NCBI RefSeq assembly: GCF_019331725.1
Contig: NZ_JAHBBF010000014.1
Span: 1 to 64,000, forward strand
Source of the DNA: Bifidobacterium saguinibicoloris
Lineage (GTDB): Bacteria; Actinomycetota; Actinomycetes; Actinomycetales; Bifidobacteriaceae
Direction: 5' to 3'
DNA: 64,000 nucleotides
Below are positions 1-64,000 of the stretch, one piece after another. Every line of letters begins with the position of its first letter. Position 1 is the stretch's first letter. The notes under the pieces are model-generated. The model was not told the DNA's origin. It worked only from the letters and a program-made list of their open reading frames with translations, and did not search any database. The translations under genes were made by a program, and so were the position numbers.

Positions 1-45
1 GAATGGGGCGGAGATAGGGGGAACGGGCGGAACGGTGACGGGAGG

Positions 46-750
46 CTACTGTTCCTGCAGGGTGAAGAACTGGTCGCCGATGCGTAGCGTGGCCGGTGCG
101 TCCAGCTCCGCCGGCGTGCCCTTGACCACCTGGTGTTCCTCGCCGTCCTTGATGATGAACGTGCCGTTGAGCGAACCGTAGTCCTCGATCCACAGCTGGC
201 CGTTCTGGTCGATGCTGATCGCCGCGTGGTTGCGCGACGTGGTGCGCGTGGGATCCTCGATCTTCACGGCCTTCGCGCCTTCCGGAATCTCCTCGGAGGG
301 TTTGCGGCCGAGCAGCACGCTGCGGTCGATGAGGATGCTCTGTCCGGTCACGTCGTTGTGCAGCAGATACGTCTTCCGCGTCTGCTTGATGGTGAACGAG
401 CTGGACAGCACCGTGCTGTCCCAGTCCTCATCATGGTCGTCGACGGGCGCATGTTCGGGGGTGTGTGGTGCGGCAGCCTGTTCCGAGGCGGCGGTCTGGC
501 CGGAGACGAACGTTCCCGTGACGATGGGGCCGGTGCCGGTCAGCCCGGTGGAGGCCAGGCCGGGGCGGGCCTCGGTGGACGGTGCGTCCTGGACCGGCGC
601 ATGCGAGTCGTCGGCGACGGGCGTGGCGTGGACCGGGGCGTCACCGGACGCGGCCATGGGTTGCGCGGCCTGGGAAACGGCGCCCTGCACGGGATCGTCG
701 GCGTACCAGCCGGGCTCGGGGGCGGGAGGGAAAGGAATCACAGTGTTCAT
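46..750 (-). CDS. FHA domain protein, last gene of the kinase cluster in this window
   Basis: The product is 234 aa. Residues 1-120 are Ala/Pro-rich and look disordered. Residues 135-234 form a forkhead-associated domain with the hallmark LLGRK (146-150), SRNH (172-175) and SLNGTFI (193-199). FHA domains bind phosphothreonine, so this is a likely reader for the Ser/Thr kinase encoded at 14126-15532 on the same strand. The ATG at 750 is chosen because GAGGAG lies about 9 nt upstream; an in-frame start 16 codons earlier has no such site. An acidic stretch ends in DSTVL (111-115), and the same DxTxL pattern recurs in the MoxR protein of this cluster, suggesting a phosphoacceptor. Only 45 bases remain to the window edge, so whether the operon continues is unknown. 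The family call is firm; the partner is inferred. Confidence 0.9.
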   Translation of the reverse strand: MNTVIPFPPAPEPGWYADDPVQGAVSQAAQPMAASGDAPVHATPVADDSHAPVQDAPSTEARPGLASTGLTGTGPIVTGTFVSGQTAASEQAAAPHTPEHAPVDDHDEDWDSTVLSSSFTIKQTRKTYLLHNDVTGQSILIDRSVLLGRKPSEEIPEGAKAVKIEDPTRTTSRNHAAISIDQNGQLWIEDYGSLNGTFIIKDGEEHQVVKGTPAELDAPATLRIGDQFFTLQEQ

Positions 751-866
751 CGTGACATGCTCCTCAATGAAGACCGATGCGCCGTCGTCCGGAACCATGG
801 CCTGTCATGGCCGGAACGCCGGACGCGTCGAATCGGGTCTTCGGATCGAATGGTGACGTCCGTGCG

Positions 867-1553
867 TCACTTACGGGTGGCGAGGGCCGCGTTCACGGCC
901 GGATCGTTGAGCTGGGCGAGCCACTGCACCAGTCCTTCGTACAGGTTGGGGTTCTGCGCCAGGGCCGGGTACAGTTCGGGGGCCTTCTGCGCAATCTCCG
1001 CCATCTGCATCTGGTCGGTGGTGGTGCGGGCCTGTTCGGCCGTGAACCCGTACGGGTTCTGCGCGGGCTGGACGTAGGAGGAGGCGGCGTACTGGCCGGT
1101 GGGCTGTTGGGGTTGGCCCTGCGGGGCGGCGCCGTACGGATCGGCGTACGCGTCGGCTGCGGGCTGGGCCTGCTGCGGCTGCGCATAGGCGGCGTACTGG
1201 TCGGCCGGCTGCTGCGCGGGCTGAACCGGCTGACCCTGCGGCGCGGCGCCATAGGGGTCGGCGTATCCGGTCTGCGCCGGCTGGGCCTGCTGTTCCGCGG
1301 CCGCCGCGGCACCCGCCGCGGGCTGATGTGCGCCGGCGGGGGAGTCCGATACGGTGTAGCCCATCTGCGCCACCGTCTCACGTGCGCGGTCGTCGCCGAA
1401 TTCGGCCAGCCAGCGCAGCAGACCGGGGTATGCGCGCTGGTTCACCGCCACGTTCGCGCCGAACTCCGGGTTCTCATAGGCGATTTTCGCAAGTAGGATC
1501 GGATCCGCGTTCGGGTCCTGCACAGCCGCGACCGCGGCGTCGTAATCGACCAT
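867..1553 (-). CDS. variant leucine-rich-repeat (LRV)-like protein with Gln/Pro/Ala-rich middle
   Basis: The product is 228 aa. Residues 1-65 resemble the short helical LRV-type repeat module found at the N-terminus of many actinobacterial cytoplasmic proteins (DPNADPILLAKIAYENPEFG, then a second helix pair ending RWLAEFGDD). The middle, about residues 75-165, is low-complexity with repeated DPYGAAPQGQP. A second module with NPNLYEGLVQWLAQLNDPAV closes the protein, so similar helical units flank a flexible linker. AAGGAGG precedes two adjacent ATGs; the second (1553) has the better spacing and overlaps the TGA of the upstream phosphatase gene, implying coupled translation. The function is unknown; its place in the cluster suggests a scaffold or adaptor for kinase/phosphatase signalling. 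Confidence 0.75.
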   Translation of the reverse strand: MVDYDAAVAAVQDPNADPILLAKIAYENPEFGANVAVNQRAYPGLLRWLAEFGDDRARETVAQMGYTVSDSPAGAHQPAAGAAAAAEQQAQPAQTGYADPYGAAPQGQPVQPAQQPADQYAAYAQPQQAQPAADAYADPYGAAPQGQPQQPTGQYAASSYVQPAQNPYGFTAEQARTTTDQMQMAEIAQKAPELYPALAQNPNLYEGLVQWLAQLNDPAVNAALATRK

Positions 1554-2515
1554 CATGGCCTCCTTGTTGTTATGGTTCGTAAGGTCTGCAACGTTTCGTC
1601 GGCGATTTCCCCGATATCCTCGTCATCGCCCAGTCTAGTCACCGCCCAGCCGTGTCGTTCCGGCTCGTTCATGGGCATATCGACCACCACCACGGTGACG
1701 TTGTCGCTGCCGCCCGCCTCGAGCGCGGCCTTCACCAACGCTTCGGCGGCCTGCCGCGGGTCGTTATGGGCGGCGGCGATCGACGCGATCGTCTCGTCCC
1801 CGGCCACTTCCGCGTGCAGTCCGTCCGAACATACGATGAAACGGCCGGTGGCGTCCGCCACGTACAGGTCCGGGGCGATGCCCTCCGGATCTCCGATGCA
1901 CTGCGTGATGACGTTGCGGGGAATGAGCGCCTTCGCGACGTCAGGCAGCATCTCGCCGGAATCGATGGCCTCCTGACGTTGCGAATGGTCGCGGGTGATG
2001 CGCGTGAGCGTCGATGCGTCCCATGCCGAGCCGTCGGGCAGCGCGTCCATGTGGTAGGTGCGTGAATCGCCTACGTTCACCACGTAGGCGAGACTGTCGT
2101 ATCCGTCGATGGGGGTGGACATCGTGTCGTCGAAATCGACGGGATGCCCGTCGGAAGGCGCGGTGGCGGCGGCCGTGCCGGTTCGTGGGCCGGCGTACGC
2201 GTCGTCGTTGTGCGCGAGTACCACTCCGGTGACGGTGGTGCCCGCCACGCCTCCGAGTTCCTCGCCGAGCGCCACCACGTCGGCCTGCGCGGCGGCGAGC
2301 GTGCGTTCGATGTCGCCGCGGCGCCGGTCGCGAAGGGCGGACAGGGCGCGCAGGTGACGTACCGCGAGCGCGCTGGCGCGCTCGCCGCCCATGCCGCCGC
2401 CCATGCCGTCGCAGACCATGAACACGCCCTGTTCGGCGATGCCGAGATCCTGGTTGCTGCGGCGTCGCAGGCCAACGTCGGTGGCCAGACCGGCCTCGAG
2501 CTGTCCGATGATCAT
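1553..2515 (-). CDS. PP2C-family Ser/Thr protein phosphatase (PrpC-like)
   Basis: The product is 320 aa, usual for a soluble bacterial PPM/PP2C phosphatase with no membrane segment. Metal-binding and catalytic motifs are present in order: RRRSNQD near residue 18, VCDGMGGGMGGERAS at about 34-48, NVGDSRTY in the middle, CSDGLHAEV and finally GGSDNVTVVVVD. These supply the acidic residues that bind the two Mn/Mg ions. It should reverse phosphorylation by the kinase at 14126-15532 and act on cluster proteins. The start ATG overlaps the stop of the transglutaminase-like gene by 4 bases (ATGA), and its own stop overlaps the next start, so the three genes are translationally coupled. An insert of about 35 aa between the GMGG and GDSR motifs (PRTGTAAATAPSDGHP region) is longer than usual. 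Confidence 0.93.
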   Translation of the reverse strand: MIIGQLEAGLATDVGLRRRSNQDLGIAEQGVFMVCDGMGGGMGGERASALAVRHLRALSALRDRRRGDIERTLAAAQADVVALGEELGGVAGTTVTGVVLAHNDDAYAGPRTGTAAATAPSDGHPVDFDDTMSTPIDGYDSLAYVVNVGDSRTYHMDALPDGSAWDASTLTRITRDHSQRQEAIDSGEMLPDVAKALIPRNVITQCIGDPEGIAPDLYVADATGRFIVCSDGLHAEVAGDETIASIAAAHNDPRQAAEALVKAALEAGGSDNVTVVVVDMPMNEPERHGWAVTRLGDDEDIGEIADETLQTLRTITTRRP

Positions 2516-5070
2516 GGGCGTTGCCTCCCTGCATTGGCCGCGTGCGTCCGTCCGCCGCCCTGATGCTTGGAGGTGCGGGATGCGGCGGAACCCTTTCCGG
2601 TATTCAATATATGACGTTTTGCCGGCTTCCGCCGTAATTCGCCGAATAATCCCCTGAGACTCAGCCTGGTGCGCCAGCGTCGCAGACGCGGCAGGGAGGC
2701 AAGCATGGCCTTGCGCATGGCGTCCACGTCACGCCAGTACGCGGCCGCCTGTCCGCTGGTGATGTCCTGACCGGAGAACGCGGCGTAGTCCGCGTCGTTC
2801 GAGAGCGTGCGGAACGATGCCGCATCCAGATGCAGCTGGTCCGCCATCGCGCGCGCCTGGTCGCGTCGTGTGCCGTGCGCGTCCACGCCGCTCTGCTTCG
2901 CCAATGCGGCGAGCGCTCCCCATCCGGCCACCACGCGGGTGCGTGCCGGGCCTCGTCCGCGCGCCCGCGCCAGCAGCACGGCCTTGGTGAGCAATATCGA
3001 TGCGGCGGCGAGCAGCAGGATCCACAGGGGGCTGCCCCATATGGCGACGCGGGCGGCGATGCGTGCGAACCGGGCCCAGAACAGGTTCGTGCCCGTATCG
3101 TCCGCATCCTCGCCGGCCAGCGTGGAGTTGCCGTTCGCCTGTTGCTCGTCGCGCAGCGGATCGGACAGCGGTACCGGCGGCTGTCTCACCAGCGTCTGCG
3201 GGTTCGGCGGGGAGAGGTCCTGGTTCTCGTCCGGGACCTTCGTCTCCTTGGGAGTGGGATAGAACGCCACCCATCCGTATCCGTCGAGCTTGATCTCCAC
3301 CCAGGCCTCGATGTCGTTGCCGGTGAACTTCGTCACCGTGTGCGTGCCCTGCTTCTCGGTGCGCGACTGGGTGATCTCGCCGTCCTTGTTCTTGGGGATG
3401 AAGCCCATCACCACGCGGCTCGGCAGGCCGAGCTCGCGGGCCATCAGCGCCATGGCGGAGGCGTACTGTTCGGAATCGCCCACCATTTCGGTGCCGGCGA
3501 GCAGCTTGTCGACGCGGTAGTTGCCGTGCCCCGGCAGCGAGGGGTAGTCGCCTTCGAGACCGTGCGAGAACCAGCCGGTCTCCTTGAGCTTCTGCGCAAG
3601 GGCCCGGGCCGCTTCGCCGCCTTTGGATTGGCCGCCCGCAATAGCGGAGGCCAGTTTGCTCACCGAGTCGGGGACGTCCTCGGCCTCCGGCTGGTCCACG
3701 GATGCGGCGTCCGCGGCGTCGATCTGCTTGTCCGTGGGCGTGTTCGGAATCACGCCGCGCTCCGTGTAGGTCAGGCCTTTGACGGTTCCCTTGGGGTAGA
3801 TGGCGGAATCGGTGTCCGTGTTGTAGTAGAAGGACGATGCGTCCGTCTTCGATGTGAACGTCACCGACGTGGCGGCACCCGAGAGCGGCAGCCAGGTGTC
3901 GGCAAGCCCTTCGTCCACGGTGAACGTGGCGGTGAACCGTTCGCCCTGCTCGTCCTCAGCGATCGTCGTGCCCACTCTGCGGTAGTTCGACGAATCGGCC
4001 GCGGACCTCGAATCGGACAGGTTCCAGACGTTGCCGTCGAAGCGGTCCATCACGGCGAGTCTGACGGGGGTGCCGGCCGGAAGGTCCCGGGCGGTGAGCA
4101 CGGTGTCATCCTTATGGTCCTTCACGTAGGAGCGCAATCCGGATAGAGGGCTCGTATAGTCGTACGGGTTGAGCGGCGGCTCGTAATGGTCGCGCAGCAC
4201 CACGCGATGCTGGGGGACGGCGAGGCACGCGCCCACGGCGATCGCGCCGGCGAGGACAAGGATCACCAGCGAGCTCAGCCAGCGGCCGAGCTCAAGCAGC
4301 CTCCAACGGGCGGACAGCCAGACGACGAGCAGAATCGCGCTGGCCATGCCGGATATCGGACGCCACCAGCCGGAATCGGTTCCCAGCAGCGCCGCGGCCA
4401 CGTTCGCGGCGAACACGGGGATGGCGCCCACCATGGCCCAGACGGCGTCACGCATGACGGCGAACAGCCCCGTGAGGAACGCGGTCCACAGGCCGAGCGT
4501 CCATGCCGCCATCAGGGAGCCGTCGGCGGTGCCGGTGGGAGGCTCGATCGAAATCAGGTATTTGAACGAGCCGAACGTGCTCTGCCAGCCTTGCGCGAGC
4601 GTCGACAGTGACGGCAGTACATGGCCTATCGTCGTGTCGTTCAACGCGACCACCGGGCCGACGACGAACTGCGCGAGCGTGAGGAATACGATCTGCCACC
4701 ACAGGCGCATCGCCGGCCTGATTCCGGCCAAGGCGACCAGGCAGCCGACGATCGTGGCGGGTATCGCGATTGCGGCCCAACGGGCCCAATCCCCGTACAC
4801 GTCGATGAGGTTGGAGACGGCGAGCAGCGTCAGCGCCGCCGTCACCGCCAGGTTGCCGATATGCCTGCCCCACGGCTCGCGGCCGACGTTCAGCGGCGTG
4901 GCGAAGCCGCCGCGTGTCATCCAGATCACCGAATGCGTGGAATCCGCCCAGGATCCGGTGGCTGTGGCGGTGTTCGTCCCCGTGCCATCGGGGATGGGCG
5001 TCCCGGTCGGTGCGGACATGTCCGGCATCGAGGTGGAGGACCGGTCGAACGGCATGGTCGGGAACGTCAT
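2512..5070 (-). CDS. tgm: transglutaminase-like membrane protein with the catalytic triad replaced
   Basis: The product is 852 aa and follows the TgpA layout: an N-terminal cytoplasmic tail, a bundle of about seven membrane helices (roughly 65-290), an extracytoplasmic region with a transglutaminase-core fold (about 480-620), a Pro-rich linker, one more membrane helix (near 700) and a C-terminal cytoplasmic domain. The core is recognisable (GDSEQYASAMALMARELG, then AWVEI and GYGWVAFYPTP), but the three catalytic positions are changed. Ser533 replaces Cys, Glu588 replaces His (EAWVE for HAWVE) and Tyr604 replaces Asp (FYPTP for FDPTP). Cross-linking or protease activity is therefore unlikely, and a binding role is more plausible. 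The start at 5070 overlaps the DUF58 stop by 4 bases; a longer reading frame upstream lies inside that gene and has no typical protein character. This is the tgm gene of the described bifidobacterial cluster. Confidence 0.88.
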   Translation of the reverse strand: MTFPTMPFDRSSTSMPDMSAPTGTPIPDGTGTNTATATGSWADSTHSVIWMTRGGFATPLNVGREPWGRHIGNLAVTAALTLLAVSNLIDVYGDWARWAAIAIPATIVGCLVALAGIRPAMRLWWQIVFLTLAQFVVGPVVALNDTTIGHVLPSLSTLAQGWQSTFGSFKYLISIEPPTGTADGSLMAAWTLGLWTAFLTGLFAVMRDAVWAMVGAIPVFAANVAAALLGTDSGWWRPISGMASAILLVVWLSARWRLLELGRWLSSLVILVLAGAIAVGACLAVPQHRVVLRDHYEPPLNPYDYTSPLSGLRSYVKDHKDDTVLTARDLPAGTPVRLAVMDRFDGNVWNLSDSRSAADSSNYRRVGTTIAEDEQGERFTATFTVDEGLADTWLPLSGAATSVTFTSKTDASSFYYNTDTDSAIYPKGTVKGLTYTERGVIPNTPTDKQIDAADAASVDQPEAEDVPDSVSKLASAIAGGQSKGGEAARALAQKLKETGWFSHGLEGDYPSLPGHGNYRVDKLLAGTEMVGDSEQYASAMALMARELGLPSRVVMGFIPKNKDGEITQSRTEKQGTHTVTKFTGNDIEAWVEIKLDGYGWVAFYPTPKETKVPDENQDLSPPNPQTLVRQPPVPLSDPLRDEQQANGNSTLAGEDADDTGTNLFWARFARIAARVAIWGSPLWILLLAAASILLTKAVLLARARGRGPARTRVVAGWGALAALAKQSGVDAHGTRRDQARAMADQLHLDAASFRTLSNDADYAAFSGQDITSGQAAAYWRDVDAMRKAMLASLPRLRRWRTRLSLRGLFGELRRKPAKRHILNTGKGSAASRTSKHQGGGRTHAANAGRQRP

Positions 5071-6281
5071 GCGAGCACCCCCATGATCAGCGGAAGGTCG
5101 TCGAGCTCGCCCACCGTGGCCAGCGTGAAGTCCGGGAACCGGCGGATGGCGCGGGGAGCGCCCGAGCAGGTCTGCAGGATGAGGATCGACGCCGATTTCG
5201 GCAGCGCGAGCGCCAGACGTTTGATGCCGTCCACGTCGCGCAGCGACCCCACGGTGAGGAAGTAGAAGGAGGCGTCTGGGCTGTGCGTCAGGGTCCCTTC
5301 GGCCAGATTCGGGTTGTCGTCGCGGTCGGGCTCGATCATGCTGCACGAGTCGAGGAACGCCATGGCGTTGCGCGGCGAGGCATGGACGGTCCCCGCATGC
5401 GTGTCCAACGGACGGTCCTGCATGAGGCATCGCACGCCTATCGAGGCGTGGACGGACACGGCGAGCTCGAACTCCTCGGCCGAAGCGTATTCCTCGGGGT
5501 TCACGGCGATGGTCAGCGAGGTGTCGGTGCGTCGCGTGGCCTCATATTGGCGAATCATCAGCGTGCCGGTCTTCGCCGTGCTCAGCCAGTGCACGTTGCG
5601 TACGTCGTCCCCGGGCACGTATTCGCGCAGACCGTAGAAATCGAGGTCGTCGTCGACGATCTGCCCGCTCGGCTGTCCTTCGAGGTCGCGTGCCATGCCC
5701 GCGTCGAGCGTGTCCAGCTGCACGGTCAGGGGGTGGATGAACAGCGTGATCCGCTCCGCCAGACGCTTCTCGTGCCGTATCAGGCCGAAGGGGTCGCCCT
5801 TACGGATGCGAAGCGGGCCGATGGGCAGCACCGCACGCGACATGGTGCGGAACTGCACGTCCGTCCGCTTCGACTGTCCGGGGGCGAGCATGGGGATGGA
5901 GAACCGTTCGTGCAATTCGCCGATCGGCAGGTCGCCCCGCGCCGTGGCGGTGGGCGTGCGTCCGGGATTGTCGATGTTCACATGGACGGTGACCGTGTCC
6001 CCTACGGTCACGCGATGGCCGGATACGTCGATCGCGGCGTCGAACGACGTGTTGCCCAACGACATGACGATCGCCGCCAAGGTCATCGCCAGCGCGACCG
6101 CACCGTAGGCGAGCAGCTCGTGCCAGCCGGTGGGAATGAACGCAACGGCCGCCACGACTCCGGAGACGGCCACGGCCCACCCCAGCGGGGAGATGTAGGA
6201 CGTGAGGAACCGGCGGATGTGATGCCGGATCCGTTTTGCCGCGCGTGCCGCCCTTCGACGGCGGGATGATGCGGTGGGCAT
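5067..6281 (-). CDS. DUF58 domain membrane protein
   Basis: The product is 404 aa. A basic N-terminus of about 25 residues is followed by two close membrane helices (about 29-75), then a beta-rich domain, then the DUF58 region with the signature REYVPGDDVRNVHWLSTAKT and the following LMIRQYE. DUF58 proteins are typically encoded between a MoxR ATPase and a TgpA-like membrane protein, exactly as here, and are thought to work with them in a membrane-associated assembly or stress system. The gene lies 59 bases after the MoxR gene and overlaps the next gene by 4 bases. The molecular function of the family is not established. Confidence 0.9.
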   Translation of the reverse strand: MPTASSRRRRAARAAKRIRHHIRRFLTSYISPLGWAVAVSGVVAAVAFIPTGWHELLAYGAVALAMTLAAIVMSLGNTSFDAAIDVSGHRVTVGDTVTVHVNIDNPGRTPTATARGDLPIGELHERFSIPMLAPGQSKRTDVQFRTMSRAVLPIGPLRIRKGDPFGLIRHEKRLAERITLFIHPLTVQLDTLDAGMARDLEGQPSGQIVDDDLDFYGLREYVPGDDVRNVHWLSTAKTGTLMIRQYEATRRTDTSLTIAVNPEEYASAEEFELAVSVHASIGVRCLMQDRPLDTHAGTVHASPRNAMAFLDSCSMIEPDRDDNPNLAEGTLTHSPDASFYFLTVGSLRDVDGIKRLALALPKSASILILQTCSGAPRAIRRFPDFTLATVGELDDLPLIMGVLA

Positions 6282-6340
6282 GGGGTGCCTTTCGGTTGGG
6301 ACGCTTGGGATGGTGTACGGGTATGTCGGACGGGCCGATG

Positions 6341-7852
6341 TCAGGCGCCGATGGTCGGCGCCGGGATCTCCTCGAGGATGCGTTCGATCACGGCCTCCGG
6401 GGTGGCGCCGGCGAACGTGGCCTCCGCCGTGAGGCTGATGCGGTGGGCGAGCACGGGGACGGCGAGGTCCTTCACGTCATCCGGGATGACGTATCCGCGT
6501 CCGTCGGACGCCGCCCAGATGCGGGCGCAGCGGGTCAGCGCCAGCGCGCCTCGCATCGAGGCTCCCACCAGGATGCGGTCGTTGTGGCGGGTCTCCTCCA
6601 CCAGGCGCACGATGTATTCGGTGATGGCATCCGCCACATGGATCGATTCGGCCGTACGGCGCAGCTCGAGGATGTCGTCGCCGCCGAGCACGGGGGAGAT
6701 GGTGGTGGCACGGTCCGTCACGTCGAGCTGCTTGAGGATGTCGACCGAGACGTCGTGTCCGGGGTAGCCGATGGACGTCTTGATGAGGAAGCGGTCCATC
6801 TGCGCCTCGGGAAGCTTGTAGGTGCCGAGCTGTTCGATCGGGTTCTGCGTGGCGATGACGATGAACGGCTGCGGGACGTCGTGCGTGACGCCGTCCACGG
6901 TGACCTTCTGCTCCTCCATGACCTCCAGAAGCGCGGACTGCGTCTTCGGCGAGGCTCGGTTGATCTCGTCCGCGAGCACGATGGACGCGAAGATCGGTCC
7001 CTCACGGAAGGTGAAATCACCGGTTTTCTGGTCGTAGAAGGTCACGCCCACCACGTCGGACGGCAGCAGGTCGGGGGTGAACTGGATGCGTTTGAAGCTG
7101 GTGTCGATGGAGTTCGCCAACGCGCGGGCGAGCTGCGTCTTGCCGGTGCCGGGGTTGTCCTCCAGCAGGATGTGGCCTCCCACCATCAGAGCGCACACCA
7201 CCTGACGGATGGGCTTCTCCTTGCCGACGACCACCTTGGAGATGTTGTCGACGAGGAGGTCGAACGCGTTGCGGAAGAACTGCACGTCCTCGCCGGCATC
7301 GGGCATGAGAGCGGCGCCGGGGACGGGCGTCGCCGGCGCGACGGGCGTGGTGAGGGGAGCCGTCGTGGGGGTGGCCGGCGTTGCGGCCTCCGGGGCCGCG
7401 GGCATGATGTTCCCGGTGGGGGCGTTCACCGTGGTGCGGTCATCGGGCGTCACCGGCATGTCGGTGGAGGACATGGCGGCGGGGCGTCCGGTGGTCGTGT
7501 CGTACCGTTGGGGCAGGCCCGGGGCCGGTGTCGCCGCGGGTGCCGGGAACCGGGAGCCCTGCGGCGCGGAGGACACCGATGCGGAGACCGGGGAAGAGGC
7601 GGACGGTGCCGAAGGGGCTCCGGCGGGCGCGATGTGCCCCAGACGCGTGGCGTCCATATCGGCCATCGAGCCGAGCCGGGTGGCGTCCAGATCCTCCTCG
7701 GGCGTGTGGAGCGGCTGCTGCCGGGCGCCCGGCTTCGCGGGAATCGAGGGGTTGGGACGGTTGGGAAGGCTCGGCTTGGCGGGGATGTGGGCGTGCGTGG
7801 AATCGGACAGCGTCGTCGCGTCGTCGATCGGTTCGCCGGTGTGCTCGCTCAT
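6341..7852 (-). CDS. MoxR-family AAA+ ATPase with long disordered N-terminus
   Basis: The product is 503 aa. The AAA+ core occupies about residues 190-500: Walker A NPGTGKT (233-239), Walker B VLADEIN with Asp295-Glu296, sensor ATQNP (near 335), and a C-terminal helical lid ending in the PAPTIGA tail. MoxR proteins usually have about 330 residues, so the first 185 residues, rich in Pro, Ala and Thr, are an added disordered arm. That arm carries DATTL (11-15), DATRL (56-60) and DATRL (67-71). These resemble phosphothreonine sites for the cluster kinase and would suit binding by the FHA protein. AAGGAG sits about 8 nt before the ATG. This corresponds to the AAA-ATPase of the PFNA cluster described in bifidobacteria; the phosphosite idea is inference. 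Confidence 0.93.
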   Translation of the reverse strand: MSEHTGEPIDDATTLSDSTHAHIPAKPSLPNRPNPSIPAKPGARQQPLHTPEEDLDATRLGSMADMDATRLGHIAPAGAPSAPSASSPVSASVSSAPQGSRFPAPAATPAPGLPQRYDTTTGRPAAMSSTDMPVTPDDRTTVNAPTGNIMPAAPEAATPATPTTAPLTTPVAPATPVPGAALMPDAGEDVQFFRNAFDLLVDNISKVVVGKEKPIRQVVCALMVGGHILLEDNPGTGKTQLARALANSIDTSFKRIQFTPDLLPSDVVGVTFYDQKTGDFTFREGPIFASIVLADEINRASPKTQSALLEVMEEQKVTVDGVTHDVPQPFIVIATQNPIEQLGTYKLPEAQMDRFLIKTSIGYPGHDVSVDILKQLDVTDRATTISPVLGGDDILELRRTAESIHVADAITEYIVRLVEETRHNDRILVGASMRGALALTRCARIWAASDGRGYVIPDDVKDLAVPVLAHRISLTAEATFAGATPEAVIERILEEIPAPTIGA

Positions 7853-8002
7853 GGGGTTCTCCTTGATGGTGGTTCTCGTCTCCGGAGGGAAACGTCTCTC
7901 CGGAAGACTGGTGGTGTGTTCTGATGCGTGCTGGTATGGGGTTGTCGGCGTTGGCGGGCTCGCGGCTCGTGGTGATGCCGTGCGCGGACGCCGCCGTTCA
8001 GG

Positions 8003-11000
8003 TCAGCGTGGGATGGAGGATGCCAGCCCCCTTACCCATGGATGTTCGACGTAGAACGACTCCGGCAGGTTCCCGGACAGCGATTGGCTCTCCGCGGCGT
8101 CGGCGCGTATGCCGGAGACGGTGCCGGAGATGTCCGTCGAATAGGTTTCGCTTTCGATGGTCACCGTCAGCTTCCATGTGATGTCTCCGGCGTCGGCCTC
8201 GGCGGGGATGCCCGATGCGTCGATGGATGTGGACAGCTTGTTGAAGCCGGTGACGGGTTGTCCGTCCACGACGAGCGTGTACGAGGTGATGTCGTCGCGC
8301 CCGTAGTTGTCGATGCCGTTGGTGCCGAAGACGTCGATGCGGTTGTGGTTGTCCCGGTTCCAAGACAGCCGCAGCGCGTTCGGGTCTATGGTCGGCTTCT
8401 TCCGGTAGACGTACCCGTTGGGGGCCGTGGAGGACTCTCCGTCATGGCCGTTGAACGTCGGCGTGACGGTGGCGGTCGGACAGGTCTCCCAAGGGCCGAT
8501 CGTCGTCTTCAGATCTTTCCTGTTCGCCTGGTCGTCGTCGTTCGAGTAGTCGCCGAACCGGACCTTAGCACCGTTCACCTTGCCGCTGGATCTCCAGGAG
8601 AGCGTGCATGTGCCGCCGCCGTCGTTGCCGATTGTGGTGGAGACGGTGCCGATGTTCGTCGAGACGTCGGTCTTCCCGGAGCCATTGACGGTGATGCCTT
8701 TGTCCGTGGTCATCGCGGCGTCCACCTGGAATGTGGAGAAGTATTCGTTGTCCTTGATGGCGAATGAGAACGACTTGTTGCCGCAGGGGACCTTCGAGGA
8801 GGACCCGCCATGCGTGACCGTGATCGACGCGCATGCGTTGCCGCGCATGTTGCCCGTCGCCACGGTGCCGGTGACGTTGTCGCCGTTCTGCGTGACCGTG
8901 ACGGTCAGGTCGTCCGGTTTGCCGTACACGCCGGAGTCGAGCGATCCCGTGGCGGCCGCGCCGGCGCCCACGTCGTTGACCGCCTGGACGCTGGCGTTGA
9001 ATCCGGTGCCGCCGTTGAGGACCTCGTCCGGCACGTCGAATGTCTTCGAGGTGGCCTTCACCCCGGTCTCCTGCTTGGACCAGCCGCCCGGGCCGGTCAG
9101 CGTGACGTTGTAGCTGGTGGGGGCGCTGAACGAGGATTTGTCCGAAGATCCTGGAGCCTCCCAGGTGATGGTGACCGCGTTTCTCGCGCCTTGGAGCGAC
9201 ACCTTGCCGGGGGCGTCCGGCACCTTGTCCGGCTTGCCCGTGGTGGTGTTGGAGTCCTTCGACCATCCGACCTCGTTGCGGGCGCGCACCTTGAACGTGT
9301 AGGTCTGGCCGTTCGCCAGCCCGGTGATCTTGCAGGTGGTGACGGCGCCGCACGATTTCGACCCGTTCGTGGGGCCGCCCCACGCCACCTCGTAGTCGGT
9401 GATCGGGCTGCCGTTGGCGGATCCCGGCGTCCAGGTGAGGTCCACCGCGGCGTCCTGCGGCTTGGCGTCGACGGGGGAGAGCAGCGGCGCGTCGGGCTTG
9501 TCGATCACCGAGACGGTGATGGTTCCCGTCACCTTGCGGTCCGCGGATTTCGTGCCGTCCTGAACGGTGACCAGCACCTTGTTGGAGCTGGCGCCGATGT
9601 CGGACGCGGCGGTGATGGCGATGCTGCCGGACGAGTTGCACTGCACGGTGAGCTTCGCCGTGTCGTCCGAGACGCATTGCACCGCGGTCAGCGGGGAGTC
9701 CGGGAACGGGTTGTACGCGTCCTGGAGTAGGTTCACCGTCTCCGTGGAACCGGCCTTGATCTTGACGGTCTTGTCCGAGATCCGGGCCAGGGGCTTGGTG
9801 GAGGCGATGACGCGCACGGTCACTCCCGCATGCACCGTGCCCTTGCCGTAGGCGATGTCGACGGGCACGCTGACGGTGGTGCCGGGCGTGGCGTCCTTGT
9901 CGGCCTTGACGCGCAGGCTACCGGAGCCGGAGACGGTGGCCTCCACCTTGCCGGAGGAGGATCCTCCCGAGTACGTGTACTGCTTCTCGTCGTCGTACAG
10001 GCCGTCGGGAGTGTGGGTGAGCGCCTTGAGGTCGATGGTCTTCGCGTCCTCGCCGGCCACCACGTCGATGGTGGACGAGGAGAAGGTCGGCGCCGGCACG
10101 TCGCGTCCTATCACCGTGATCGGCAGGGTGAGCACGGCCGAGTTGATGATCTTCGTCTTGTCGGAGCCCTTCTTGCCGTCCACGGCGGTGAACGTGATCG
10201 AGGCGGGACCGGAATAGTCCTTCGGTGCGGTGAACTTCAGCGTCTTGTCGTTCACGTAGAGGTCATCGTCCGCCGCCTTCGTGGCGCTCACCGAGTCGGC
10301 GCCGTCCACGTACGGCTCCTTGCCGGCGCCGACGCGCACATAGTCGGCGATGTTGATCTGGATGGTCTCGCGGGCGTTCACCTTGAGCGCGGGGGCCTTC
10401 GGACGCAGCGTCGGCGGGAACACGCCATATGCGGGCACCTGGATGAACGCGGTGGACGTGATGTGGTACTTCGTGTTGGTCACCGTGTACGGCACCGCCC
10501 GCGCCTCGTCGGTCAGGTCGACGGTGATGACGGTGGACTTCGCGCCGCCCTTGACCCGGGCGTGGTCGCGCGCGGACTCATGCACGCCGACCTGGAGCTC
10601 GTCGGCGGGACCGGACGGGTTCGCGATCCACTGGCTGACGTCCACGTCCACGCTGCGTTTGTCGATGGTGGCGGCCGAGGGCACGCGGTAGTCATAGGCC
10701 TGCGGCGGGTCGATGGGGGCGTTCGGGTCCACGTTCACGGTGAGCGTGCCGGTGTCCGAGAGTCCAGCCTTGTCCTTCACCGTGTAGACGATGTACGCCG
10801 TTCCGGCGGTGGAGGGCGTGGTGAACGCGATGGCGTTGGCCTCCACCTTGGCGCCGGAGATGCCTTGGGTCTCCAGTTTGCCGTCCACCTTCAGGTCGGT
10901 GTTGTCCCCCGAGATGTCGTTGAGCGTGACTGGGACCGTCGCCGCGGTGTCCGGGCGGAGCGTGACGGAGTCGTCGCGCGCGTACACGCCGGAGTCGGAC

Positions 11001-13972
11001 GCCCCTTGGAACACGCCCACGCGGATCTGCGCCTGCGCGCGCTGACCGGTCCAATCCTCCACGGCGTAGGAGAATGTGTCGGTGCCGGAGGAGTCCGCAT
11101 ACGCCTCGTACACCATGTAGTTCGCGCCGACCTCCGTGATGCGGCCGAGCTGCGGCGCCTTGTTGCCCAATCCGAGCAGCTGGTCGTCGTCGCCGTCCAC
11201 GTCGATGCCGGTGAGCGTGATGGGGATGCGGACCTTCTGTCCGGCCGCGACCTGGGCCTCGGTGTCATGCGGCGTGGGTGCCGCCTTGCCTTCGGCGTTG
11301 CGCTCGTGCACGGTGACGGTGATCGTACCCGATGCGGCGTTGCCCAGATTGTCCTTCACCGTATAGGTGATCGGATAGACGCCAGGCTCGTCCGACGCCT
11401 GATAGCGCACGGTCGTGCCGGAGACGAACGCAAGCCCCCGGAACGTGGCCTTGTCGGTCTGCAGATCGTTGGACAGGGTCACCGTCGTGCCGTCCGAATA
11501 GCTCACATGGTCGAGCACGTCCACCGAGACGATGCCGCCGGTACGCACCTGCGTGTTCACGTTCGACGCCTTCGGCGCGGCGTTGCCCGTGGCGAGCGCG
11601 GGCGGTTGCAGCACGATCGTGCCCGTCGACGTCCCGGCGGCGTTCGCCACCGTATAGGAGACCTCCACCGGTGTGGTGGGCACCTGACGTGCGGTCAGGT
11701 ACACGCGCTTGTGGCTCACCAGTCCGGTCTTGATGCCGGAAGCTGGATCGGCGGTGACCGAGGTGACGGACAGCACGCCGCCCATGGGGTCGATGTCGTT
11801 GGACAACGGCTCCACGATGGCCGTGTTGTCGGCGCCGAGCAGCGCCACGTCGTTGGCCGCCACGGGCTTGGCGGATTCGCCGGCCGCCGGCTGGACCTCC
11901 ACGCGGGCCAGACCCGTGGCGGGGATGGAACCCTGCGTCACCGTGTACGGCACATAGTAGGTGCCGGGCGTCGTGGCCCTGAACTGGATGGTCATGTCCG
12001 CGGCGTTCATCGTCACGCTGGCGCCGGAAGGCGCGTCCGCGCCGGACAGCTGGGCGGGCTGCGCGCCCGTGCCGTGCACGTACGGCTTGAGGTCGATGGT
12101 GGTGTCCGTGTCGGGAAGCGTGGACTTGACCACCGGGTCGATGTCCGCCGGCAGCGTGTTCGCGGGCTTGACGGAGAAGTAGACCGTCCCGGTGCCGGTG
12201 AGACGCCCGTCGGAGACGGTGACCTCCACGCCCACTCGTCCCGATGTGAGCGAGCCGGTGTTGAACACGAGCTGTCCGTCCGCACGCGTGGAGACCGTCA
12301 CCTGGTCGGAATTGCTTGCCACGGCGGAGACGAGCGTGAGCGGGTCCCCGTCGGGGTCGGTGAAGCTTCCCATCGCGTTCGCCGTATAGGTGGCGCCCTG
12401 TTCCACGGACAGTTCCGGCGGTACGTCGCTCTGCACGGGCGCCTGGTTCGCGGTCCCGAGGATGTCGAGGCTCACGGTGGCCGTGGAGGTCTGGCCGTGA
12501 CCGTCGGAGATGTCGTAGGAGAACGTCACCGTGCCTGGTTCGGCCTTGGTGGCGTCCAATTGGATGTAGCGGCCGTCATAGACGGGGGAGACCGTCACCG
12601 TGCCTCCGGACGGCGCGCTCACCTGGTCGATGCGCAGCACGGAGCAATCGGTCTGATGGTCGTTGCGCAGCACGTCCAGGATCTGCTCGGAACCCGCGCG
12701 TGCGCCGAACTCGTCATCCTCGGCCTTGATCTGGCCGGATTGGGCGGAGCACGTCTTGGCGAAATCCCGCTGGTTGTCGGCGGAGTCCTCGTTCCGCTCC
12801 TGCTGCTTGGTGCGTTCCGTCTGGATCCGGTTCCACTGGATCTTGATGACGTTCGTGGAGTCCCTGGGGTTCCAGACGTTGCCGTTGACCACGTCGTTGA
12901 GAACGACCTGCCGGTGGTTGGTGCGGAACACGAGTTCGGAGGTGGCGTTCACGGATTGGAGCGTCGAGAACGAGGCCTTGCCGTCATCCGCGGAGCAGAC
13001 GCGCACGTAGTTGTTCGCCTTCTGGCTCCATGCGGCGTACACGCAGCCCCCCGATGAGACGGGGCGTGCCGGCTCCCCCTTGCCTCCGGACTCCAGCACG
13101 AGCGGCTCCGGCCCGGACTTCGTCAGGTCGATGAGGGTCAATCCGTTGGACCCCGCGGCGGCCACCCAGTCGGATTGGACGCCGTCCACGGACGGGGACT
13201 GCAGGGTGAGCCGTCCATTCACGTCCGTGGAGGTCTTGCCGCCGGAGAAGAGCACCTGCCTGCCGGAGGCGATGACGGGGACGTCGCCCACCACGGTGAA
13301 CGAATCGGCGTTCATCCGTCCGCCATCGGTCAGCGATTCCGTGTCGGAGGCATTCCTGTCCTGCGGGGAGGCGAGTTTGAGCACCATGCCGTCCTTCGGC
13401 CGGTATCCCCACACGGCGCCGTCCGACGTCACCACGGCCCTGCCTCCGACGCCCAAGGCCATCTGCGGTTTCGCACTCGAGGGGGCGACCGATTCGACGT
13501 CATCGGACGAACCGGCCCAGACGTCGCCGGTCTTCGTGTCGATGAACGCCACCGTGCCGCCGTTCATCATCACGGACATGGACCCCTTGGTCTCGGTGCT
13601 GCCGGCCATCGCGATGGTGGAAGCCTTGATGGCGGAGGATTTCCCGCCCTCGTCCAGCACCGTGTCCGAACCGTTCTGGGCGACGTCGAAGCGTTGGGCC
13701 GACGAGGCCACGGCGGCGTCCGCCTCCCGCAGCTTCACGTTGAAGCGCGCCGCCTTGCGGTTCTTCAGCGAAGTGACCCACACCGTGCCGTCGTCCAGCT
13801 GCACATGCCGCTGCATGACGGAGCTGATGACGATCGCGCCGGCGATGCCGGCGAGAATCAGCAGCAGCGTGATGACGGGCGTCACCCATGCGCGACTGCC
13901 CGAGGGCGTCAGGCGGCGTAGCAGCGCGCCTATCCTGCGTCGCCTCTCATAAGCCTGTGACGACTTGGCCAT
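8003..13972 (-). CDS. fn3: giant membrane-anchored Ig-like/fibronectin type III protein (FN3 of the kinase cluster)
   Basis: The product is 1989 aa. A short basic cytoplasmic tail (1-28) and one membrane helix (about 29-52) anchor a huge extracytoplasmic part. Residues about 60-370 hold repeated short beta motifs that could form a propeller. From about 420 to 1480 there are many tandem cadherin/Ig-like units of the SDGHGQTSTATVSLDI type, often opening with DVLRND or EPLSNDIDP. Two fibronectin type III domains follow (from PDAPLLSPVDA and from VPDAPGKVSLQGARNAV), then a beta-rich tail. There is no LPXTG sorting signal, so anchoring is N-terminal. This is the FN3 protein of the bifidobacterial PFNA cluster, thought to sense or bind outside the cell. 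GGGAGAAGG precedes the ATG. The 153 bases before it are AT-richer and could hold a promoter. The 150 bases after it, before the MoxR gene, show nothing clear. Confidence 0.9.
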   Translation of the reverse strand: MAKSSQAYERRRRIGALLRRLTPSGSRAWVTPVITLLLILAGIAGAIVISSVMQRHVQLDDGTVWVTSLKNRKAARFNVKLREADAAVASSAQRFDVAQNGSDTVLDEGGKSSAIKASTIAMAGSTETKGSMSVMMNGGTVAFIDTKTGDVWAGSSDDVESVAPSSAKPQMALGVGGRAVVTSDGAVWGYRPKDGMVLKLASPQDRNASDTESLTDGGRMNADSFTVVGDVPVIASGRQVLFSGGKTSTDVNGRLTLQSPSVDGVQSDWVAAAGSNGLTLIDLTKSGPEPLVLESGGKGEPARPVSSGGCVYAAWSQKANNYVRVCSADDGKASFSTLQSVNATSELVFRTNHRQVVLNDVVNGNVWNPRDSTNVIKIQWNRIQTERTKQQERNEDSADNQRDFAKTCSAQSGQIKAEDDEFGARAGSEQILDVLRNDHQTDCSVLRIDQVSAPSGGTVTVSPVYDGRYIQLDATKAEPGTVTFSYDISDGHGQTSTATVSLDILGTANQAPVQSDVPPELSVEQGATYTANAMGSFTDPDGDPLTLVSAVASNSDQVTVSTRADGQLVFNTGSLTSGRVGVEVTVSDGRLTGTGTVYFSVKPANTLPADIDPVVKSTLPDTDTTIDLKPYVHGTGAQPAQLSGADAPSGASVTMNAADMTIQFRATTPGTYYVPYTVTQGSIPATGLARVEVQPAAGESAKPVAANDVALLGADNTAIVEPLSNDIDPMGGVLSVTSVTADPASGIKTGLVSHKRVYLTARQVPTTPVEVSYTVANAAGTSTGTIVLQPPALATGNAAPKASNVNTQVRTGGIVSVDVLDHVSYSDGTTVTLSNDLQTDKATFRGLAFVSGTTVRYQASDEPGVYPITYTVKDNLGNAASGTITVTVHERNAEGKAAPTPHDTEAQVAAGQKVRIPITLTGIDVDGDDDQLLGLGNKAPQLGRITEVGANYMVYEAYADSSGTDTFSYAVEDWTGQRAQAQIRVGVFQGASDSGVYARDDSVTLRPDTAATVPVTLNDISGDNTDLKVDGKLETQGISGAKVEANAIAFTTPSTAGTAYIVYTVKDKAGLSDTGTLTVNVDPNAPIDPPQAYDYRVPSAATIDKRSVDVDVSQWIANPSGPADELQVGVHESARDHARVKGGAKSTVITVDLTDEARAVPYTVTNTKYHITSTAFIQVPAYGVFPPTLRPKAPALKVNARETIQINIADYVRVGAGKEPYVDGADSVSATKAADDDLYVNDKTLKFTAPKDYSGPASITFTAVDGKKGSDKTKIINSAVLTLPITVIGRDVPAPTFSSSTIDVVAGEDAKTIDLKALTHTPDGLYDDEKQYTYSGGSSSGKVEATVSGSGSLRVKADKDATPGTTVSVPVDIAYGKGTVHAGVTVRVIASTKPLARISDKTVKIKAGSTETVNLLQDAYNPFPDSPLTAVQCVSDDTAKLTVQCNSSGSIAITAASDIGASSNKVLVTVQDGTKSADRKVTGTITVSVIDKPDAPLLSPVDAKPQDAAVDLTWTPGSANGSPITDYEVAWGGPTNGSKSCGAVTTCKITGLANGQTYTFKVRARNEVGWSKDSNTTTGKPDKVPDAPGKVSLQGARNAVTITWEAPGSSDKSSFSAPTSYNVTLTGPGGWSKQETGVKATSKTFDVPDEVLNGGTGFNASVQAVNDVGAGAAATGSLDSGVYGKPDDLTVTVTQNGDNVTGTVATGNMRGNACASITVTHGGSSSKVPCGNKSFSFAIKDNEYFSTFQVDAAMTTDKGITVNGSGKTDVSTNIGTVSTTIGNDGGGTCTLSWRSSGKVNGAKVRFGDYSNDDDQANRKDLKTTIGPWETCPTATVTPTFNGHDGESSTAPNGYVYRKKPTIDPNALRLSWNRDNHNRIDVFGTNGIDNYGRDDITSYTLVVDGQPVTGFNKLSTSIDASGIPAEADAGDITWKLTVTIESETYSTDISGTVSGIRADAAESQSLSGNLPESFYVEHPWVRGLASSIPR

Positions 13973-14125
13973 GACCTTCTCCCGTCGTTTCCCGCCCGAT
14001 GAACGTGTGGATATATCTGTAATGTAACGCGCCGCTACGGCACCCGCCCCATGTCACCCGGTTTTACGGAACATGCGGCGTGTCGCCCGGAATGCCGCGG
14101 CTCCGTGCGGTGCTCCGCCGGTCCG

Positions 14126-15532
14126 CTAATCGCCGGAGACGGGCTTCGCGGCGCACGCGGTGGCCGGGGCGTCCGACATCCGCCGGTCCGCCCTGACGAT
14201 GGAGACCTGGATGCAGGTCTGGGCGGCGTCGGGATCGGCGTCGACGGTGACCTGGGTCTCCCTGACCATCCTGGCCTGTCCGTCGGTCCCTTCCCCCGAC
14301 CCTTCGGCGGGCTGCCATGCGTAGGTGTCGCCGTCCTTCGGATCCGGGTTCGTCCAATGGAACGTCACCGTTCCGTCCGCGTCGTAGGCGCCGTACAGGT
14401 CGGACGGGGACGGGACCGGAGTCGTCTCCGTCGCATCGGGGCCGGCCGCCGCGGAGCCGTCGCCCTCGCCGGTGCCGGGGGTCCTCACCGTGGCCTGCGA
14501 ACCGGTCGCATGGGAATCGGACCGTGGGATGATGACGAAGGCGAACGCCAGCGATACCGCGGCGATCGCCGCGACCACGCCGGCCGCGACGGCCAGTGGG
14601 CGGACCCAACGCCGTTCCGTCGGACGCGTCGTCCGCACGCCGGGCGCGACCGCCGCACGATGCGACGGATAAGGCGGCTGCCCTTCGGCGACCACCGGGG
14701 TCATATGGCCGAAATGGGCCTGCTGCACGCGTTGCATCTCGCGTGCGAACTGCAACGCCGAATAGTATCGGTCGTCGGGGTCCTTCGCCATGGCCTTGCG
14801 CAGCACGCGCTCCACGTCCGCGGGCACGTCCGGACGGTTCAGGGCGGGCAGCGGCTTGTCCAGAATCAGTTCCTTGAGCTCGTTGGGCGTCCGGGGATGG
14901 TAGCCGTACTCGAACGGGGACCGTCCCGTCAACGTGGCGTACAGGGTGGCCGCGAGCGAGTAGATGTCCGCCGCCTCCTGCCCCACATGCCCGGTGAGCA
15001 CCTCCGGCGGCGCCCAGGGCAGGGAATAGCCGGTGAACCGCTTGTCGTAGATGCCCGACGCGATGCCGAAGTCCGCGAGCACCGGCAGCCCCTGCGCGTT
15101 GACGAGCACGTTGCTGGTCTTGATGTCGTGATGGATGACGCCGGCGCGATGCGCCGTGAACAAGGCCCCCGCCAGTTTGACGCCCAGATCGAGCATCTGG
15201 TCGCAGGTGAGGGGATGCGCCTGCGTGATCTCCTTGTACGTGCCGTTCGGCGCGTATTCGAACACGATGTATCCCTGGCCGGAGGACGTCACCCCCGCGC
15301 CGTAGATCGACATGATGTTCGGGTGACTCGACAGCCGGGCCATCGTATCGGCCTCCCGGGTGAACTGCGCGGCCGCCCGCGGATTGACCGAATCCTTCGA
15401 GACCTTCACCGCCACGATGCGGTTCGGGGTACGCTGCTGGTACAGGTACACGCTCGCCGTCGACCCCTCGCCGAGCGTCCGGATATACGTGTAGCCGGGA
15501 ATCCGCGGTGGCGCTGCGTTGCTTGCTGGCAT
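14126..15532 (-). CDS. pkb2: Ser/Thr protein kinase, membrane-anchored (Pkb2-like)
   Basis: The product is 468 aa. A kinase domain covers about residues 14-270: glycine loop GEGSTASV (21-28), Lys43 in VAVKVS, Glu60, catalytic loop HHDIKTSN (134-141) with Asp136, and DFG at 154-156. The usual HRD is HHD, so this is a non-RD kinase, and the loop reads KTSN instead of KPEN. A Pro-rich linker leads to one membrane helix (about 310-335) and an outside domain of about 130 aa with a beta-sandwich look, including TVTFHWTNPDPKDGDTYAW. It is the first gene of the minus-strand cluster (kinase, FN3, AAA-ATPase, DUF58, TGM, PP2C), matching pkb2 of bifidobacteria. The ribosome site GGAAGGAAAGAGG precedes the ATG. 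The extracellular domain probably senses a signal shared with the FN3 protein (inference). Confidence 0.92.
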   Translation of the reverse strand: MPASNAAPPRIPGYTYIRTLGEGSTASVYLYQQRTPNRIVAVKVSKDSVNPRAAAQFTREADTMARLSSHPNIMSIYGAGVTSSGQGYIVFEYAPNGTYKEITQAHPLTCDQMLDLGVKLAGALFTAHRAGVIHHDIKTSNVLVNAQGLPVLADFGIASGIYDKRFTGYSLPWAPPEVLTGHVGQEAADIYSLAATLYATLTGRSPFEYGYHPRTPNELKELILDKPLPALNRPDVPADVERVLRKAMAKDPDDRYYSALQFAREMQRVQQAHFGHMTPVVAEGQPPYPSHRAAVAPGVRTTRPTERRWVRPLAVAAGVVAAIAAVSLAFAFVIIPRSDSHATGSQATVRTPGTGEGDGSAAAGPDATETTPVPSPSDLYGAYDADGTVTFHWTNPDPKDGDTYAWQPAEGSGEGTDGQARMVRETQVTVDADPDAAQTCIQVSIVRADRRMSDAPATACAAKPVSGD

Positions 15533-15639
15533 GTCCTCTTTCCTTCCGCTCCTGCGTCCATCCTACGGTTCACACGGGATGACGGAGCGACAGGGCATGC
15601 GGTCACGGACGTAGCCACCGTTCGGTACGCTGTCGTCGC

Positions 15640-16668
15640 GTGGCGGACAATCGGATCGGACGGCATGTGGGACGGAACGCGGAGCGCGCGCGGAAGGCGC
15701 GTCGCACCAGACGGGCCGTGGCGTCCACGCTCGCGGTGGTCATGCTCGCCTCGGCGGTGTCGCTGGGAATCGGAGCGGTCCGCGTGGCGGGGGAACTGAG
15801 AGACGCGGATTCCGCAGCGGCGTCCGGGACACGGAGCACGGGCATGGCGCGGTCCACAGGGGCGATGGCCCGGGCGGCCGTCCCCGAGCCTAACGCGAAG
15901 GCGCTCATGCAGCGTCGGATGGACGGCCTCGGCGAGGTCATTCGCGCGAGGACCGCGGGCTACCAAGGCTCCTGGCAGGTGTATGTGGAGGACCTGTCCA
16001 CCGGCGCGTCGACGTCCGTGGACGTGCACGCCGGATATGCGGCGTCCGTCATCAAGCTGTATGTGATGCTCGCCGTGTTCCAACGGTTCGATGACGGTGC
16101 GCTCGCCGAGGACTCCACGGTGGACGGGCTGCTCACCCAGATGATCACCGTCAGCTCGAACGAGGCGACGAACGCGCTCATCGAACGTCTGGGGGACGGG
16201 GACATGGAGCGTGGCTTCGACGTGGTGAACGGCACCGCCGCGCGATACGGCTTCTCCTCCACGAAGATCACGCAGGCCATCGGTGTGGCGGACGGCGACC
16301 CGAACCGCAAGACCACGTCCGCGCAGGACGCCGGACGGTTCATGGCCGCGGTCTGGCGCGGCGGACTCGTGTCCAAGGAGGCGAGCCGGCGCATGCTCGA
16401 CCTGCTCCTCGCGCAGACGCGGCGCGCGAAGATCCCGGGAGGACTGCCCAAAGGCGTGAGCTGTGCGAACAAGACCGGCGAGATCGCCGGCGTGGAGAAC
16501 GACGCGGCCATCGTGTTCTCCACGGACGACACGTCCGGCGCCATCGACGGCACGCCGACGCAGGGCGACTATGCGATCGCGGTGATGACCTCGTCCGTCA
16601 CGTCGTCCGACGCCGCCCAGGCGTCCATCCGAGATCTGTCCGCCATGGTGTGGGAGACGTTGCAATGA
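15640..16668 (+). CDS. class A beta-lactamase-like serine hydrolase (transpeptidase fold)
   Basis: The product is 342 aa. A basic N-terminus and one membrane helix or uncleaved signal (about 28-50) export the protein. The penicillin-recognising fold shows the active-site SVIK (Ser136 and Lys139), a second motif SSN (172-174, in place of SDN) and a third motif KTG near 276. No ExxLN motif, the deacylating Glu of true class A beta-lactamases, is seen between the second and third motifs. A cell-wall peptidase-like role is therefore likelier than drug resistance. The start is taken as GTG at 15640 because a TACGCT hexamer ends 8 nt before it and no Shine-Dalgarno is visible, so the mRNA may be leaderless; another GTG lies at 15667. 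The gene is divergent from the kinase. Confidence 0.83.
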   Translation: MADNRIGRHVGRNAERARKARRTRRAVASTLAVVMLASAVSLGIGAVRVAGELRDADSAAASGTRSTGMARSTGAMARAAVPEPNAKALMQRRMDGLGEVIRARTAGYQGSWQVYVEDLSTGASTSVDVHAGYAASVIKLYVMLAVFQRFDDGALAEDSTVDGLLTQMITVSSNEATNALIERLGDGDMERGFDVVNGTAARYGFSSTKITQAIGVADGDPNRKTTSAQDAGRFMAAVWRGGLVSKEASRRMLDLLLAQTRRAKIPGGLPKGVSCANKTGEIAGVENDAAIVFSTDDTSGAIDGTPTQGDYAIAVMTSSVTSSDAAQASIRDLSAMVWETLQ

Positions 16669-16706
16669 TGGGCGTGTCGCGATAACGCCATGACATGCCG
16701 GTTTTT

Positions 16707-16726
16707 TCCGGTAGATATCTACCGGA
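16707..16726. promoter_or_regulatory. 20-bp perfect palindrome over the -35 region of the adnAB-like operon
   Basis: TCCGGTAGATATCTACCGGA is a perfect dyad whose 18-bp core also occurs before xseA at 38249-38268. Its centre lies 39.5 bases before the ATG at 16756. Its right half occupies the place where a -35 element would sit for the TACGCT -10 at 16743-16748. A repressor or activator site for a DNA-processing regulon is inferred; the protein is unknown. Confidence 0.75.
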
Positions 16727-16742
16727 TGGTCGGCGGCGGTCC

Positions 16743-16748
16743 TACGCT
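16743..16748 (+). promoter_or_regulatory. -10 element (TACGCT) for leaderless adnA-like mRNA
   Basis: TACGCT fits the actinobacterial TAnnnT -10 consensus and ends exactly 7 nt before the ATG at 16756, the geometry of leaderless transcripts. GGAGG does occur between them but only 2 nt from the ATG, too close for normal ribosome binding. Confidence 0.5.
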
Positions 16749-16755
16749 GGAGGCT

Positions 16756-19700
16756 ATGACTGGCAATGAGAAAGCATACGAGGCGCTGGACGCGCTCCTG
16801 AACGGCCCTGCGGGGGATTCCCCGGCCGCGCAGCAGGACGTGCTGCTCGTCTCCGGGGCTCCCGGCACCGGCAAGACGGAGTACGCGTTCGAGGCCCTTG
16901 TGCGTGGCCTGAAGACGTACGGCGACGACAAGGCGGTGATGACCGTGTCGAACAGGGTCATCGCGGACGGACTGGCCGACCGGGTGATCCGCCGGATCGG
17001 AGCCTCCTCGCAGGTGCGTCCGGTCACCACGCTTTCGGCGCTCGCATACCGCGTGCTCGCCGCGGTCGCGTTCGATGCCGGGGCTCCCGCCCCCAAGCTG
17101 CTCAACGGCGCCGAGCAGGACGCGCTCCTTCGCAAGGTGCTCGCGACCCATCTCATGCACGCACGAACCGGCGACCTGTGCCCCACCTGTCTGCTGCTGC
17201 GCTTCTATTTCGCCGACGATGGATGGACGGCGTCGGTGGCGACGGACGACGGGGACGGCGCGGCGTCCGCCGGGGAGGGGGACGCGGATACCGTCTCCAT
17301 GCTCGAGCGCGGGATCTCCGCGGCGTTCGTCGGCCAGCTGCGTGACATGCTGGCGCGTATGGACGAGCTCGGCGTGGACCGCGAACGCGAATCCCTCGCC
17401 TTGGACGCCCTGCGGGAGACGATCGGCGCCGCGGACCGCGGACATGCCTGGCGGCGTGCGGAGCGTCTCGATGTCCAATGGCGGTTGACGTTCGCGCTGC
17501 GCCGGGAATACGAGCGGGCCATAGGCGACGACTATCGCGGCCAGTACCGTCTGGACGCCTCGCGGCTGCTGGTGGACGGTGCCGCCGCTCTGCGCGACGG
17601 CGCACGGTCCGCCACGTCGCCCGCGCTGCTGGTCGTCGACGATTTCCAGGACACCACGCTTGCGGGACTGCGCTTCCTAGAGGCCCTCCACCGCGCCGGG
17701 ACGAGGCTGCTGCTCGTCGGCAACCCCGATGAAGCCGTGCAGACCTTCCGCGGCTCCTATCCCGAATACGTCTTCGGACGCGCCGTGGACGGGGTGTTGA
17801 AGGCGAAACGCGCCGTCCTGTCCGGTCCGTCGCCGGAACCGGGGGTCCCGAGCTACCGCGATCTCGTCGTTTCGCGGGTGGCGTTGTCCATCCCGTCCCC
17901 GGAGAACGAGATGACGGCGTTGCCCGATCGTCCCGGCAAGCCCGCGCGGTGGGAGGGAAGTCTGCCCATCACGCCGGTCGGAACGAAGCCGGACGACACG
18001 TCGCTGCGGGCGGCGCTCTACCGCAGCCCCCGTGAGGAGCTCGACGACGTGGTGTGGAGGATCAAGAGGACGCACCTCGACTTCGGCGAGGCGTGGAACA
18101 CGATGGCGGTCATCGCCCACGACAACGCCACGGTGCGGATGTTCGGCGAACGGCTGCGACGGGATGGCGTGCCGGTGCGGTATTCGTCCGTCACCAGGCC
18201 GCTCAGGGATGAGCCGTTCGTGCAGGGACTGTTCTCCCTGATCGAGCTTGCGCGCCTGCGCCGTCAGGGGATCATGGGATGCCTGATGGCTCCGGAGGAG
18301 GCATCCCGCTACGTGAGGTCCCGCGTCGCCTCGTTGATGGCGTGCCCGCTGATCACCACCGGTGCGAAACCCGGGGAGGGTCGTCCCGCGCGGCTTGCGG
18401 CCGTCGAATCGGCGATGAATGCGTTGGTGTCGCTCGCCGACATCCTTCCGGACGACGCCCGGCATGGTTCCGGGGAACCCGCCGCCGAAGCGGATGACGA
18501 GATTCCAGGCGCCGCGGGTCTGAGCGGTCTGACCGGGGCGTGGCGTGAGATGGCACGGCGTTGGTACGATGCGCGCGAGGCGCGGTCGGACGCATCCGGC
18601 GAGACGGTCGACGACTCCCTGATCGGCGGCTCCGCGCCGCATGACGAGGCCATGGGGTTCTCGACGAACGCCCTCTACGTGATGCTCGCGTTCGACGACG
18701 CGCAGGCGCCCGCCTCGGACATCATGGACATGATCGCCCATGTCATGGGCAGGGACCCCCAGATTCGCGCATGGCGCAGGCTGTGGCATGCGGTCGGTGC
18801 GGTGGCTGCGGGTCTGGATGGGCTGGAGAGTCGTGAGCCGCAGTACGTCCTCTCGCTCGCATGGGATGCCATGGGCGTGGCTGGGGCGTGGCAGACCGCC
18901 GCATTGGCGAATACGTCCGAAGGGCGTGCCGCCAACGATCGCCTGGACGCGGCGATGCGTCTGTTCCAATACGCGGAAGGCGGCACCGCCGGCCATGACA
19001 TCGTCGCATTCGCCGAGCAGGTACGGTCCATGCAGATCGAAGCCGATTCGCTGGCCCATGTGGGGCCGGTCGAACAGGCCGTCACGCTCTCCACGCCGGC
19101 CGGCGCCGTGGGACGGCATTGGACGCACGTGTGGATGCCCGCGTTGCAGCAGGGCGTATGGCCCAACCTCGCCGAGAGAGGGACGCTCTTCGGCGGGGAC
19201 GACCTCGCCGACATCATGCTCCACGGGGAATATGCGGGCGGCGGCCTGGAGACGTCCCGCGGCATGGCCGACCCGCGGCTGACGGCCGTGCTGTCTTCGG
19301 AGAAGAAGGGGCTGCTCGTGGCGCTCACCCGGGCCATCGGCGCATCGGCCACGGTGACGGTCAGCGCCGTGCGCAACGACGACCTCACGCCTTCGGACTT
19401 CCTCTACGGGTATATGCCGGAACGGTTCGACCGCGGACAAGCTGACTACACCGGTGTGGGAAGCGCCGCGGGAGCCGCGTCCGACGCGGGATCCACGGGT
19501 GACGATGCGAAGGGCGACGAACGCGGACACGGGTATGACGGTCTGGACGCGGATCCGCGCGGTCTCGTCGCGGCCGCACGCATCACGCTTGCGCGCGACG
19601 CGTCCGATGTCGCCGGGGCCAAGGACGCGGCACGTGCGTTGGCGCTGCTCGCACGGCACGGCATCGAATCCGCCGAGCCAGAGAACTGGTCGTTCCCGAC

Positions 19701-21024
19701 GCGGAACCCAAGTGATTGGGGCGACTGCGATGACGTCGCGTCGGCGACACAAGAAAGCACCCCTTACGGGCGGAATGACGGGCGGGAAGCCGTTCCGGTC
19801 TCGTCCGGACAAGCCCACCCCGTGGCGACCTTGTCGCCATCGGCGGTGGACCGGATCTGGGATTGTCCGGTGTGCTGGATGCTGGAGAACCGCTTCGCCG
19901 GGCCACGCCCCGGCAGTGTGGCCGCCGGCTTCGGCACGCTGATCCACGCCGTGGCGCAGCAGGGCAGCGAGGAAGGCCTCGATATGCCCGGCTTCATGGC
20001 CGGCTCGGGGCGCGAGGAACGGACCGAAGCGGTCCTGTCGCGGCTGCGCGCAATCTACGAAGGTCTCAGGCCCGACCCGGACGCCGTGGGGGATCCCGCG
20101 GACCGGTATGCCATGATTCGCAAGGACGCCGACGCCGAGACGGCGCTCGCCGCCATAGCCGGATACTTCGTCTCCTCCAACGAGCCCGACTATCTTGGGC
20201 GCAACGGCGACAACTTCGACATCGGCACCCTGGAACGGGCCGACTGCGAAGAGGAGTTCACGGCCCGGATCACCCTCGCGCGGTTGCTGCCCGCATACAA
20301 CGGGCTGCCCGGCATGCATGCGGTCACCGCCCACGAACTGGGCGCGCTCATGGGAACGCTCATCGGCGGGTGGCCTGAAGGCATGAGCGATGACCTGACC
20401 GTCCGGCTGTCCGGCCGCATCGACCGCAAGGAGACGCGGACGGTGCGGGGCGGGACCCGGATACGTCTCATCGACTACAAGACCGGGCAGCCGCCCACCA
20501 TCAGGCAGGCCGCCAACGACCTGCAGCTCGTGTGCTACCAACTCGGACTCGCCTTCCCCGAACAAGGGGACGTGCGGCTCGAGGACGTCACGCCCGTGGC
20601 GCAGAGCGCGCTGTTCCACGTGGCCTGCAACGACACCCCCGCGGAAAGCTACGCGCCGGAAGGCGCTTATCAGCCGGCGTTGTTCACCGGCGGCACGTTG
20701 AACGCCGAGGCGTTCATGAAACGCTTCCACTATCCGTCGGCGGACAAGCTGCTCGATATGCCGCATCCGCATCCGGAGCGCAGACCGGAGGGCCTGCACG
20801 ACGTGTCGGATGAGGCATGGCGCGAATTCGCGTCCCTCGACGGCACACAGGCGCTCTGGGCATTGACCATGATCGCCCGCGTGTTCTACGCGGCCGCCGC
20901 CAGCCGGTCCGCGACCATCGTCGCGCATCCCACCGCACGGCACATCGGCCGATGCCGCATGAAGGACGTGTGCCCGGCATGCGCCGGCGCCGTGGACACC
21001 ATCTTCGAAACGAGGCTCGCATGA
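16756..21024 (+). CDS. AdnA-like helicase-nuclease subunit (UvrD-type motor plus PD-(D/E)XK nuclease)
   Basis: The product is 1422 aa. An N-terminal SF1 motor begins with Walker A GAPGTGKT (about 35-42). Motif II reads VVDDFQDT near 290, where the first acidic pair is DD instead of DE, and motif III is GNPDEAVQTFRGS. The C-terminal RecB-like nuclease has LIDYKTG (Asp1240, Lys1242). Cysteines at 1037, 1400, 1406 and 1409 (with 1040 nearby) match the iron-sulfur 'staple' that brackets nuclease domains of AddB/AdnA type. With its overlapping partner it should resect double-strand DNA ends for recombination, the job of AdnAB in mycobacteria. A Gly/Asp-rich insert near residues 900-920 is probably a flexible loop. 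The gene has a striking 20-bp palindrome and a probable leaderless promoter. Assignment to AdnA over AddB rests on its place as first gene and its imperfect motor. Confidence 0.82.
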   Translation: MTGNEKAYEALDALLNGPAGDSPAAQQDVLLVSGAPGTGKTEYAFEALVRGLKTYGDDKAVMTVSNRVIADGLADRVIRRIGASSQVRPVTTLSALAYRVLAAVAFDAGAPAPKLLNGAEQDALLRKVLATHLMHARTGDLCPTCLLLRFYFADDGWTASVATDDGDGAASAGEGDADTVSMLERGISAAFVGQLRDMLARMDELGVDRERESLALDALRETIGAADRGHAWRRAERLDVQWRLTFALRREYERAIGDDYRGQYRLDASRLLVDGAAALRDGARSATSPALLVVDDFQDTTLAGLRFLEALHRAGTRLLLVGNPDEAVQTFRGSYPEYVFGRAVDGVLKAKRAVLSGPSPEPGVPSYRDLVVSRVALSIPSPENEMTALPDRPGKPARWEGSLPITPVGTKPDDTSLRAALYRSPREELDDVVWRIKRTHLDFGEAWNTMAVIAHDNATVRMFGERLRRDGVPVRYSSVTRPLRDEPFVQGLFSLIELARLRRQGIMGCLMAPEEASRYVRSRVASLMACPLITTGAKPGEGRPARLAAVESAMNALVSLADILPDDARHGSGEPAAEADDEIPGAAGLSGLTGAWREMARRWYDAREARSDASGETVDDSLIGGSAPHDEAMGFSTNALYVMLAFDDAQAPASDIMDMIAHVMGRDPQIRAWRRLWHAVGAVAAGLDGLESREPQYVLSLAWDAMGVAGAWQTAALANTSEGRAANDRLDAAMRLFQYAEGGTAGHDIVAFAEQVRSMQIEADSLAHVGPVEQAVTLSTPAGAVGRHWTHVWMPALQQGVWPNLAERGTLFGGDDLADIMLHGEYAGGGLETSRGMADPRLTAVLSSEKKGLLVALTRAIGASATVTVSAVRNDDLTPSDFLYGYMPERFDRGQADYTGVGSAAGAASDAGSTGDDAKGDERGHGYDGLDADPRGLVAAARITLARDASDVAGAKDAARALALLARHGIESAEPENWSFPTRNPSDWGDCDDVASATQESTPYGRNDGREAVPVSSGQAHPVATLSPSAVDRIWDCPVCWMLENRFAGPRPGSVAAGFGTLIHAVAQQGSEEGLDMPGFMAGSGREERTEAVLSRLRAIYEGLRPDPDAVGDPADRYAMIRKDADAETALAAIAGYFVSSNEPDYLGRNGDNFDIGTLERADCEEEFTARITLARLLPAYNGLPGMHAVTAHELGALMGTLIGGWPEGMSDDLTVRLSGRIDRKETRTVRGGTRIRLIDYKTGQPPTIRQAANDLQLVCYQLGLAFPEQGDVRLEDVTPVAQSALFHVACNDTPAESYAPEGAYQPALFTGGTLNAEAFMKRFHYPSADKLLDMPHPHPERRPEGLHDVSDEAWREFASLDGTQALWALTMIARVFYAAAASRSATIVAHPTARHIGRCRMKDVCPACAGAVDTIFETRLA

Positions 21025-24000
21025 CCACGACATTCACCGACAGCCCGGAGCAGGCGGCCGTCATCGGCGCCCCGGTCCATGACGACGTGCTCGTCGTCGC
21101 CGGCGCCGGATCCGGCAAGACCTACACCATGACCCGGCGCATCATCGAACTCATCGGCCGGGGCACGGCCCCGGAACGCATTCTCGGTCTCACCTTCACC
21201 CGCAAGGCGGCCGGAGAGCTGCTCGACCGCGTCTCCACGGCCGTGCTCTCTTCGGGGAACGATGGAGAGGATAGGGCGGCGAATGCGGACAGGGCGTTCC
21301 TCAAGCCCACCATCGCGACGTACGACGCGTTCTTCCAGACCATCGTGCGCCAGTACGGCCTGCTCGTCGGCTTCGATCAGAACACGCAGCCGTTGAGCGA
21401 AGCCGGGGCGCTCCTGCTCGCCGGTGATGTCATCGGACGGCACGCCGATGAGCTGCGCGACGCCGACCTGGGCTCGTTCTCGGCACTGTCGAAGCAGGTG
21501 CTCGGACTGTCGAACGCCATCGGCAGCGCGATGATCGGCGACGGCGTCACCGACATGCGCCAGGCCATCGCGGCCGTACGGGCGTGGGACGACGCGTTCA
21601 TCGCCCGGGTGCGCGACGCCATCGGAGACGAGACCGTCCCGGAGGAGCGTCCGAAACCGCCCAAGCCGAAACGGACGAAGAAGGATACGGACGCCACATG
21701 GCAGGCCAAGGTCGAGCGGCAGCGTCGGATGCAGCATGACCTGTGCCTGTTCACCTGCGCCGGACTCGCCGGCACAGCGGAGCGTCGCAACCTGCTGTTG
21801 AGGCTCGTCTCCGAATACGCCGACGAGAAGCGGCGGCGCAACATGGCCGAATTCAGCGACTTCACCATCGCCGCCTACCAGCTGGTCACACGGTTCCCCT
21901 CCATCGGCGAACGCTACCGCGAACGGTTCAGTCACGTGCTGCTCGACGAATACCAGGACACCTCCACCACGCAGGCCACGCTGATCGCCACACTGTTCCA
22001 GGGCGGCGGTACGGCGGTGAGCGCCGTGGGGGACCCGTTCCAATCCATCTACGCGTGGCGTGGCGCCAGCCCCGGCGCATTCCGCATGTTCCAACGGGAC
22101 TTCCACATGCGGGCGGAGGAGCGGCCATATGCGCTGAGCGTCACCAGGCGCAACGCGAGACTCGTGCTCGAAGCGGCCAACGACCTCACCCTGCCGCTGC
22201 GGCAGGAGCCCAGGCGTCCCGGCAGCTCACTGATGCGCGAAGTCGACGTGCGGCCGCTCAGCACCCTCGACGACGCCCCCGAAGGCACCGTGGGCGCATT
22301 GGGATACGACACCCTCGGCCAGGAGATCGACGGCGTGGTCCGTTTCTGCGCCGCGGTCAGGAAGGAGACCGGACACGACGGCGAACCCAAGACCGCCGCG
22401 GTGCTGTTCCGATCCAAGAAGGCCATGCCCCTCTACCAGCAGGCGTTGGAGCAGGCCGGTCTCACCACAGCCGTCGTCGGCTACTCCGCCATGCTCGAAC
22501 GCCCCGAGGTCAGGGATCTGCTCGCCCTGCTGCGCGTGGTCTCGGACCACACCGACACGAACAGCCTGATGCGTCTGCTCGCCACACCGCGGTTCGGACT
22601 CGACGCGCAGGCGCTCTCGACGCTCGCATCGCTCGCCGACGCCGACAACACCGAAAGCCGTTACCGTGCGCTCGCCGTCGCCGGCGTGGTCCCCGCCGAT
22701 GCGCCGCGGTCCCAGTGGGCTTCGCTGGTGCGCGAACACCGGTCCGAAGTGGCCAACGCCGTGTTCCTGCCCGACCTGCTCATGAAGGACGACCTCGGGG
22801 ACGAACTGGAACGCGAAGGACATCTGGACGGGTACGCCAGACATGCGGTCCTGCGCTGCTCGCGCATGCTGCGCCGTGTGGACGACATGGTCGGAGGGCC
22901 GCTGCAGGACGTGGTGCGGGCCGCGGCGGAAGCCCTCGATCTGGACATCGACACCGTGGTGGCCCAGGCACTCCATTCGGACGATGGAACCGTCAACCCC
23001 ACCCTCGCGCGCATTCCCATCGGGGCCGTGACCGATCTGGTGGACGCCTACACCGCCGAGATCGCGGCCGACGCCACGCCCACGCTGCGTGGATTCATGG
23101 CATGGGTGGACGCGCTGGGCTCTATCGAGGACGAGGCGGCCGCATTGGGGGCCGACCGGAAGGCCGACGTGGAACTCATGACCGTCCATCAGTCCAAGGG
23201 CCTCGAGTGGGACGCCGTCGCCGTCGTGGGACTGGAGAAAGGCGTGTTCCCCAGCAGTCAGGGCGACAATCTCTCCGTGGAGGAGGACGATGCGCACCCC
23301 GGCGGCCTCGAGCATGGCATCTGGACGGCCCCCGAATATCGGGAGAGCGCTAGGACATGGCTCGACGACCCCACCGCCGTACCAGTGCCGATCCGCGTCG
23401 ATGCCGGCATCCTCCCCAGATTCCCGCACGACGCCCCCGCCGATTCGGACCCCATCGCCTCGCTGGACGCGTTGGACGGTGTGGAGCGCATCGACGACGA
23501 GGTGTACGGCTCGCTGCGGAACGACGGAGACGGCGCGGAAGGTGCCGACCCGGACTCCCGGTATCTGACCCAGGAGGAGGAATACGGCAGGCGGCTGCAC
23601 GCCGACGAACGGCGGCTCATGTACGTGGCGCTGACCAGAGCCAGGACGGACGTGCTGCTCACCTATGCGCGCACATCCTCGCCCCTGCGCGATCCCTCCT
23701 TGATTGAGGGGAAACCCAGGTCAGCGAAGCCGTCCAACTTCTGGCTTGAAGTGCACGACGCGCTGCATTCCCGCGCCGACGCGGTCACCATAGGAAAGGA
23801 CGGCTCCGGTGCGGACGGCGCGGATGACATGGACGGTGCGGATGGCGCCGCGGTGCCGTCCGGGAACGCCCCGACGGACGCTTCGACGGATGCCTCGACG
23901 GACGTCCGCACGCTGGCCGGCCGCGGCGTCCCCCTACCGGCCGGTATGTTCGCCGGCGAGGCGGCGAAGGCCCGTGTACGTGTGCTGGTGACGGACGCGT

Positions 24001-24995
24001 GGAACGGGCCGTATGACATCGAACGGGATGCGGACGGCCTGCCATGGCCCGTCGGGCTGACGCCGGCGCTCGCCGAACGTCTGCGGCGGGCGGCCGAGAC
24101 CGTACAGGCGGTCCGGGAGACCGCCGCCGATGCGGAAGGACCGGTGGGGCCCCTGCTCGAACGGGCGCGGATGCTGGTCGCGGACGATGACCTCATGAGC
24201 GGCTCGCTGTCCGGCGAGACCCTCGACGAAGCCGTCAGGACCAAGGCGCAGCGCATCCTCGCCGGATCGCGCCAAAGCGTCACCGGTCTGCAGGTGCGCG
24301 CCGGAACCTTGGGCGAGCGCGAGGAACGCCGGTATTGGAGGAGCATCGTACGGCCCATCCCGTCCGTCGCCTCGCCGTCCGCCTCGGCGGGAACCCGGTT
24401 CCACGCGTGGGCGCAACGGTTCATCGACGCGGCCATCCCCGGCAAGGACCTGCTCGGAACCGACGCCGTGCCCGGGGTGGATGCTGGAACGTTCCCCAAT
24501 CCGACACGCCGGACGATGCTCGCCGGGCTCGGCGCTGACGAACCGGACGATGCCGTCGAACGGCGGCTGCTCTCCTGGGAGCGTCGCCTCGCCGCATCCC
24601 CATGGGCGCGGCGCATCCCCGCATGGGCCGAACGGCAGATCGTCGTCTCGCTGCCCCAACTGGACGGTATCATCGCCAACGGCAAGCTCGACGCCGTCTT
24701 CCACGGTGGCCTCGACCCGGAGGACGATTCGAAACGGTACACCGTCATCGACTGGAAGACCGGGCGTCGGCCGCGTACCGCCAAGGAACGTGCGGAGAGA
24801 CTCGCGCAGCTCGACCTCTACCGTCTCCTGCTCGCCGCGGTGGAGGGCCTGCCGCTGGACAGCATCGACGCGGCTCTCTACTATGTGAGTGAGCCCGACG
24901 AGCGGAACCGAGAACTGCGCGCCGAGGCGAAAACAGAACAGGACATCATTGCCGAGTTGAGCTCCGGAGTTCCCGAGCAATCCGACGACGATTAG
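21021..24995 (+). CDS. AdnB-like UvrD/Rep helicase with C-terminal RecB nuclease domain
   Basis: The product is 1324 aa. The complete SF1A helicase set is visible: Walker A AGAGSGKT (about 30-37), motif Ia LTFTRKAA, motif II LLDEYQDT (near 307), motif III GDPFQSIYAWRG, motif V TVHQSKGLEWD and motif VI YVALTRARTD. The C-terminal nuclease has VIDWKTG (Asp1244, Lys1246) followed by the LAQLDLYRLLL helix typical of RecB nucleases. This should be the main motor of the heterodimer. The ATG overlaps the upstream stop by 4 bases, so the subunits are translated together. A low-complexity Asp/Gly/Ala/Ser stretch (near 930-960) with repeated DASTD looks like a linker before the nuclease half. The 181 bases after the gene hold only a 7-bp hairpin (25123-25146). 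Confidence 0.88.
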   Translation: MTTTFTDSPEQAAVIGAPVHDDVLVVAGAGSGKTYTMTRRIIELIGRGTAPERILGLTFTRKAAGELLDRVSTAVLSSGNDGEDRAANADRAFLKPTIATYDAFFQTIVRQYGLLVGFDQNTQPLSEAGALLLAGDVIGRHADELRDADLGSFSALSKQVLGLSNAIGSAMIGDGVTDMRQAIAAVRAWDDAFIARVRDAIGDETVPEERPKPPKPKRTKKDTDATWQAKVERQRRMQHDLCLFTCAGLAGTAERRNLLLRLVSEYADEKRRRNMAEFSDFTIAAYQLVTRFPSIGERYRERFSHVLLDEYQDTSTTQATLIATLFQGGGTAVSAVGDPFQSIYAWRGASPGAFRMFQRDFHMRAEERPYALSVTRRNARLVLEAANDLTLPLRQEPRRPGSSLMREVDVRPLSTLDDAPEGTVGALGYDTLGQEIDGVVRFCAAVRKETGHDGEPKTAAVLFRSKKAMPLYQQALEQAGLTTAVVGYSAMLERPEVRDLLALLRVVSDHTDTNSLMRLLATPRFGLDAQALSTLASLADADNTESRYRALAVAGVVPADAPRSQWASLVREHRSEVANAVFLPDLLMKDDLGDELEREGHLDGYARHAVLRCSRMLRRVDDMVGGPLQDVVRAAAEALDLDIDTVVAQALHSDDGTVNPTLARIPIGAVTDLVDAYTAEIAADATPTLRGFMAWVDALGSIEDEAAALGADRKADVELMTVHQSKGLEWDAVAVVGLEKGVFPSSQGDNLSVEEDDAHPGGLEHGIWTAPEYRESARTWLDDPTAVPVPIRVDAGILPRFPHDAPADSDPIASLDALDGVERIDDEVYGSLRNDGDGAEGADPDSRYLTQEEEYGRRLHADERRLMYVALTRARTDVLLTYARTSSPLRDPSLIEGKPRSAKPSNFWLEVHDALHSRADAVTIGKDGSGADGADDMDGADGAAVPSGNAPTDASTDASTDVRTLAGRGVPLPAGMFAGEAAKARVRVLVTDAWNGPYDIERDADGLPWPVGLTPALAERLRRAAETVQAVRETAADAEGPVGPLLERARMLVADDDLMSGSLSGETLDEAVRTKAQRILAGSRQSVTGLQVRAGTLGEREERRYWRSIVRPIPSVASPSASAGTRFHAWAQRFIDAAIPGKDLLGTDAVPGVDAGTFPNPTRRTMLAGLGADEPDDAVERRLLSWERRLAASPWARRIPAWAERQIVVSLPQLDGIIANGKLDAVFHGGLDPEDDSKRYTVIDWKTGRRPRTAKERAERLAQLDLYRLLLAAVEGLPLDSIDAALYYVSEPDERNRELRAEAKTEQDIIAELSSGVPEQSDDD

Positions 24996-25176
24996 ACCCA
25001 TCCCGCGTCCGATGCGGCGCCATCCCCATGCGGGGCGGCGGCGCTGGACGGCGGGACAGCGGGTCCCGCGGTGGGAACGCGCCGCGAACGTCTCGTCGGA
25101 GGAACCCGCGACCCTCGTGCGTGCACGTGTGGGCGGGCGCACGTGCCGAACGACCACAACAAGGAGTACAGGCATC

Positions 25177-25935
25177 ATGGCTGCGACGGACACCGCAACC
25201 AACGGCACCGCAATCACCTACCGTCCCATGGAGTGGGACGATCTCGACGTCATCGCCGACCAGTTCTACCTCACCTGGGGCGTCGACGAACCCGGAGACC
25301 CGGACATCGCGAGGATGACCTCGCGGCATTTCGTGCTCCACTATCTCGAACCGGCCACGCGCGCTGACATCGCGCAGGGGACGGACGGCACGTTCATGGG
25401 CGTCACCCTGTCGAGGGTGGCCGGCCGGCCGACGCTGTTCCCCGAAGTTCCGGCCGCGCTCGCGCGCGTCGACGGCGAACTCGCCGCCACGGAGGAAGGC
25501 GCGGCCGCGCTCGCACGCACCAACGCATGGCATCGGATGGAGGAGCGGCTGGAGGACCGGATCGGCGTCAACGACAGGGCCCCCGCGGAACTCGAGCTGT
25601 TCCTCGTCGCCGCCGCGGCGCGCGGACACGGCGTCGGCGGCACCCTCTGGCGCCGGATGCTTGCCTACTTCGCCTCCGAAGGCGTCGGACGCTACTATCT
25701 GCACACCGATTCCAGCTGCGACGTGGGCTTCTACGACCACAAGGGACTCGAGCGCACCGCCGAATGCTACGCCAAGGACCATCCGGACGAACCCGCCGGC
25801 AACGGCGAGGACATCTTCATCTACGAAGGCCCGGTCCCGCCGGAGAGTCCGGTCCCGTCGGAAGGCCCGGTCCCGCCGGAGAACCCGGTCCCGCAGGAGA
25901 ACCCGGTCCGGACGGAAGGGACGGTGCGGGCATGA
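25177..25935 (+). CDS. GNAT-family N-acetyltransferase with repeated Pro-rich tail
   Basis: The product is 252 aa. The GNAT core lies at about 10-215. Motif A is ELFLVAAAARGHGVGGTLWR, whose RGHGVG binds the acetyl-CoA pyrophosphate, followed by a YYLHTDSSCDVGFYDHKG strand-helix typical of the fold's end. The substrate is unknown. After the fold come five copies of a six-residue PVPxEx-type repeat encoded by an 18-bp tandem DNA repeat. The start at 25177 follows AAGGAG with 10 nt spacing; a longer in-frame reading lies in the intergenic region. The stop overlaps the start of the MFS gene, so the two are co-translated, and the enzyme may modify what the transporter carries (inference). Confidence 0.83.
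   Translation: MAATDTATNGTAITYRPMEWDDLDVIADQFYLTWGVDEPGDPDIARMTSRHFVLHYLEPATRADIAQGTDGTFMGVTLSRVAGRPTLFPEVPAALARVDGELAATEEGAAALARTNAWHRMEERLEDRIGVNDRAPAELELFLVAAAARGHGVGGTLWRRMLAYFASEGVGRYYLHTDSSCDVGFYDHKGLERTAECYAKDHPDEPAGNGEDIFIYEGPVPPESPVPSEGPVPPENPVPQENPVRTEGTVRA
25831..25920 (+). repeat. five 18-bp tandem repeats inside the acetyltransferase 3' end
   Basis: Five consecutive 18-base units, each opening with CCGGTCC, run from 25831, 25849, 25867, 25885 and 25903. Units three and four differ by one base. They encode PVPPES, PVPSEG, PVPPEN, PVPQEN and PVRTEG. The unit length keeps the frame, so copy number may vary between strains. Confidence 0.85.
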
Positions 25936-27275
25936 CCGTGAGCCAGGGCACCTCCGCTTCCAAGGCCGCGGCCGGATCCCCCTACGCCCGGCTGTTCCGC
26001 ATCCCCGGCGCCAAGGCGTTCTGCGTCTCCGGCGCCGTGGCCAGGCTCCCGATCTCCATGATGAGCCTGGGCATCGTGCTCGCCCTCAACCACCTGTACG
26101 ACAACTGGACGATAGCGGGCACCATGAGCGCCACCTACGTGTTCGCCCTGTCCTGCGTCACGCCGTTCTACGCGCGGCTGTTCGACCGGTTCGGCCAGCG
26201 GCGCGTCGGCAGGACAGCGCTCGCCGTGCAGGTCGCGGCCATGCTCACGTTCGCGTTCGCCGCGCTGTTCCGTGTGCCGATCCCGCTGCTGTTCGCGCTC
26301 GCCATCGTGATGGGGTTGACGCAGTTCTCGTTCGGCGCGCTCGTGCGCACCCGATGGGCGTACGCGTTGCGCGGCGTCGCCGACGGCGAATCATTGCTCA
26401 ACACCGCGTACGCGATGGAGGCGGCGATCGACGAGGTCGTGTTCATCCTCGGCCCCATCCTCGCCGCATGGCTCGCCACGTCCGTGCATCCCGTCAGCCA
26501 GCTGTTCGTCCCGACCGTCGCCTGTGGTGTGGGAGGCGCGGTCTTCTTCGCGCTCAAATCCACGCAGCCGCCCGCCATGGTCGAATCCGTAGAGGTCCGG
26601 CCGGCCGCGACGGAGCCCGGCGGCGCGAAGGATGGGAAGACTGCGGCCGGGGACGGGAACGCCGACCGGCTGAGCCTCGGGACGCTGCGCCGGCAGGGCG
26701 CGAAGCCGAGGAGCGTGCTGCTCTACGGCGGCGTGCTGCCCCTGCTCATCGTGTTCGTGGTGTTCAACATGAGCTTCACCGCGTTCGACGTGTCGATCAC
26801 CGCATCCATCAAATCCATGGGGCTGGAACGGTTCCTCGGTCTCCAGCTCGCCATGTTCGCGGTCGGTTCGTGCGCCGGCGCCATGGTGTTCGGCTCACGC
26901 CGGCCCAAGGGCTCGCACTGGCGCCACATGGTGATGTTCCTGTGCCTGCTGACTGTCGGCTACATGGGATTCCGCCTCGTCATGGACAACCTCGTCCTGC
27001 TGGGCCTGGTGGAGGTGCTGTCCGGCCTCGTCGTCTCGCCGCTGTTCACCACCGGCAACCTCATCGTCAAGGACCTCGTGCCTCCGGAAAGTCTCACCGA
27101 GGGGCTGAGTTGGGTGACCACCGCCGGCACCGTCGGCACGTCGATCGGCTCGTCCGCGGCGGGCGTCGTGCTCGACGCGTCCGGACCGCACGTCGGCATG
27201 TTCCTGCCCGCCCTCTTCACCGCCTGCGCGGTTCCACTCGCCTTGCTCGGGTGGGCGTTGGCGCGCAGACGGTAG
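25932..27275 (+). CDS. major facilitator superfamily transporter
   Basis: The product is 447 aa with about 12 hydrophobic helices in two halves joined by a charged central loop (about 215-250). After helix 2 there is the MFS-like turn YARLFDRFGQRRVGR, a variant of the GxLaDRxGrR motif. The sequence resembles actinobacterial drug or metabolite efflux members; the substrate cannot be told. The ATG overlaps the acetyltransferase stop (ATGA). The gene ends 27 bases from a convergent oxidoreductase gene with no strong terminator between. Confidence 0.83.
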   Translation: MTVSQGTSASKAAAGSPYARLFRIPGAKAFCVSGAVARLPISMMSLGIVLALNHLYDNWTIAGTMSATYVFALSCVTPFYARLFDRFGQRRVGRTALAVQVAAMLTFAFAALFRVPIPLLFALAIVMGLTQFSFGALVRTRWAYALRGVADGESLLNTAYAMEAAIDEVVFILGPILAAWLATSVHPVSQLFVPTVACGVGGAVFFALKSTQPPAMVESVEVRPAATEPGGAKDGKTAAGDGNADRLSLGTLRRQGAKPRSVLLYGGVLPLLIVFVVFNMSFTAFDVSITASIKSMGLERFLGLQLAMFAVGSCAGAMVFGSRRPKGSHWRHMVMFLCLLTVGYMGFRLVMDNLVLLGLVEVLSGLVVSPLFTTGNLIVKDLVPPESLTEGLSWVTTAGTVGTSIGSSAAGVVLDASGPHVGMFLPALFTACAVPLALLGWALARRR

Positions 27276-27302
27276 GGGAGCGGTCGGTCCCGTCGGTAGG
27301 GC

Positions 27303-28400
27303 CTACTCCTCGAACGGGTACTTCAATCCCCACGCGGCGCGGATCTCGTCCATCAGGGACATGATGCGCAGCGTGTCCGCGTGCGGCATCGCCGGGCATT
27401 CGGTATGCCCGTCCAGGATCGCGTTCGCGGCGGCCGCCACCTCGTACTCGTAACCGGTCAGCTGGCCGGGCACGCGGATGTGGCGCACGAGTTCGTGGTC
27501 GAGCCCGTACACGTCGATGCCCAGCGGGTTGTTGATGTTGTCGACGACCGCATAGCCCTTGTTGCCCTCGATCACGCCGGAACGGTCCGAGGCGACCGCG
27601 CGCGAGCTCGTCGCCACGGCCATGAGCCCGTCGTCGTACGTGAGGATGGTCGCGTTCGTTGCGTCGACGCCCGTGTCGTACGGTGTCATCGTCGTCTGCA
27701 TGGACGTGATCGACCGTCCGTGGTCCGCGCCGACGGCCATGTCGATGAAGTTCAGCGCGTACACGCCCACGTCGAGCAGCGCGCCGCCGGCCAGCGCCGG
27801 GTTCGTGATGCGGTCGCGGCCGTGCGGCTCGTAACTCAGGTCCGCGCGCACCATGCGGATGTCGCCCAGTTCACCCGAGGAGATAAGGTCGTTGATGATC
27901 TGCCGGCTCGGCTGGTAGCGCGTCCAGATCGCCTCGGTGACGAGCAGGCCGTCGGTCTTCCCGGCCGCGGCGAACACGTCCCTGGCCTGCTTGACGTTCG
28001 CGGTGAACGCCTTCTCCACGAGCACGTTCTTGCCGTGGCTCAGGCATAGAATCGCCTGTTCGGCGTGGAAGTTGTGCGGGGTGGCGATATAGACGAGATC
28101 CACCAGCGGGTCCTCCACCAGCTCCTCATACGAGCCGTACGCCTTGTCGAACCCGTATTTGGCACGGAACGCCTCGGCGCGGTCGAAGTCGCGCGCCGCC
28201 ACCGCGTACGGGTGGATCAGATGCGAGTACCGTGTGGAGGGTGAGGCCATCGCGACCAGCGTCTTCGCCATCGTGTTGGCGATCGACCCGGCGCCCAGAA
28301 TCGCGACGTTCACCGTATCCTCGCCGGTCTGTTCGAGTTCGTATCGTGCGCCGTTCAGCCTGCCGTACGGTCTGTATTGCGCCTGCGGTTCCGTCGTCAT
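27303..28400 (-). CDS. Gfo/Idh/MocA-family oxidoreductase
   Basis: The product is 365 aa. An N-terminal Rossmann fold has VAILGAGSIANTMAKTL (near 32-48) for NAD(P) binding. The second motif reads NVLVEKAFTANVKQA, with EKA where EKP is usual, and the C-terminal alpha/beta domain follows (DVGVYALNFIDMAVG, FAHRYD-like region absent). This pattern resembles dihydrodiol/sugar dehydrogenase-type members that oxidise or reduce sugar-like substrates; the substrate is unknown. The ATG at 28400 follows AAGGAGG by 8 nt; 13 extra in-frame codons upstream lack support. It is divergent from the aminotransferase gene, 135 bases away. Confidence 0.85.
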   Translation of the reverse strand: MTTEPQAQYRPYGRLNGARYELEQTGEDTVNVAILGAGSIANTMAKTLVAMASPSTRYSHLIHPYAVAARDFDRAEAFRAKYGFDKAYGSYEELVEDPLVDLVYIATPHNFHAEQAILCLSHGKNVLVEKAFTANVKQARDVFAAAGKTDGLLVTEAIWTRYQPSRQIINDLISSGELGDIRMVRADLSYEPHGRDRITNPALAGGALLDVGVYALNFIDMAVGADHGRSITSMQTTMTPYDTGVDATNATILTYDDGLMAVATSSRAVASDRSGVIEGNKGYAVVDNINNPLGIDVYGLDHELVRHIRVPGQLTGYEYEVAAAANAILDGHTECPAMPHADTLRIMSLMDEIRAAWGLKYPFEE

Positions 28401-28535
28401 CGTTCGTTCCTCCTTGAATGTCCGTGAAGGTCGTTCCACCGCCGATTCTACCGTCCGACGACGCTTGCGCGCCGTCCGTCAGGTACGCCTCCGGCATGCG
28501 GTCCGCTGTCGGGCCGTGCCGATACAACGGGCGGT

Positions 28536-29816
28536 ATGACCAGTGGTGAAGCAACGCAGCCCGGAACGGCGGACGACGTCCGTTCCGCGACCGATCCGAC
28601 CGATTCGAACGCGGCGACGTCGGCCGCCCCGACGCCCGTCATGTCGCGCCGCGCCCGCGAGGCGCAGCCCTTCCGCGCCATGGTGTTCGGCGCGAAGGCC
28701 GACGAGATGATTGCGGACGGCATCGACGTCGTCAAACTCTCCCTCGGCGAACCCGATTTCGGCGCCCCGCCGGCCGTGCGCGACGCCATGCGCGAGCAGT
28801 ACGACGGGCGTGCGCTGCCCTACACGGCGGCCATGGGGCTGCCGGAACTGCGCCGTGCGATCGCCGACTTCTACCGTGAACGCCACGACCTCGACATCGA
28901 CCCGAAGCGCATCGTCATCACCTCCGGCGGATCGGCGGCGCTCCTGCTCGCCACCGCGCTGACCGTCGACCCGGGCGACGAGGTCATCATCGCCGACCCC
29001 TCCTACCCGTGCAACCGGGAGCTCGTCAACAGCTTCGAAGGCAAGGTCGTCGACGTGCCCACCAGCGCCGCCACCCGCTTCCACCTGAATCGCGACCTCG
29101 TCGCCGCGCATTGGACGGACCGCACCAAGGCCGTGATGATCACGTCCCCGTCCAATCCGACCGGCACCACCATCGACTTCGACGTCTTGCGCGAGGTCAC
29201 CGCCTACGCGCGCGACCACGGCGCCTGGCGCAACGTCGACGAGACCTACCTTGACCTCGCGGACCATGAGAACGGGGTCGCCGTCCGGTCGGTGCTCGCC
29301 TGCGACGACGGCGCCATCGTCTGCAACAGCTTCTCCAAGTTCTTCGGCATGACCGGATGGCGGCTCGGCTGGGCCATCGTCCCCGACGACCCGGCCGTGC
29401 TGGCGGCCGTGGACGACCTCGCCACCAACTACTATCTGTGCGCCCACACGCCCACCCAGCACGCGGCCCTCGCCTGCTTCACGCCCGAAAGCCTCGCCGT
29501 ATGCGAACGACGCCGGCAGGAGCTGCTCGCGCGCCGTCGCATCGTCATCGACGGGCTCGCCCGCATCGGTCTCCCCGTCGAAGTGGAACCCAACGGCGCG
29601 TTCTACGCGTACTTCGACATCTCGTCCACAGGACTCGACGCGTGGACGTTCTGCGAACGTGCGCTCGACGAGGCGCATGTGGCGCTGACCCCGGGACGCG
29701 ACTTCGGCGCAGCCACCGCCGACACGCACGTGCGTCTGAGCTATGCGGCATCGCGCGAGGCGCTCGCCGAGGGCCTGGACCGCCTGGGCACATGGCTGCC
29801 CACGCTGCGCGTCTGA
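28536..29816 (+). CDS. pyridoxal-phosphate aminotransferase class I/II (AspC/AAT-like)
   Basis: The product is 426 aa. It shows the fold-type I aminotransferase pattern: GEPDFGAPPAV near 72, TSGGSAALLLA, SPSNPTGTTID, and the PLP lysine in NSFSKFFGMTGWRLGW, followed by the phosphate-binding Arg. The C-terminal Arg that binds the substrate carboxylate is in HVRLSYAAS. An aspartate, alanine or aromatic aminotransferase role in amino-acid metabolism is likely. The first 35 residues are Thr/Ala-rich and poorly conserved in look, so an internal ATG at 28641 (MSRRAREAQPF) is an alternative start. Before 28536 there is no ribosome site, but TACAAC lies 7 nt upstream, which would fit a leaderless mRNA. 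Confidence 0.88.
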   Translation: MTSGEATQPGTADDVRSATDPTDSNAATSAAPTPVMSRRAREAQPFRAMVFGAKADEMIADGIDVVKLSLGEPDFGAPPAVRDAMREQYDGRALPYTAAMGLPELRRAIADFYRERHDLDIDPKRIVITSGGSAALLLATALTVDPGDEVIIADPSYPCNRELVNSFEGKVVDVPTSAATRFHLNRDLVAAHWTDRTKAVMITSPSNPTGTTIDFDVLREVTAYARDHGAWRNVDETYLDLADHENGVAVRSVLACDDGAIVCNSFSKFFGMTGWRLGWAIVPDDPAVLAAVDDLATNYYLCAHTPTQHAALACFTPESLAVCERRRQELLARRRIVIDGLARIGLPVEVEPNGAFYAYFDISSTGLDAWTFCERALDEAHVALTPGRDFGAATADTHVRLSYAASREALAEGLDRLGTWLPTLRV

Positions 29817-29916
29817 CGCGGCGCGTGGTGGCATCCGACACGACGGCAACGCGGCGAACGACGGCATCGCAACACACAACAAAGCACACAACACGAAGGA
29901 CTGCAAGGAATCCAGC

Positions 29917-30885
29917 ATGGTCAACCTGCGCTCGCACACCACCCGACTCGGCGTGCTCGACATCGGCTCGAACACCATCCACATGCTCATCGTCGACGCC
30001 GCGCCCGGCGCGCGTCCCGACCCGGAGGCCAGCACGAAGACCACCGTGCGCCTCATGAAATACCTCAAGGACGACGGATCCATCAGGAAGGCCGGCATCG
30101 AGGCGATCCTCGCCGCGGTGGACGACGGCATGAAGCTCGCCGAGGAATACCAGATCACGCAGCTGCTCGCCATGGCCACCAGCGCCATCCGCGAGGCCCC
30201 CAACGGCAACAAGGTGCTGCACAAGATCGAGGAGCATATCGGGCAGTCCGTCACCGTGCTGTCCGGCACCGACGAGGCCAGGCTCACGTTCCTCGCCGCG
30301 CGGCGCTGGTACGGCTGGGACGCGGGCCGTCTGCTCGTGCTCGACATCGGCGGCGGCTCGCTCGAGGTGGCGATGGGCTCCGACGAGGAACCGACCGTGG
30401 CCTTGTCCGTGCCGGCCGGCGCCGGCCGCGTCACCACCGAGTTCCTGCCCTCCGGCGTGGCCACGTCCGAGGAGCTGGACGACGTGCGCAAGGAAGTGCG
30501 ACGCATCCTCGAACCGATGGTGGACGCGTTCCCGAAATCCAAGCATCCGAACCATGCGGTCGGCACGTCCAAGACGTTCCGTTCGCTCGCGCGTCTCGCC
30601 GGCGCCGTGCTGCGCCAGCCGGGACGCGAGGACACGATGGTCATGACGCGCGAGCAGCTGGAGGACTGGCTGCCCCGCCTCGCCGCCATCGCCCCCGAAC
30701 AGCGTGTGGCGTTGCCGGGCATCACCCCGGAGCGCACCATGCAGATCGTGGGCGGCGGCGTGGTGGCCGATGAGATCATGAAGGCGCTCGACATCGAGGA
30801 GATCGAGATCTGCCCGTGGGCGTTGCGTGAAGGCGCCATCCTGCGTTGGCTCGACCAGTTCGGACGCACGCGCCTCGGTTTCTGA
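29917..30885 (+). CDS. Ppx/GppA family phosphatase
   Basis: The product is 322 aa. It has the actin-like ATPase phosphate loops of exopolyphosphatase and (p)ppGpp phosphohydrolase: LGVLDIGSNTIHMLI near 12-26, ATSAIREAPNG, LVLDIGGGSLEVAMG and VGTSKTFRSLARL, ending with VGGGVVADEIM. It should hydrolyse polyphosphate or pppGpp in the cytoplasm. It is short, lacking the extra C-terminal domain of E. coli Ppx, which is common in actinobacterial Ppx1-type proteins. AAGGAA lies 6 nt before the chosen ATG. The gene follows the aminotransferase by 100 bases and may be co-transcribed. Confidence 0.9.
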   Translation: MVNLRSHTTRLGVLDIGSNTIHMLIVDAAPGARPDPEASTKTTVRLMKYLKDDGSIRKAGIEAILAAVDDGMKLAEEYQITQLLAMATSAIREAPNGNKVLHKIEEHIGQSVTVLSGTDEARLTFLAARRWYGWDAGRLLVLDIGGGSLEVAMGSDEEPTVALSVPAGAGRVTTEFLPSGVATSEELDDVRKEVRRILEPMVDAFPKSKHPNHAVGTSKTFRSLARLAGAVLRQPGREDTMVMTREQLEDWLPRLAAIAPEQRVALPGITPERTMQIVGGGVVADEIMKALDIEEIEICPWALREGAILRWLDQFGRTRLGF

Positions 30886-30966
30886 GAAAAGGGCGAGGCG
30901 TCGTCCCGCCGCTTCCCGTCCGCATATCCCCCCGAACGGGTGCCGGAACGGTATCATCGTGACCTA

Positions 30967-31010
30967 AGGCCCGCCGTCCGCCGCATACGAGGCGATGGAC
31001 GGCGACCGGC
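30967..31010 (+). promoter_or_regulatory. stem-loop in the 5' leader of the SPFH gene
   Basis: CGCCGTCC (30972-30979) pairs with GGACGGCG (30997-31004), and outer GGCC arms extend the stem across a small bulge. It lies 55 bases before the start codon and downstream of a TATCAT that could be a -10 (30952-30957). It may be a leader hairpin; no known riboswitch pattern is recognised. Confidence 0.35.
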
Positions 31011-31065
31011 CGAAAGCCATCGCGGCAGCGGTGCCGCGGGACGATGAAGAAAGGGAGCCCCGTCC

Positions 31066-32607
31066 ATGTTCGATCTGTTCAATCTCAGCCCGTTGTGGCT
31101 CATCATCCCCGTGGTGGTGATAGCCGTCATCCTGCTGGCCGTGGGCTGCTACACGGTGGCGCCCACCGACCGCGTGCTCGTCATCACCGGCCCGGGCGGC
31201 CGTCGTTTCGTCATCGGACGCGCCGCGATCATCATCCCGTTCCTCTACCGTCGTGACTGGCTGTCCCTCGGCGTGGTCCAGTCGGAGCTCCACACGGACA
31301 CGCCCATCCCCACGAAGGACGCCATCCTCATCGACGTGAGCGCCGTCGCGAACTTCCAGATAGGCGTCGAGAAATTCACCGGACATGACGGCGTCGAGCG
31401 TGACCCGCTGGAGATCGCCGCACGCAACTATCTCAACCAGGACAAGAAGCGTATGATGGCCGACGTCACGCAGGTCCTGCTCGGCAAGATGCGCGAGGCC
31501 ATCGGCAAGACCGAACTGCGCACGCTCATGGAGAACCGCGACGAGTTCTCCGAGACCGTGGCGAGTGCGGCCCGGGCCGACATGGAGGCCCTGGGCCTTG
31601 AGCTCGTCACGTTCAACGTGCAGGACTTCGCCGACGGTCAGGGCGTCATCCGCGACATGGGCGCCGACATGGCCGCCCAGATCAGCCGGGACGCGCAGCT
31701 CGCGCGCATCGCCGCCGACCAGCAGGTGGCCGAACGCCAGAACCAGCTCGACCTGAAGCAGGCGGAGCTCAAGACCACCGCCGACAACGCCAAGGCGAAG
31801 GCGGACATGGTCTACGAGATCACCAAGGCGGAACGCACCAAGGAACTCAACGTCGCGCAGCAGGACGCCGAGATCGCCGCCGAGGAGCGCCGCATCGAAC
31901 TGGCCGACCGTCAGGCCGCCGTCAAGGAGAAGGAGCTCAACGCCACGGTGCGCAAGCAGGCCGAGGCCGACCGCTACGCCGCCGAGCAGAAGGCCGACGC
32001 CCAGCTGTACACCACGCAGAAGAACGCCGAGGCCGACCTGTACCGTCAGCGTCAGGAGGCCGAGGCCGTCAAGGCGACCGCCGACGCCGAGGCGCAGGCC
32101 ACACGCGTCAAGGGCGAGGCCGAAGGCGCCGCCCTCAAGGCCAAGGGCGAGGGCGAGGCCGCCGGCATCGAGGCGCAGGGCCACGCGTACAACGCGATGA
32201 ACAACCAGCTCATCATCGCCCAGCAGTACATCCAGATCATGCCGGAGATCGCACGGGCCATCGCCGAGCCGCTCGCGAAGGTCGATTCGATCACGATGTA
32301 CGGCGACGGCAACACCACCAGGCTCGTCGGCGACACCACCAACGCGCTGAGCCAGATCAGCGAGGGGCTGTCGAACAGCATCGGCCTCGACCTGAAGACT
32401 CTCGTCAACGGCGCGCTGGGCGGGCACATGGCCGGCAAGGCGATGGCGGATGGGCTGAAGTCCGGCGGCTCCGTCGACGCCGAGACACGACGCGAAGGGC
32501 GGCCTCCCCGTGCGGGGAGGCCGCCCCTCGCGTTTCCGCCGCGCTCCGGTCAGATGGCGTACAGGGCCGGCTTCTCGTTGAGCTCGACCTTGATGCGTCC
32601 GCCGTGA
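31066..32607 (+). CDS. SPFH/flotillin-like membrane protein with an odd C-terminal extension
   Basis: The product as it reads is 513 aa. One membrane helix (about 8-30) is followed by a PHB/SPFH domain (about 30-200) and a long Ala/Glu/Lys-rich coiled coil (about 205-380) with repeated EAEA-type heptads. A conserved-looking tail ends at GLKSGGSVDAE. This is the flotillin architecture, a scaffold of membrane microdomains. The reading frame then continues about 35 codons through a strong 13-bp terminator hairpin and 58 bases into the end of the convergent gene, so the last stretch (from about residue 478) is probably the result of a lost stop codon. GAAAGGGAG precedes the ATG. The start and fold are sure; the true C-terminus is not. 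Confidence 0.87.
   Translation: MFDLFNLSPLWLIIPVVVIAVILLAVGCYTVAPTDRVLVITGPGGRRFVIGRAAIIIPFLYRRDWLSLGVVQSELHTDTPIPTKDAILIDVSAVANFQIGVEKFTGHDGVERDPLEIAARNYLNQDKKRMMADVTQVLLGKMREAIGKTELRTLMENRDEFSETVASAARADMEALGLELVTFNVQDFADGQGVIRDMGADMAAQISRDAQLARIAADQQVAERQNQLDLKQAELKTTADNAKAKADMVYEITKAERTKELNVAQQDAEIAAEERRIELADRQAAVKEKELNATVRKQAEADRYAAEQKADAQLYTTQKNAEADLYRQRQEAEAVKATADAEAQATRVKGEAEGAALKAKGEGEAAGIEAQGHAYNAMNNQLIIAQQYIQIMPEIARAIAEPLAKVDSITMYGDGNTTRLVGDTTNALSQISEGLSNSIGLDLKTLVNGALGGHMAGKAMADGLKSGGSVDAETRREGRPPRAGRPPLAFPPRSGQMAYRAGFSLSSTLMRPP
32497..32526. terminator. strong hairpin between convergent SPFH and dehydrogenase genes
   Basis: GGGCGGCCTCCCC (32497-32509) pairs perfectly with GGGGAGGCCGCCC (32514-32526) around a 4-nt loop. 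It has no T-run, as is common in high-GC genomes. Oddly, it lies inside the SPFH reading frame. Confidence 0.7.
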
Positions 32608-33578
32608 TGCAGGCTTTCAAGCGCCGCGTCCGCCGCTACGTTCGCCACGTAGCCGTCCCACGCGGTGGCCTCGACGCCGCCCGGCTGGCGGTCGGCCTCG
32701 ATGTTGGCGAAGAACCGGTCGAACTCCCGGTCGTACGCCTCGGTGAAGCGGTCGAACCACGCGGACGAGATCGCATGGCTGATCTGCCCGGCGCGACGCA
32801 CCTCCGGGGTGGCGACGTCCGGCAGGGAGATGATGCCGGATTCACCCACCAGACGGCACTGGATGTCGTAGCCGTACTGGCAGTTGACGTTCGCCTCCGC
32901 GGTGGCCAGCGCGCCGCCCGCGAACTCGACGACCGCGAGCTGCGGTTCGCGCAGGGACTCGCCGTTCGGGTTGAGCGAGTTCATCCTCGCGAACTTCATC
33001 TCGATGGCGGTGAAGTCGTCGTCGAACATGTAGTGGAGCATGTCGAAGTTGTGGATCAGCGTGTCGTTGATGACGTTGTCGGTCCCGTAGTAGCTGGTGG
33101 ACGCCTGCGCGTTGTAGTGGCGCATGCCGGCCATGAGAAGCGTGCCGATGCCGCCGTCCGCGGTGAATTTCTTCATCGCGTCGTAGCCGGGGTCGAAACG
33201 CCAGTTGAAGCCCACCTGCACGGTGCGGCGTCCCTTGGTCACCTCGGCCTGGACGACCTTCCAGCTGTCGGCGCCGTCGATGGTCATCGGCTTCTCGGTG
33301 AAGGTCGGTTTGCCGGCGTCGATGGCCTGCAGCAGCGGCTCGAGATGGACGTCGTTGCGGCTGGCGATGACGACCGCGTCGACGTTCGGGTCGGCGATGA
33401 GCGCTTCGGCCGAATCGTAGATCGTCGCGTCGAGCCGGTTGTCGTCGATGGCCTTGCGCGCGTTCTCGACGACGGTGTCGTACACGCCGACGACCTGCGC
33501 GCCGGCGCAGCGTTCGGTGATGCGCCTGACGTGGTCGCGTCCCATGGCGCCGCAGCCGATGAATCCGACATTGATCAT
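32550..33578 (-). CDS. inositol 2-dehydrogenase-like Gfo/Idh/MocA oxidoreductase
   Basis: The product is 342 aa. The Rossmann motif NVGFIGCGAMGRDH opens the protein, TEKPM gives the catalytic EKP motif (near residue 97) and DTLIHNFDMLHYMF carries the Asp/His pair characteristic of inositol dehydrogenases. The C-terminal part has AEANVNCQYGYDIQCRLVGE. It most likely oxidises myo-inositol or a related sugar with NAD. The ATG at 33578 follows AAAGGAAG. It is the last gene of the AraC regulator, GRP transporter and dehydrogenase series on the minus strand, separated from the transporter by 121 bases with short repeated CGTGTGTTT motifs and no gene. The substrate is a family-level inference. Confidence 0.85.
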   Translation of the reverse strand: MINVGFIGCGAMGRDHVRRITERCAGAQVVGVYDTVVENARKAIDDNRLDATIYDSAEALIADPNVDAVVIASRNDVHLEPLLQAIDAGKPTFTEKPMTIDGADSWKVVQAEVTKGRRTVQVGFNWRFDPGYDAMKKFTADGGIGTLLMAGMRHYNAQASTSYYGTDNVINDTLIHNFDMLHYMFDDDFTAIEMKFARMNSLNPNGESLREPQLAVVEFAGGALATAEANVNCQYGYDIQCRLVGESGIISLPDVATPEVRRAGQISHAISSAWFDRFTEAYDREFDRFFANIEADRQPGGVEATAWDGYVANVAADAALESLHHGGRIKVELNEKPALYAI

Positions 33579-33699
33579 GGTGATACTTCCTTTCGTATCG
33601 GCTTCCGTATCGGGAAAACCTCGTTGTTCCGTGTGTTTCGTGTGTCGTTTCGTGTGTTTCCGATGCGTGATGCGGCGTACGTTCCGTACGTGCCGCACG

Positions 33700-34587
33700 T
33701 CATGCCTTCGTGATGCCGATGAGCACGCCGCCGATGGCCACGAGCACCATGCCGGCGATGACGAACGCCATCTCCTTGCGCGTCTTCTTCTCCTTGAGGA
33801 TGAACAGGCCGCCGAGCGTGGCGAAGATGACGTTCATCTGGCTCAGCGTCCAGCCGACCGCGAGACCGTTGATCTGGTTCGACAGCAGCATGGTGAGGTT
33901 GGCGGTGGCGAACAGCACGCCGGTCGACATGTTCGCCCAGCTCTTCGTACCGAACACGCCGATCTGCGGGTCGGTGGACTGTCCGCCGGTGGTGATGAAC
34001 GCGATGACGATGGTCGCCGCGAGCATGAACGCCGCCTGCGGGAACAGCAGGTCGAGCGCGTCGACCGAGAAGAACTTGCCGGCCGCCGCGTACGCCACGT
34101 ACAGCAGGGAGGAGATGAACGTGATGATGACGCCGAGCACGATGTTCGACGGGCCGTCGCCACGCTCCTTCTTCTCCTGGTAGGCGGTGAACGCGACACC
34201 CACGATGATGAGCACCAGCGCGGCGACGCCCAGCACGATCTGTTCGGTGGTGGTCCACTCATGGAAGAAGAACGCGCCGAGCAGCGTCGTCATCGTCAGC
34301 TGCATGCCGGTGGACAGCGGCATGGCGCGTGCGACGCCCAGATAGTCGAAGCTCCTGATCTGGAGGATCTGGGCGATCGCCCAGGGGATGCCGTTGATGG
34401 CCGCCGCGGCGATCAGTGTCCATGACCAGCTGACCGGATGGACGAGGAGCACGACCACGCCGAACACGAACGTGGTGAGCGTCATGCCCATCTGCTTGTT
34501 GGCGGTGGTTCCGCCGACCTTCTGCATGACGACGCCTTGGAATCCCCATCCGAGCGCGGGGACGAGGCCGAGAAGAATAGGCCACAT
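33700..34587 (-). CDS. GRP-family (GlcU/RbsU-like) sugar transporter
   Basis: The product is 295 aa and almost entirely hydrophobic, with about 10 membrane helices. The first reads WPILLGLVPALGWGFQGVV, typical of the glucose/ribose porter family in the drug/metabolite superfamily. The Gly-rich helix YLGVARAMPLSTGMQLTM matches the conserved GxxxxxPxSTGxQL region. It should import a sugar or polyol by proton symport. The ATG at 34587 has GGAGGT 7 nt upstream. Genes on either side suggest its cargo is the substrate of the inositol dehydrogenase-like enzyme. A 16-bp palindrome in its leader marks a probable operator. Confidence 0.87.
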   Translation of the reverse strand: MWPILLGLVPALGWGFQGVVMQKVGGTTANKQMGMTLTTFVFGVVVLLVHPVSWSWTLIAAAAINGIPWAIAQILQIRSFDYLGVARAMPLSTGMQLTMTTLLGAFFFHEWTTTEQIVLGVAALVLIIVGVAFTAYQEKKERGDGPSNIVLGVIITFISSLLYVAYAAAGKFFSVDALDLLFPQAAFMLAATIVIAFITTGGQSTDPQIGVFGTKSWANMSTGVLFATANLTMLLSNQINGLAVGWTLSQMNVIFATLGGLFILKEKKTRKEMAFVIAGMVLVAIGGVLIGITKA

Positions 34588-34607
34588 GGTTCTTACCTCC
34601 GTTGGTA

Positions 34608-34623
34608 AATCCACTGGTGGATT
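34608..34623. promoter_or_regulatory. operator-like palindrome in the leader of the sugar transporter gene
   Basis: AATCCACTGGTGGATT has perfect 7-bp arms around TG and lies just upstream of the ribosome site of the GRP transporter gene. Farther upstream CATGTGAACGTGAACATG (34646-34663) holds two GTGAAC direct repeats within CATGT/ACATG arms. The nearby AraC-type regulator or an unlinked LacI/ROK protein could bind here. Confidence 0.5.
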
Positions 34624-34752
34624 GCGTGACAACCGCTAGCCTATTCATGTGAACGTGAACATGGCGTCGCCCGGCCGGGTGGTTCGCGCCAACATACCGG
34701 ACAATCGCGCCAACCATGACGTTCGGCCCGCCGGGTGGGCGTGCTTCGGCGG

Positions 34753-35793
34753 CTAGCGGCGATGGCGGCTGCGATACTCGCTCGGCGTCATCCCGAACGC
34801 GAGCGTGAACCGTTTGCGCAACGAGTCCGCATCGTGCAGACCCACCCGTGAGGCGATGGTGTACATCGGCAGGTCGGTGAGCTCCAGCAGTTCCTTCGCC
34901 GCCTTGAGCCGTTGCTCGAGTATCCATCGCTTCGGCGGCATGCCCATCGCCTCGGCGAAGCGGCGTTGGAACGTGCGCGGCGACATGTGCGCGGTCTGGG
35001 CGAGCGCGGGGAGCGACCACTCGTGGCCGAGATGCTCGCGCACCCGCCGTGCGAGCAGTGTGATTTCGTCCTGACGATGCGAGGCCATCGTGCCGGCGGG
35101 CGTCGTCCGGCGCCGTGAGTTCACCGATCTCGGATAGTGCAGAGCGAGCATCGTCGCCTCGTCCGCCGCTGCCGCCTCGCCGGCGTGCTCGCTCAGGATG
35201 GCCAGGCACAGGTCGAGGCATACCGACCCGCCCGCGCCGGTCCAGATGCGGCGGCGTCCGTCATGCGTGAGCACGCGGTCCTTGGCCACGAGGGCCTTGG
35301 GAAACTGCGCCTGCAGGTCCTCGACGAACGGCAGGTGCGTGGTGCAGTCGACTCCGTCGAGCAGCCCCATCCATCCGAGTGCGAAGACGCCGGTGCACAT
35401 CGCGGCGATCTCGCAGCCCCGGTCGCGTTCGGCGTTGAGCCAGTCGCGTGCCATGAGCGCGTCATGGGGGTTCCGGCAGAACAGGGCGGCCTTGTCGTCG
35501 CCCGTGCGACGGTCCGCGGCGATGGCGAACGGGTCGGCGAACCCGGGCAGGATGATGAGGTCGGGATGCGTGCCGGCGCATCCGTCGCCGTGCACGCCGT
35601 CGCATCGCGCGATGTAGTCGGCGAGCGGTTCGGTCGCGATGGACATGCCGTGGTCCAGCGCCATCGAGGTGGACGGCGAGACGAAGTCGAGGACGATGGT
35701 GTTCTGCGGCCGCGAGCTGTCGTCGAAGATCTGGATGGTGGCGTTGAGATCGAACGACCACACCGGATGCAGGAGGAGGACCGCGATTCGCAT
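34753..35793 (-). CDS. GlxA-family AraC-type regulator with DJ-1/PfpI-like domain
   Basis: The product is 346 aa. Residues 1-200 are a class I glutamine amidotransferase-like (DJ-1/PfpI) sensor domain (IAVLLLHPVWSFDLNATIQI, LIILPGFADP, CEIAAMCTGVFALGWMG with the nucleophile-elbow Cys). Residues about 245-346 are two AraC helix-turn-helices, SPRTFQRRFAEAMGMPPKRW and VGLHDADSLRKRFTLAFGMT. It is upstream of and co-directional with the GRP transporter and inositol dehydrogenase-like genes and may control them. The start at 35793 is chosen because TACGAT lies exactly 7 nt before it, a leaderless arrangement; ATG at 35802 is the alternative. Longer upstream reading lacks protein character. Confidence 0.88.
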   Translation of the reverse strand: MRIAVLLLHPVWSFDLNATIQIFDDSSRPQNTIVLDFVSPSTSMALDHGMSIATEPLADYIARCDGVHGDGCAGTHPDLIILPGFADPFAIAADRRTGDDKAALFCRNPHDALMARDWLNAERDRGCEIAAMCTGVFALGWMGLLDGVDCTTHLPFVEDLQAQFPKALVAKDRVLTHDGRRRIWTGAGGSVCLDLCLAILSEHAGEAAAADEATMLALHYPRSVNSRRRTTPAGTMASHRQDEITLLARRVREHLGHEWSLPALAQTAHMSPRTFQRRFAEAMGMPPKRWILEQRLKAAKELLELTDLPMYTIASRVGLHDADSLRKRFTLAFGMTPSEYRSRHRR

Positions 35794-35906
35794 ACCCGAC
35801 ATCGTACATCGCACGCGCCGGAATCCGATGACTGTTTGTTCGGCGTCGCGAGATACAGTGACGGGCAAGGACGGTGGAGTCGACGTATGAGGGAGGTCGG
35901 TGACCC

Positions 35907-36656
35907 ATGGCTGATGAAGATGTCGGGCGCGTCCATGGACCGTCATCCGGGCCTGGCACGGACGGCGCGGTTCCGGTTCCTCCGGACGATGCCGCGCCCA
36001 CCATCGAATTCCCCGTCGTACGTCGCCGCCGGCGCGGGACGGCACGCATGCTCATCGCGGTCGTCGTCCTCGCGCTCATCGCGGCGGGACTCGCCATCGT
36101 GGACCAGCGTCGGGCGTACGACGTCTGCACGACGGCCGAGAACGAATGGACCGAAGCCGCGGTGGCGGCCGTCGCCGCCGGCGCGGAACGGGAGGATCCG
36201 CCCGCGGTCTGCCCGTCGAACGCGTTCGGGGCGGACCTGAGACGCTACGCGTCCCAGCTGGACGATGACGCGCAGGATCTGCGCATCCGCGCCGCCGAAC
36301 TGAAGGCCAAGCGGGATGCCGAACAGAAGGCCCAGCGCAAGGCCGCACAGGATGACGGGACTGACGGCGACGCGCGGTCGGACGACGGTTCCGTGTCGGA
36401 CGACCTGCAATCCGCGAAAAACACGTTGAAGGACACGCTCTCCGAAGCGCGGAAGACGCTGGACCGGCTTGACGGGTTGAGCGGGTCCCGGACCGTCTCC
36501 GCGATGCTTCAAGGTGCCTACCGGACCGCGAAGAACCTGTTCGACTCATCCGGCGTGAAGGACTCACGCTATTACAAGGCCGCCGCCGTCACCCTCCAGG
36601 AGGCCGTCGACGCCGCCAACCAGTGGATCGACAGCCAGGCCGCCAAGGCGAAGTAA
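35907..36656 (+). CDS. single-pass membrane protein with coiled-coil outer domain, function unknown
   Basis: The product is 249 aa. Residues 1-45 are an acidic, Pro-rich cytoplasmic tail ending in the basic RRRRRGTAR; residues about 47-65 are a membrane helix (MLIAVVVLALIAAGLAIVD). The outer part is helical and charged, with a likely coiled coil (DLRIRAAELKAKRDAEQKAQ) and a low-complexity Asp/Ser stretch. Two Cys (in YDVCTT and AVCPSNA) could form a disulfide. No enzymatic motif is seen. GGGAGG precedes the ATG by about 10 nt. It is divergent from the AraC-type gene and followed by a terminator. Confidence 0.7.
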   Translation: MADEDVGRVHGPSSGPGTDGAVPVPPDDAAPTIEFPVVRRRRRGTARMLIAVVVLALIAAGLAIVDQRRAYDVCTTAENEWTEAAVAAVAAGAEREDPPAVCPSNAFGADLRRYASQLDDDAQDLRIRAAELKAKRDAEQKAQRKAAQDDGTDGDARSDDGSVSDDLQSAKNTLKDTLSEARKTLDRLDGLSGSRTVSAMLQGAYRTAKNLFDSSGVKDSRYYKAAAVTLQEAVDAANQWIDSQAAKAK

Positions 36657-36662
36657 GCGAAA

Positions 36663-36690
36663 CCCCTTGGAACCGTTGCGCTCCAAGGGG
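36663..36690. terminator. hairpin between the membrane-protein gene and tRNA-Arg
   Basis: CCCCTTGGA (36663-36671) pairs with TCCAAGGGG (36682-36690) around 10 nt. It can end both the plus-strand gene and the minus-strand tRNA transcript. Confidence 0.7.
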
Positions 36691-36697
36691 TGAGACG

Positions 36698-36770
36698 TGC
36701 CCCGGATCAGATTCGAACTGACGACACCCGCTTTAGGAGAGCGGTGCTCTATCCCCTGAGCTACCGAGGC
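36698..36770 (-). tRNA. tRNA-Arg (anticodon CCT)
   Basis: On the minus strand GCCTCGG starts the acceptor stem and pairs with CCGGGGC at the 3' side (one G-T pair). The D arm has TAGCTCAGGGGATAGAGCA. The anticodon stem CCGCT/AGCGG encloses CTCCTAA, giving CCT for AGG codons, and the T arm has GTTCGAATC. CCA is not encoded. No integrated element abuts it. Confidence 0.95.
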
Positions 36771-36901
36771 GACAGCGGTCCATTGTACACGGACTTCGGC
36801 CGGCCCCACGCGGGAATGTCGGGATGATGTGAGTCGTCGTCGTTCGTGGACGCGCGTCCGTCACCGGCACGGTAAGGTGACAGACGGCATAAGGAGGGGC
36901 G

Positions 36902-38191
36902 ATGACGAAACGAGATCGAACGAACGTATACCGTTCCCGTACGCAGGCGCGGAATGCCGCGCGCGACGAGCTGCTCGCGCGTGCGACGTCGGAGGATGGC
37001 GACGCGTCGAAGTCCCATCGGCCGACGTCCGGCCGTTCGAAGACGACGGGGCGTGCCTCCGCCGGTCCGGCCGGCGCCTCCGGCCGGAGCCGCGCGTCCG
37101 CCCGTCGGACCGGTTCCTCTCGGAAGCCCGCGTCGCGTCCGCGGTCCGGCGGCGGGGGAGTGCGCGTCGAGTCCGGTCCTGCGCGGGGGAGATTCCGCAG
37201 GCGCGTGCTGGGCGCTTTGGCCGTGGCGTCGTCCGCCGCGGCGATGGTCGCGGTGCTGGCGAGGTCGCTGCCCTCCGACTTGCAGGCGCTGCCGTATGTG
37301 CCGGTGCTGGTCTCGGCGACGCCATGGTTCATCGTCGTCGCCGCGTTCGCGCTCGTGGCGGCGTTGGCGTCCAGGAGGTTCGTCGCGGCGCTTGTCGCCA
37401 TGGCGGCCCTCGCGGTGAACGTGTGGTGGCAGTACCCGTTCTTCGCTTCGCGCGACGTTCTGCCGGAGCGTGCCGCTACGGCCGTGGCGCAGGCCCACGC
37501 CGACACGTCCGACGCGTATGCGCGCGTGATGACGTTCAACGTGTACAAGGGGCGTGCGGACGCCGAGGCGGTCGTGGAGACCGTGCGCGACCAGCGTGTC
37601 GAGGTGCTGGCGCTGCAGGAGACCACCGACGGGTTCGTCGAGGCGTTGCGCAAAGCCGGCATCGAGGACTATCTGCCGTATTCCCAGATCTCCAGCTCCG
37701 ACGGCGTGTACGGCAACGGGCTGTGGTCCGCCGCCCCGCTGGAGGACCCTTCGGACGACGACGTGGATTCCAGCGCCTCGTTCATGCCCGGCGGCACGGT
37801 GGAGTTCGCCGGAAGCAAGCGTATCCGGTTCGTCTCCGTGCACACCACCGCCCCGGTGCCCGGCTATTGGCGGCAATGGAAGCGATCGTTGGACGAGCTG
37901 GCGATGATGCGCTCGAACACGGACGACACGTTCGTGTTCATGGGCGACTTCAACGCCACGACTGATCATGCGCCGTTCCGCGGCTTTCTCGGGGAGCGGT
38001 TCCGTGACGCCGCGATGATGTCCGGCCACGGCTTCACGTTCACCTGGCCGGCGGACCGCGGCCTGCTGCCCCGGTTCGCGGGCATCGACCATGTGGTGGT
38101 GGACCGGGGCGTCGCCGCCGGGCGGATGCAGGTGGTGAGGATCGCCGGTTCGGATCATGCGGCGCTGCTCGCCACGCTGGCCTTTTCGTGA
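36902..38191 (+). CDS. endonuclease/exonuclease/phosphatase-family membrane protein
   Basis: The product is 429 aa. The first 100 residues are Arg/Ser/Gly-rich and basic, then three membrane helices follow (about 104-190). The EEP (DNase I-like) domain occupies about 205-429: MTFNVYKGRAD, EVLALQETT with the metal-binding Glu, GDFNATTDH with the catalytic Asp-x-Asn, FAGIDHVVVD and the final GSDHAALLATL carrying the catalytic His. The active site would face outside, as in YafD-like proteins. The substrate may be a nucleic acid, a phospholipid head group or an inositol phosphate. AAGGAGG sits 4-5 nt before the ATG. Confidence 0.87.
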   Translation: MTKRDRTNVYRSRTQARNAARDELLARATSEDGDASKSHRPTSGRSKTTGRASAGPAGASGRSRASARRTGSSRKPASRPRSGGGGVRVESGPARGRFRRRVLGALAVASSAAAMVAVLARSLPSDLQALPYVPVLVSATPWFIVVAAFALVAALASRRFVAALVAMAALAVNVWWQYPFFASRDVLPERAATAVAQAHADTSDAYARVMTFNVYKGRADAEAVVETVRDQRVEVLALQETTDGFVEALRKAGIEDYLPYSQISSSDGVYGNGLWSAAPLEDPSDDDVDSSASFMPGGTVEFAGSKRIRFVSVHTTAPVPGYWRQWKRSLDELAMMRSNTDDTFVFMGDFNATTDHAPFRGFLGERFRDAAMMSGHGFTFTWPADRGLLPRFAGIDHVVVDRGVAAGRMQVVRIAGSDHAALLATLAFS

Positions 38192-38248
38192 CGGCGTCCA
38201 TGACGGTGCCGGTGACGACACGCCGGCGGTCATGGGAGACGGAAGGGA

Positions 38249-38268
38249 ACCGGTAGATATCTACCGGT
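38249..38268. promoter_or_regulatory. 20-bp perfect palindrome over the -35 region of xseA
   Basis: ACCGGTAGATATCTACCGGT is a perfect dyad sharing its 18-bp core with the site at 16707-16726. Its centre is 38.5 bases before the ATG at 38297, and it covers the expected -35 position for the TATAGT at 38284-38289. The near-identical distance at both loci supports a real operator. Confidence 0.75.
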
Positions 38269-38283
38269 CCTTGGAGGCGTCAC

Positions 38284-38289
38284 TATAGT
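38284..38289 (+). promoter_or_regulatory. -10 element (TATAGT) for leaderless xseA mRNA
   Basis: TATAGT ends 7 nt before ATG 38297, so transcription would begin at or beside the start codon. The alternative is a GTG at 38288 served by GGAGG 10 nt upstream, in which case TATAGT would fall across the start. Confidence 0.5.
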
Positions 38290-38296
38290 GGTGCGC

Positions 38297-39574
38297 ATGA
38301 GTTACGAAATGAACGCCACGGCGGGCGTCGCCGGCGGCCTCGACCGGCCGAGGCCGATGGACCAGCTGCCCAGGCTGGCCGCCGAGACCACGGCGGAGAA
38401 CCCATGGCCGGTGAGCGTGCTGAGCCAGAAGTTCCACAATGCGGTGGTGAAATGGCCGGCCGCGTGGATCTGCGGCCAGATCACGGAGATCAACACGCGG
38501 CGTCCGGGGTCCGCGTACCTTACGGTGCGCGACGATTTCGAGGACGTGGCCATCTCCGTCTCCGGATGGCGTACGTTCGCCGCCGCCGCCGCGCAGTTCC
38601 GGCAGGGCGACCGCGTGGTCGTCCACGGGCGTGCCGACATCTGGGTCAAGCAGACGCGTCTGAGCTTCATCGGCGACGACATCCGCAAGATCGGCGCCGG
38701 AGGGCTCAAGGAACAGATCGACGAGCTGCGCAAACGGCTCAAGGGCGAGGGGTTGTTCGACGCGGACCGGAAGGTGCCGCTGCCCGAATTCCCCAAGTGC
38801 ATCGGCCTCATCTGCGCGCCCCAGGCGCGCGCCGAGGGCGACGTGGTCACCAACGTGAACCTCCGATGGCCCGCCGTGCGGTTCAAGATCGTGCACGCGC
38901 ATGTGCAGGGCGCGCAATGCCCGCCGGATATCATCGCGGCGATCCGCAAGCTCGACGAGGATCCGGACGTGGACGTGATCATCGTGGCCCGTGGAGGCGG
39001 CGCGTTCGAGGATCTGGTCGGATTCTCGGACGAGGGCGTCGTGCGCGCCGCCGCGGCCTGCGTCACGCCGATCGTCTCCGCCGTGGGGCATGAGGACGAT
39101 TGGACGCTCATCGACCTCGCCGTCGACCTGAGGGCCTCCACGCCCACCGACGCCGCCAAGAAAGTGGTGCCGGACGTGCGCGAGCAATGGCAGCTGGTGG
39201 ACAACGCCCTGCAGCGCATGCGCATGCGCATCTCCTCGCGCGTGGACAACGAGATCCGTCTCGTCGAGGGCTATGCGAACCGCCCGAGCCTGACGAGGCC
39301 GTTGACCATGCTGGAGCCGCACCAGCGGTTCCTCGACGATGCGCGGAACCGTCTCGACATCGGCCTGCGGCGCATCGTGGACGACGCCTCGCTCACCATC
39401 GAGAAGGCGCATGCCTCGCTCACCGCGTTGAGCCCCCAATCCACGCTGAACCGCGGATACGCCGTCGTCCAGGACGAGCAGGGGCACGTGATGGACGACG
39501 CCTCGCTGGTCCGGACCGGTGAAGAACTCACCCTGACCCTGAGGAAGGGCGTCGTCACCGCGACCGCGGACTGA
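38297..39574 (+). CDS. xseA: exodeoxyribonuclease VII large subunit
   Basis: The product is 425 aa, a normal length. An OB-fold domain comes first (about 35-125, with WICGQITEINTRRPGSAYLT). The catalytic domain carries the family hallmarks: LICAPQARAEGDV, VIIVARGGGAFEDLVGFSDE, PIVSAVGHEDDWTLIDLAVD and LRASTPTDAAK. The coiled-coil C-terminus ends with STLNRGYAVVQDEQGHV. With XseB it degrades single-stranded DNA into oligonucleotides during repair. The ATG at 38297 is preferred over GTG 38288 because of the leaderless geometry. xseB follows 104 bases later, with a hairpin in between. Confidence 0.95.
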   Translation: MSYEMNATAGVAGGLDRPRPMDQLPRLAAETTAENPWPVSVLSQKFHNAVVKWPAAWICGQITEINTRRPGSAYLTVRDDFEDVAISVSGWRTFAAAAAQFRQGDRVVVHGRADIWVKQTRLSFIGDDIRKIGAGGLKEQIDELRKRLKGEGLFDADRKVPLPEFPKCIGLICAPQARAEGDVVTNVNLRWPAVRFKIVHAHVQGAQCPPDIIAAIRKLDEDPDVDVIIVARGGGAFEDLVGFSDEGVVRAAAACVTPIVSAVGHEDDWTLIDLAVDLRASTPTDAAKKVVPDVREQWQLVDNALQRMRMRISSRVDNEIRLVEGYANRPSLTRPLTMLEPHQRFLDDARNRLDIGLRRIVDDASLTIEKAHASLTALSPQSTLNRGYAVVQDEQGHVMDDASLVRTGEELTLTLRKGVVTATAD

Positions 39575-39586
39575 CCCGCCCGCTCC

Positions 39587-39620
39587 CGCCCCGTCCGACG
39601 GTCCGTCTTCGGATGGGGCG
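39587..39620 (+). terminator. hairpin between xseA and xseB
   Basis: CGCCCCGTCCG (39587-39597) pairs with CGGATGGGGCG (39610-39620), 11 pairs including one G-T, with a 12-nt loop. There is no T-run. It may attenuate or process the xseAB transcript, since the small subunit is needed in a different amount from the large one. Confidence 0.45.
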
Positions 39621-39678
39621 ATGACTGCCACGGCGGACAGCCATACGACGAACATCCACATATGAAGGAGCAATGACC

Positions 39679-39999
39679 ATGACCGACAAGACCGTGACCG
39701 CAACCGCCGACGACAAGGCCCGGAAGGCGGCACCGGCGTCCACGCTGACCGACGAGGAGCGCGAGGCCATCGCGCGCATGCCGTACGAGGAGGCCCGTGA
39801 CAAGCTCATCCAGGCGGTCCAGGCGCTGGAGGCCGGAGGTCTCAACCTCGACCAGTCGATGCGGCAGTGGGAGATCGGCGAGGCGTTGGCGCGGCGCGCG
39901 CAGAGCCTGCTCAACGACGTGCGCACCCGTCTGGACGCCGCGCAGAACGCGCAGGCCGCCACCGCGGACATCGCCGGCACGCAGTCCAACCTCGGCTGA
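39679..39999 (+). CDS. xseB: exodeoxyribonuclease VII small subunit
   Basis: The product is 106 aa. The XseB helical pair is clear: MPYEEARDKLIQAVQALEAG, then LDQSMRQWEIGEALARRAQS. An Ala/Thr-rich tail follows. Several small subunits bind each XseA. AAGGAG precedes two ATGs; the second (39679) has 8-nt spacing while the first (39673) is only 2 nt away. Confidence 0.93.
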   Translation: MTDKTVTATADDKARKAAPASTLTDEEREAIARMPYEEARDKLIQAVQALEAGGLNLDQSMRQWEIGEALARRAQSLLNDVRTRLDAAQNAQAATADIAGTQSNLG

Positions 40000-40034
40000 C
40001 CGCGACACGCTGGCCGATGATTGTTACGTTAATC

Positions 40035-40086
40035 ACACAGTCGTAGTTTGCGGCGGAATTCCGCCGAAGAACACTAGTCCTAGTGT
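40035..40086 (+). promoter_or_regulatory. NrdR-type box region upstream of nrdD
   Basis: ACACTAGTCCTAGTGT (40071-40086) is a 16-bp dyad matching the NrdR box frame (ACAC...GTGT); its perfect arms extend to 10 bp each. ACACAGTCGTAGTTTG (40035-40050) looks like a weaker second box. Between them CGGCGGAATTCCGCCG (40051-40066) is a separate perfect 16-bp palindrome. A possible -10, TAGATA (40106-40111), puts the strong box over the -35 region, as expected for repression. Confidence 0.6.
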
Positions 40087-40231
40087 TCTGCCGGCGTGGC
40101 GGGACTAGATATGGTGCCGGGGTTGTCGTACAGTATCTGAGGCCCACGGAAATCCGGGTGCGGGAACGTCGCCGGAGGAGCCGTGGGAACGGAGTTTTTG
40201 CAGCAAGGCCCAAGGCCGGTGAGGAGAAGAG

Positions 40232-42625
40232 ATGGAGACCGAAGTGCTCGAAACCGCAACAGCCACCAGGACGTCCAGCCAGGTCCAGGTGGAGAAGCGT
40301 GACGGCCGTATCGTCGACTTCGACCCGATCAACATCATCTCCGCCGTCAAGGCCGCCTTCGGCGACCTCGACAAGCAGGTCGGACCGGAGGAGGAGAAGC
40401 TCATCCGCTCGTTCGCCGACCAGGTCGAGGGCGAGATCAAGGAACGCTACGCCGGCCCGGCCAAGATCGAGGACATTCAGAACCTCGTTGAGCATGCGCT
40501 CATCGACGCGCACCTGTACGACGTGGCCCGCGCCTACACCACCTACCGTCTCGACAAGGACATCGAGCGCGCGAAGGCCACCGACGTGAACGAGGCGGTG
40601 TCCCGTTTCATCAACCAGGACCCCACGCTCATCCACGAGAACGCCAACAAGGATGCCAACGTCTACGCCACCCAGCGCGACCTGCTGGCCGGCGCCGTCT
40701 CCAAGGCGGCTGCGTTCAACATGCTGCCGCCCGCCGTGTCCAACGCCCATATGAAGGGCGACATCCACTTCCACGACGCCGACTACTCGCCGTTCACCGC
40801 GCAGTCCAACTGCTCCCTGCCGAACTTCTGGGACATGCTCGCCAACGGCTTCACGCTCGGCAACGCGCCGATGGCCTCCCCGAAGTCCATCGCCATCGCC
40901 GCCACCCAGATCACCCAGATCATGAAGGACGTGGCCTCCAGCCAGTACGGCGGCCAGACCGCCAACCGCGCCGACGAGCATCTCGCCCGCTACGCGAAGC
41001 TCGACTACGAGAAGTTCCTCGAAGAGGCCCGCGAGATGATCCCCGACGACATGCCGATCGAGTTCGCGCGTCGCCAGGTCGCCAACGCGAAGGCCAACGA
41101 GCCGTCCAAGCTCCACTTCGAGAAGGGCCGCGAGCCGTTGCCGATGGACACACCGTTCCATGAGGACGTCGACGAGCTCGAGCAGGAGCGTGAGATCCTC
41201 GCGAAGATCCGCACCCGCAAGGCCATCTACGACGCCATGCAGACCATGGAGTACCAGATCAACTCCAACCGCGTCTCCAACGGCCAGACCCCGTTCGTCA
41301 CCGTCGGCTTTGGTCTCGGCACCGACTGGTTCTCCCGTGAGATCCAGCGTGCCATCCTGCTCAACCGCATCCGCGGCCTCGGCAAGGAGCACCACACCGC
41401 CATCTTCCCGAAGCTCGTGTTCACCGTGCGCCACGGTGTGAACGCCGACCCCGGTGACCCCAACTACGACCTCAAGCAGCTGGCCCTTGAATCCGCCACC
41501 AAGCGCATGTACCCGGACGTCGTGTTCTACGAGAACATCGTCAAGATCACCGGCTCCTTCAAGGCCCCCATGGGCTGCCGCTCCTTCCTGCAGGGCTGGA
41601 TCAACCCCGCCACTGGCAAGGACGAGGAGGACGGCCGCATGAACCTCGGCGTCGTCTCCGTCAACGTGCCGCGCATCGCGCTGGAATCCCACGGCGACAA
41701 GGAACGCTTCTGGAAGCTGTTCAACGAGCGCATGGAAGTGGCCCATCAGGCCCTGCAGTTCCGCATCATGCGCTGCAAGCAGGCCACCCCGGTCAACGCG
41801 CCCACCCTGTTCCGCTTCGGCGCCTTCGGCCGCCTCGGGGCCAACGACAACGTCGACACGCTGTTCAAGAACGAGCGCGCCACCGTGTCCCTCGGCTACA
41901 TCGGTCTCGCGGAGACCACCGCCGTGTTCTACGGCAAGAACTGGATCCGCGACCACGGCTGGGATCCGGAGGGCAAGGAGTTCGCGCTGTCCATCGTCAA
42001 GCGCATGAGCGAGCTGTGCAAGCAGTGGAGCAAGGCGGAGGGCTACCACTACTCCGTGTACTCCACGCCGGCCGAATCCCTCACCGACCGCTTCAACCGC
42101 ATGGACCGCGAGAAGTTCGGCCGCGTCGAAGGCGTCACCGACCACGACTTCTACACCAACTCGTTCCACTACCCGGTGTGGCTCCAGCCCACCCCGATGG
42201 AGAAGCTCAACTACGAGAAGGACTTCCCGTACTACGCCTCCGGCGGCTTCATCAACTACTGCGAGTACCCGTGCCTGCAGGACAACCCGAAGGCGCTTGA
42301 AGCCGTGTGGGACTACGCCTACAACGTGGGCATTGGCTACCTCGGCACCAACACGCCGATTGACCATTGCTTCGTGTGCGGCTTCCAGGGCGACTTCGAA
42401 CCCACTGACGAGGGCTTCAAGTGCCCCGAGTGCGGCAACTCCGATCCGGACAAGTGCAACGTCACCAAGCGCACCTGCGGCTACCTCGGCAACCCGGTCC
42501 AGCGCCCCATGGTGCACGGACGTCACGAGGAGATCTCCCACCGCGTCAAGCACATGAGCGGTGAGACCGGCCACGTCACGCTCGACGACGGCTCCACCCG
42601 CGAATGGTTCGAGGAAGCCAAGTAG
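40232..42625 (+). CDS. nrdD: anaerobic ribonucleoside-triphosphate reductase (class III)
   Basis: The product is 797 aa. An N-terminal ATP-cone (about 15-110; VEKRDGRIVDFDPINIISAV) gives allosteric control. The glycyl-radical barrel follows, and the C-terminus has the zinc site CFVCGF and CPECG. The radical motif TKRTCGYLGNP puts the radical glycine at Gly750. It makes deoxynucleotides without oxygen, fitting an anaerobe. GGAGAAG precedes the ATG. Codon use is strongly biased to C/G-ending codons, as for a highly expressed gene. The 232-base leader holds NrdR-type boxes, and nrdG follows after a hairpin. Confidence 0.97.
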   Translation: METEVLETATATRTSSQVQVEKRDGRIVDFDPINIISAVKAAFGDLDKQVGPEEEKLIRSFADQVEGEIKERYAGPAKIEDIQNLVEHALIDAHLYDVARAYTTYRLDKDIERAKATDVNEAVSRFINQDPTLIHENANKDANVYATQRDLLAGAVSKAAAFNMLPPAVSNAHMKGDIHFHDADYSPFTAQSNCSLPNFWDMLANGFTLGNAPMASPKSIAIAATQITQIMKDVASSQYGGQTANRADEHLARYAKLDYEKFLEEAREMIPDDMPIEFARRQVANAKANEPSKLHFEKGREPLPMDTPFHEDVDELEQEREILAKIRTRKAIYDAMQTMEYQINSNRVSNGQTPFVTVGFGLGTDWFSREIQRAILLNRIRGLGKEHHTAIFPKLVFTVRHGVNADPGDPNYDLKQLALESATKRMYPDVVFYENIVKITGSFKAPMGCRSFLQGWINPATGKDEEDGRMNLGVVSVNVPRIALESHGDKERFWKLFNERMEVAHQALQFRIMRCKQATPVNAPTLFRFGAFGRLGANDNVDTLFKNERATVSLGYIGLAETTAVFYGKNWIRDHGWDPEGKEFALSIVKRMSELCKQWSKAEGYHYSVYSTPAESLTDRFNRMDREKFGRVEGVTDHDFYTNSFHYPVWLQPTPMEKLNYEKDFPYYASGGFINYCEYPCLQDNPKALEAVWDYAYNVGIGYLGTNTPIDHCFVCGFQGDFEPTDEGFKCPECGNSDPDKCNVTKRTCGYLGNPVQRPMVHGRHEEISHRVKHMSGETGHVTLDDGSTREWFEEAK

Positions 42626-42676
42626 TGATTCAGCATGTCATCCCGTCGGCTGGAGATACGGCGACGGAATGAAGAC

Positions 42677-42709
42677 TGAGGGTGGCCGTGCATCGCACGG
42701 CCACCCTCA
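42677..42709 (+). terminator. strong hairpin between nrdD and nrdG
   Basis: TGAGGGTGGCCGTGC (42677-42691) pairs perfectly with GCACGGCCACCCTCA (42695-42709) around a 3-nt loop. It may partly end the nrdD transcript, giving less activase than reductase. No separate nrdG promoter is obvious in the short gap. Confidence 0.65.
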
Positions 42710-42766
42710 ATCCGTTGTGACGACGGAAGGCCCCTCCGACGGGCCGAGACGCAAATGAGGTGTGAC

Positions 42767-43474
42767 ATGGGTGAGATGATTCGCCGCGATTTCGCGCCCG
42801 AGGAGACCGGACGCGGGCCGTCCGTCCCCTCCGGAGGGCTCGCCAACGACCCGCGTGCCGGGCAGTGGGATGGACGGCGCATGTCCAAGCGCATGATCGC
42901 CGACTACAAGACCTTCGTCGTCACCGACGGCGAAGGCGTGCGCAATTCGCTGTACGTCTCCGGCTGCCCGTTCCACTGCGTCGACTGCTTCAACTCGTCG
43001 ATCTGGGACTTCAAGGCCGGTCACGAGTACACGCAGCGGCTCGAGGACAAGATCATCGAGGACCTCAAGGCCCCGTGGGTGCAGGGCATCACGTTCCTCG
43101 GCGGCGAACCGTTCCTCAACACGCCCGTGCTGTTGCCGCTCGCCGAGCGCATCCGCAGCGAGTTCGGGAAGACCAAGGACATCTGGTCGTGGACCGGTTA
43201 TACGTGGGAGGAACTCATGCGCCCGGGGGAGACGCCGGACAAGCTCGAGCTGTTGAAGCTCATCGACATCCTCGTCGACGGTCGGTACCTGAAGACCCAG
43301 AAGGACTCGCTCCTGCAGTTCCGTGGCTCGAAGAACCAGCGCATCATCGACGTGCCGAAATCCCTCGAGGCCGGCAAGCCCATCATCTGGGCCAAGCTCC
43401 ACGACCAGGAGCGCGACATCCCCGAGATCTATCTCAAGGACCGCGAAGCCGGCGAAGGCGCCCAGGCCTCCTGA
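42767..43474 (+). CDS. nrdG: anaerobic ribonucleotide reductase activating protein (radical SAM)
   Basis: The product is 235 aa from 42767. The radical SAM cluster motif is CPFHCVDC (CxxxCxxC), preceded by GVRNSLYVSG and followed by TFLGGEPFLN for SAM binding. It installs the glycyl radical on NrdD. An N-terminal extension of about 40 residues lies before MSKRMIADYKTF, where most NrdG proteins begin, so the start is uncertain: 42755, 42767, 42776 and 42884 are possible. GAGGTG a few nt before 42767 favours that codon. Confidence 0.93.
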   Translation: MGEMIRRDFAPEETGRGPSVPSGGLANDPRAGQWDGRRMSKRMIADYKTFVVTDGEGVRNSLYVSGCPFHCVDCFNSSIWDFKAGHEYTQRLEDKIIEDLKAPWVQGITFLGGEPFLNTPVLLPLAERIRSEFGKTKDIWSWTGYTWEELMRPGETPDKLELLKLIDILVDGRYLKTQKDSLLQFRGSKNQRIIDVPKSLEAGKPIIWAKLHDQERDIPEIYLKDREAGEGAQAS

Positions 43475-43501
43475 ACGGCGCGTCGCCGGACAGCTCTCCG
43501 A

Positions 43502-44551
43502 TCAGCGCTTGGTCCAGTCGACGGTGGTGGCGCGGCGCGTGATGCCCGCCGGCGCTATCAGTTCGCAGCGTGCATCACGATTGCGGTTGCCTTCGAGACG
43601 GTCGAACAGCAGGGTCGCGGCGTGTTCCGAGAGTTGCTCCGGTGTGGTGGATACGTTGGTGACCTGCCATTCGAACGATGCCGCGGCGTAGTCCGAACAG
43701 TACGACACTACGGAGACGTCCTGACCCGGAAGCACACCATGCCGGCGTAATGTACGCAGCAGCCATTCGGTCGGCTGGGGCTGACGGACGATGATGCCAA
43801 GACGGTCATCGGCGTGCAGCAGCAGCTGGTCGGAGGTCTTCTCGATGCCGGGCCATCCTTCACCGAGTCGTTGCACGATGGAGAAGCCGAGCCCGCGTTC
43901 GTCCGCGCGCTGGTGCGCGGTGGTGTAGAACTCATCGACGAAGTTGTATTCATGCGGGTCGGTGCCCAGTTGTGTACCGACCATCGTCACATGACGATGT
44001 CCGGTATCGGCGAGTTCATCCACTGCCAGCAGGGCGGCCTTGCGGGCGTCGGCGTCCACGCAGTCCAGCCCGCGCGCGTTGTTCGCACGGCCCACGAGCG
44101 TGACGGGTTGGCTGAGTTCGGCGGCGATTGGAATGCGGGGGTCCTCGCGGCTGACGTCCATGAGGATGAAGCCGTCGCAGATCGATTTGCCGGCCATGCG
44201 TTTCAGGGCGGCCACGCCGTCGTGCGTGGTGGTGAGGATGACGTCGTAGTCGTGTGCGCGTGCGCTGCGCACGATCGCGTCGATGTACGGTGTGGTCTCA
44301 TTGGCGTCGATCGTCTCGCTCATCTCCACGAACAGCGCGATGATGTTGGTGCGGTTCGTCTTCAATGTGCGTGCGCCGGCGTTCGGTTGGTAGTTGAGCT
44401 TGCGCATCGCCTCCTCGACTCGCCGTCGCGTCGCCTCGGACACGGTGTTCTTGCCATTGATGACGAACGATACCGTGCTTTGGGATACGCCCGCCAGGGC
44501 GGCGACGTCCTTACTGGTCGGCGGTCGGGTTCCGGCGTATCTGGTGGTCAT
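43502..44551 (-). CDS. LacI-family transcriptional regulator
   Basis: The product is 349 aa. The N-terminal helix-turn-helix reads TSKDVAALAGVSQSTVSFVI with the hinge helix AGARTLKTNRTN, then a periplasmic-binding-like sensor domain (about 65-349). It lies directly downstream of the GH31 gene on the same strand and opposite the ABC operon, so it is the obvious local repressor. Its likely operators are the two TAATACGTATTA palindromes at 46248 and 46447. ATG at 44551 is chosen with AAGAGG upstream. It converges with nrdG, 27 bases away. Confidence 0.92.
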   Translation of the reverse strand: MTTRYAGTRPPTSKDVAALAGVSQSTVSFVINGKNTVSEATRRRVEEAMRKLNYQPNAGARTLKTNRTNIIALFVEMSETIDANETTPYIDAIVRSARAHDYDVILTTTHDGVAALKRMAGKSICDGFILMDVSREDPRIPIAAELSQPVTLVGRANNARGLDCVDADARKAALLAVDELADTGHRHVTMVGTQLGTDPHEYNFVDEFYTTAHQRADERGLGFSIVQRLGEGWPGIEKTSDQLLLHADDRLGIIVRQPQPTEWLLRTLRRHGVLPGQDVSVVSYCSDYAAASFEWQVTNVSTTPEQLSEHAATLLFDRLEGNRNRDARCELIAPAGITRRATTVDWTKR

Positions 44552-44643
44552 GGGATCCTCTTGCACTGGATTTCATTTGGCGGGATTGCGGTGGTGGGTA
44601 TGGCCGCCATTCGATATTAGCCTCTTGCGGTCGACTCCCATCG

Positions 44644-46191
44644 TCAGCCTTCGCGGGCGAAGCGGGGGATTCTGTCGATCGGGCACGGTGTGTCGATGAT
44701 GGTCGGTCCTGTGATGGTCCGTCCGTCATCCGAACGCCACCGTCCCTTGGGGATCGATACCTGTCGGGAGACCGCATGACGTTGGGTGCAGGGGGCGACG
44801 ATGGTGTCGTCTCCCAGCAGGAACTGGTCGGTGACGGTATCCATATCGGGGAAGTGGTAGGCCATCGGACGGATGATCGGCTCGCCGGTTCGCGCCGCAT
44901 GATCCGCTAGGCGCAGGATCGTCGGTAGATACGATTCGCGGATGGCCAGCGCTTTGCGTACTGCGTCGAGATGCCGCTCGTCCAGTACGCGGGAAGGCGC
45001 CGTGGAGAACTGCATCATCGGGGAAAGCGCTGCGATTTGCGCGTACCGGACGAAGAACTCCTGATCCACGTCCGAATGTTTGGCTCTGTTGACCTCGCCG
45101 CCGCCGATCATGTCGGGGCAGACGAACGGCTGGCCGATCATGCCCTGCGCCAGCATCTCCGGGACCAGCGAGCCGATGCCGTGCTCATCCCAGGAGGCGG
45201 GCTTGTCCTGAAGCCTTTGCGCGAGCGGTTGCCCGCCCATCTTCCAGCAGGCACGGAATTCGTTGAACGGATAGTGCACGCCGATGGCCGCCCATTGTTC
45301 GCACATGTCGTTGGCCGTCATCGGGGTGAATGGCAGGTCGTCGTCGTGGAAGTCGTACAGGTCGGCGCCGTCGAACTTGAAGCCGTCCACGCCGAGCTCG
45401 CACAGCGCGTCGAGCCGGCCGCGGATCCACTGCCTCGCCTCGGGGTTGCTCAGGTCAAGCACGGCGCTCAGCCCGTTCCACCAGCGACGGATGGCCGTGC
45501 GGCCGTGGCGGTCGCGCAGCATGAGTCCGCGTGCCTCGAGCTCGCGGAACACCGCGGAATCGGGGCTGACGAACGGCACCAGCCAGACGATGACGTCGAA
45601 TCCTTTGCCGTGCAACTGGCGGAGCATCTCCTGTGGATTCGGGAACGCGGCCGGATCGAACGTCCAGGTTCCGTAGTCGGGGCTCCACTTGTCGTCGATC
45701 ATCAGCACGCCCGGGGGCATGTCGGCGGCCAGCATCGCGTCGGCGTAGGCGAGCACGGCCTGCTGGGTCGGGCGGTAGGGCATTTCGATCCATGTGTTGT
45801 ACTGCGGCTTGGTGAACATCGCCTTGGCGGGAGTCGCGCCGGAAGGTGGGAAATACCGCTCGCTCGCCGCGAGGAAGGCGTCTCGCAACGTGCCGTCGCC
45901 GTCGCCATGCACGGTGACGGCATGATCGGCCTGCACGGTTAGGTGCTTGCCTTCAAAGGAGAACGCGAACGGCTTGTCGCACCATATATGGCGGCCGCAG
46001 GTGGAGACCAGCAATGGCGCGCTCTGGTTCGACGCTTCCGGCAGCTGTCCATCCACGTGTTTCCAGGCGGCGAGGTCGCAGGAGAACGGCTGTGCGCCGA
46101 ATGGCATGAGTCGGCCGTCCGCCGCGCGGCCTCCCCACCAGAGTTCATTGGGAAGAAGGTCGATTGTTGTGTATTGAGCCGTGTTGTTCAT
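44644..46191 (-). CDS. glycoside hydrolase family 31-type alpha-glycosidase
   Basis: The product is 515 aa, shorter than classical GH31 enzymes and lacking a signal peptide, so it acts on imported oligosaccharides. A beta-sandwich start (1-125) leads into the TIM barrel (YNTWIEMPYRPTQQAVLAYA). The nucleophile motif DGFKFDGAD is clear, and VCPDMIGGGE probably carries another active-site acid. Linkage specificity (alpha-galactosidase, alpha-glucosidase or other) cannot be told. AGGAAAG precedes the ATG. The promoter has TTGTAA (46279-46284) and a -10 that runs into a LacI-type operator (46248-46259). It forms an operon with the LacI gene, divergent from the ABC transporter. Confidence 0.85.
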   Translation of the reverse strand: MNNTAQYTTIDLLPNELWWGGRAADGRLMPFGAQPFSCDLAAWKHVDGQLPEASNQSAPLLVSTCGRHIWCDKPFAFSFEGKHLTVQADHAVTVHGDGDGTLRDAFLAASERYFPPSGATPAKAMFTKPQYNTWIEMPYRPTQQAVLAYADAMLAADMPPGVLMIDDKWSPDYGTWTFDPAAFPNPQEMLRQLHGKGFDVIVWLVPFVSPDSAVFRELEARGLMLRDRHGRTAIRRWWNGLSAVLDLSNPEARQWIRGRLDALCELGVDGFKFDGADLYDFHDDDLPFTPMTANDMCEQWAAIGVHYPFNEFRACWKMGGQPLAQRLQDKPASWDEHGIGSLVPEMLAQGMIGQPFVCPDMIGGGEVNRAKHSDVDQEFFVRYAQIAALSPMMQFSTAPSRVLDERHLDAVRKALAIRESYLPTILRLADHAARTGEPIIRPMAYHFPDMDTVTDQFLLGDDTIVAPCTQRHAVSRQVSIPKGRWRSDDGRTITGPTIIDTPCPIDRIPRFAREG

Positions 46192-46247
46192 GGTGATCTT
46201 TCCTATGCGCAGTAAACATCTGACGCGGCTGCAGTGTCGCGTGTATC

Positions 46248-46259
46248 TAATACGTATTA
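46248..46259. promoter_or_regulatory. LacI-type operator before the GH31 gene
   Basis: TAATACGTATTA is a perfect palindrome with a central CG, usual for LacI-family sites. It overlaps the probable -10 of the minus-strand GH31-lacI operon (TAATAA at 46257-46262, read on the minus strand). An identical copy lies 199 bases away before the binding-protein gene. Confidence 0.8.
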
Positions 46260-46347
46260 TTACGATGAAGACATCGATTTACAAATTCCGGCGTGGCGTG
46301 TTTCTCTTCAGATGAACCGGAGAGTGGTTGCTGGGTGCGGCCTGCTC

Positions 46348-46363
46348 TAAATAGCTCTATTTA
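46348..46363. promoter_or_regulatory. AT-rich palindrome midway in the divergent regulatory region
   Basis: TAAATAGCTCTATTTA has 7-bp arms around CT and lies between the two LacI operators. It may be a site for a second regulator (for example a global carbon regulator) or simply promoter-like AT-rich DNA. The 380-base region 46192-46571 holds no gene. Confidence 0.35.
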
Positions 46364-46446
46364 AGGCCTTTATGGAATTGGCGCCATTGCGACACGCCGC
46401 TTTGCCGCCGCGGTCCCTTGGTGGCATACTGAAGTCACGTATTCAC

Positions 46447-46458
46447 TAATACGTATTA
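46447..46458. promoter_or_regulatory. LacI-type operator before the sugar-binding protein gene
   Basis: TAATACGTATTA, identical to the copy at 46248-46259, follows a plausible promoter (TTGGTG at 46418-46423, TATTCA at 46440-46445), so a bound repressor would cover the transcription start. Confidence 0.8.
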
Positions 46459-46571
46459 ACAAATCAAGACGGTGCACAATGGAGGGGCATAGTGGCCCAA
46501 GGTTCGAGCCGAGCTTGATCACAACGTTCTTGGCGATGCCAAAGCGGGTGTCGCAGGAAGGAAGAAACACC

Positions 46572-47816
46572 ATGAAGTTCTCCAAGACCGTCATCGCGGC
46601 TGTAGCGGCAGCGGCGATGATCGTTCCTTTGGCCGCATGCGGTAGTGGAACAGCTGATTCCGGCAAAACCACCATCACCTACTTCTCGTGGAACAACGAG
46701 AATCAGGTCAAGCCCATCATCGAGGCCTTCGAGAAAGCCAACCCCGATATTAAGGTCGATCTGAGCACCGCACAGGGCGAAGCCGCTGATTACGCGCAGA
46801 CGCTGACCACACGTGCCGCAGGAAACCAGCTGCCCGATGTGTTCCACATGTCCATCGAGACGCGCAACGAAGTGCTGGACGCCGGATTGGCCAAGGACTT
46901 GACTAATGAGTCGTTCATGGATTCCATTCCGGACACCAATAAGGACCTCTATACCCGTGACGGCAAGGTGTACGGCATGAGCCCCACCGCATGGGTCGGC
47001 GTCATTGTATATAACAAAGACCTGCTCAAGCAGGTGGGATACGATTCCGTGCCTGAGACGATCGATGAATTCTGCGAGTTGGGCAAGAAACTGCAGGCCG
47101 CGGGAATCACGCCGTACATGGACGATCCGACCGTCGTTTCCGGCTCGTTCCAGCCGATGCTTGGTGGCTACTACGCCAAGCAGGGCATCGATACCAGCGA
47201 ATGGCCGGAAATGGGCGAGGGTGGAAGCTTCGAAAAGCAGTGGACCCCGATTATCAAGGAATGGCAGAAGCTCATCGAATCCGGCACCATGCCCAAGGAG
47301 GTCGTGGGCGTGAACAACGACCAGATCAAGCAGCAATTCATGACCGGCCAGCTAGCCATGTTCCGTTCCGGCCCGTGGGACTTCCCTGATCTGAACTCCT
47401 CCGGCGTCGACTACGCCACCGCCCCGTTCCCTGCGGTGGAAGGCGGCGAACCGTACGTGGGCGGTGGGCCGGACTCCCCGTTCGCCATCTCCTCGAAGAT
47501 CGATGGCGATAAGCTCAAGGCTGCCGAGAAGTTCCTCGCCTTCATGAATTCTAAAGAGGGACTCAAACTCGAGGAAAAGAACATCGGTCAGATTTCCGTC
47601 TCCTCCGAATACGCCGCCGACGTGGCTCCGCAGCTGCAGGACATCTACGACGAGTACGTGACCACCGGCAAGTACTACTGGACCAACTGGTCCCAGAACG
47701 GCAACGTGATGGCCACGGAAATGACCTCCCAGTGGCAGCTGCTCATCCAGGGCAGTACGGACGCCGCTTCGGTGGCCAAGCACATGGACGAGACATGGAA
47801 GGCCAACGCCAAGTAA
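46572..47816 (+). CDS. ABC transporter sugar-binding lipoprotein
   Basis: The product is 414 aa. A lipoprotein signal (MKFSKTVIAAVAAAAMIV then PLAAC, lipid-carrying Cys at 23) opens the protein. The family 1 solute-binding fold follows (ITYFSWNNENQVKPIIEAFE, with PDVFHMSIETRNEVLDAGLA and DKLKAAEKFLAFMNSKEG). It captures oligosaccharides outside the cell for the permeases downstream. GGAAGGAAG precedes the ATG. Its codons use more A/T third bases than the nearby nrd and adn genes, as if the module were acquired. No ATPase gene is in the operon; a shared MsiK-type ATPase encoded elsewhere is usual for bifidobacteria. Confidence 0.93.
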   Translation: MKFSKTVIAAVAAAAMIVPLAACGSGTADSGKTTITYFSWNNENQVKPIIEAFEKANPDIKVDLSTAQGEAADYAQTLTTRAAGNQLPDVFHMSIETRNEVLDAGLAKDLTNESFMDSIPDTNKDLYTRDGKVYGMSPTAWVGVIVYNKDLLKQVGYDSVPETIDEFCELGKKLQAAGITPYMDDPTVVSGSFQPMLGGYYAKQGIDTSEWPEMGEGGSFEKQWTPIIKEWQKLIESGTMPKEVVGVNNDQIKQQFMTGQLAMFRSGPWDFPDLNSSGVDYATAPFPAVEGGEPYVGGGPDSPFAISSKIDGDKLKAAEKFLAFMNSKEGLKLEEKNIGQISVSSEYAADVAPQLQDIYDEYVTTGKYYWTNWSQNGNVMATEMTSQWQLLIQGSTDAASVAKHMDETWKANAK

Positions 47817-47917
47817 CGCGATTGGTGTGAATGCGCAATCAAAGCGAATGCGCAAATCAGCGGCGACCGGTTCTCTGGGTGCTGGGGTTCCGCACTCCAG
47901 TGCCAGCCGCCGCTCCG

Positions 47918-47975
47918 GTCGGGGCGAATCTCCTGAGGATTCTCCTCTCCTTTGCGCCTCGAAAGTCGCCCCGAC
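47918..47975 (+). promoter_or_regulatory. long stem-loop between the binding-protein and permease genes
   Basis: GTCGGGGCGA (47918-47927) pairs perfectly with TCGCCCCGAC (47966-47975), and GAATC/GATTC forms a smaller inner hairpin. Such structures commonly protect the binding-protein mRNA so that it outnumbers the permeases. Confidence 0.55.
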
Positions 47976-48003
47976 ACACTCCTTATGGAAAGGCAATAAA
48001 GAC

Positions 48004-48990
48004 ATGACGGCACAAACATGCAACCCCGCAATGATGCGGCAGTCCGACAGCAGCGGCGACGCCAAGGTCGGTGGACGCGATGACGCCCGCAAGACGCCGT
48101 GGTACAAGACCCGCGGATTCGTTGAATCGGCATCGTCCACCGGATTCCTGATTCCCGTCCTCGCGGTGTTCGTCGTGCTGACGCTGATCCCCTTGATCCA
48201 GACGGTGTATTACTCCTTTACCGACTACACCGGATTCAACCCCGATGTGAATTTCGTCGGCTTCGACAACTACCGCAAGGTATTCACCGATCCCTCCCTG
48301 CTGGTGGGCCTGGGATTCACCATCCTGTTCGCGCTTTCCACCACGCTGATCACCACGATTATCGCCATTCCTCTGGCGGTGCTGCTCAACACGAAGTTCT
48401 ACGGCCGCTCGTTCGCCCGCTCGCTGTTCTTCTTCTTGGGCGTCCCCTCGCTGATCGTGCTGGGTATGGTGTGGAGCTTCATCCTCTCCCCGCTCAAGAC
48501 GGGCGCGCTCAATTCCGTGCTGGTGTCGATGGGACTGGATTCCGTACCGTGGCTGGCCAATGAGACCCTGGCTCGTGGCTGTGTGATCTTCGTGGCCATC
48601 TGGGCTGCCGTGGGTTGGCATGCCACGCTGTATCTGGCGTATCTGCAGGCGATTCCCGCAGACCTTTACGAGCAGGCCGCCGTCGACGGTGCCAGCGGAT
48701 TGCAGAAGTTCATCCACATCACGCTGCCGCAGCTCATTCCCGGAATCGTGGTCTCCACGTTCCTGCTCATCACCAATGGCCTGAAGGTGTATGACCTGCC
48801 CTTCGGCATGACCAAGGGCGGCCCCGGATATTCCACCAACACCATCACCCAGGCGATTATCGTCCATGGTATTTCGCAGTCGCAGTACGGTCTCGGTTCG
48901 GCGCTGGCGGTGCTGTTCACGCTGGCATGTCTGATCGTGGTTCTTGGGCAGACGGCTCTCACCAGCGCCATCTCTAGGAGGTTCGCGTAA
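48004..48990 (+). CDS. ABC sugar permease, MalF type
   Basis: The product is 328 aa with six membrane helices after a cytoplasmic tail of about 45 residues. The EAA loop reads EQAAVDGASGLQKFIHITLP, which docks the ATPase. It pairs with the following gene to form the channel. The ATG at 48004 has GGAAAGG about 10 nt upstream; an earlier in-frame reading overlaps the intercistronic hairpin. Confidence 0.92.
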   Translation: MTAQTCNPAMMRQSDSSGDAKVGGRDDARKTPWYKTRGFVESASSTGFLIPVLAVFVVLTLIPLIQTVYYSFTDYTGFNPDVNFVGFDNYRKVFTDPSLLVGLGFTILFALSTTLITTIIAIPLAVLLNTKFYGRSFARSLFFFLGVPSLIVLGMVWSFILSPLKTGALNSVLVSMGLDSVPWLANETLARGCVIFVAIWAAVGWHATLYLAYLQAIPADLYEQAAVDGASGLQKFIHITLPQLIPGIVVSTFLLITNGLKVYDLPFGMTKGGPGYSTNTITQAIIVHGISQSQYGLGSALAVLFTLACLIVVLGQTALTSAISRRFA

Positions 48991-48991
48991 T

Positions 48992-49834
48992 ATGAACAAG
49001 CTCAAGCCAAGCACCAGGGCGAAGATCGGCGTGTGGGTGCGCACGATTCTCATCAACGCCATGGCAATCATCATGGCGCTCCCGCTGTACTACATCATCG
49101 TCAACTCGTTCAAGACCTCCATCGACATGGCGAAGTCTCCGTTCGGATTGCCTGAGACATGGTCCATCCAGAACTACATCGACACTTTCGCCAACCTACC
49201 GATCGCCCGAAGCTTCCTGAATTCGCTGATCGTCACGGTCGTGGCGGTGTTCCTTCAGCTGTTCATCGGTTCCCTGGCCGCATACGGCATGATCCTGCGT
49301 AAAAGTTGGTTCACCGCCGGAGTCGGCGCCGTGCTGATGATAGCCTTCTGCATCCCGTTGCAGGCCACGCTGATCCCGCTGTATCGCATGGAAGCCAACG
49401 TCCATCTTGTCAACACATTATGGGGTCTGATCGCGCTGTACCTGGTCAACTCGATTTTCTGTTACTTCCTGATCGTCGGATACATGCGCAAGCTGCCGAT
49501 GGAGGTGCTGGAAGCGGCGCGCATCGACGGCGCTGGTCCGTTCAGGATCTATTGCACGATCGTCCTTCCGATGATCACGCCGATTCTGGCGACCGTGGTC
49601 GTGTTCCAGACACTGTCCACGTGGAACGACTTCCTGCAGCCGAATGTGTTCTTGTCCTCCACGGACAATCGCACGATTATCCTGCAGGTGTTCAACTCCA
49701 TGAGCCAGTTCACGACCAACTGGCCGGCGTTCATGGCCATCACGGTAATCGCGCTGGTTCCGGTGTTCGTCTTCTTCATCTTCTGCCAGAAGTGGATCGT
49801 CTCCGGACTGGTTGCCGGATCGGTGAAGGGGTGA
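48992..49834 (+). CDS. ABC sugar permease, MalG type
   Basis: The product is 280 aa with six membrane helices and the EAA loop EAARIDGAGPFRIYCTIVLP. It completes the importer with the upstream permease; the ATG follows the previous stop by 1 base, with TAGGAGG inside the end of that gene. Cargo is inferred from the GH31 enzyme and the GH43 remnant next door, which point to plant galactan or arabinogalactan fragments. Confidence 0.92.
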   Translation: MNKLKPSTRAKIGVWVRTILINAMAIIMALPLYYIIVNSFKTSIDMAKSPFGLPETWSIQNYIDTFANLPIARSFLNSLIVTVVAVFLQLFIGSLAAYGMILRKSWFTAGVGAVLMIAFCIPLQATLIPLYRMEANVHLVNTLWGLIALYLVNSIFCYFLIVGYMRKLPMEVLEAARIDGAGPFRIYCTIVLPMITPILATVVVFQTLSTWNDFLQPNVFLSSTDNRTIILQVFNSMSQFTTNWPAFMAITVIALVPVFVFFIFCQKWIVSGLVAGSVKG

Positions 49835-49907
49835 TTCGGGAGGTGGGATTGGCCCTTGCGGTTTTCCGGAACCATCCTGCGCATGATTGGTTCCATTTCT
49901 GAGCAGT

Positions 49908-49958
49908 GCCTTTCCGGTGTGTGCCGTCCGGCGGTGTCGACGGTGCTACCGGAAAGGC
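49908..49958 (+). terminator. hairpin after the permease genes
   Basis: GCCTTTCCGGT (49908-49918) pairs perfectly with ACCGGAAAGGC (49948-49958) across a 29-nt loop. It lies between the MalG-type gene and the GH43 remnant and may reduce read-through. Confidence 0.5.
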
Positions 49959-49984
49959 GGCTTTGCGTTCAAGGAGGTGAAGCT

Positions 49985-50625
49985 ATGTCCCAGCAATCAC
50001 TCATCATCAGCGGCGTCCCCTGGTTCGATGACCATGGCCGGAAGGCACGATGACCTGCAATTCGCAGACGCTGTACGTGCTGCCGGTGCACACCGGGCAT
50101 GGCGAGATCGCGATGTACATGGGGGACCGCTGGTCGTTCCCACATCAGGCCTCCGCCGCCACCTATGTCTGGCAACAGTTGTCCGTGAATCAGGGTCGGC
50201 TGCGGTTGGCGGAATACTGGCCGGCATGGTCGCCGGTCTCGGGTAAGGAGGAACCGTTCGAGGGACGGCGCATCGACGTCGGGTTCCGATCGGACAGGGC
50301 CGGCGAATCGGTCACCATTCCGTTCCACGGCTCGCGGGTGGCGTTGACCGGACGTGCCGACCAGTGGGGGTCGTATGCGAGGGTCGGTATTCGCAGAGCC
50401 GGGATGGGCGGGGAGTCCGCGATGGTGGTGAATCCCATCTTCGTGAGCTGGTACGCCAAATCGCCGGATTCCGGTTACCGGTACGTCTCGCCGGAACTGC
50501 CCGAGGACGACTACATCGTATCCATCACCGTGACCGGCGAAATGCCGGGCTGGACCGACAAAACCGGCCAGCGCTTCGGCTCGGTCGGCTCCTTCGTCGC
50601 CGTCGATCATCTGCTGGTCATGTGA
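49985..50625 (+). pseudogene. remnant of a GH43 (exo-beta-1,3-galactanase-like) gene with its middle deleted
   Basis: A perfect AAGGAGGTGAAGCT leads to an ATG at 49985, but the protein MSQQSLIISGVPWFDDHGR stops after 22 codons. SGVPWFDDHG is the usual beginning of GH43 subfamily 24-type enzymes, just before the catalytic Asp region. From 50050, in another frame, 191 codons encode what looks like the C-terminal part: the last propeller blade (AMYMGDRWSFPHQASAATYV) and a beta-sandwich domain ending in GSVGSFVAVDHLLVM. Roughly the central catalytic part is absent, so the join near 50040-50050 marks a large internal deletion plus frame change. No activity is expected. The family call is from memory of the motif. 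Confidence 0.7.
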
Positions 50626-50648
50626 TCCGAACACGAACCCCTATCCCG

Positions 50649-50688
50649 ACAGGACATGCGGAAGCGTTGCGTTTACCGCTTCCCCTGT
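50649..50688 (+). terminator. hairpin after the GH43 remnant
   Basis: GGAAGCG (50660-50666) pairs with CGCTTCC (50677-50683), extended by ACAGG/CCTGT outer arms. It follows the remnant by 24 bases and precedes the promoter region of the large dehydratase-like gene. Confidence 0.55.
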
Positions 50689-50832
50689 TAGATGAATCAC
50701 TCTCGCGCCCCGCGTGACCCGCCTTCCTTGGGCAGGGCTTCGGACTACAGTATGGGTTTTGAGTGGCCGGGCCATACGCGATTTACTTGCGACTCGCAAG
50801 ACGCGTCCCGGAAATCGGTTGAAGAGGTTTAC

Positions 50833-53800
50833 ATGGTGAACGAAGCGCATACCGTGGCGTCGAACCACGATACGAAGCCGTTGCGCGTGGGTTTGGACAT
50901 CGGCTCCACCACCGTCAAGGCGGTGGTGCTCGACCAGTCCGACTCCCTGTCCGGGACCCTGTTTTCCGACTATCGCCGTCATCACGCCAATGTGCGCGCC
51001 ACGGTCGCCGGGCTGCTCGTCGACATTCATAAGGAACTAGAGAACCGCGGCCGCGGCGACGAGCCGATCCGCCTCGCCATCACCGGGTCCGGCGGTCTCG
51101 CGCTCGCGGACAACCTGCACGTGCCGTTCGTCCAGGAGGTCATCGCCGAGACCGAGGCGATTGACAAGGAATACCCGCAGGCCGACGTCATCATCGAGCT
51201 CGGTGGCGAAGACGCCAAAATCACGTATCTGAAGCCCACGCCGGAACAGCGCATGAACGGCTCGTGCGCCGGTGGTACGGGCGCGTTCATCGACCAGATG
51301 GCCACCCTGCTCGACACCGACGCGGCCGGCCTCAACGAGATGGCGAAAAGCTACGAGAACCTGTACCCGATCGCCTCCCGCTGCGGCGTGTTCGCCAAGA
51401 CCGACCTGCAGCCGCTCATCAACGACGGCGCCGCCAAGCCGGACCTCGCCGCCTCCATCTTCACCGCCGTCGCCACGCAGACCATCGCCGGCCTCGCTTC
51501 CGGACGTCCGATTCACGGCACCGTGATCTTCCTCGGCGGCCCGCTGTTCTTCATGAGCGAGCTTCGCGCCGCGTTCCAGCGCGCGCTTGACGGCAAGGTC
51601 GACGAGTTCATCGTGCCGACCGACGCCCACCTGTACGTCGCATACGGCGCGGCCCTGCAGGCGGAGATCGACTCCGACGACGAAGGCCACCACTTCGAGG
51701 CCCGCACCTGCGAGGACATCCTCAAACGTCTGGACGAGCTCAAGAACCTGCCCTCCAACACCCCGACCATGCCGCCGCTGTTCCCGACCGAGGCCGACCG
51801 CGAGGCGTTCGACAAGCGTCACCACCGTGAGCACGTGCACATCGGCACGCTCGAAGGCGCGCACGGCCCGCACTTCCTCGGCATCGACGCGGGATCGACC
51901 ACCATCAAGGCCACGCTCGTCAACGACGACCGCGAGATCGTCTGGTCCTCCTACGCGAACAACGAGGGCAGCCCGCTGACCGCCGCCATCAACATCGTCA
52001 AGAAGATCCAGACCGAACTGCCCGAAGGCGCGTGGATCGCTCGTTCGTGCGCCACCGGCTACGGCGAGGGACTCATCACCACCGGTCTGCACCTCGACGA
52101 GGGCGTCGTCGAGACGATGGCCCACTATCGCGGCGCCGAAATGGTCAGCCCCGGCGTCACCGCCGTCATCGACATCGGCGGACAGGACATGAAATACCTC
52201 GCCATCACCGACGGCGTCATCGACTCGATCGCCGTCAACGAGGCCTGCTCGTCCGGCTGCGGTTCGTTCCTCCAGACCTTCGCGATGTCGATGGGACTCA
52301 CCATCCAGGAGTTCACGCAGAAGGCGCTCGCCTCCACGCATCCGGTGGACCTCGGCTCCCGTTGCACCGTGTTCATGAACTCGTCGGTCAAGCAGGCCCA
52401 GAAGGAGGGAGCCTCCATCGAGGACATCGCCGCCGGCCTGTGCTATTCCGTCGTGCGCAACGCCCTGTACAAGGTCATCAAACTGCGCGACTCCGGCGAG
52501 CTCGGCGACACCGTCGTCGTGCAGGGCGGCACCTTCCTCAACGACGCCGTGCTGCGCGCGTTCGAACTCCTCACCGAACGCGAGGTGACGCGTCCGAACA
52601 TCGCAGGCCTCATGGGCGCGTACGGCGCGGCCCTCACCGCACGCATGCACTACGAGGACGTCGCCGACGACGACCACGAGCACGTCGGTGTGGACGGAAC
52701 GGCCGTCGACGCGGCCGCCGCCGAGGAATCCGCCGCAGGTGACACCCCCAACGCGGACGCGCACGAAGGCGAGGTCGTCATCGACGGCGTCCACCACACG
52801 GCCTCGTCCATCCTCACCGGCGAAGCCCTCGACCACATGTCGATGACCACCGAACGCGACGTGTGCAAGCTGTGCCAGAACCACTGCAAGCTCACCATCA
52901 CCACGTTCTCCGACGGCTCCCGCTTCGTCACCGGCAACCGCTGCGAACGCGGCGGCGACGCGAAGAAGAAACGCTCCGACCGACCGAACCTGTACGACTA
53001 CAAGTACAAGCGCTGCTTCGCGTACCGCCGTCTCACGGACAAGAAGGCCACTCGCGGCGAGATCGGCATCCCGAGGGCGTTGAACATGTACGAGAACTAT
53101 CCGTTCTGGTTCACGCTCCTCACGTCCCTGGGCTTCAAGGTGATGATCTCCGGCCGCAGCTCCCATGAGCTGTTCGAGACCGGCATCGAATCGATCGCCT
53201 CCGAGAACATCTGCTATCCGGCCAAGCTCGTCCACGGCCACATCAAGTGGCTGCTCAACAAGGGCGTCAAAACGATCTTCTACCCGTGCGTGAGCTACGA
53301 GGACAACCTCGTGCCCAACACGGACAACCACTACAACTGCCCGGTCGTGGCGAACTATCCACTCGTTGTCGGCGCGAACATGCCCGAACTGCGCGACGAG
53401 GGCGTGCGCTACATGCACCCGTACTTCAACCTCGCCAACCACGAGCTCATGGTCGACCGCATCGTCGAGGAGTTCGCGTGGGCGAACGTGACGCGCGAGG
53501 AGGCGGAGACCGCCGTCAAGGCCGCCTACGCCGAGGACAAGGTCTTCAAGCACGACGTGCAGGAGGAAGGCCTCAAGGCCCTCGCCTACATGAAGGAACA
53601 CGACTGCCGCGGCATCGTGCTCGCCGGCCGTCCCTACCACATCGATCCGGAGATCAACCACGGCATCCCCGAGACCATCTGCTCGCTCGGCATGGTCGTG
53701 CTCTCCGAGGATTCGATCTGCGAGCTGCAGCCGGGGGAGAAGCTCAACCTCACCGAATTCCTCTCGAAGGGCGAGGAGGATCCGAGGAAGAAGAACGCGA

Positions 53801-55962
53801 ACGGCTTCCGCCACGTCGGCGACCGCAAGCTCACCGTCGCACGCATGCCGCTGCGCGTCACTAACCAGTGGGCCTACCATTCCCGCCTGTACGCGGCGGC
53901 CCACTTCGTCGCCTCCTATCCGGGGCTCGAACTCGTCCAGCTCAACTCGTTCGGCTGCGGCCTCGACGCGATCACCACCGACCAGGTCGCCGAGATCCTC
54001 GCCGACAAGGCCGACGTGTACACGCTGCTCAAGATCGACGAGGTCTCGAACCTCGGCGCCGCGAAGATCCGTCTGCGTTCGCTCAAGGCCGCCGTCGAGG
54101 AGCGCGAGGCCAACAAGGCCCGCGCCGCTAAGGCCGCGGCGGCAGCCGGCGCCGTCGACAAGCATGACCGTCCGCTTATCGACGACAAGACGATCGCCGC
54201 GAACTCCGCCGAAGTCGAACGGGAGCTCGAGACTCGACGCAAGGCGCAGGAACAGGCCGAAGCCGACCTCGCCGCCGCGAAGGCCGCGCTCGCCGAGGCA
54301 CAGGCCGCCGTCGACGCGGCCGAAGCCAAGGTCAAGGCGGAATCGTCCGCCATCTCCGACACGTCCGACGTCCCGTCGAACGCGCCGAAGTCCACCGGCT
54401 TCCGCAAAACCGGTTCCAAGGCGCCGACCCCGGGCCGTCAGATTCTGCTCGACACCACGATGGCCGCCAACCCGAAGCTCACCGAACGGATGCGTGCGGC
54501 GTCCAAACGCGCCGCCGAACGCGACATCGAGGACGCGCGCCTCGGCGCGCTCGGCGACGGCACCACCGGCGACGTGACCGGCAAGGGCAAGGCGAAGGGC
54601 AAGTCCGGCCACAACAACGCCACCATGTCCCGCTACGCGAAACGCCGCAAGTTCGTCAAGGACATGAAGAAGGACTACACGATCGTCGCCCCGCAGATGA
54701 GCCCGATCCACCTGTCGCTGGTCGAGGCGGTCATCCGTTCCGGTGGCTACAAGTTCGACGTGTTGAAGCACGCCTCCCGCACGGACGTGGAGACCGGCCT
54801 CAAATACGTCAACAACGACGCCTGCTATCCGGCCATCATGGTCATCGGACAGCTCATCGACGCGATCCTCGAAGGCAAATACGATCCGGACCACGTCGCG
54901 CTCGCCATCACCCAGACCGGCGGCATGTGCCGCGCCACCAACTACTTCGGCCTCATCCGCAAGGCCCTGGTGGACGCCGGCTACCCGCAGATCCCGGTCA
55001 TCGCGATCTCCACGCAGGGACTCGAGGACAACCCCGGCTTCAAGGCCACCGTGCCGATGCTTCACCGCGCCGTCAAGGCGCTGATCCTCGGCGACCTACT
55101 CATGAAGTGCCTCTACCGGGTGCGCCCATACGAGGTGGAGCAGGGGGCGGCGAACAAGCTGTACGAGCAGTGGGACGTCATCGTGCGCGAGACCATCGAG
55201 CACCACGGCTTCTCGAAGACCGCGGCGAAGACCCCGTGGCTCAGGAAGGGCTACCTGCCGTATCCGGTCCTCGCCAAGGAGATTGTCAAGAGCTTCGACG
55301 CCTTGCCGCTGAAGGACGTGCCCCGCAAGGTGCGTGTCGGCGTCGTCGGCGAGATCCTCGTCAAGTACCAGCCGGACGCGAACAACCACGTCGTCGACGT
55401 CATCGAATCGCAGGACTGCGAGGCCGTGGTGCCCGGCATCATGGAGTTCATGACCACCCGCCCGTACATCACCGACTGGAACGAGAAGAACCTCGGCATG
55501 GGCGGCAACCAGACCCTGTACGCGCTCATGCGCTGGGGCCTCGACCGCTACAACGCGCCGATCAAGGCCGCCATCGCGACCGCCCACGGCAAGTTCAAGC
55601 AGGACGATCCGATGCCCGAACTCGTCCAGAAGGCCGCCGAGGTCACGTCGATCGGCGTGCAGGCCGGCGAGGGCTGGCTGCTCACCGCCGAGATCCTCGA
55701 GCTCATCGAGCAGGGATGCCCGAACGTGGTGTGCGCGCAGCCGTTCGCCTGCCTGCCCAACCATGTGACCGGCCGCGGCATGTTCGGCAAGATCCGCCGT
55801 CTGCACCCGGAGGCCAACATCGTCTCCATCGACTACGATCCGGGCGCCTCCGAGGCCAACCAGCTGAACCGCATCAAGCTCATGATCGCCGCCGCGAAGA
55901 AGGCCCACAAGGCCAAGTTCGCCGACAAGGGCGAGCCGCAGGGCTTCGTGACCGCCGACTGA
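50833..55962 (+). CDS. giant fused 2-hydroxyacyl-CoA dehydratase activase/dehydratase-like protein
   Basis: The product is 1709 aa. Two BadF/HgdC-type ATPase domains come first: the first (about 16-290) has LDIGSTTVKAVVL and GSCAGGTGAF with Cys145; the second (about 345-620) has GIDAGSTTIKATLV and the cluster motif CSSGCGSF (Cys472, Cys476). A Cys motif CKLCQNHC (near 678) opens a DUF2229-type region, then an Ala/Glu coiled coil (about 1100-1170). The last 450 residues resemble the HgdB-like dehydratase component (NNDACYPAIMVIGQLIDAIL, QTGGMCRATNY). Related proteins use ATP to push electrons through a [4Fe-4S] cluster for difficult dehydrations, but the true substrate of this stand-alone fusion is unknown. 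The ATG at 50833 has GAAGAGG 5 nt upstream. The leader has TACAGT (50746-50751) and a small CTTGCG/CGCAAG hairpin. Confidence 0.87.
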   Translation: MVNEAHTVASNHDTKPLRVGLDIGSTTVKAVVLDQSDSLSGTLFSDYRRHHANVRATVAGLLVDIHKELENRGRGDEPIRLAITGSGGLALADNLHVPFVQEVIAETEAIDKEYPQADVIIELGGEDAKITYLKPTPEQRMNGSCAGGTGAFIDQMATLLDTDAAGLNEMAKSYENLYPIASRCGVFAKTDLQPLINDGAAKPDLAASIFTAVATQTIAGLASGRPIHGTVIFLGGPLFFMSELRAAFQRALDGKVDEFIVPTDAHLYVAYGAALQAEIDSDDEGHHFEARTCEDILKRLDELKNLPSNTPTMPPLFPTEADREAFDKRHHREHVHIGTLEGAHGPHFLGIDAGSTTIKATLVNDDREIVWSSYANNEGSPLTAAINIVKKIQTELPEGAWIARSCATGYGEGLITTGLHLDEGVVETMAHYRGAEMVSPGVTAVIDIGGQDMKYLAITDGVIDSIAVNEACSSGCGSFLQTFAMSMGLTIQEFTQKALASTHPVDLGSRCTVFMNSSVKQAQKEGASIEDIAAGLCYSVVRNALYKVIKLRDSGELGDTVVVQGGTFLNDAVLRAFELLTEREVTRPNIAGLMGAYGAALTARMHYEDVADDDHEHVGVDGTAVDAAAAEESAAGDTPNADAHEGEVVIDGVHHTASSILTGEALDHMSMTTERDVCKLCQNHCKLTITTFSDGSRFVTGNRCERGGDAKKKRSDRPNLYDYKYKRCFAYRRLTDKKATRGEIGIPRALNMYENYPFWFTLLTSLGFKVMISGRSSHELFETGIESIASENICYPAKLVHGHIKWLLNKGVKTIFYPCVSYEDNLVPNTDNHYNCPVVANYPLVVGANMPELRDEGVRYMHPYFNLANHELMVDRIVEEFAWANVTREEAETAVKAAYAEDKVFKHDVQEEGLKALAYMKEHDCRGIVLAGRPYHIDPEINHGIPETICSLGMVVLSEDSICELQPGEKLNLTEFLSKGEEDPRKKNANGFRHVGDRKLTVARMPLRVTNQWAYHSRLYAAAHFVASYPGLELVQLNSFGCGLDAITTDQVAEILADKADVYTLLKIDEVSNLGAAKIRLRSLKAAVEEREANKARAAKAAAAAGAVDKHDRPLIDDKTIAANSAEVERELETRRKAQEQAEADLAAAKAALAEAQAAVDAAEAKVKAESSAISDTSDVPSNAPKSTGFRKTGSKAPTPGRQILLDTTMAANPKLTERMRAASKRAAERDIEDARLGALGDGTTGDVTGKGKAKGKSGHNNATMSRYAKRRKFVKDMKKDYTIVAPQMSPIHLSLVEAVIRSGGYKFDVLKHASRTDVETGLKYVNNDACYPAIMVIGQLIDAILEGKYDPDHVALAITQTGGMCRATNYFGLIRKALVDAGYPQIPVIAISTQGLEDNPGFKATVPMLHRAVKALILGDLLMKCLYRVRPYEVEQGAANKLYEQWDVIVRETIEHHGFSKTAAKTPWLRKGYLPYPVLAKEIVKSFDALPLKDVPRKVRVGVVGEILVKYQPDANNHVVDVIESQDCEAVVPGIMEFMTTRPYITDWNEKNLGMGGNQTLYALMRWGLDRYNAPIKAAIATAHGKFKQDDPMPELVQKAAEVTSIGVQAGEGWLLTAEILELIEQGCPNVVCAQPFACLPNHVTGRGMFGKIRRLHPEANIVSIDYDPGASEANQLNRIKLMIAAAKKAHKAKFADKGEPQGFVTAD

Positions 55963-55982
55963 CGTTCTGGGAAGGACCCGTC

Positions 55983-57017
55983 ATGACAGCAGGGAACGGA
56001 GCCTCCGGCCATCCCAGTCGCCACGCATTCGTCGTCGCGTGCCTGATGTTCGCCGCCGTCATGGCCGTTCTGGTGTTCGCGTTGAAATTCGACGCCGGTC
56101 TGTCCGCCATCGCGGCCTTCGTCTGCGCCGTATACACCTTCTTCATGCAGCGGATGTCATACGCCGTCCTGAACGCCGATCTGGAGGACGATGCGGTGTT
56201 CGCCAGGCAGGTGCGCCGTGCACACCGCATGCCTTATGCGGGACTGGTGCTGTGCGTCGTGCTGTCCTTGCCGATCGGCATGGCTGTGGGCGCCTCGCAT
56301 ATCAGCTGGTCCGATCTGGACCAATTGCAGAGCGTCATGACCGTCGACCGGCAGATCGCCGCGTATGAGAGCCATTACGGCGAAGGGGCGTACGAAAGGG
56401 CCCGCCTCAAGAAGGGGATGGGCGAATCGGAGTTCGCGGACTACATGTTCGGCATCGACCGCTTCTACGCGCTCCGTGCGGTGACCAATCCGTTGGCGTT
56501 GGGCGGCGAGGCGTTCTGGGGCGCGTTGGCGTGCTCGCTGCTGCTCGTCGGCGCCTTGGAGGTCCCCGCGACGAACATCGGGCTGGATCCCATCATGGAG
56601 GACATCCGGACCCGTGGCGGGACGCCGGGGAAGCCGGAATCCGCTGGCGGAGACGGGAACGATGGCGGATCGGGCGACGGTGGCGGGAACGGCGGGAACG
56701 GTGGTGACGGCGGTCGGAAGCGCCACGGAAAGCACGAACGCCGGAACATCACCGGCGAGGACGATTCCGGACTGGATTTCACCGCGATGCCGGAAGACAC
56801 CCACGCGATGGTGAGGAAAAGCCTGGGCACGCCCGGAGTGCACGTCACCGAGGGCATGAGGATGGAGACGACCGGTTCGCCGCGCGCCGATGCCATCGCC
56901 GCCATGCTGCAGGGGATCGCGCTGTGGCACGTCCGCAAGGGATTGGTGATGCTGCTCGTGTTCGGCGGCTGGGCCGTGCTCGCCATGGTCGGGGTGTTCT
57001 TCAATCTGGTGACCTGA
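55983..57017 (+). CDS. membrane protein with Gly-rich loop, function unknown
   Basis: The product is 344 aa. Two N-terminal membrane helices (about 14-52), a third near 85-105, a fourth near 168-185 and a last one at the C-terminus (about 318-340) are seen. A Gly/Asp/Asn-rich loop with repeated GGNGGNGGDGG lies at about 215-245. No known family is recognised. It starts 20 bases after the giant dehydratase-like gene with GGAAGG upstream, so it is probably in the same operon. The 146 bases that follow carry the promoter region of gshA. Confidence 0.65.
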   Translation: MTAGNGASGHPSRHAFVVACLMFAAVMAVLVFALKFDAGLSAIAAFVCAVYTFFMQRMSYAVLNADLEDDAVFARQVRRAHRMPYAGLVLCVVLSLPIGMAVGASHISWSDLDQLQSVMTVDRQIAAYESHYGEGAYERARLKKGMGESEFADYMFGIDRFYALRAVTNPLALGGEAFWGALACSLLLVGALEVPATNIGLDPIMEDIRTRGGTPGKPESAGGDGNDGGSGDGGGNGGNGGDGGRKRHGKHERRNITGEDDSGLDFTAMPEDTHAMVRKSLGTPGVHVTEGMRMETTGSPRADAIAAMLQGIALWHVRKGLVMLLVFGGWAVLAMVGVFFNLVT

Positions 57018-57163
57018 TCTCGGGATTGCCATCGGTTCCCGATCCTTCGTCCCGCGGAATCGGGAACCGGAAGAGACTCCGCGCACCCGCTATCGGAAAA
57101 AGATATAGCCGATTGACGGGCGTTCGGCGGGCCGTGTAGGCCGGCTCGCATACCATACCGGTT

Positions 57164-58441
57164 ATGGTCACTCCCAGAATCAGCTATGCGCATTTGCTCG
57201 CCAAGCCGAACCCGAAGCATGTCGAAAGCCTCCTGAAGTTCTTCGAGGCCGGACGCTCCAAGCGCGGCACCGGCGGCTTCGGCGTCGAGATCGAGCACCT
57301 GCCCGTGCACAACGCCGACGACACCGCCGTGAGCTACTACGAGCCGAACGGCATCGAGACGTTCCTCAAGCGCATCGCGCCCTTCTATGATTCCGAGAAG
57401 GAATACTGGGAGAACGGGCATCTCGTGGGTCTCGCCCGCGAGGGCGTCGCCGTCTCTCTCGAACCGGGCGGCCAGATCGAGACGTCCATCGGCATCCTGC
57501 ACAAGCCTGAGGATCTCAACCAGCTGTACGGCCAGTTCCGCCGCGAGGCCGACCCCATTCTCGAGGAACTCGGATTCCGCCTCGTCAACTACGGCTACCA
57601 GCCCAAGTCCAGCTACGCGGACGTGCCGGTCAACCCCAAGGACCGCTACGATGCGATGACCGACTACCTGGGCCGCGTCGGACAGTTCGGCCCGTGCATG
57701 ATGCGCTGCTCCGCCTCCACGCAGGTGAGCATCGACTTCGTCGACGAGAAGGACGCGATCGACAAGATGCGCGTCGGCACCGCCATCGGGCCGATCCTCG
57801 CATGGTTCTTCCGCAACACCCCGTACTTCGAGGGGCGTGTCAACCCGTATCCGCTGCTGCGCCAGCGCATGTGGGACTACCTCGACTTCCAGCGCACGAA
57901 CGTGATCCCGGGACTCTACGACCAGCGCTTCGGCTGGGAGGACTACGCCGTCGACGTGCTGTCCACGCCGCTCATGTTCGCCGACCTCACGCACACGCCC
58001 GAAGCGGTCGCCTCCGGCGTGAGCCGCAAGGAGCTGCATCGTGCGGCGTTCCGCGAGAACGCGGGCGACGTCTACCCGGACCGCGAGCTCAACAAGTACG
58101 AGATCAACCACATCATCTCCACGCACTTCAACGATGTGCGCCTCAAGAACTTCATCGAATTCCGCCATTGGGACTCGCTGCCGATCGAACGCGCCGAGCG
58201 CCTGACCGAGATCATCAACTCGCTGTACTACGTGCCGGCCAACCGCATCCGCCTCGAAAGCTACTTCGACGGGCTCACCGAGGAGGACGTGTTCGAGGCC
58301 AAGGCCAACATCCAGGCCCATGGCCGCGAATCCAACCCGTACGGCCAGCCGCTCGACTTCTGGCGCGAGTTCCTCGGCCTCGAGGGTCTGCTCGACGACA
58401 TCCCCGGCGATCCGAAGCACCCCGAGGTGTTCCAGCGCTGA
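57164..58441 (+). CDS. gshA: glutamate-cysteine ligase-like protein (GCS2 family)
   Basis: The product is 425 aa. The GCS2 ATP-grasp-like fold of the plant/actinobacterial type is indicated by GFGVEIEHLPV near the start, EPGGQIETSIG (the metal/substrate loop), MMRCSASTQVSIDF and the C-terminal EFRHWDSLPIER. It would join glutamate and cysteine to gamma-glutamylcysteine. No glutathione synthetase gene is adjacent, so gamma-glutamylcysteine itself or another amide may be the product. The ATG is preceded by TACCAT exactly 7 nt upstream and by no ribosome site, suggesting a leaderless mRNA. A strong terminator follows. Confidence 0.87.
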   Translation: MVTPRISYAHLLAKPNPKHVESLLKFFEAGRSKRGTGGFGVEIEHLPVHNADDTAVSYYEPNGIETFLKRIAPFYDSEKEYWENGHLVGLAREGVAVSLEPGGQIETSIGILHKPEDLNQLYGQFRREADPILEELGFRLVNYGYQPKSSYADVPVNPKDRYDAMTDYLGRVGQFGPCMMRCSASTQVSIDFVDEKDAIDKMRVGTAIGPILAWFFRNTPYFEGRVNPYPLLRQRMWDYLDFQRTNVIPGLYDQRFGWEDYAVDVLSTPLMFADLTHTPEAVASGVSRKELHRAAFRENAGDVYPDRELNKYEINHIISTHFNDVRLKNFIEFRHWDSLPIERAERLTEIINSLYYVPANRIRLESYFDGLTEEDVFEAKANIQAHGRESNPYGQPLDFWREFLGLEGLLDDIPGDPKHPEVFQR

Positions 58442-58454
58442 TTCTTCTGGTTGC

Positions 58455-58495
58455 GATGGCCCCGCGACGTCTCCACTGAACGTCGCGGGGCCATC
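58455..58495. terminator. bidirectional terminator between gshA and the DUF4143 gene
   Basis: GATGGCCCCGCGACGT (58455-58470) pairs perfectly, over 16 bp, with ACGTCGCGGGGCCATC (58480-58495) around 9 nt. It serves both converging genes. Confidence 0.85.
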
Positions 58496-58496
58496 G

Positions 58497-59771
58497 TCAT
58501 TCGCCGCGGAGCAGCCAGTCCTTGGCATTGACGACGGTGATGCCCTCGTCGCTGATGCCGGCCGAATACGGGTCGAGCGTGATGATCATCCGCGGGAACG
58601 CGTCGGTGAGCGCCAGAAGAGGGGCGAACTCGCGGGCGCGGGTGGTTTCGTCCAGCAGACTCGCGGTGACTTGGATGTACAGCTTCCGAGTGCCCGCCGA
58701 TTCCACTCGGCTGGCTATGAAGTCGATCTCCGCCTTGTCACTGGTACCGATGCTGACCGAATATCCACGGCGGACCAGCTCCATATACACGGCGCATTCC
58801 AATCTCGCGCCGACATCGCGGGGGGAGAATCCGGTGACGAGCCCCCGGAATCCGTTGTCCACCGGATAGTACTTGCTGAGCGGACGCAGCACGGTCCTGC
58901 CCTGCATGCCCTCCTGTTCGGCACGATACAGCAGGAAGGCGCGGCTCAGCGCTTCGACCTGACTGGAGACGGTTCCCGTGCTGATGGGATGGCCGGCGCT
59001 GGTTAGGGTGTTGGCTACGTTGCGCGCGGAGAACAGTGAACCCGAAGTCGAGAACAGGAACCGGCTCAGTTTCTCCAACCCGTCCAGATCGCGTATGCCG
59101 TATCGTTGCGCCACATCCTTGAACAGGATGGAGCGGTAGATGTCGCGCAGTTCCGCGCCGATGGTTTCGGCGGTGCGCGTACGCAATGCGAACAGGCCGG
59201 GCATGCCGCCATACAACAGGTATTCGGCGAGCAGATCGTCGTCGGAGGCACCTCCCGTATCCGTCAGGGTGTGCGCGAAATCGAGGTATTCGCCGAACGA
59301 CAACGGGAAAGCCGGAATCTCGATATACCGGCCGGTCAGGTAGGTGGCGAGATCGCTGGAGAGCAGGTTGGCATTGGATCCGGTGATGTAGACGTCGGTG
59401 CGTTCACGGGTGTGCAGACGTCGTACCACTTTCTCCCATCCGGGAACATCCTGGATCTCATCCAACATCACGGTGAACGGGTATGCCTCATCGGCTTCGG
59501 CGGCAGCCCGGATGAGCTCCTCGTGAAGGTCCGCGGCATCGTAGTCGAGGGGGATATCGAATGCGTCGAATCGCTTGTAGAACAGATTCCGATCTGGAAC
59601 GCCGTCCGCGGCCAGCGTGTCGGCAAGCATGGCGAGGGCGGTCGATTTGCCGCAGCGTCTGACTCCGATGATGACCTTGACGTCGGGTGTGTCGCGGTGG
59701 GCGAGTATGCGCCTCAGCAGCTCCGGTCGTGGGAGATAGCGCATCGCGTCCTGTTCGTTTCGGCTGGTCAT
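58497..59771 (-). CDS. ATP-binding protein of the AAA/DUF4143 family
   Basis: The product is 424 aa. The ATPase domain has Walker A GVRRCGKST (37-45), Walker B VMLDEIQDVPGWEKVVR and a sensor YITGSNANLLS. The C-terminal DUF4143 domain follows (YSVSIGTSDKAEIDFIASR), which resembles a PD-(D/E)XK-type nuclease fold. These proteins are scattered, often strain-specific and of unclear role, possibly defence or mobile-element related. The ATG at 59771 has GAGG 5 nt upstream; a GTG lies 1 codon earlier. Its promoter DNA is far richer in A/T than the surroundings and holds inverted repeats, suggesting acquired DNA. Confidence 0.85.
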   Translation of the reverse strand: MTSRNEQDAMRYLPRPELLRRILAHRDTPDVKVIIGVRRCGKSTALAMLADTLAADGVPDRNLFYKRFDAFDIPLDYDAADLHEELIRAAAEADEAYPFTVMLDEIQDVPGWEKVVRRLHTRERTDVYITGSNANLLSSDLATYLTGRYIEIPAFPLSFGEYLDFAHTLTDTGGASDDDLLAEYLLYGGMPGLFALRTRTAETIGAELRDIYRSILFKDVAQRYGIRDLDGLEKLSRFLFSTSGSLFSARNVANTLTSAGHPISTGTVSSQVEALSRAFLLYRAEQEGMQGRTVLRPLSKYYPVDNGFRGLVTGFSPRDVGARLECAVYMELVRRGYSVSIGTSDKAEIDFIASRVESAGTRKLYIQVTASLLDETTRAREFAPLLALTDAFPRMIITLDPYSAGISDEGITVVNAKDWLLRGE

Positions 59772-59789
59772 CACGGCCTCAATTCGATG

Positions 59790-59855
59790 AAATCGTCAAA
59801 TATAATGCTCAATTGTAAATTATCAATCAAAGTTGTCCAATACATTTGACGATTT
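59790..59855. promoter_or_regulatory. AT-rich divergent regulatory region with 15-base inverted repeats
   Basis: AAATCGTCAAATATA (59790-59804) and TACATTTGACGATTT (59841-59855) are inverted copies with one mismatch, 36 bases apart. They flank an AT-rich core (59805-59840) between the DUF4143 and GH3 genes. Twin operators for one regulator, or the ends of an inserted piece, are both possible. Confidence 0.55.
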
Positions 59856-60009
59856 GGTCTCATGGTGGGATGGTTGTCGAGCTTCACTCGTCTTCGCCTC
59901 CGATGCCGGCGTCTTCGCCGTCGACCGCCGATTGCGCGCGTCCGACACGACGCGTGGGTGATAATGGGCGGTGGACCCGCCGACGCGTCCAAGGAAGGAA
60001 GACGACACG

Positions 60010-62400
60010 ATGACCGTGACCACGAACGCCCCGACTGGCGCCCTGCCCTACGAGAACCCCGACCTGCCCGTCTCCGAACGCATCGCCGACCTGCTCGGCC
60101 GCATGACGCTCGAGGAGAAGGTCGGACAGATGATGCAGCTTGAAGCCCGAGGCGGCGACCTCGAGGACCTCATCGTGAACCATCACGTCGGCTCCATCCT
60201 GCACACCAGTCCGGAGGATCTGCCCCGCGCCGTCGCAATCGTCGACACCAGAACCCGCCTGCACATCCCGCTGGTCATCGGCGACGACTGCATCCACGGC
60301 TACTCGTTCTGGCCCGGCGCCACCATCTTCCCCTCCCAGCTCGGCATGGCCGCCAGCTGGAACGCGAAGGCCGTCGAGGCCGCCGCCCGCGCCACCGCCG
60401 AGGAGGTGTCCTGCACCGGCGTGCATTGGACGTTCTCCCCGGTGCTGTGCATCGCCCGCGACACCCGCTGGGGACGTGTGGACGAGACCTTCGGCGAGGA
60501 CCCGACCCTCATCGGCGAACTCGCCTCCGCCATGGTCAAGGGGTATCAGGGCGGTGCCAAGGCCGGCGAACCGCTGCCGGAGGACTCGATCCTCGCCTGC
60601 TCCAAGCATTTCGCCGGATACTCCGAAACCCAAGGCGGACGCGATGCCTCCGAAGCCGACCTGAGCCACCGCAAGCTCGAATCCTGGTTCCTGCCGCCGT
60701 TCGAACGTGTCGCCAAGGAGGGCTGCGGCACGTTCATGCTCGGCTACGAGTCCATCGAAGGCGTGCCGGTCACGTTCAACCGGTGGCTGCTCACCGACAA
60801 GCTGCGCGGCGCATGGCAGTACCATGGCACGCTCATCACCGACTGGGACAACGTCGGCCGCTCCGTGTGGGAGCAGCACGTCAAGCTCGACTACATGCAT
60901 GCCGCCGCCGACGCGGTCAAGGCCGGCAACGACCTCATCATGTCCACCCCGCAGTTCTATGAGGGCGCCATCGAGGCCGTGAGAACCGGGCTTCTCGACG
61001 AATCGCTCATCGACGCGGCCGTTTCGCGCATCCTCGCACTGAAATTCCGGCTCGGACTGTTCGAGAACCCGCGTCTGCCCGACGAGAAGCGCATCGAGGC
61101 GGTCATCGGTTCCGAAGCGCATCGCCGCATCAACCTCGAGCTCGCCCGCGAATCCGTCGTCCTGCTGCGCAACGACGGTCGCCTGCCGTTCGACGTCCAT
61201 CCGACGTCGAACGACGACAGCGGAAAGGCGGCCGCGCGCAAACGCATCGCCGTCGTCGGCCCGCTCGCCGACGACGCCCAGAACCAGCTCGGCGACTGGG
61301 CCGGCGATTCCGGCCAGATCGACTGGATGCCCGGCGGCCAGCCGCGCAACATGATCGCCACCGTGCTCGACGGCTTCCGCGCGCTCGCCGGCGACGACTG
61401 CGAGGTCGCCTACGCCCGCGGCGCGAACGTCATCGACCTCGTACCCGACCCGGACGGCGACACCTACCCGGATGGCCAGCCCCGTCCGAAGATCGCCGTG
61501 GGCGCGCCCCTCGACCGGGCGCTGCTCGACGAGGCCGTCGACGTCGCACGCAAGTCCGACCTCATCGTCGCCGTCGTCGGCGACGTGGTGCAGCTGGTCG
61601 GTGAGACCTGCTCCACCGCCACGCTCGACCTGCTCGGCGGGCAGAATGCGCTGCTTGACGCGCTCGCCGCTGTCTCTCGTGAGACCGGCGCGCCGATGGT
61701 CACCGTGCTCATGAGCTCCAAGCCGCAGGTGCTTCCCTCGTCCATCGTGGGCGATTTCGGCGTGCTCGCCGGCCGCTGCAACGATCCCGCCGCCGGCGTC
61801 GGCTCCATCCTGTGGGCGCCGAGCCCGGGCATGGAGGGCGGCCGGGCCGTCGCCGAAATCATTCTCGGCGAAGTGAACCCGTCCGGCAGGCTGCCGATCA
61901 CCTTCCCGCGCCACGCGGGGCAGCTGCCGGTCTACTACAACCAGATTCGTGGGCAGCATGGCAACCGCTACGCCGACCTCACGCAGGATCCCGCGTTCGC
62001 GTTCGGCGAGGGCGAGGGCTACACGACGTTCGCGTACGGCGAGCCGGTCGTCACCGGTGGTGCCTCGCACGCCGACGGCACGTTCGCGCAGGGCGACGTC
62101 GTGCACGCCGAGGTCACGCTGACCAACATGGGCGGACGCACCGGCACGGAGGTCGTGCAGGCGTACGTCGGCGACCTCGTCACCTCGGTCAGCTGGACCG
62201 ACCGCGAACTCAAGGCGTTCCGCCGCGTCACGCTCGAGCCAGGCGAGACCGCGACCGTCACGTTCGACATCCCGGTCGCCGATTGCACCATCGTCGACGC
62301 CGACGCCCGCCGTGTCGTCGAACCCGGCGAATTCGAGCTCCTCATCGGCCACTCGTCACGTCGCGACGACCTCAAGCGCGTCACCTTCACCGTGGCGTAG
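60010..62400 (+). CDS. glycoside hydrolase family 3 beta-glucosidase
   Basis: The product is 796 aa, a usual length. The GH3 barrel (about 15-330) has SKHFAGYSETQGGRDAS and the nucleophile in LITDWDNV (Asp278). The second alpha/beta domain (about 370-600) has RKRIAVVGPLADD, and a fibronectin III-like C-terminus is present (VTLTNMGGRTGTEVVQAYVG). No signal peptide is seen, so it is cytoplasmic and cleaves imported beta-glucosides. AAGGAAGGAAG sits 8 nt before ATG 60010. GATAAT (59960-59965) may be its -10. Confidence 0.93.
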   Translation: MTVTTNAPTGALPYENPDLPVSERIADLLGRMTLEEKVGQMMQLEARGGDLEDLIVNHHVGSILHTSPEDLPRAVAIVDTRTRLHIPLVIGDDCIHGYSFWPGATIFPSQLGMAASWNAKAVEAAARATAEEVSCTGVHWTFSPVLCIARDTRWGRVDETFGEDPTLIGELASAMVKGYQGGAKAGEPLPEDSILACSKHFAGYSETQGGRDASEADLSHRKLESWFLPPFERVAKEGCGTFMLGYESIEGVPVTFNRWLLTDKLRGAWQYHGTLITDWDNVGRSVWEQHVKLDYMHAAADAVKAGNDLIMSTPQFYEGAIEAVRTGLLDESLIDAAVSRILALKFRLGLFENPRLPDEKRIEAVIGSEAHRRINLELARESVVLLRNDGRLPFDVHPTSNDDSGKAAARKRIAVVGPLADDAQNQLGDWAGDSGQIDWMPGGQPRNMIATVLDGFRALAGDDCEVAYARGANVIDLVPDPDGDTYPDGQPRPKIAVGAPLDRALLDEAVDVARKSDLIVAVVGDVVQLVGETCSTATLDLLGGQNALLDALAAVSRETGAPMVTVLMSSKPQVLPSSIVGDFGVLAGRCNDPAAGVGSILWAPSPGMEGGRAVAEIILGEVNPSGRLPITFPRHAGQLPVYYNQIRGQHGNRYADLTQDPAFAFGEGEGYTTFAYGEPVVTGGASHADGTFAQGDVVHAEVTLTNMGGRTGTEVVQAYVGDLVTSVSWTDRELKAFRRVTLEPGETATVTFDIPVADCTIVDADARRVVEPGEFELLIGHSSRRDDLKRVTFTVA

Positions 62401-62490
62401 GCGGGCGGATCGTCGGTGAGCCCAAGTCACGTCTTTGAGTTCCCAATGGATGCACAACACTCCTGGCGGGGTCCTGCTGTCTAAATGAAA

Positions 62491-62546
62491 GTGCAACACC
62501 CTTTAGGTTGGAGATTGTCTAGATAACCAGTGAAAGGGTGTTGCAC
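62491..62546. repeat. perfect 14-bp inverted repeat after the GH3 gene
   Basis: GTGCAACACCCTTT (62491-62504) and AAAGGGTGTTGCAC (62533-62546) are exact inverted copies around 28 bases, with GGTT/AACC pairing inside. Similar short words (GCACAACACTCC near 62452, GTGCAACATCC near 62607) lie on either side. It can act as a terminator for the GH3 gene, or may be left from an insertion-sequence end. No transposase is present. Confidence 0.55.
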
Positions 62547-62696
62547 CTTGGGGCAAGTGTATTCGCACCTGTCGGAAGAGGAACGGCACCCGAATTCACT
62601 TTGCAGGTGCAACATCCGTCTTTGGGCGGGGACGTCGTTCCTCGTTCTTGCTGGTTGATGCCATTGGGCTTCAATGCGGGAAAGGCTTGGAATGCG

Positions 62697-62977
62697 ATTG
62701 CGTGCCAGAAATCGGTGGTACACAATGCCGCAGCGGCAGACCGGGCGGTTGCGTACCAGTGCTCTGTGGTACACGAGGTCCGAACCGTTCCCGATTCGCT
62801 TGCGTACCATTCGCGGATTCCACAGGAAGCCCGGAATTCCAACGTTCCTGAGAAAAACAGCGTGATATGTCCTCATAGCGCGATTGGTACATGACGTGGA
62901 AAGCACCGGGAGTCATGTCGTGTACCCCGGATTATTGGTATGCAGCGGTCTGCCGCCGCAATCATGCATTGCGTACC
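62697..62977. repeat. array of GTACCA/TGGTAC dyads, partly with 51-bp period
   Basis: Three units begin TTGCGTRCCA at 62698, 62749 and 62800, exactly 51 bases apart. The first two hold a hairpin GTRCCA-8 nt-TGGTAC, giving 62697-62726 and 62749-62776. Farther on GGTACATGACGTGG (62886-62899) pairs with TCATGTCGTGTACC (62913-62926), and GGTATGCAG (62937-62945) with TTGCGTACC (62969-62977). The arms are conserved but the sequence between is not. No convincing gene overlaps, and the rest of 62401-63272 holds nothing else recognised except the inverted repeat and the MarR sites. Confidence 0.6.
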
Positions 62978-63136
62978 ATTCATCCCGGCTCGTGAAGGGC
63001 ACGACGTGAGAAACCGCATCGGATGCGCTGTCCGGTGTACCTGGCGTGGCGGAACCGTGTGGTCCGCTGCCGCCAACATGCGAAGAGTCGGGAGTCGCAT
63101 GACATTTCCCCAACCCTCCGCCGCGACACGCGGATT

Positions 63137-63150
63137 GTTGCATGTGCAAC
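63137..63150. promoter_or_regulatory. MarR-type operator 1
   Basis: GTTGCATGTGCAAC has perfect 6-bp arms around TG. The same arms recur 56 bases downstream, just before the MarR gene. Confidence 0.75.
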
Positions 63151-63192
63151 TGTTGTATATGGGGCGTATTACGATGCTCTATCGCACATAAG

Positions 63193-63206
63193 GTTGCATA
63201 TGCAAC
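63193..63206. promoter_or_regulatory. MarR-type operator 2
   Basis: GTTGCATATGCAAC is a perfect 14-bp palindrome of the TTGCATATGCAA type usual for MarR proteins. It lies 66 bases before the MarR start codon, so autoregulation is likely. Confidence 0.8.
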
Positions 63207-63272
63207 AAAACGGCGGGCGTCGGACGTCACGGACGGACGGGCCCGCGACCATACCAGTGAAGTGGGGGAGTC

Positions 63273-63827
63273 ATGGACAGTCGCATCCTCAGCTTCGACC
63301 TGAGGGCGCTGGTCAAGGCCATCAACCGCCACCTCGGCGAGACGATGCCCGAATCGGCGCGCATCGCCACCGGCGGCAACGCCCGCATCATCATGTTCCT
63401 CGCGCGCAACCGTGACGAGGACATCTACCAGCACACCATCGAACGCAAGTTCTGCATCACGCGCTCGACCGCATCCCGCGTGCTTGCGCTGATGGAGAAG
63501 AAGGGCCTCATCGCCCGCGAATCGGTGGCGCACGACGCACGGCTCAAGAAGATCGTACTCACCGCCAAGGCCGACTCCATCGTCGCCTGTCTCACGGCGA
63601 ACGGCGAACGGATGGAGCGCAAGCTGGTGGAGGGATTCACCGACGAGGAGCGCGCCGCGCTCATGGACTACGTCGCGCGTATGCGCGCGAACGTCGACGC
63701 CGCGCAGCGCGAGTTCGAGGAGCGGCGTGACGAAGGGGTCGACGTCGACGACGTCGACCTGACCGGCATCGACGTGCCGGACATGAAAGACCTGAACCAC
63801 ATGACCAAGAAGGAGGAGACCAAGTGA
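63273..63827 (+). CDS. MarR-family transcriptional regulator
   Basis: The product is 184 aa. A winged helix is clear: YQHTIERKFCITRSTASRVL, then MEKKGLIARESVAHDARLKK, the wing with the Asp/Arg pair. A C-terminal helix gives dimerisation, and the acidic tail (VDVDDVDLTGIDV) is longer than usual. Two operators upstream match MarR sites, and the downstream ABC exporter gene overlaps its stop, so it probably represses its own drug-export operon. GGGGG lies close before the ATG, a weak ribosome site. Confidence 0.92.
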   Translation: MDSRILSFDLRALVKAINRHLGETMPESARIATGGNARIIMFLARNRDEDIYQHTIERKFCITRSTASRVLALMEKKGLIARESVAHDARLKKIVLTAKADSIVACLTANGERMERKLVEGFTDEERAALMDYVARMRANVDAAQREFEERRDEGVDVDDVDLTGIDVPDMKDLNHMTKKEETK

Positions 63828-64000
63828 GCGACAACACGACCGCCGCCGCGGCACGCGACGCGGACGACCTGACCGCCACCGAGGCGGCCATCATGCAATC
63901 GCGCGAGGCGAACGAACCCGAACGGCCGAAGCATGTCATCCGCACGCTGGCCGGATCCATGCGCGAATACACGAAGGAAAGCTGGCTGGCCCCGCTGTTC
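63824..64000 (+). CDS. ABC exporter (permease/ATPase), 5' part only
   Basis: Only 59 codons lie inside the window. GTG 63824 overlaps the MarR stop by 4 bases and has AAGGAGG upstream. The start is Ala/Asp-rich and acidic, then HVIRTLAGSMREYTKESWLA, the run-up to the first membrane helix of heterodimeric multidrug ABC exporters of bifidobacteria. The MarR context supports that call; the rest of the gene is outside. Confidence 0.65.
   Translation, partial: MSDNTTAAAARDADDLTATEAAIMQSREANEPERPKHVIRTLAGSMREYTKESWLAPLF

Follow-up and report, generated by a model that had tools for sequence, protein, structure and literature searches.

What is the role of the perfect 20-bp palindrome TCCGGTAGATATCTACCGGA, which precedes a pair of adnAB-like genes in Bifidobacterium saguinibicoloris, and which protein binds it? 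The window is the whole stretch of 64,000 nucleotides (64 kb) that was analyzed. The features reported by the first-pass annotation were verified (Table 1): the palindrome, a TACGCT -10 box 7 nt from the adnA start codon, and a second palindrome in the xseA promoter, ACCGGTAGATATCTACCGGT, which is a perfect 20-mer as well. The distances originally given between palindrome and -10 box, 16 nt at adnA and 15 nt at xseA, are right for the 20-mers, and become 17 and 16 nt when measured from the common 18-mers. The top PDB matches of the adnA-like product are 7sjr_A and 6ppj_A, which we take to be mycobacterial AdnA; the top match of the adnB-like product is 6ppu_B, presumably AdnB. The true start of adnB is probably near 21020, and not at the beginning of the longest open reading frame.

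Table 1. Palindromes, promoter elements and genes at the adnAB and xseA loci of the window
Feature	Position	Strand	Evidence or remarks
adnAB palindrome, 20 bp (18-bp core 16708-16725)	16707..16726	.	proposed WYL-A site at -35
adnAB -10 box TACGCT	16743..16748	+	17 nt 3' of 18-mer, start codon 7 nt on, leaderless
adnA-like gene	16756..21024	+	UvrD-type N-terminal part, PD-(D/E)XK nuclease; Pfam, PDB matches
adnB-like gene	20817..24995	+	UvrD helicase, PD-(D/E)XK nuclease; Pfam, PDB match; longest ORF
xseA palindrome, 20 bp (18-bp core 38250-38267)	38249..38268	.	-35 position
xseA -10 box TATAGT	38284..38289	+	16 nt 3' of 18-mer, 7 nt to ATG 38297
xseA, exodeoxyribonuclease VII large subunit	38297..39574	+	TIGR00237, 368 bits

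In the window, the 14-bp core GGTAGATATCTACC is matched twice at up to 3 mismatches, both copies being exact; at this loose setting 8 of 100 window shuffles also reach two. The sequence CGACACGCC, found in the window at 14077, 16671, 24502, 38216 and 46390, adjoins many palindromes in several species; no enrichment of CGACACGCC or GCGACACGCC was shown in the window (5 and 3 copies, respectively).

Distribution and promoter context of the palindrome

The genome of B. saguinibicoloris (2.68 Mb, 34 contigs) contains 11 matches to CCGGTANATATNTACCGG with one mismatch at most (strict sites), versus none for the reversed-pattern control. At up to 3 mismatches the whole-genome counts are 18 and 2, and the bare 14-mer is hardly enriched (34 matches, 26 in the control). 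The strict counts greatly exceed chance expectation, as had been surmised from the two copies of the window. A twelfth place, with 2 mismatches to CCGGTANATATNTACCGG, is found 5' of a further gene. Six of the 11 strict sites stand 5' of adnAB, xseA, priA, radA, sbcDC and rmuC. Products of these targets were identified by profile matches, above cut-off for SbcD (TIGR00619), below it for SbcC (TIGR00618) and slightly below it for PriA (NF011451, 1129 bits, cut-off 1147); RmuC matches PF02646, and RadA TIGR00416. The initial suggestion of an undescribed regulon for DNA-end processing is supported by these six sites, and no description of such a regulon was found in the literature searched. End processing does not cover the whole regulon: the other five sites face mscS-like, SWIM zinc-finger, YwiC-like and RhuM/Fic genes, and a decayed locus by ileS. 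That the palindrome is a cis-element defining a regulon is close to certain.

The search proposed at the outset, across the whole genome and other bifidobacteria with a list of downstream genes, showed that sites are not randomly spread, and that repair genes recur. A scan of a named genome collection with CCGGTASATATSTACCGG yielded 36 stretches. Twenty reside in Bifidobacterium (8 in B. platyrrhinorum, 5 each in B. stellenboschense and B. leontopitheci, 1 each in B. aesculapii and B. pullorum); the others are single stretches in 16 scattered taxa, and look like chance matches. Strict sites were found in none of the 22 genomes of other families scanned. Strict or relaxed sites mark adnA in B. 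saguinibicoloris, B. aesculapii, B. platyrrhinorum, B. stellenboschense, B. leontopitheci and genome G096, and radA in the first four of these species and in genome G066. Orthologous sites were found in at least 2 species each at priA, xseA, sbcD and the mscS-like gene. Additional targets in relatives include dnaG, dnaB, dnaE, genes for a DnaA/Hda-like ATPase, a DNA methyltransferase-like and a GmrSD-like protein, and cas3 (B. stellenboschense).

The site next to ileS occupies the same spot in three species: B. saguinibicoloris (L046 4841), B. aesculapii (L058 5221) and B. stellenboschense (L097 2186). It faces different genes: cas3 in B. stellenboschense, another gene in B. aesculapii, and in B. 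saguinibicoloris a short ORF followed by a RelB/YafQ-type pair. The decayed stretch 3' of the latter site holds two near-identical short elements (CCGGAGTCAT..TCCGGAGACTTCATTGAG-like, L046 ~4550-4680).

Most palindromes are followed by a -10 box at a fixed distance. At 35 of 45 strict sites in 15 genomes, a TAnnnT hexamer follows the 18-mer after 16 or 17 nt, versus 0.85% of random positions; gaps of 16 and 17 nt account for 22 and 15 instances, two sites having a box on both strands. Duplicates and L051, which carries 2 mismatches, do not enter this count, and the 45 sites belong to a set of 54 strict ones. Eight of the other nine were read separately, and all eight have TAnnnT at the same spacing; the remaining one is in genome G102. 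This fixed spacing places the palindrome in the -35 position. Taking the -10 box at -12 to -7, its centre falls near -38, over the -35 region, and the hexamers best resembling a -35 box, three spacers being tried, match at 2, 3 and 4 of 6 positions in 14, 18 and 5 of 37 promoters, respectively. In B. saguinibicoloris, 9 of 11 sites have the box at 16-17 nt, and in 6 of these 9 promoters the predicted ATG follows the -10 box by 6-7 nt, so that they look leaderless. The central ATAT is invariant in all 11 sites of this genome, and no more than 5 of them have complementary bases at the N/N' pair beside it, a pattern pointing to recognition as double-stranded DNA rather than to an RNA hairpin. The palindrome had been called an operator: the site stands, and the term activator site at -35 is probably a better one.

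At dnaB in genomes G017 and G093 (L062 5855, L134 1501), each strand has a TAnnnT 16 nt away from the palindrome, as though a pair of divergent promoters shared a single dimer.

A WYL protein as candidate regulator

Among WYL proteins, one group, here called WYL-A, is encoded near sites in several genomes; in G000, G020, G036, G066, G070 and G090, the gene and a strict site are no more than 4 kb apart. The copy of B. saguinibicoloris maps outside the window (contig C31, 73234-74412), and encodes a protein of 392 aa with one WYL domain. Of 112 genomes of the genus searched, 32 carry WYL-A or a related WYL gene. Sorting by identity assigned 22 genomes to clade A (at least 40%) and 10 to B only (39% or less), G076, at 40%, being placed in B by the tree. 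The tree (32 rows) splits into clade A (21 rows, support 100/100) and a group of clade B with its relatives (11 rows, also 100/100); WYL-A of G070 was omitted because the gene is broken.

Sites and WYL genes occur together. Strict sites were found in 15 of the 112 genomes, all among the 32 WYL-positive ones and in none of the 80 others (Fisher 3.6e-10, uncorrected for ancestry). Fourteen of the 15 have a clade A gene, and G017 has clade B only. Relaxed sites (GGTANAWWWNTACC) reach forward-strand counts of at least 3 in 17 of 32 WYL-positive genomes and in 0 of 80 others; on the reverse strand, one of the 80 (G009, 4 sites) reaches this figure. Forward counts sum to 107 relaxed sites in the 22 A genomes, 37 in the 10 B-only genomes and 12 in the 80 WYL-less ones. 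The first-pass annotation had made conservation of the palindrome before adnAB in related species a touchstone of its proposal. With 7 of 8 outer bases demanded (null rate 2.9%), the palindrome stands before adnA in 12 of the 14 sampled genomes that have WYL-A, five of these twelve matching at just 7 bases; neither of the 2 sampled genomes with WYL-B alone has it, nor does any of the 14 lacking a WYL homologue.

In 9 of the 22 genomes a palindrome stands no more than ~300 nt upstream of the WYL-A gene itself (p<0.01 against 500 base shuffles); at the same level this is true of none of 7 WYL-B loci tested, G103 being at p 0.026. An alternative test, with loci located by an HTH regular expression and sites scored by a position matrix, took in 16 of 22 WYL-A and 5 of 7 WYL-B loci, with G086 and G108 outside the tested set, and gave 9 of 16 and 0 of 5, respectively. 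The nine include G093 and G105, which are at p 0.1 when the upstream test is made by match coordinates. Palindromes are absent before WYL-A in genomes with large regulons, that of B. saguinibicoloris included, which counts against simple autoregulation.

WYL-A shows the domain order HTH, WYL, WCX, with Pfam matches above cut-off for WYL and WCX, and below it for HTH_11. Its AlphaFold model (pLDDT 76, pTM 0.53) retrieved DriD (8tp8) as the top Foldseek match (E 7e-13), followed by PafBC, BrxR and CapW, and all 30 matches at E≤0.001 are WYL factors. The uncertain arrangement of the domains keeps global TM-scores low, and a second aligner was less telling. WYL chains of the PDB were retrieved by this fold search, and by neither a sequence nor a profile search with WYL-A. 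Two conserved arginines of the PafBC WYL domain are described as binding ssDNA (PMC11804915). In our alignment, ignoring row L110, which is visibly out of register, one of them is kept, and the other is replaced by His in WYL-A and by Val in WYL-B.

Two operator classes and the radA promoters

A variant operator, GGTAAAATTTTACC, accompanies WYL-B, the sister clade, and is located before the same repair genes. Among listed sites of listed genomes, to which this count is confined, G/C occupies both outer N positions at 26 of 28 sites in 8 clade-A-only genomes, versus 0 of 18 in the WYL-B-only genomes G017 and G032, where 16 of 18 are of the A..T type; the figure for B. saguinibicoloris is 9 of 11. 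In G032, A..T operators precede radA, priA, rmuC, xseA, dnaG and dnaB, and probably also adnA, judging from a UvrD match. In G017 and G093 they precede genes whose products share their N-termini with RadA, PriA and DnaG, and in G093 also with RmuC. Each of the 12 genomes with an A..T operator at radA has a WYL-B gene; the 5 radA operators of G/C or mixed type (G000, G030, G066, G098, G124) belong to genomes lacking WYL-B proper.

PafBC is, like WYL-A, a WYL factor, found in actinobacteria. It is a heterodimer or a fusion, and recognizes around -26 the non-palindromic motif tTGTCRgtg-N8-TAnnnT (PMC5656591, PMC11804915), which is the RecA-NDp consensus (PMC5656591); AdnAB is among the targets reported for it in mycobacteria (PMC8151990, PMC8223512). 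The radA promoter was read in 50 genomes, all 32 WYL-positive and 18 of the 80 others, and carries the palindrome in 17 of 32 and 0 of 18, respectively. TTGTC-N12-TAnnnT, the RecA-NDp consensus cut to its first five bases, is found in 27 of the 33 palindrome-less promoters (19 exact, 8 with one mismatch). It is exact in none of the 17 palindromic ones, and occurs with one mismatch in 2; null rates are 0.5% for exact matches and 1.7% at up to one mismatch. The view that the palindrome is distinct from the RecA-NDp/PafBC promoter was borne out. At radA the two promoter types take the same place in different species, and from their distribution one type of damage promoter seems to have been swapped for another. 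For a general replacement of PafBC promoters by the palindrome, only radA provides support: the adnA promoters of the 14 WYL-less genomes sampled show neither the palindrome nor a RecA-NDp-type motif.

PafBC as the binder of the palindrome was rejected on both motif and occurrence. Unlike the PafBC motif, the site is palindromic, and lies about one helical turn further upstream; unlike the PafBC pair or fusion, WYL-A has a single WYL domain. The candidate fused PafBC of B. saguinibicoloris is a different gene, encoding 637 aa with WYL and WCX matches, and adjoins a DEAD-box helicase gene, a neighbourhood which we take to be a mark of PafBC genes. The protein is probably a fused PafBC, a naming that comes from its length and from this neighbourhood. 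WYL matches in similar frames of ~640 aa were found in several genomes without strict sites. The motif TTGTCRGNG-N8-TAnnnT has two exact matches in B. saguinibicoloris, versus none in the control. One of the two, a RecA-NDp-type promoter, lies 5' of a yebC-ruvC-like operon (L317 1501, contig C1:52329), so that the PafBC branch seems to be retained for some genes of this species.

By a slight margin of plausibility, we favour the idea that a damage regulon was captured promoter by promoter by a new lineage of WYL homodimers, radA being under PafBC in most sampled species, and in others under WYL-B (GGTAAAATTTTACC) or WYL-A (GGTAGATATCTACC), the leaderless -10 box staying in place. Some bifidobacteria would accordingly run three responses (LexA, PafBC, WYL-A/B), and the genus would exhibit intermediates of the takeover. 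The palindrome and its candidate regulator would make up a third DNA-damage regulon of Bifidobacterium, a gut commensal, whose targets could be predicted base by base from the operator; the series of species with one repair promoter under PafBC, WYL-B or WYL-A would also provide a rare test of regulon takeover between members of a family of ligand-sensing factors.

Mode of action and competing explanations

The palindrome is best explained as the binding site of a WYL-A homodimer, which would recruit RNA polymerase to repair promoters (probability about 0.78). The predicted homodimer would sit over the -35 position, and assist RNA polymerase where the -10 box is fixed and a good -35 box is absent. 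Its signal may be a nucleic acid such as ssDNA from breaks, as for DriD and PafBC. The sequences themselves show the site, its spacing and downstream genes, its co-occurrence with WYL genes, its presence before some WYL-A genes and the pairing of operator centre with clade; binding, activation, homodimer state and ssDNA signal are inferred from them. Activation by ssDNA or another nucleic acid is proposed by analogy with DriD, but only one of the two PafBC ligand arginines is kept. The regulon would run beside LexA/SOS and the probable fused PafBC, both encoded in the same genome. Taken separately, WYL-A likely binds the palindrome, and probably activates rather than represses.

DriD of Caulobacter crescentus is, like WYL-A, a WYL factor with HTH, WYL and WCX parts. 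It is described as a homodimer activated by ssDNA independently of SOS (PMC12340889); its sites are pseudopalindromes lying over -35, at one distance from the -10 box, in promoters with poor -35 boxes, and recJ and dnaG are among its targets. The -35 overlap, the constant -10 distance and the poor -35 boxes are common to DriD sites and to the palindrome, as are separateness from SOS and a target set drawn from replication and repair, and dnaG is a palindrome target as well, in relatives of B. saguinibicoloris. The operators differ (ATACGAC-N7-GTCGTAT for DriD, CCGGTANATATNTACCGG here), as do the targets, which here comprise adnAB, xseA, priA, radA, sbcDC and rmuC; unlike in DriD, 6 of the 9 TAnnnT promoters of B. 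saguinibicoloris look leaderless. In the fold match WYL-A and DriD share ~17-18% identity, and one of the two ssDNA arginines is missing. SiwR of Mycobacterium smegmatis is described as a homodimeric WYL activator responding to genotoxic stress through an imperfect 19-bp palindrome. That palindrome is located between -35 and -10, the genes described being adjacent DinB-like ones (PMC10693628); here the palindrome lies over -35.

WYL-A might bind the same site as a repressor, blocking -35 until released on damage. BrxR and CapW are WYL regulators acting in this way, and both are among the fold matches of WYL-A; a location over -35 would suit a repressor too, and in G090 the site 5' of the WYL-A gene lacks the 16-17 nt spacing. 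Elsewhere, however, this spacing is near-invariant and the -35 is poor, neither of which a repressor needs, and the two dnaB sites have a -10 box at gap 16 on both strands, so that repression is unlikely. Still less probable is that another regulator of similar phyletic pattern binds the palindrome. The regulator search covered WYL families and the correlations are uncorrected for ancestry, which leaves some room for such a protein, but coincidence would then have to account both for the palindromes right before WYL-A (9 of 22 genomes) and for operator centres that follow the WYL clade, A or B.

As in the LexA/SOS system, DNA-repair genes stand behind a palindrome, and an altered LexA operator would fit the targets; the two systems differ in operator, and LexA and its own boxes coexist with the palindrome. 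B. saguinibicoloris has LexA (TIGR00498, 218 bits); GAAC-N4-GTTC boxes of the usual kind stand upstream of lexA and recA, and exact GGTA-N6-TACC is absent from both loci (3.7-4 kb each). The palindrome contains no GAAC-N4-GTTC, in agreement with the early remark that it does not resemble a LexA box, and a LexA variant is ruled out, LexA and its boxes being separate from the palindrome. A bidirectional terminator or other RNA hairpin is brought to mind by several B. leontopitheci sites, in which the palindrome is framed as AAAAAA-palindrome-TTTTTT or similar. An RNA stem would need the opposite of what was found, namely an N/N' pair complementary in 5 of 11 sites and an ATAT loop invariant in 11 of 11, and the fixed -10 spacing speaks for a promoter; this possibility is ruled out by the N/N' pair and the invariant ATAT.

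The WYL-A homodimer acting at -35 therefore stays as the preferred explanation, and some observations touch on its surroundings. Phage defence may be hooked onto the same switch, as suggested by sites, each in a single species, before cas3, GmrSD-like and RhuM/Fic genes. At three loci (L225 1539, L231 1519, L234 1589), one promoter, that of a small gene, combines a LexA-like box (GAACAAACGTTC or similar) with an operator of the WYL-B type, an arrangement suggesting double control. Contig C17 of B. saguinibicoloris carries a divergent B-side WYL paralogue (34% identity). This gene and a divergently transcribed neighbour (L129 1111-2106 and 2464-3243), found also in B. leontopitheci (L126), may form a defence pair.
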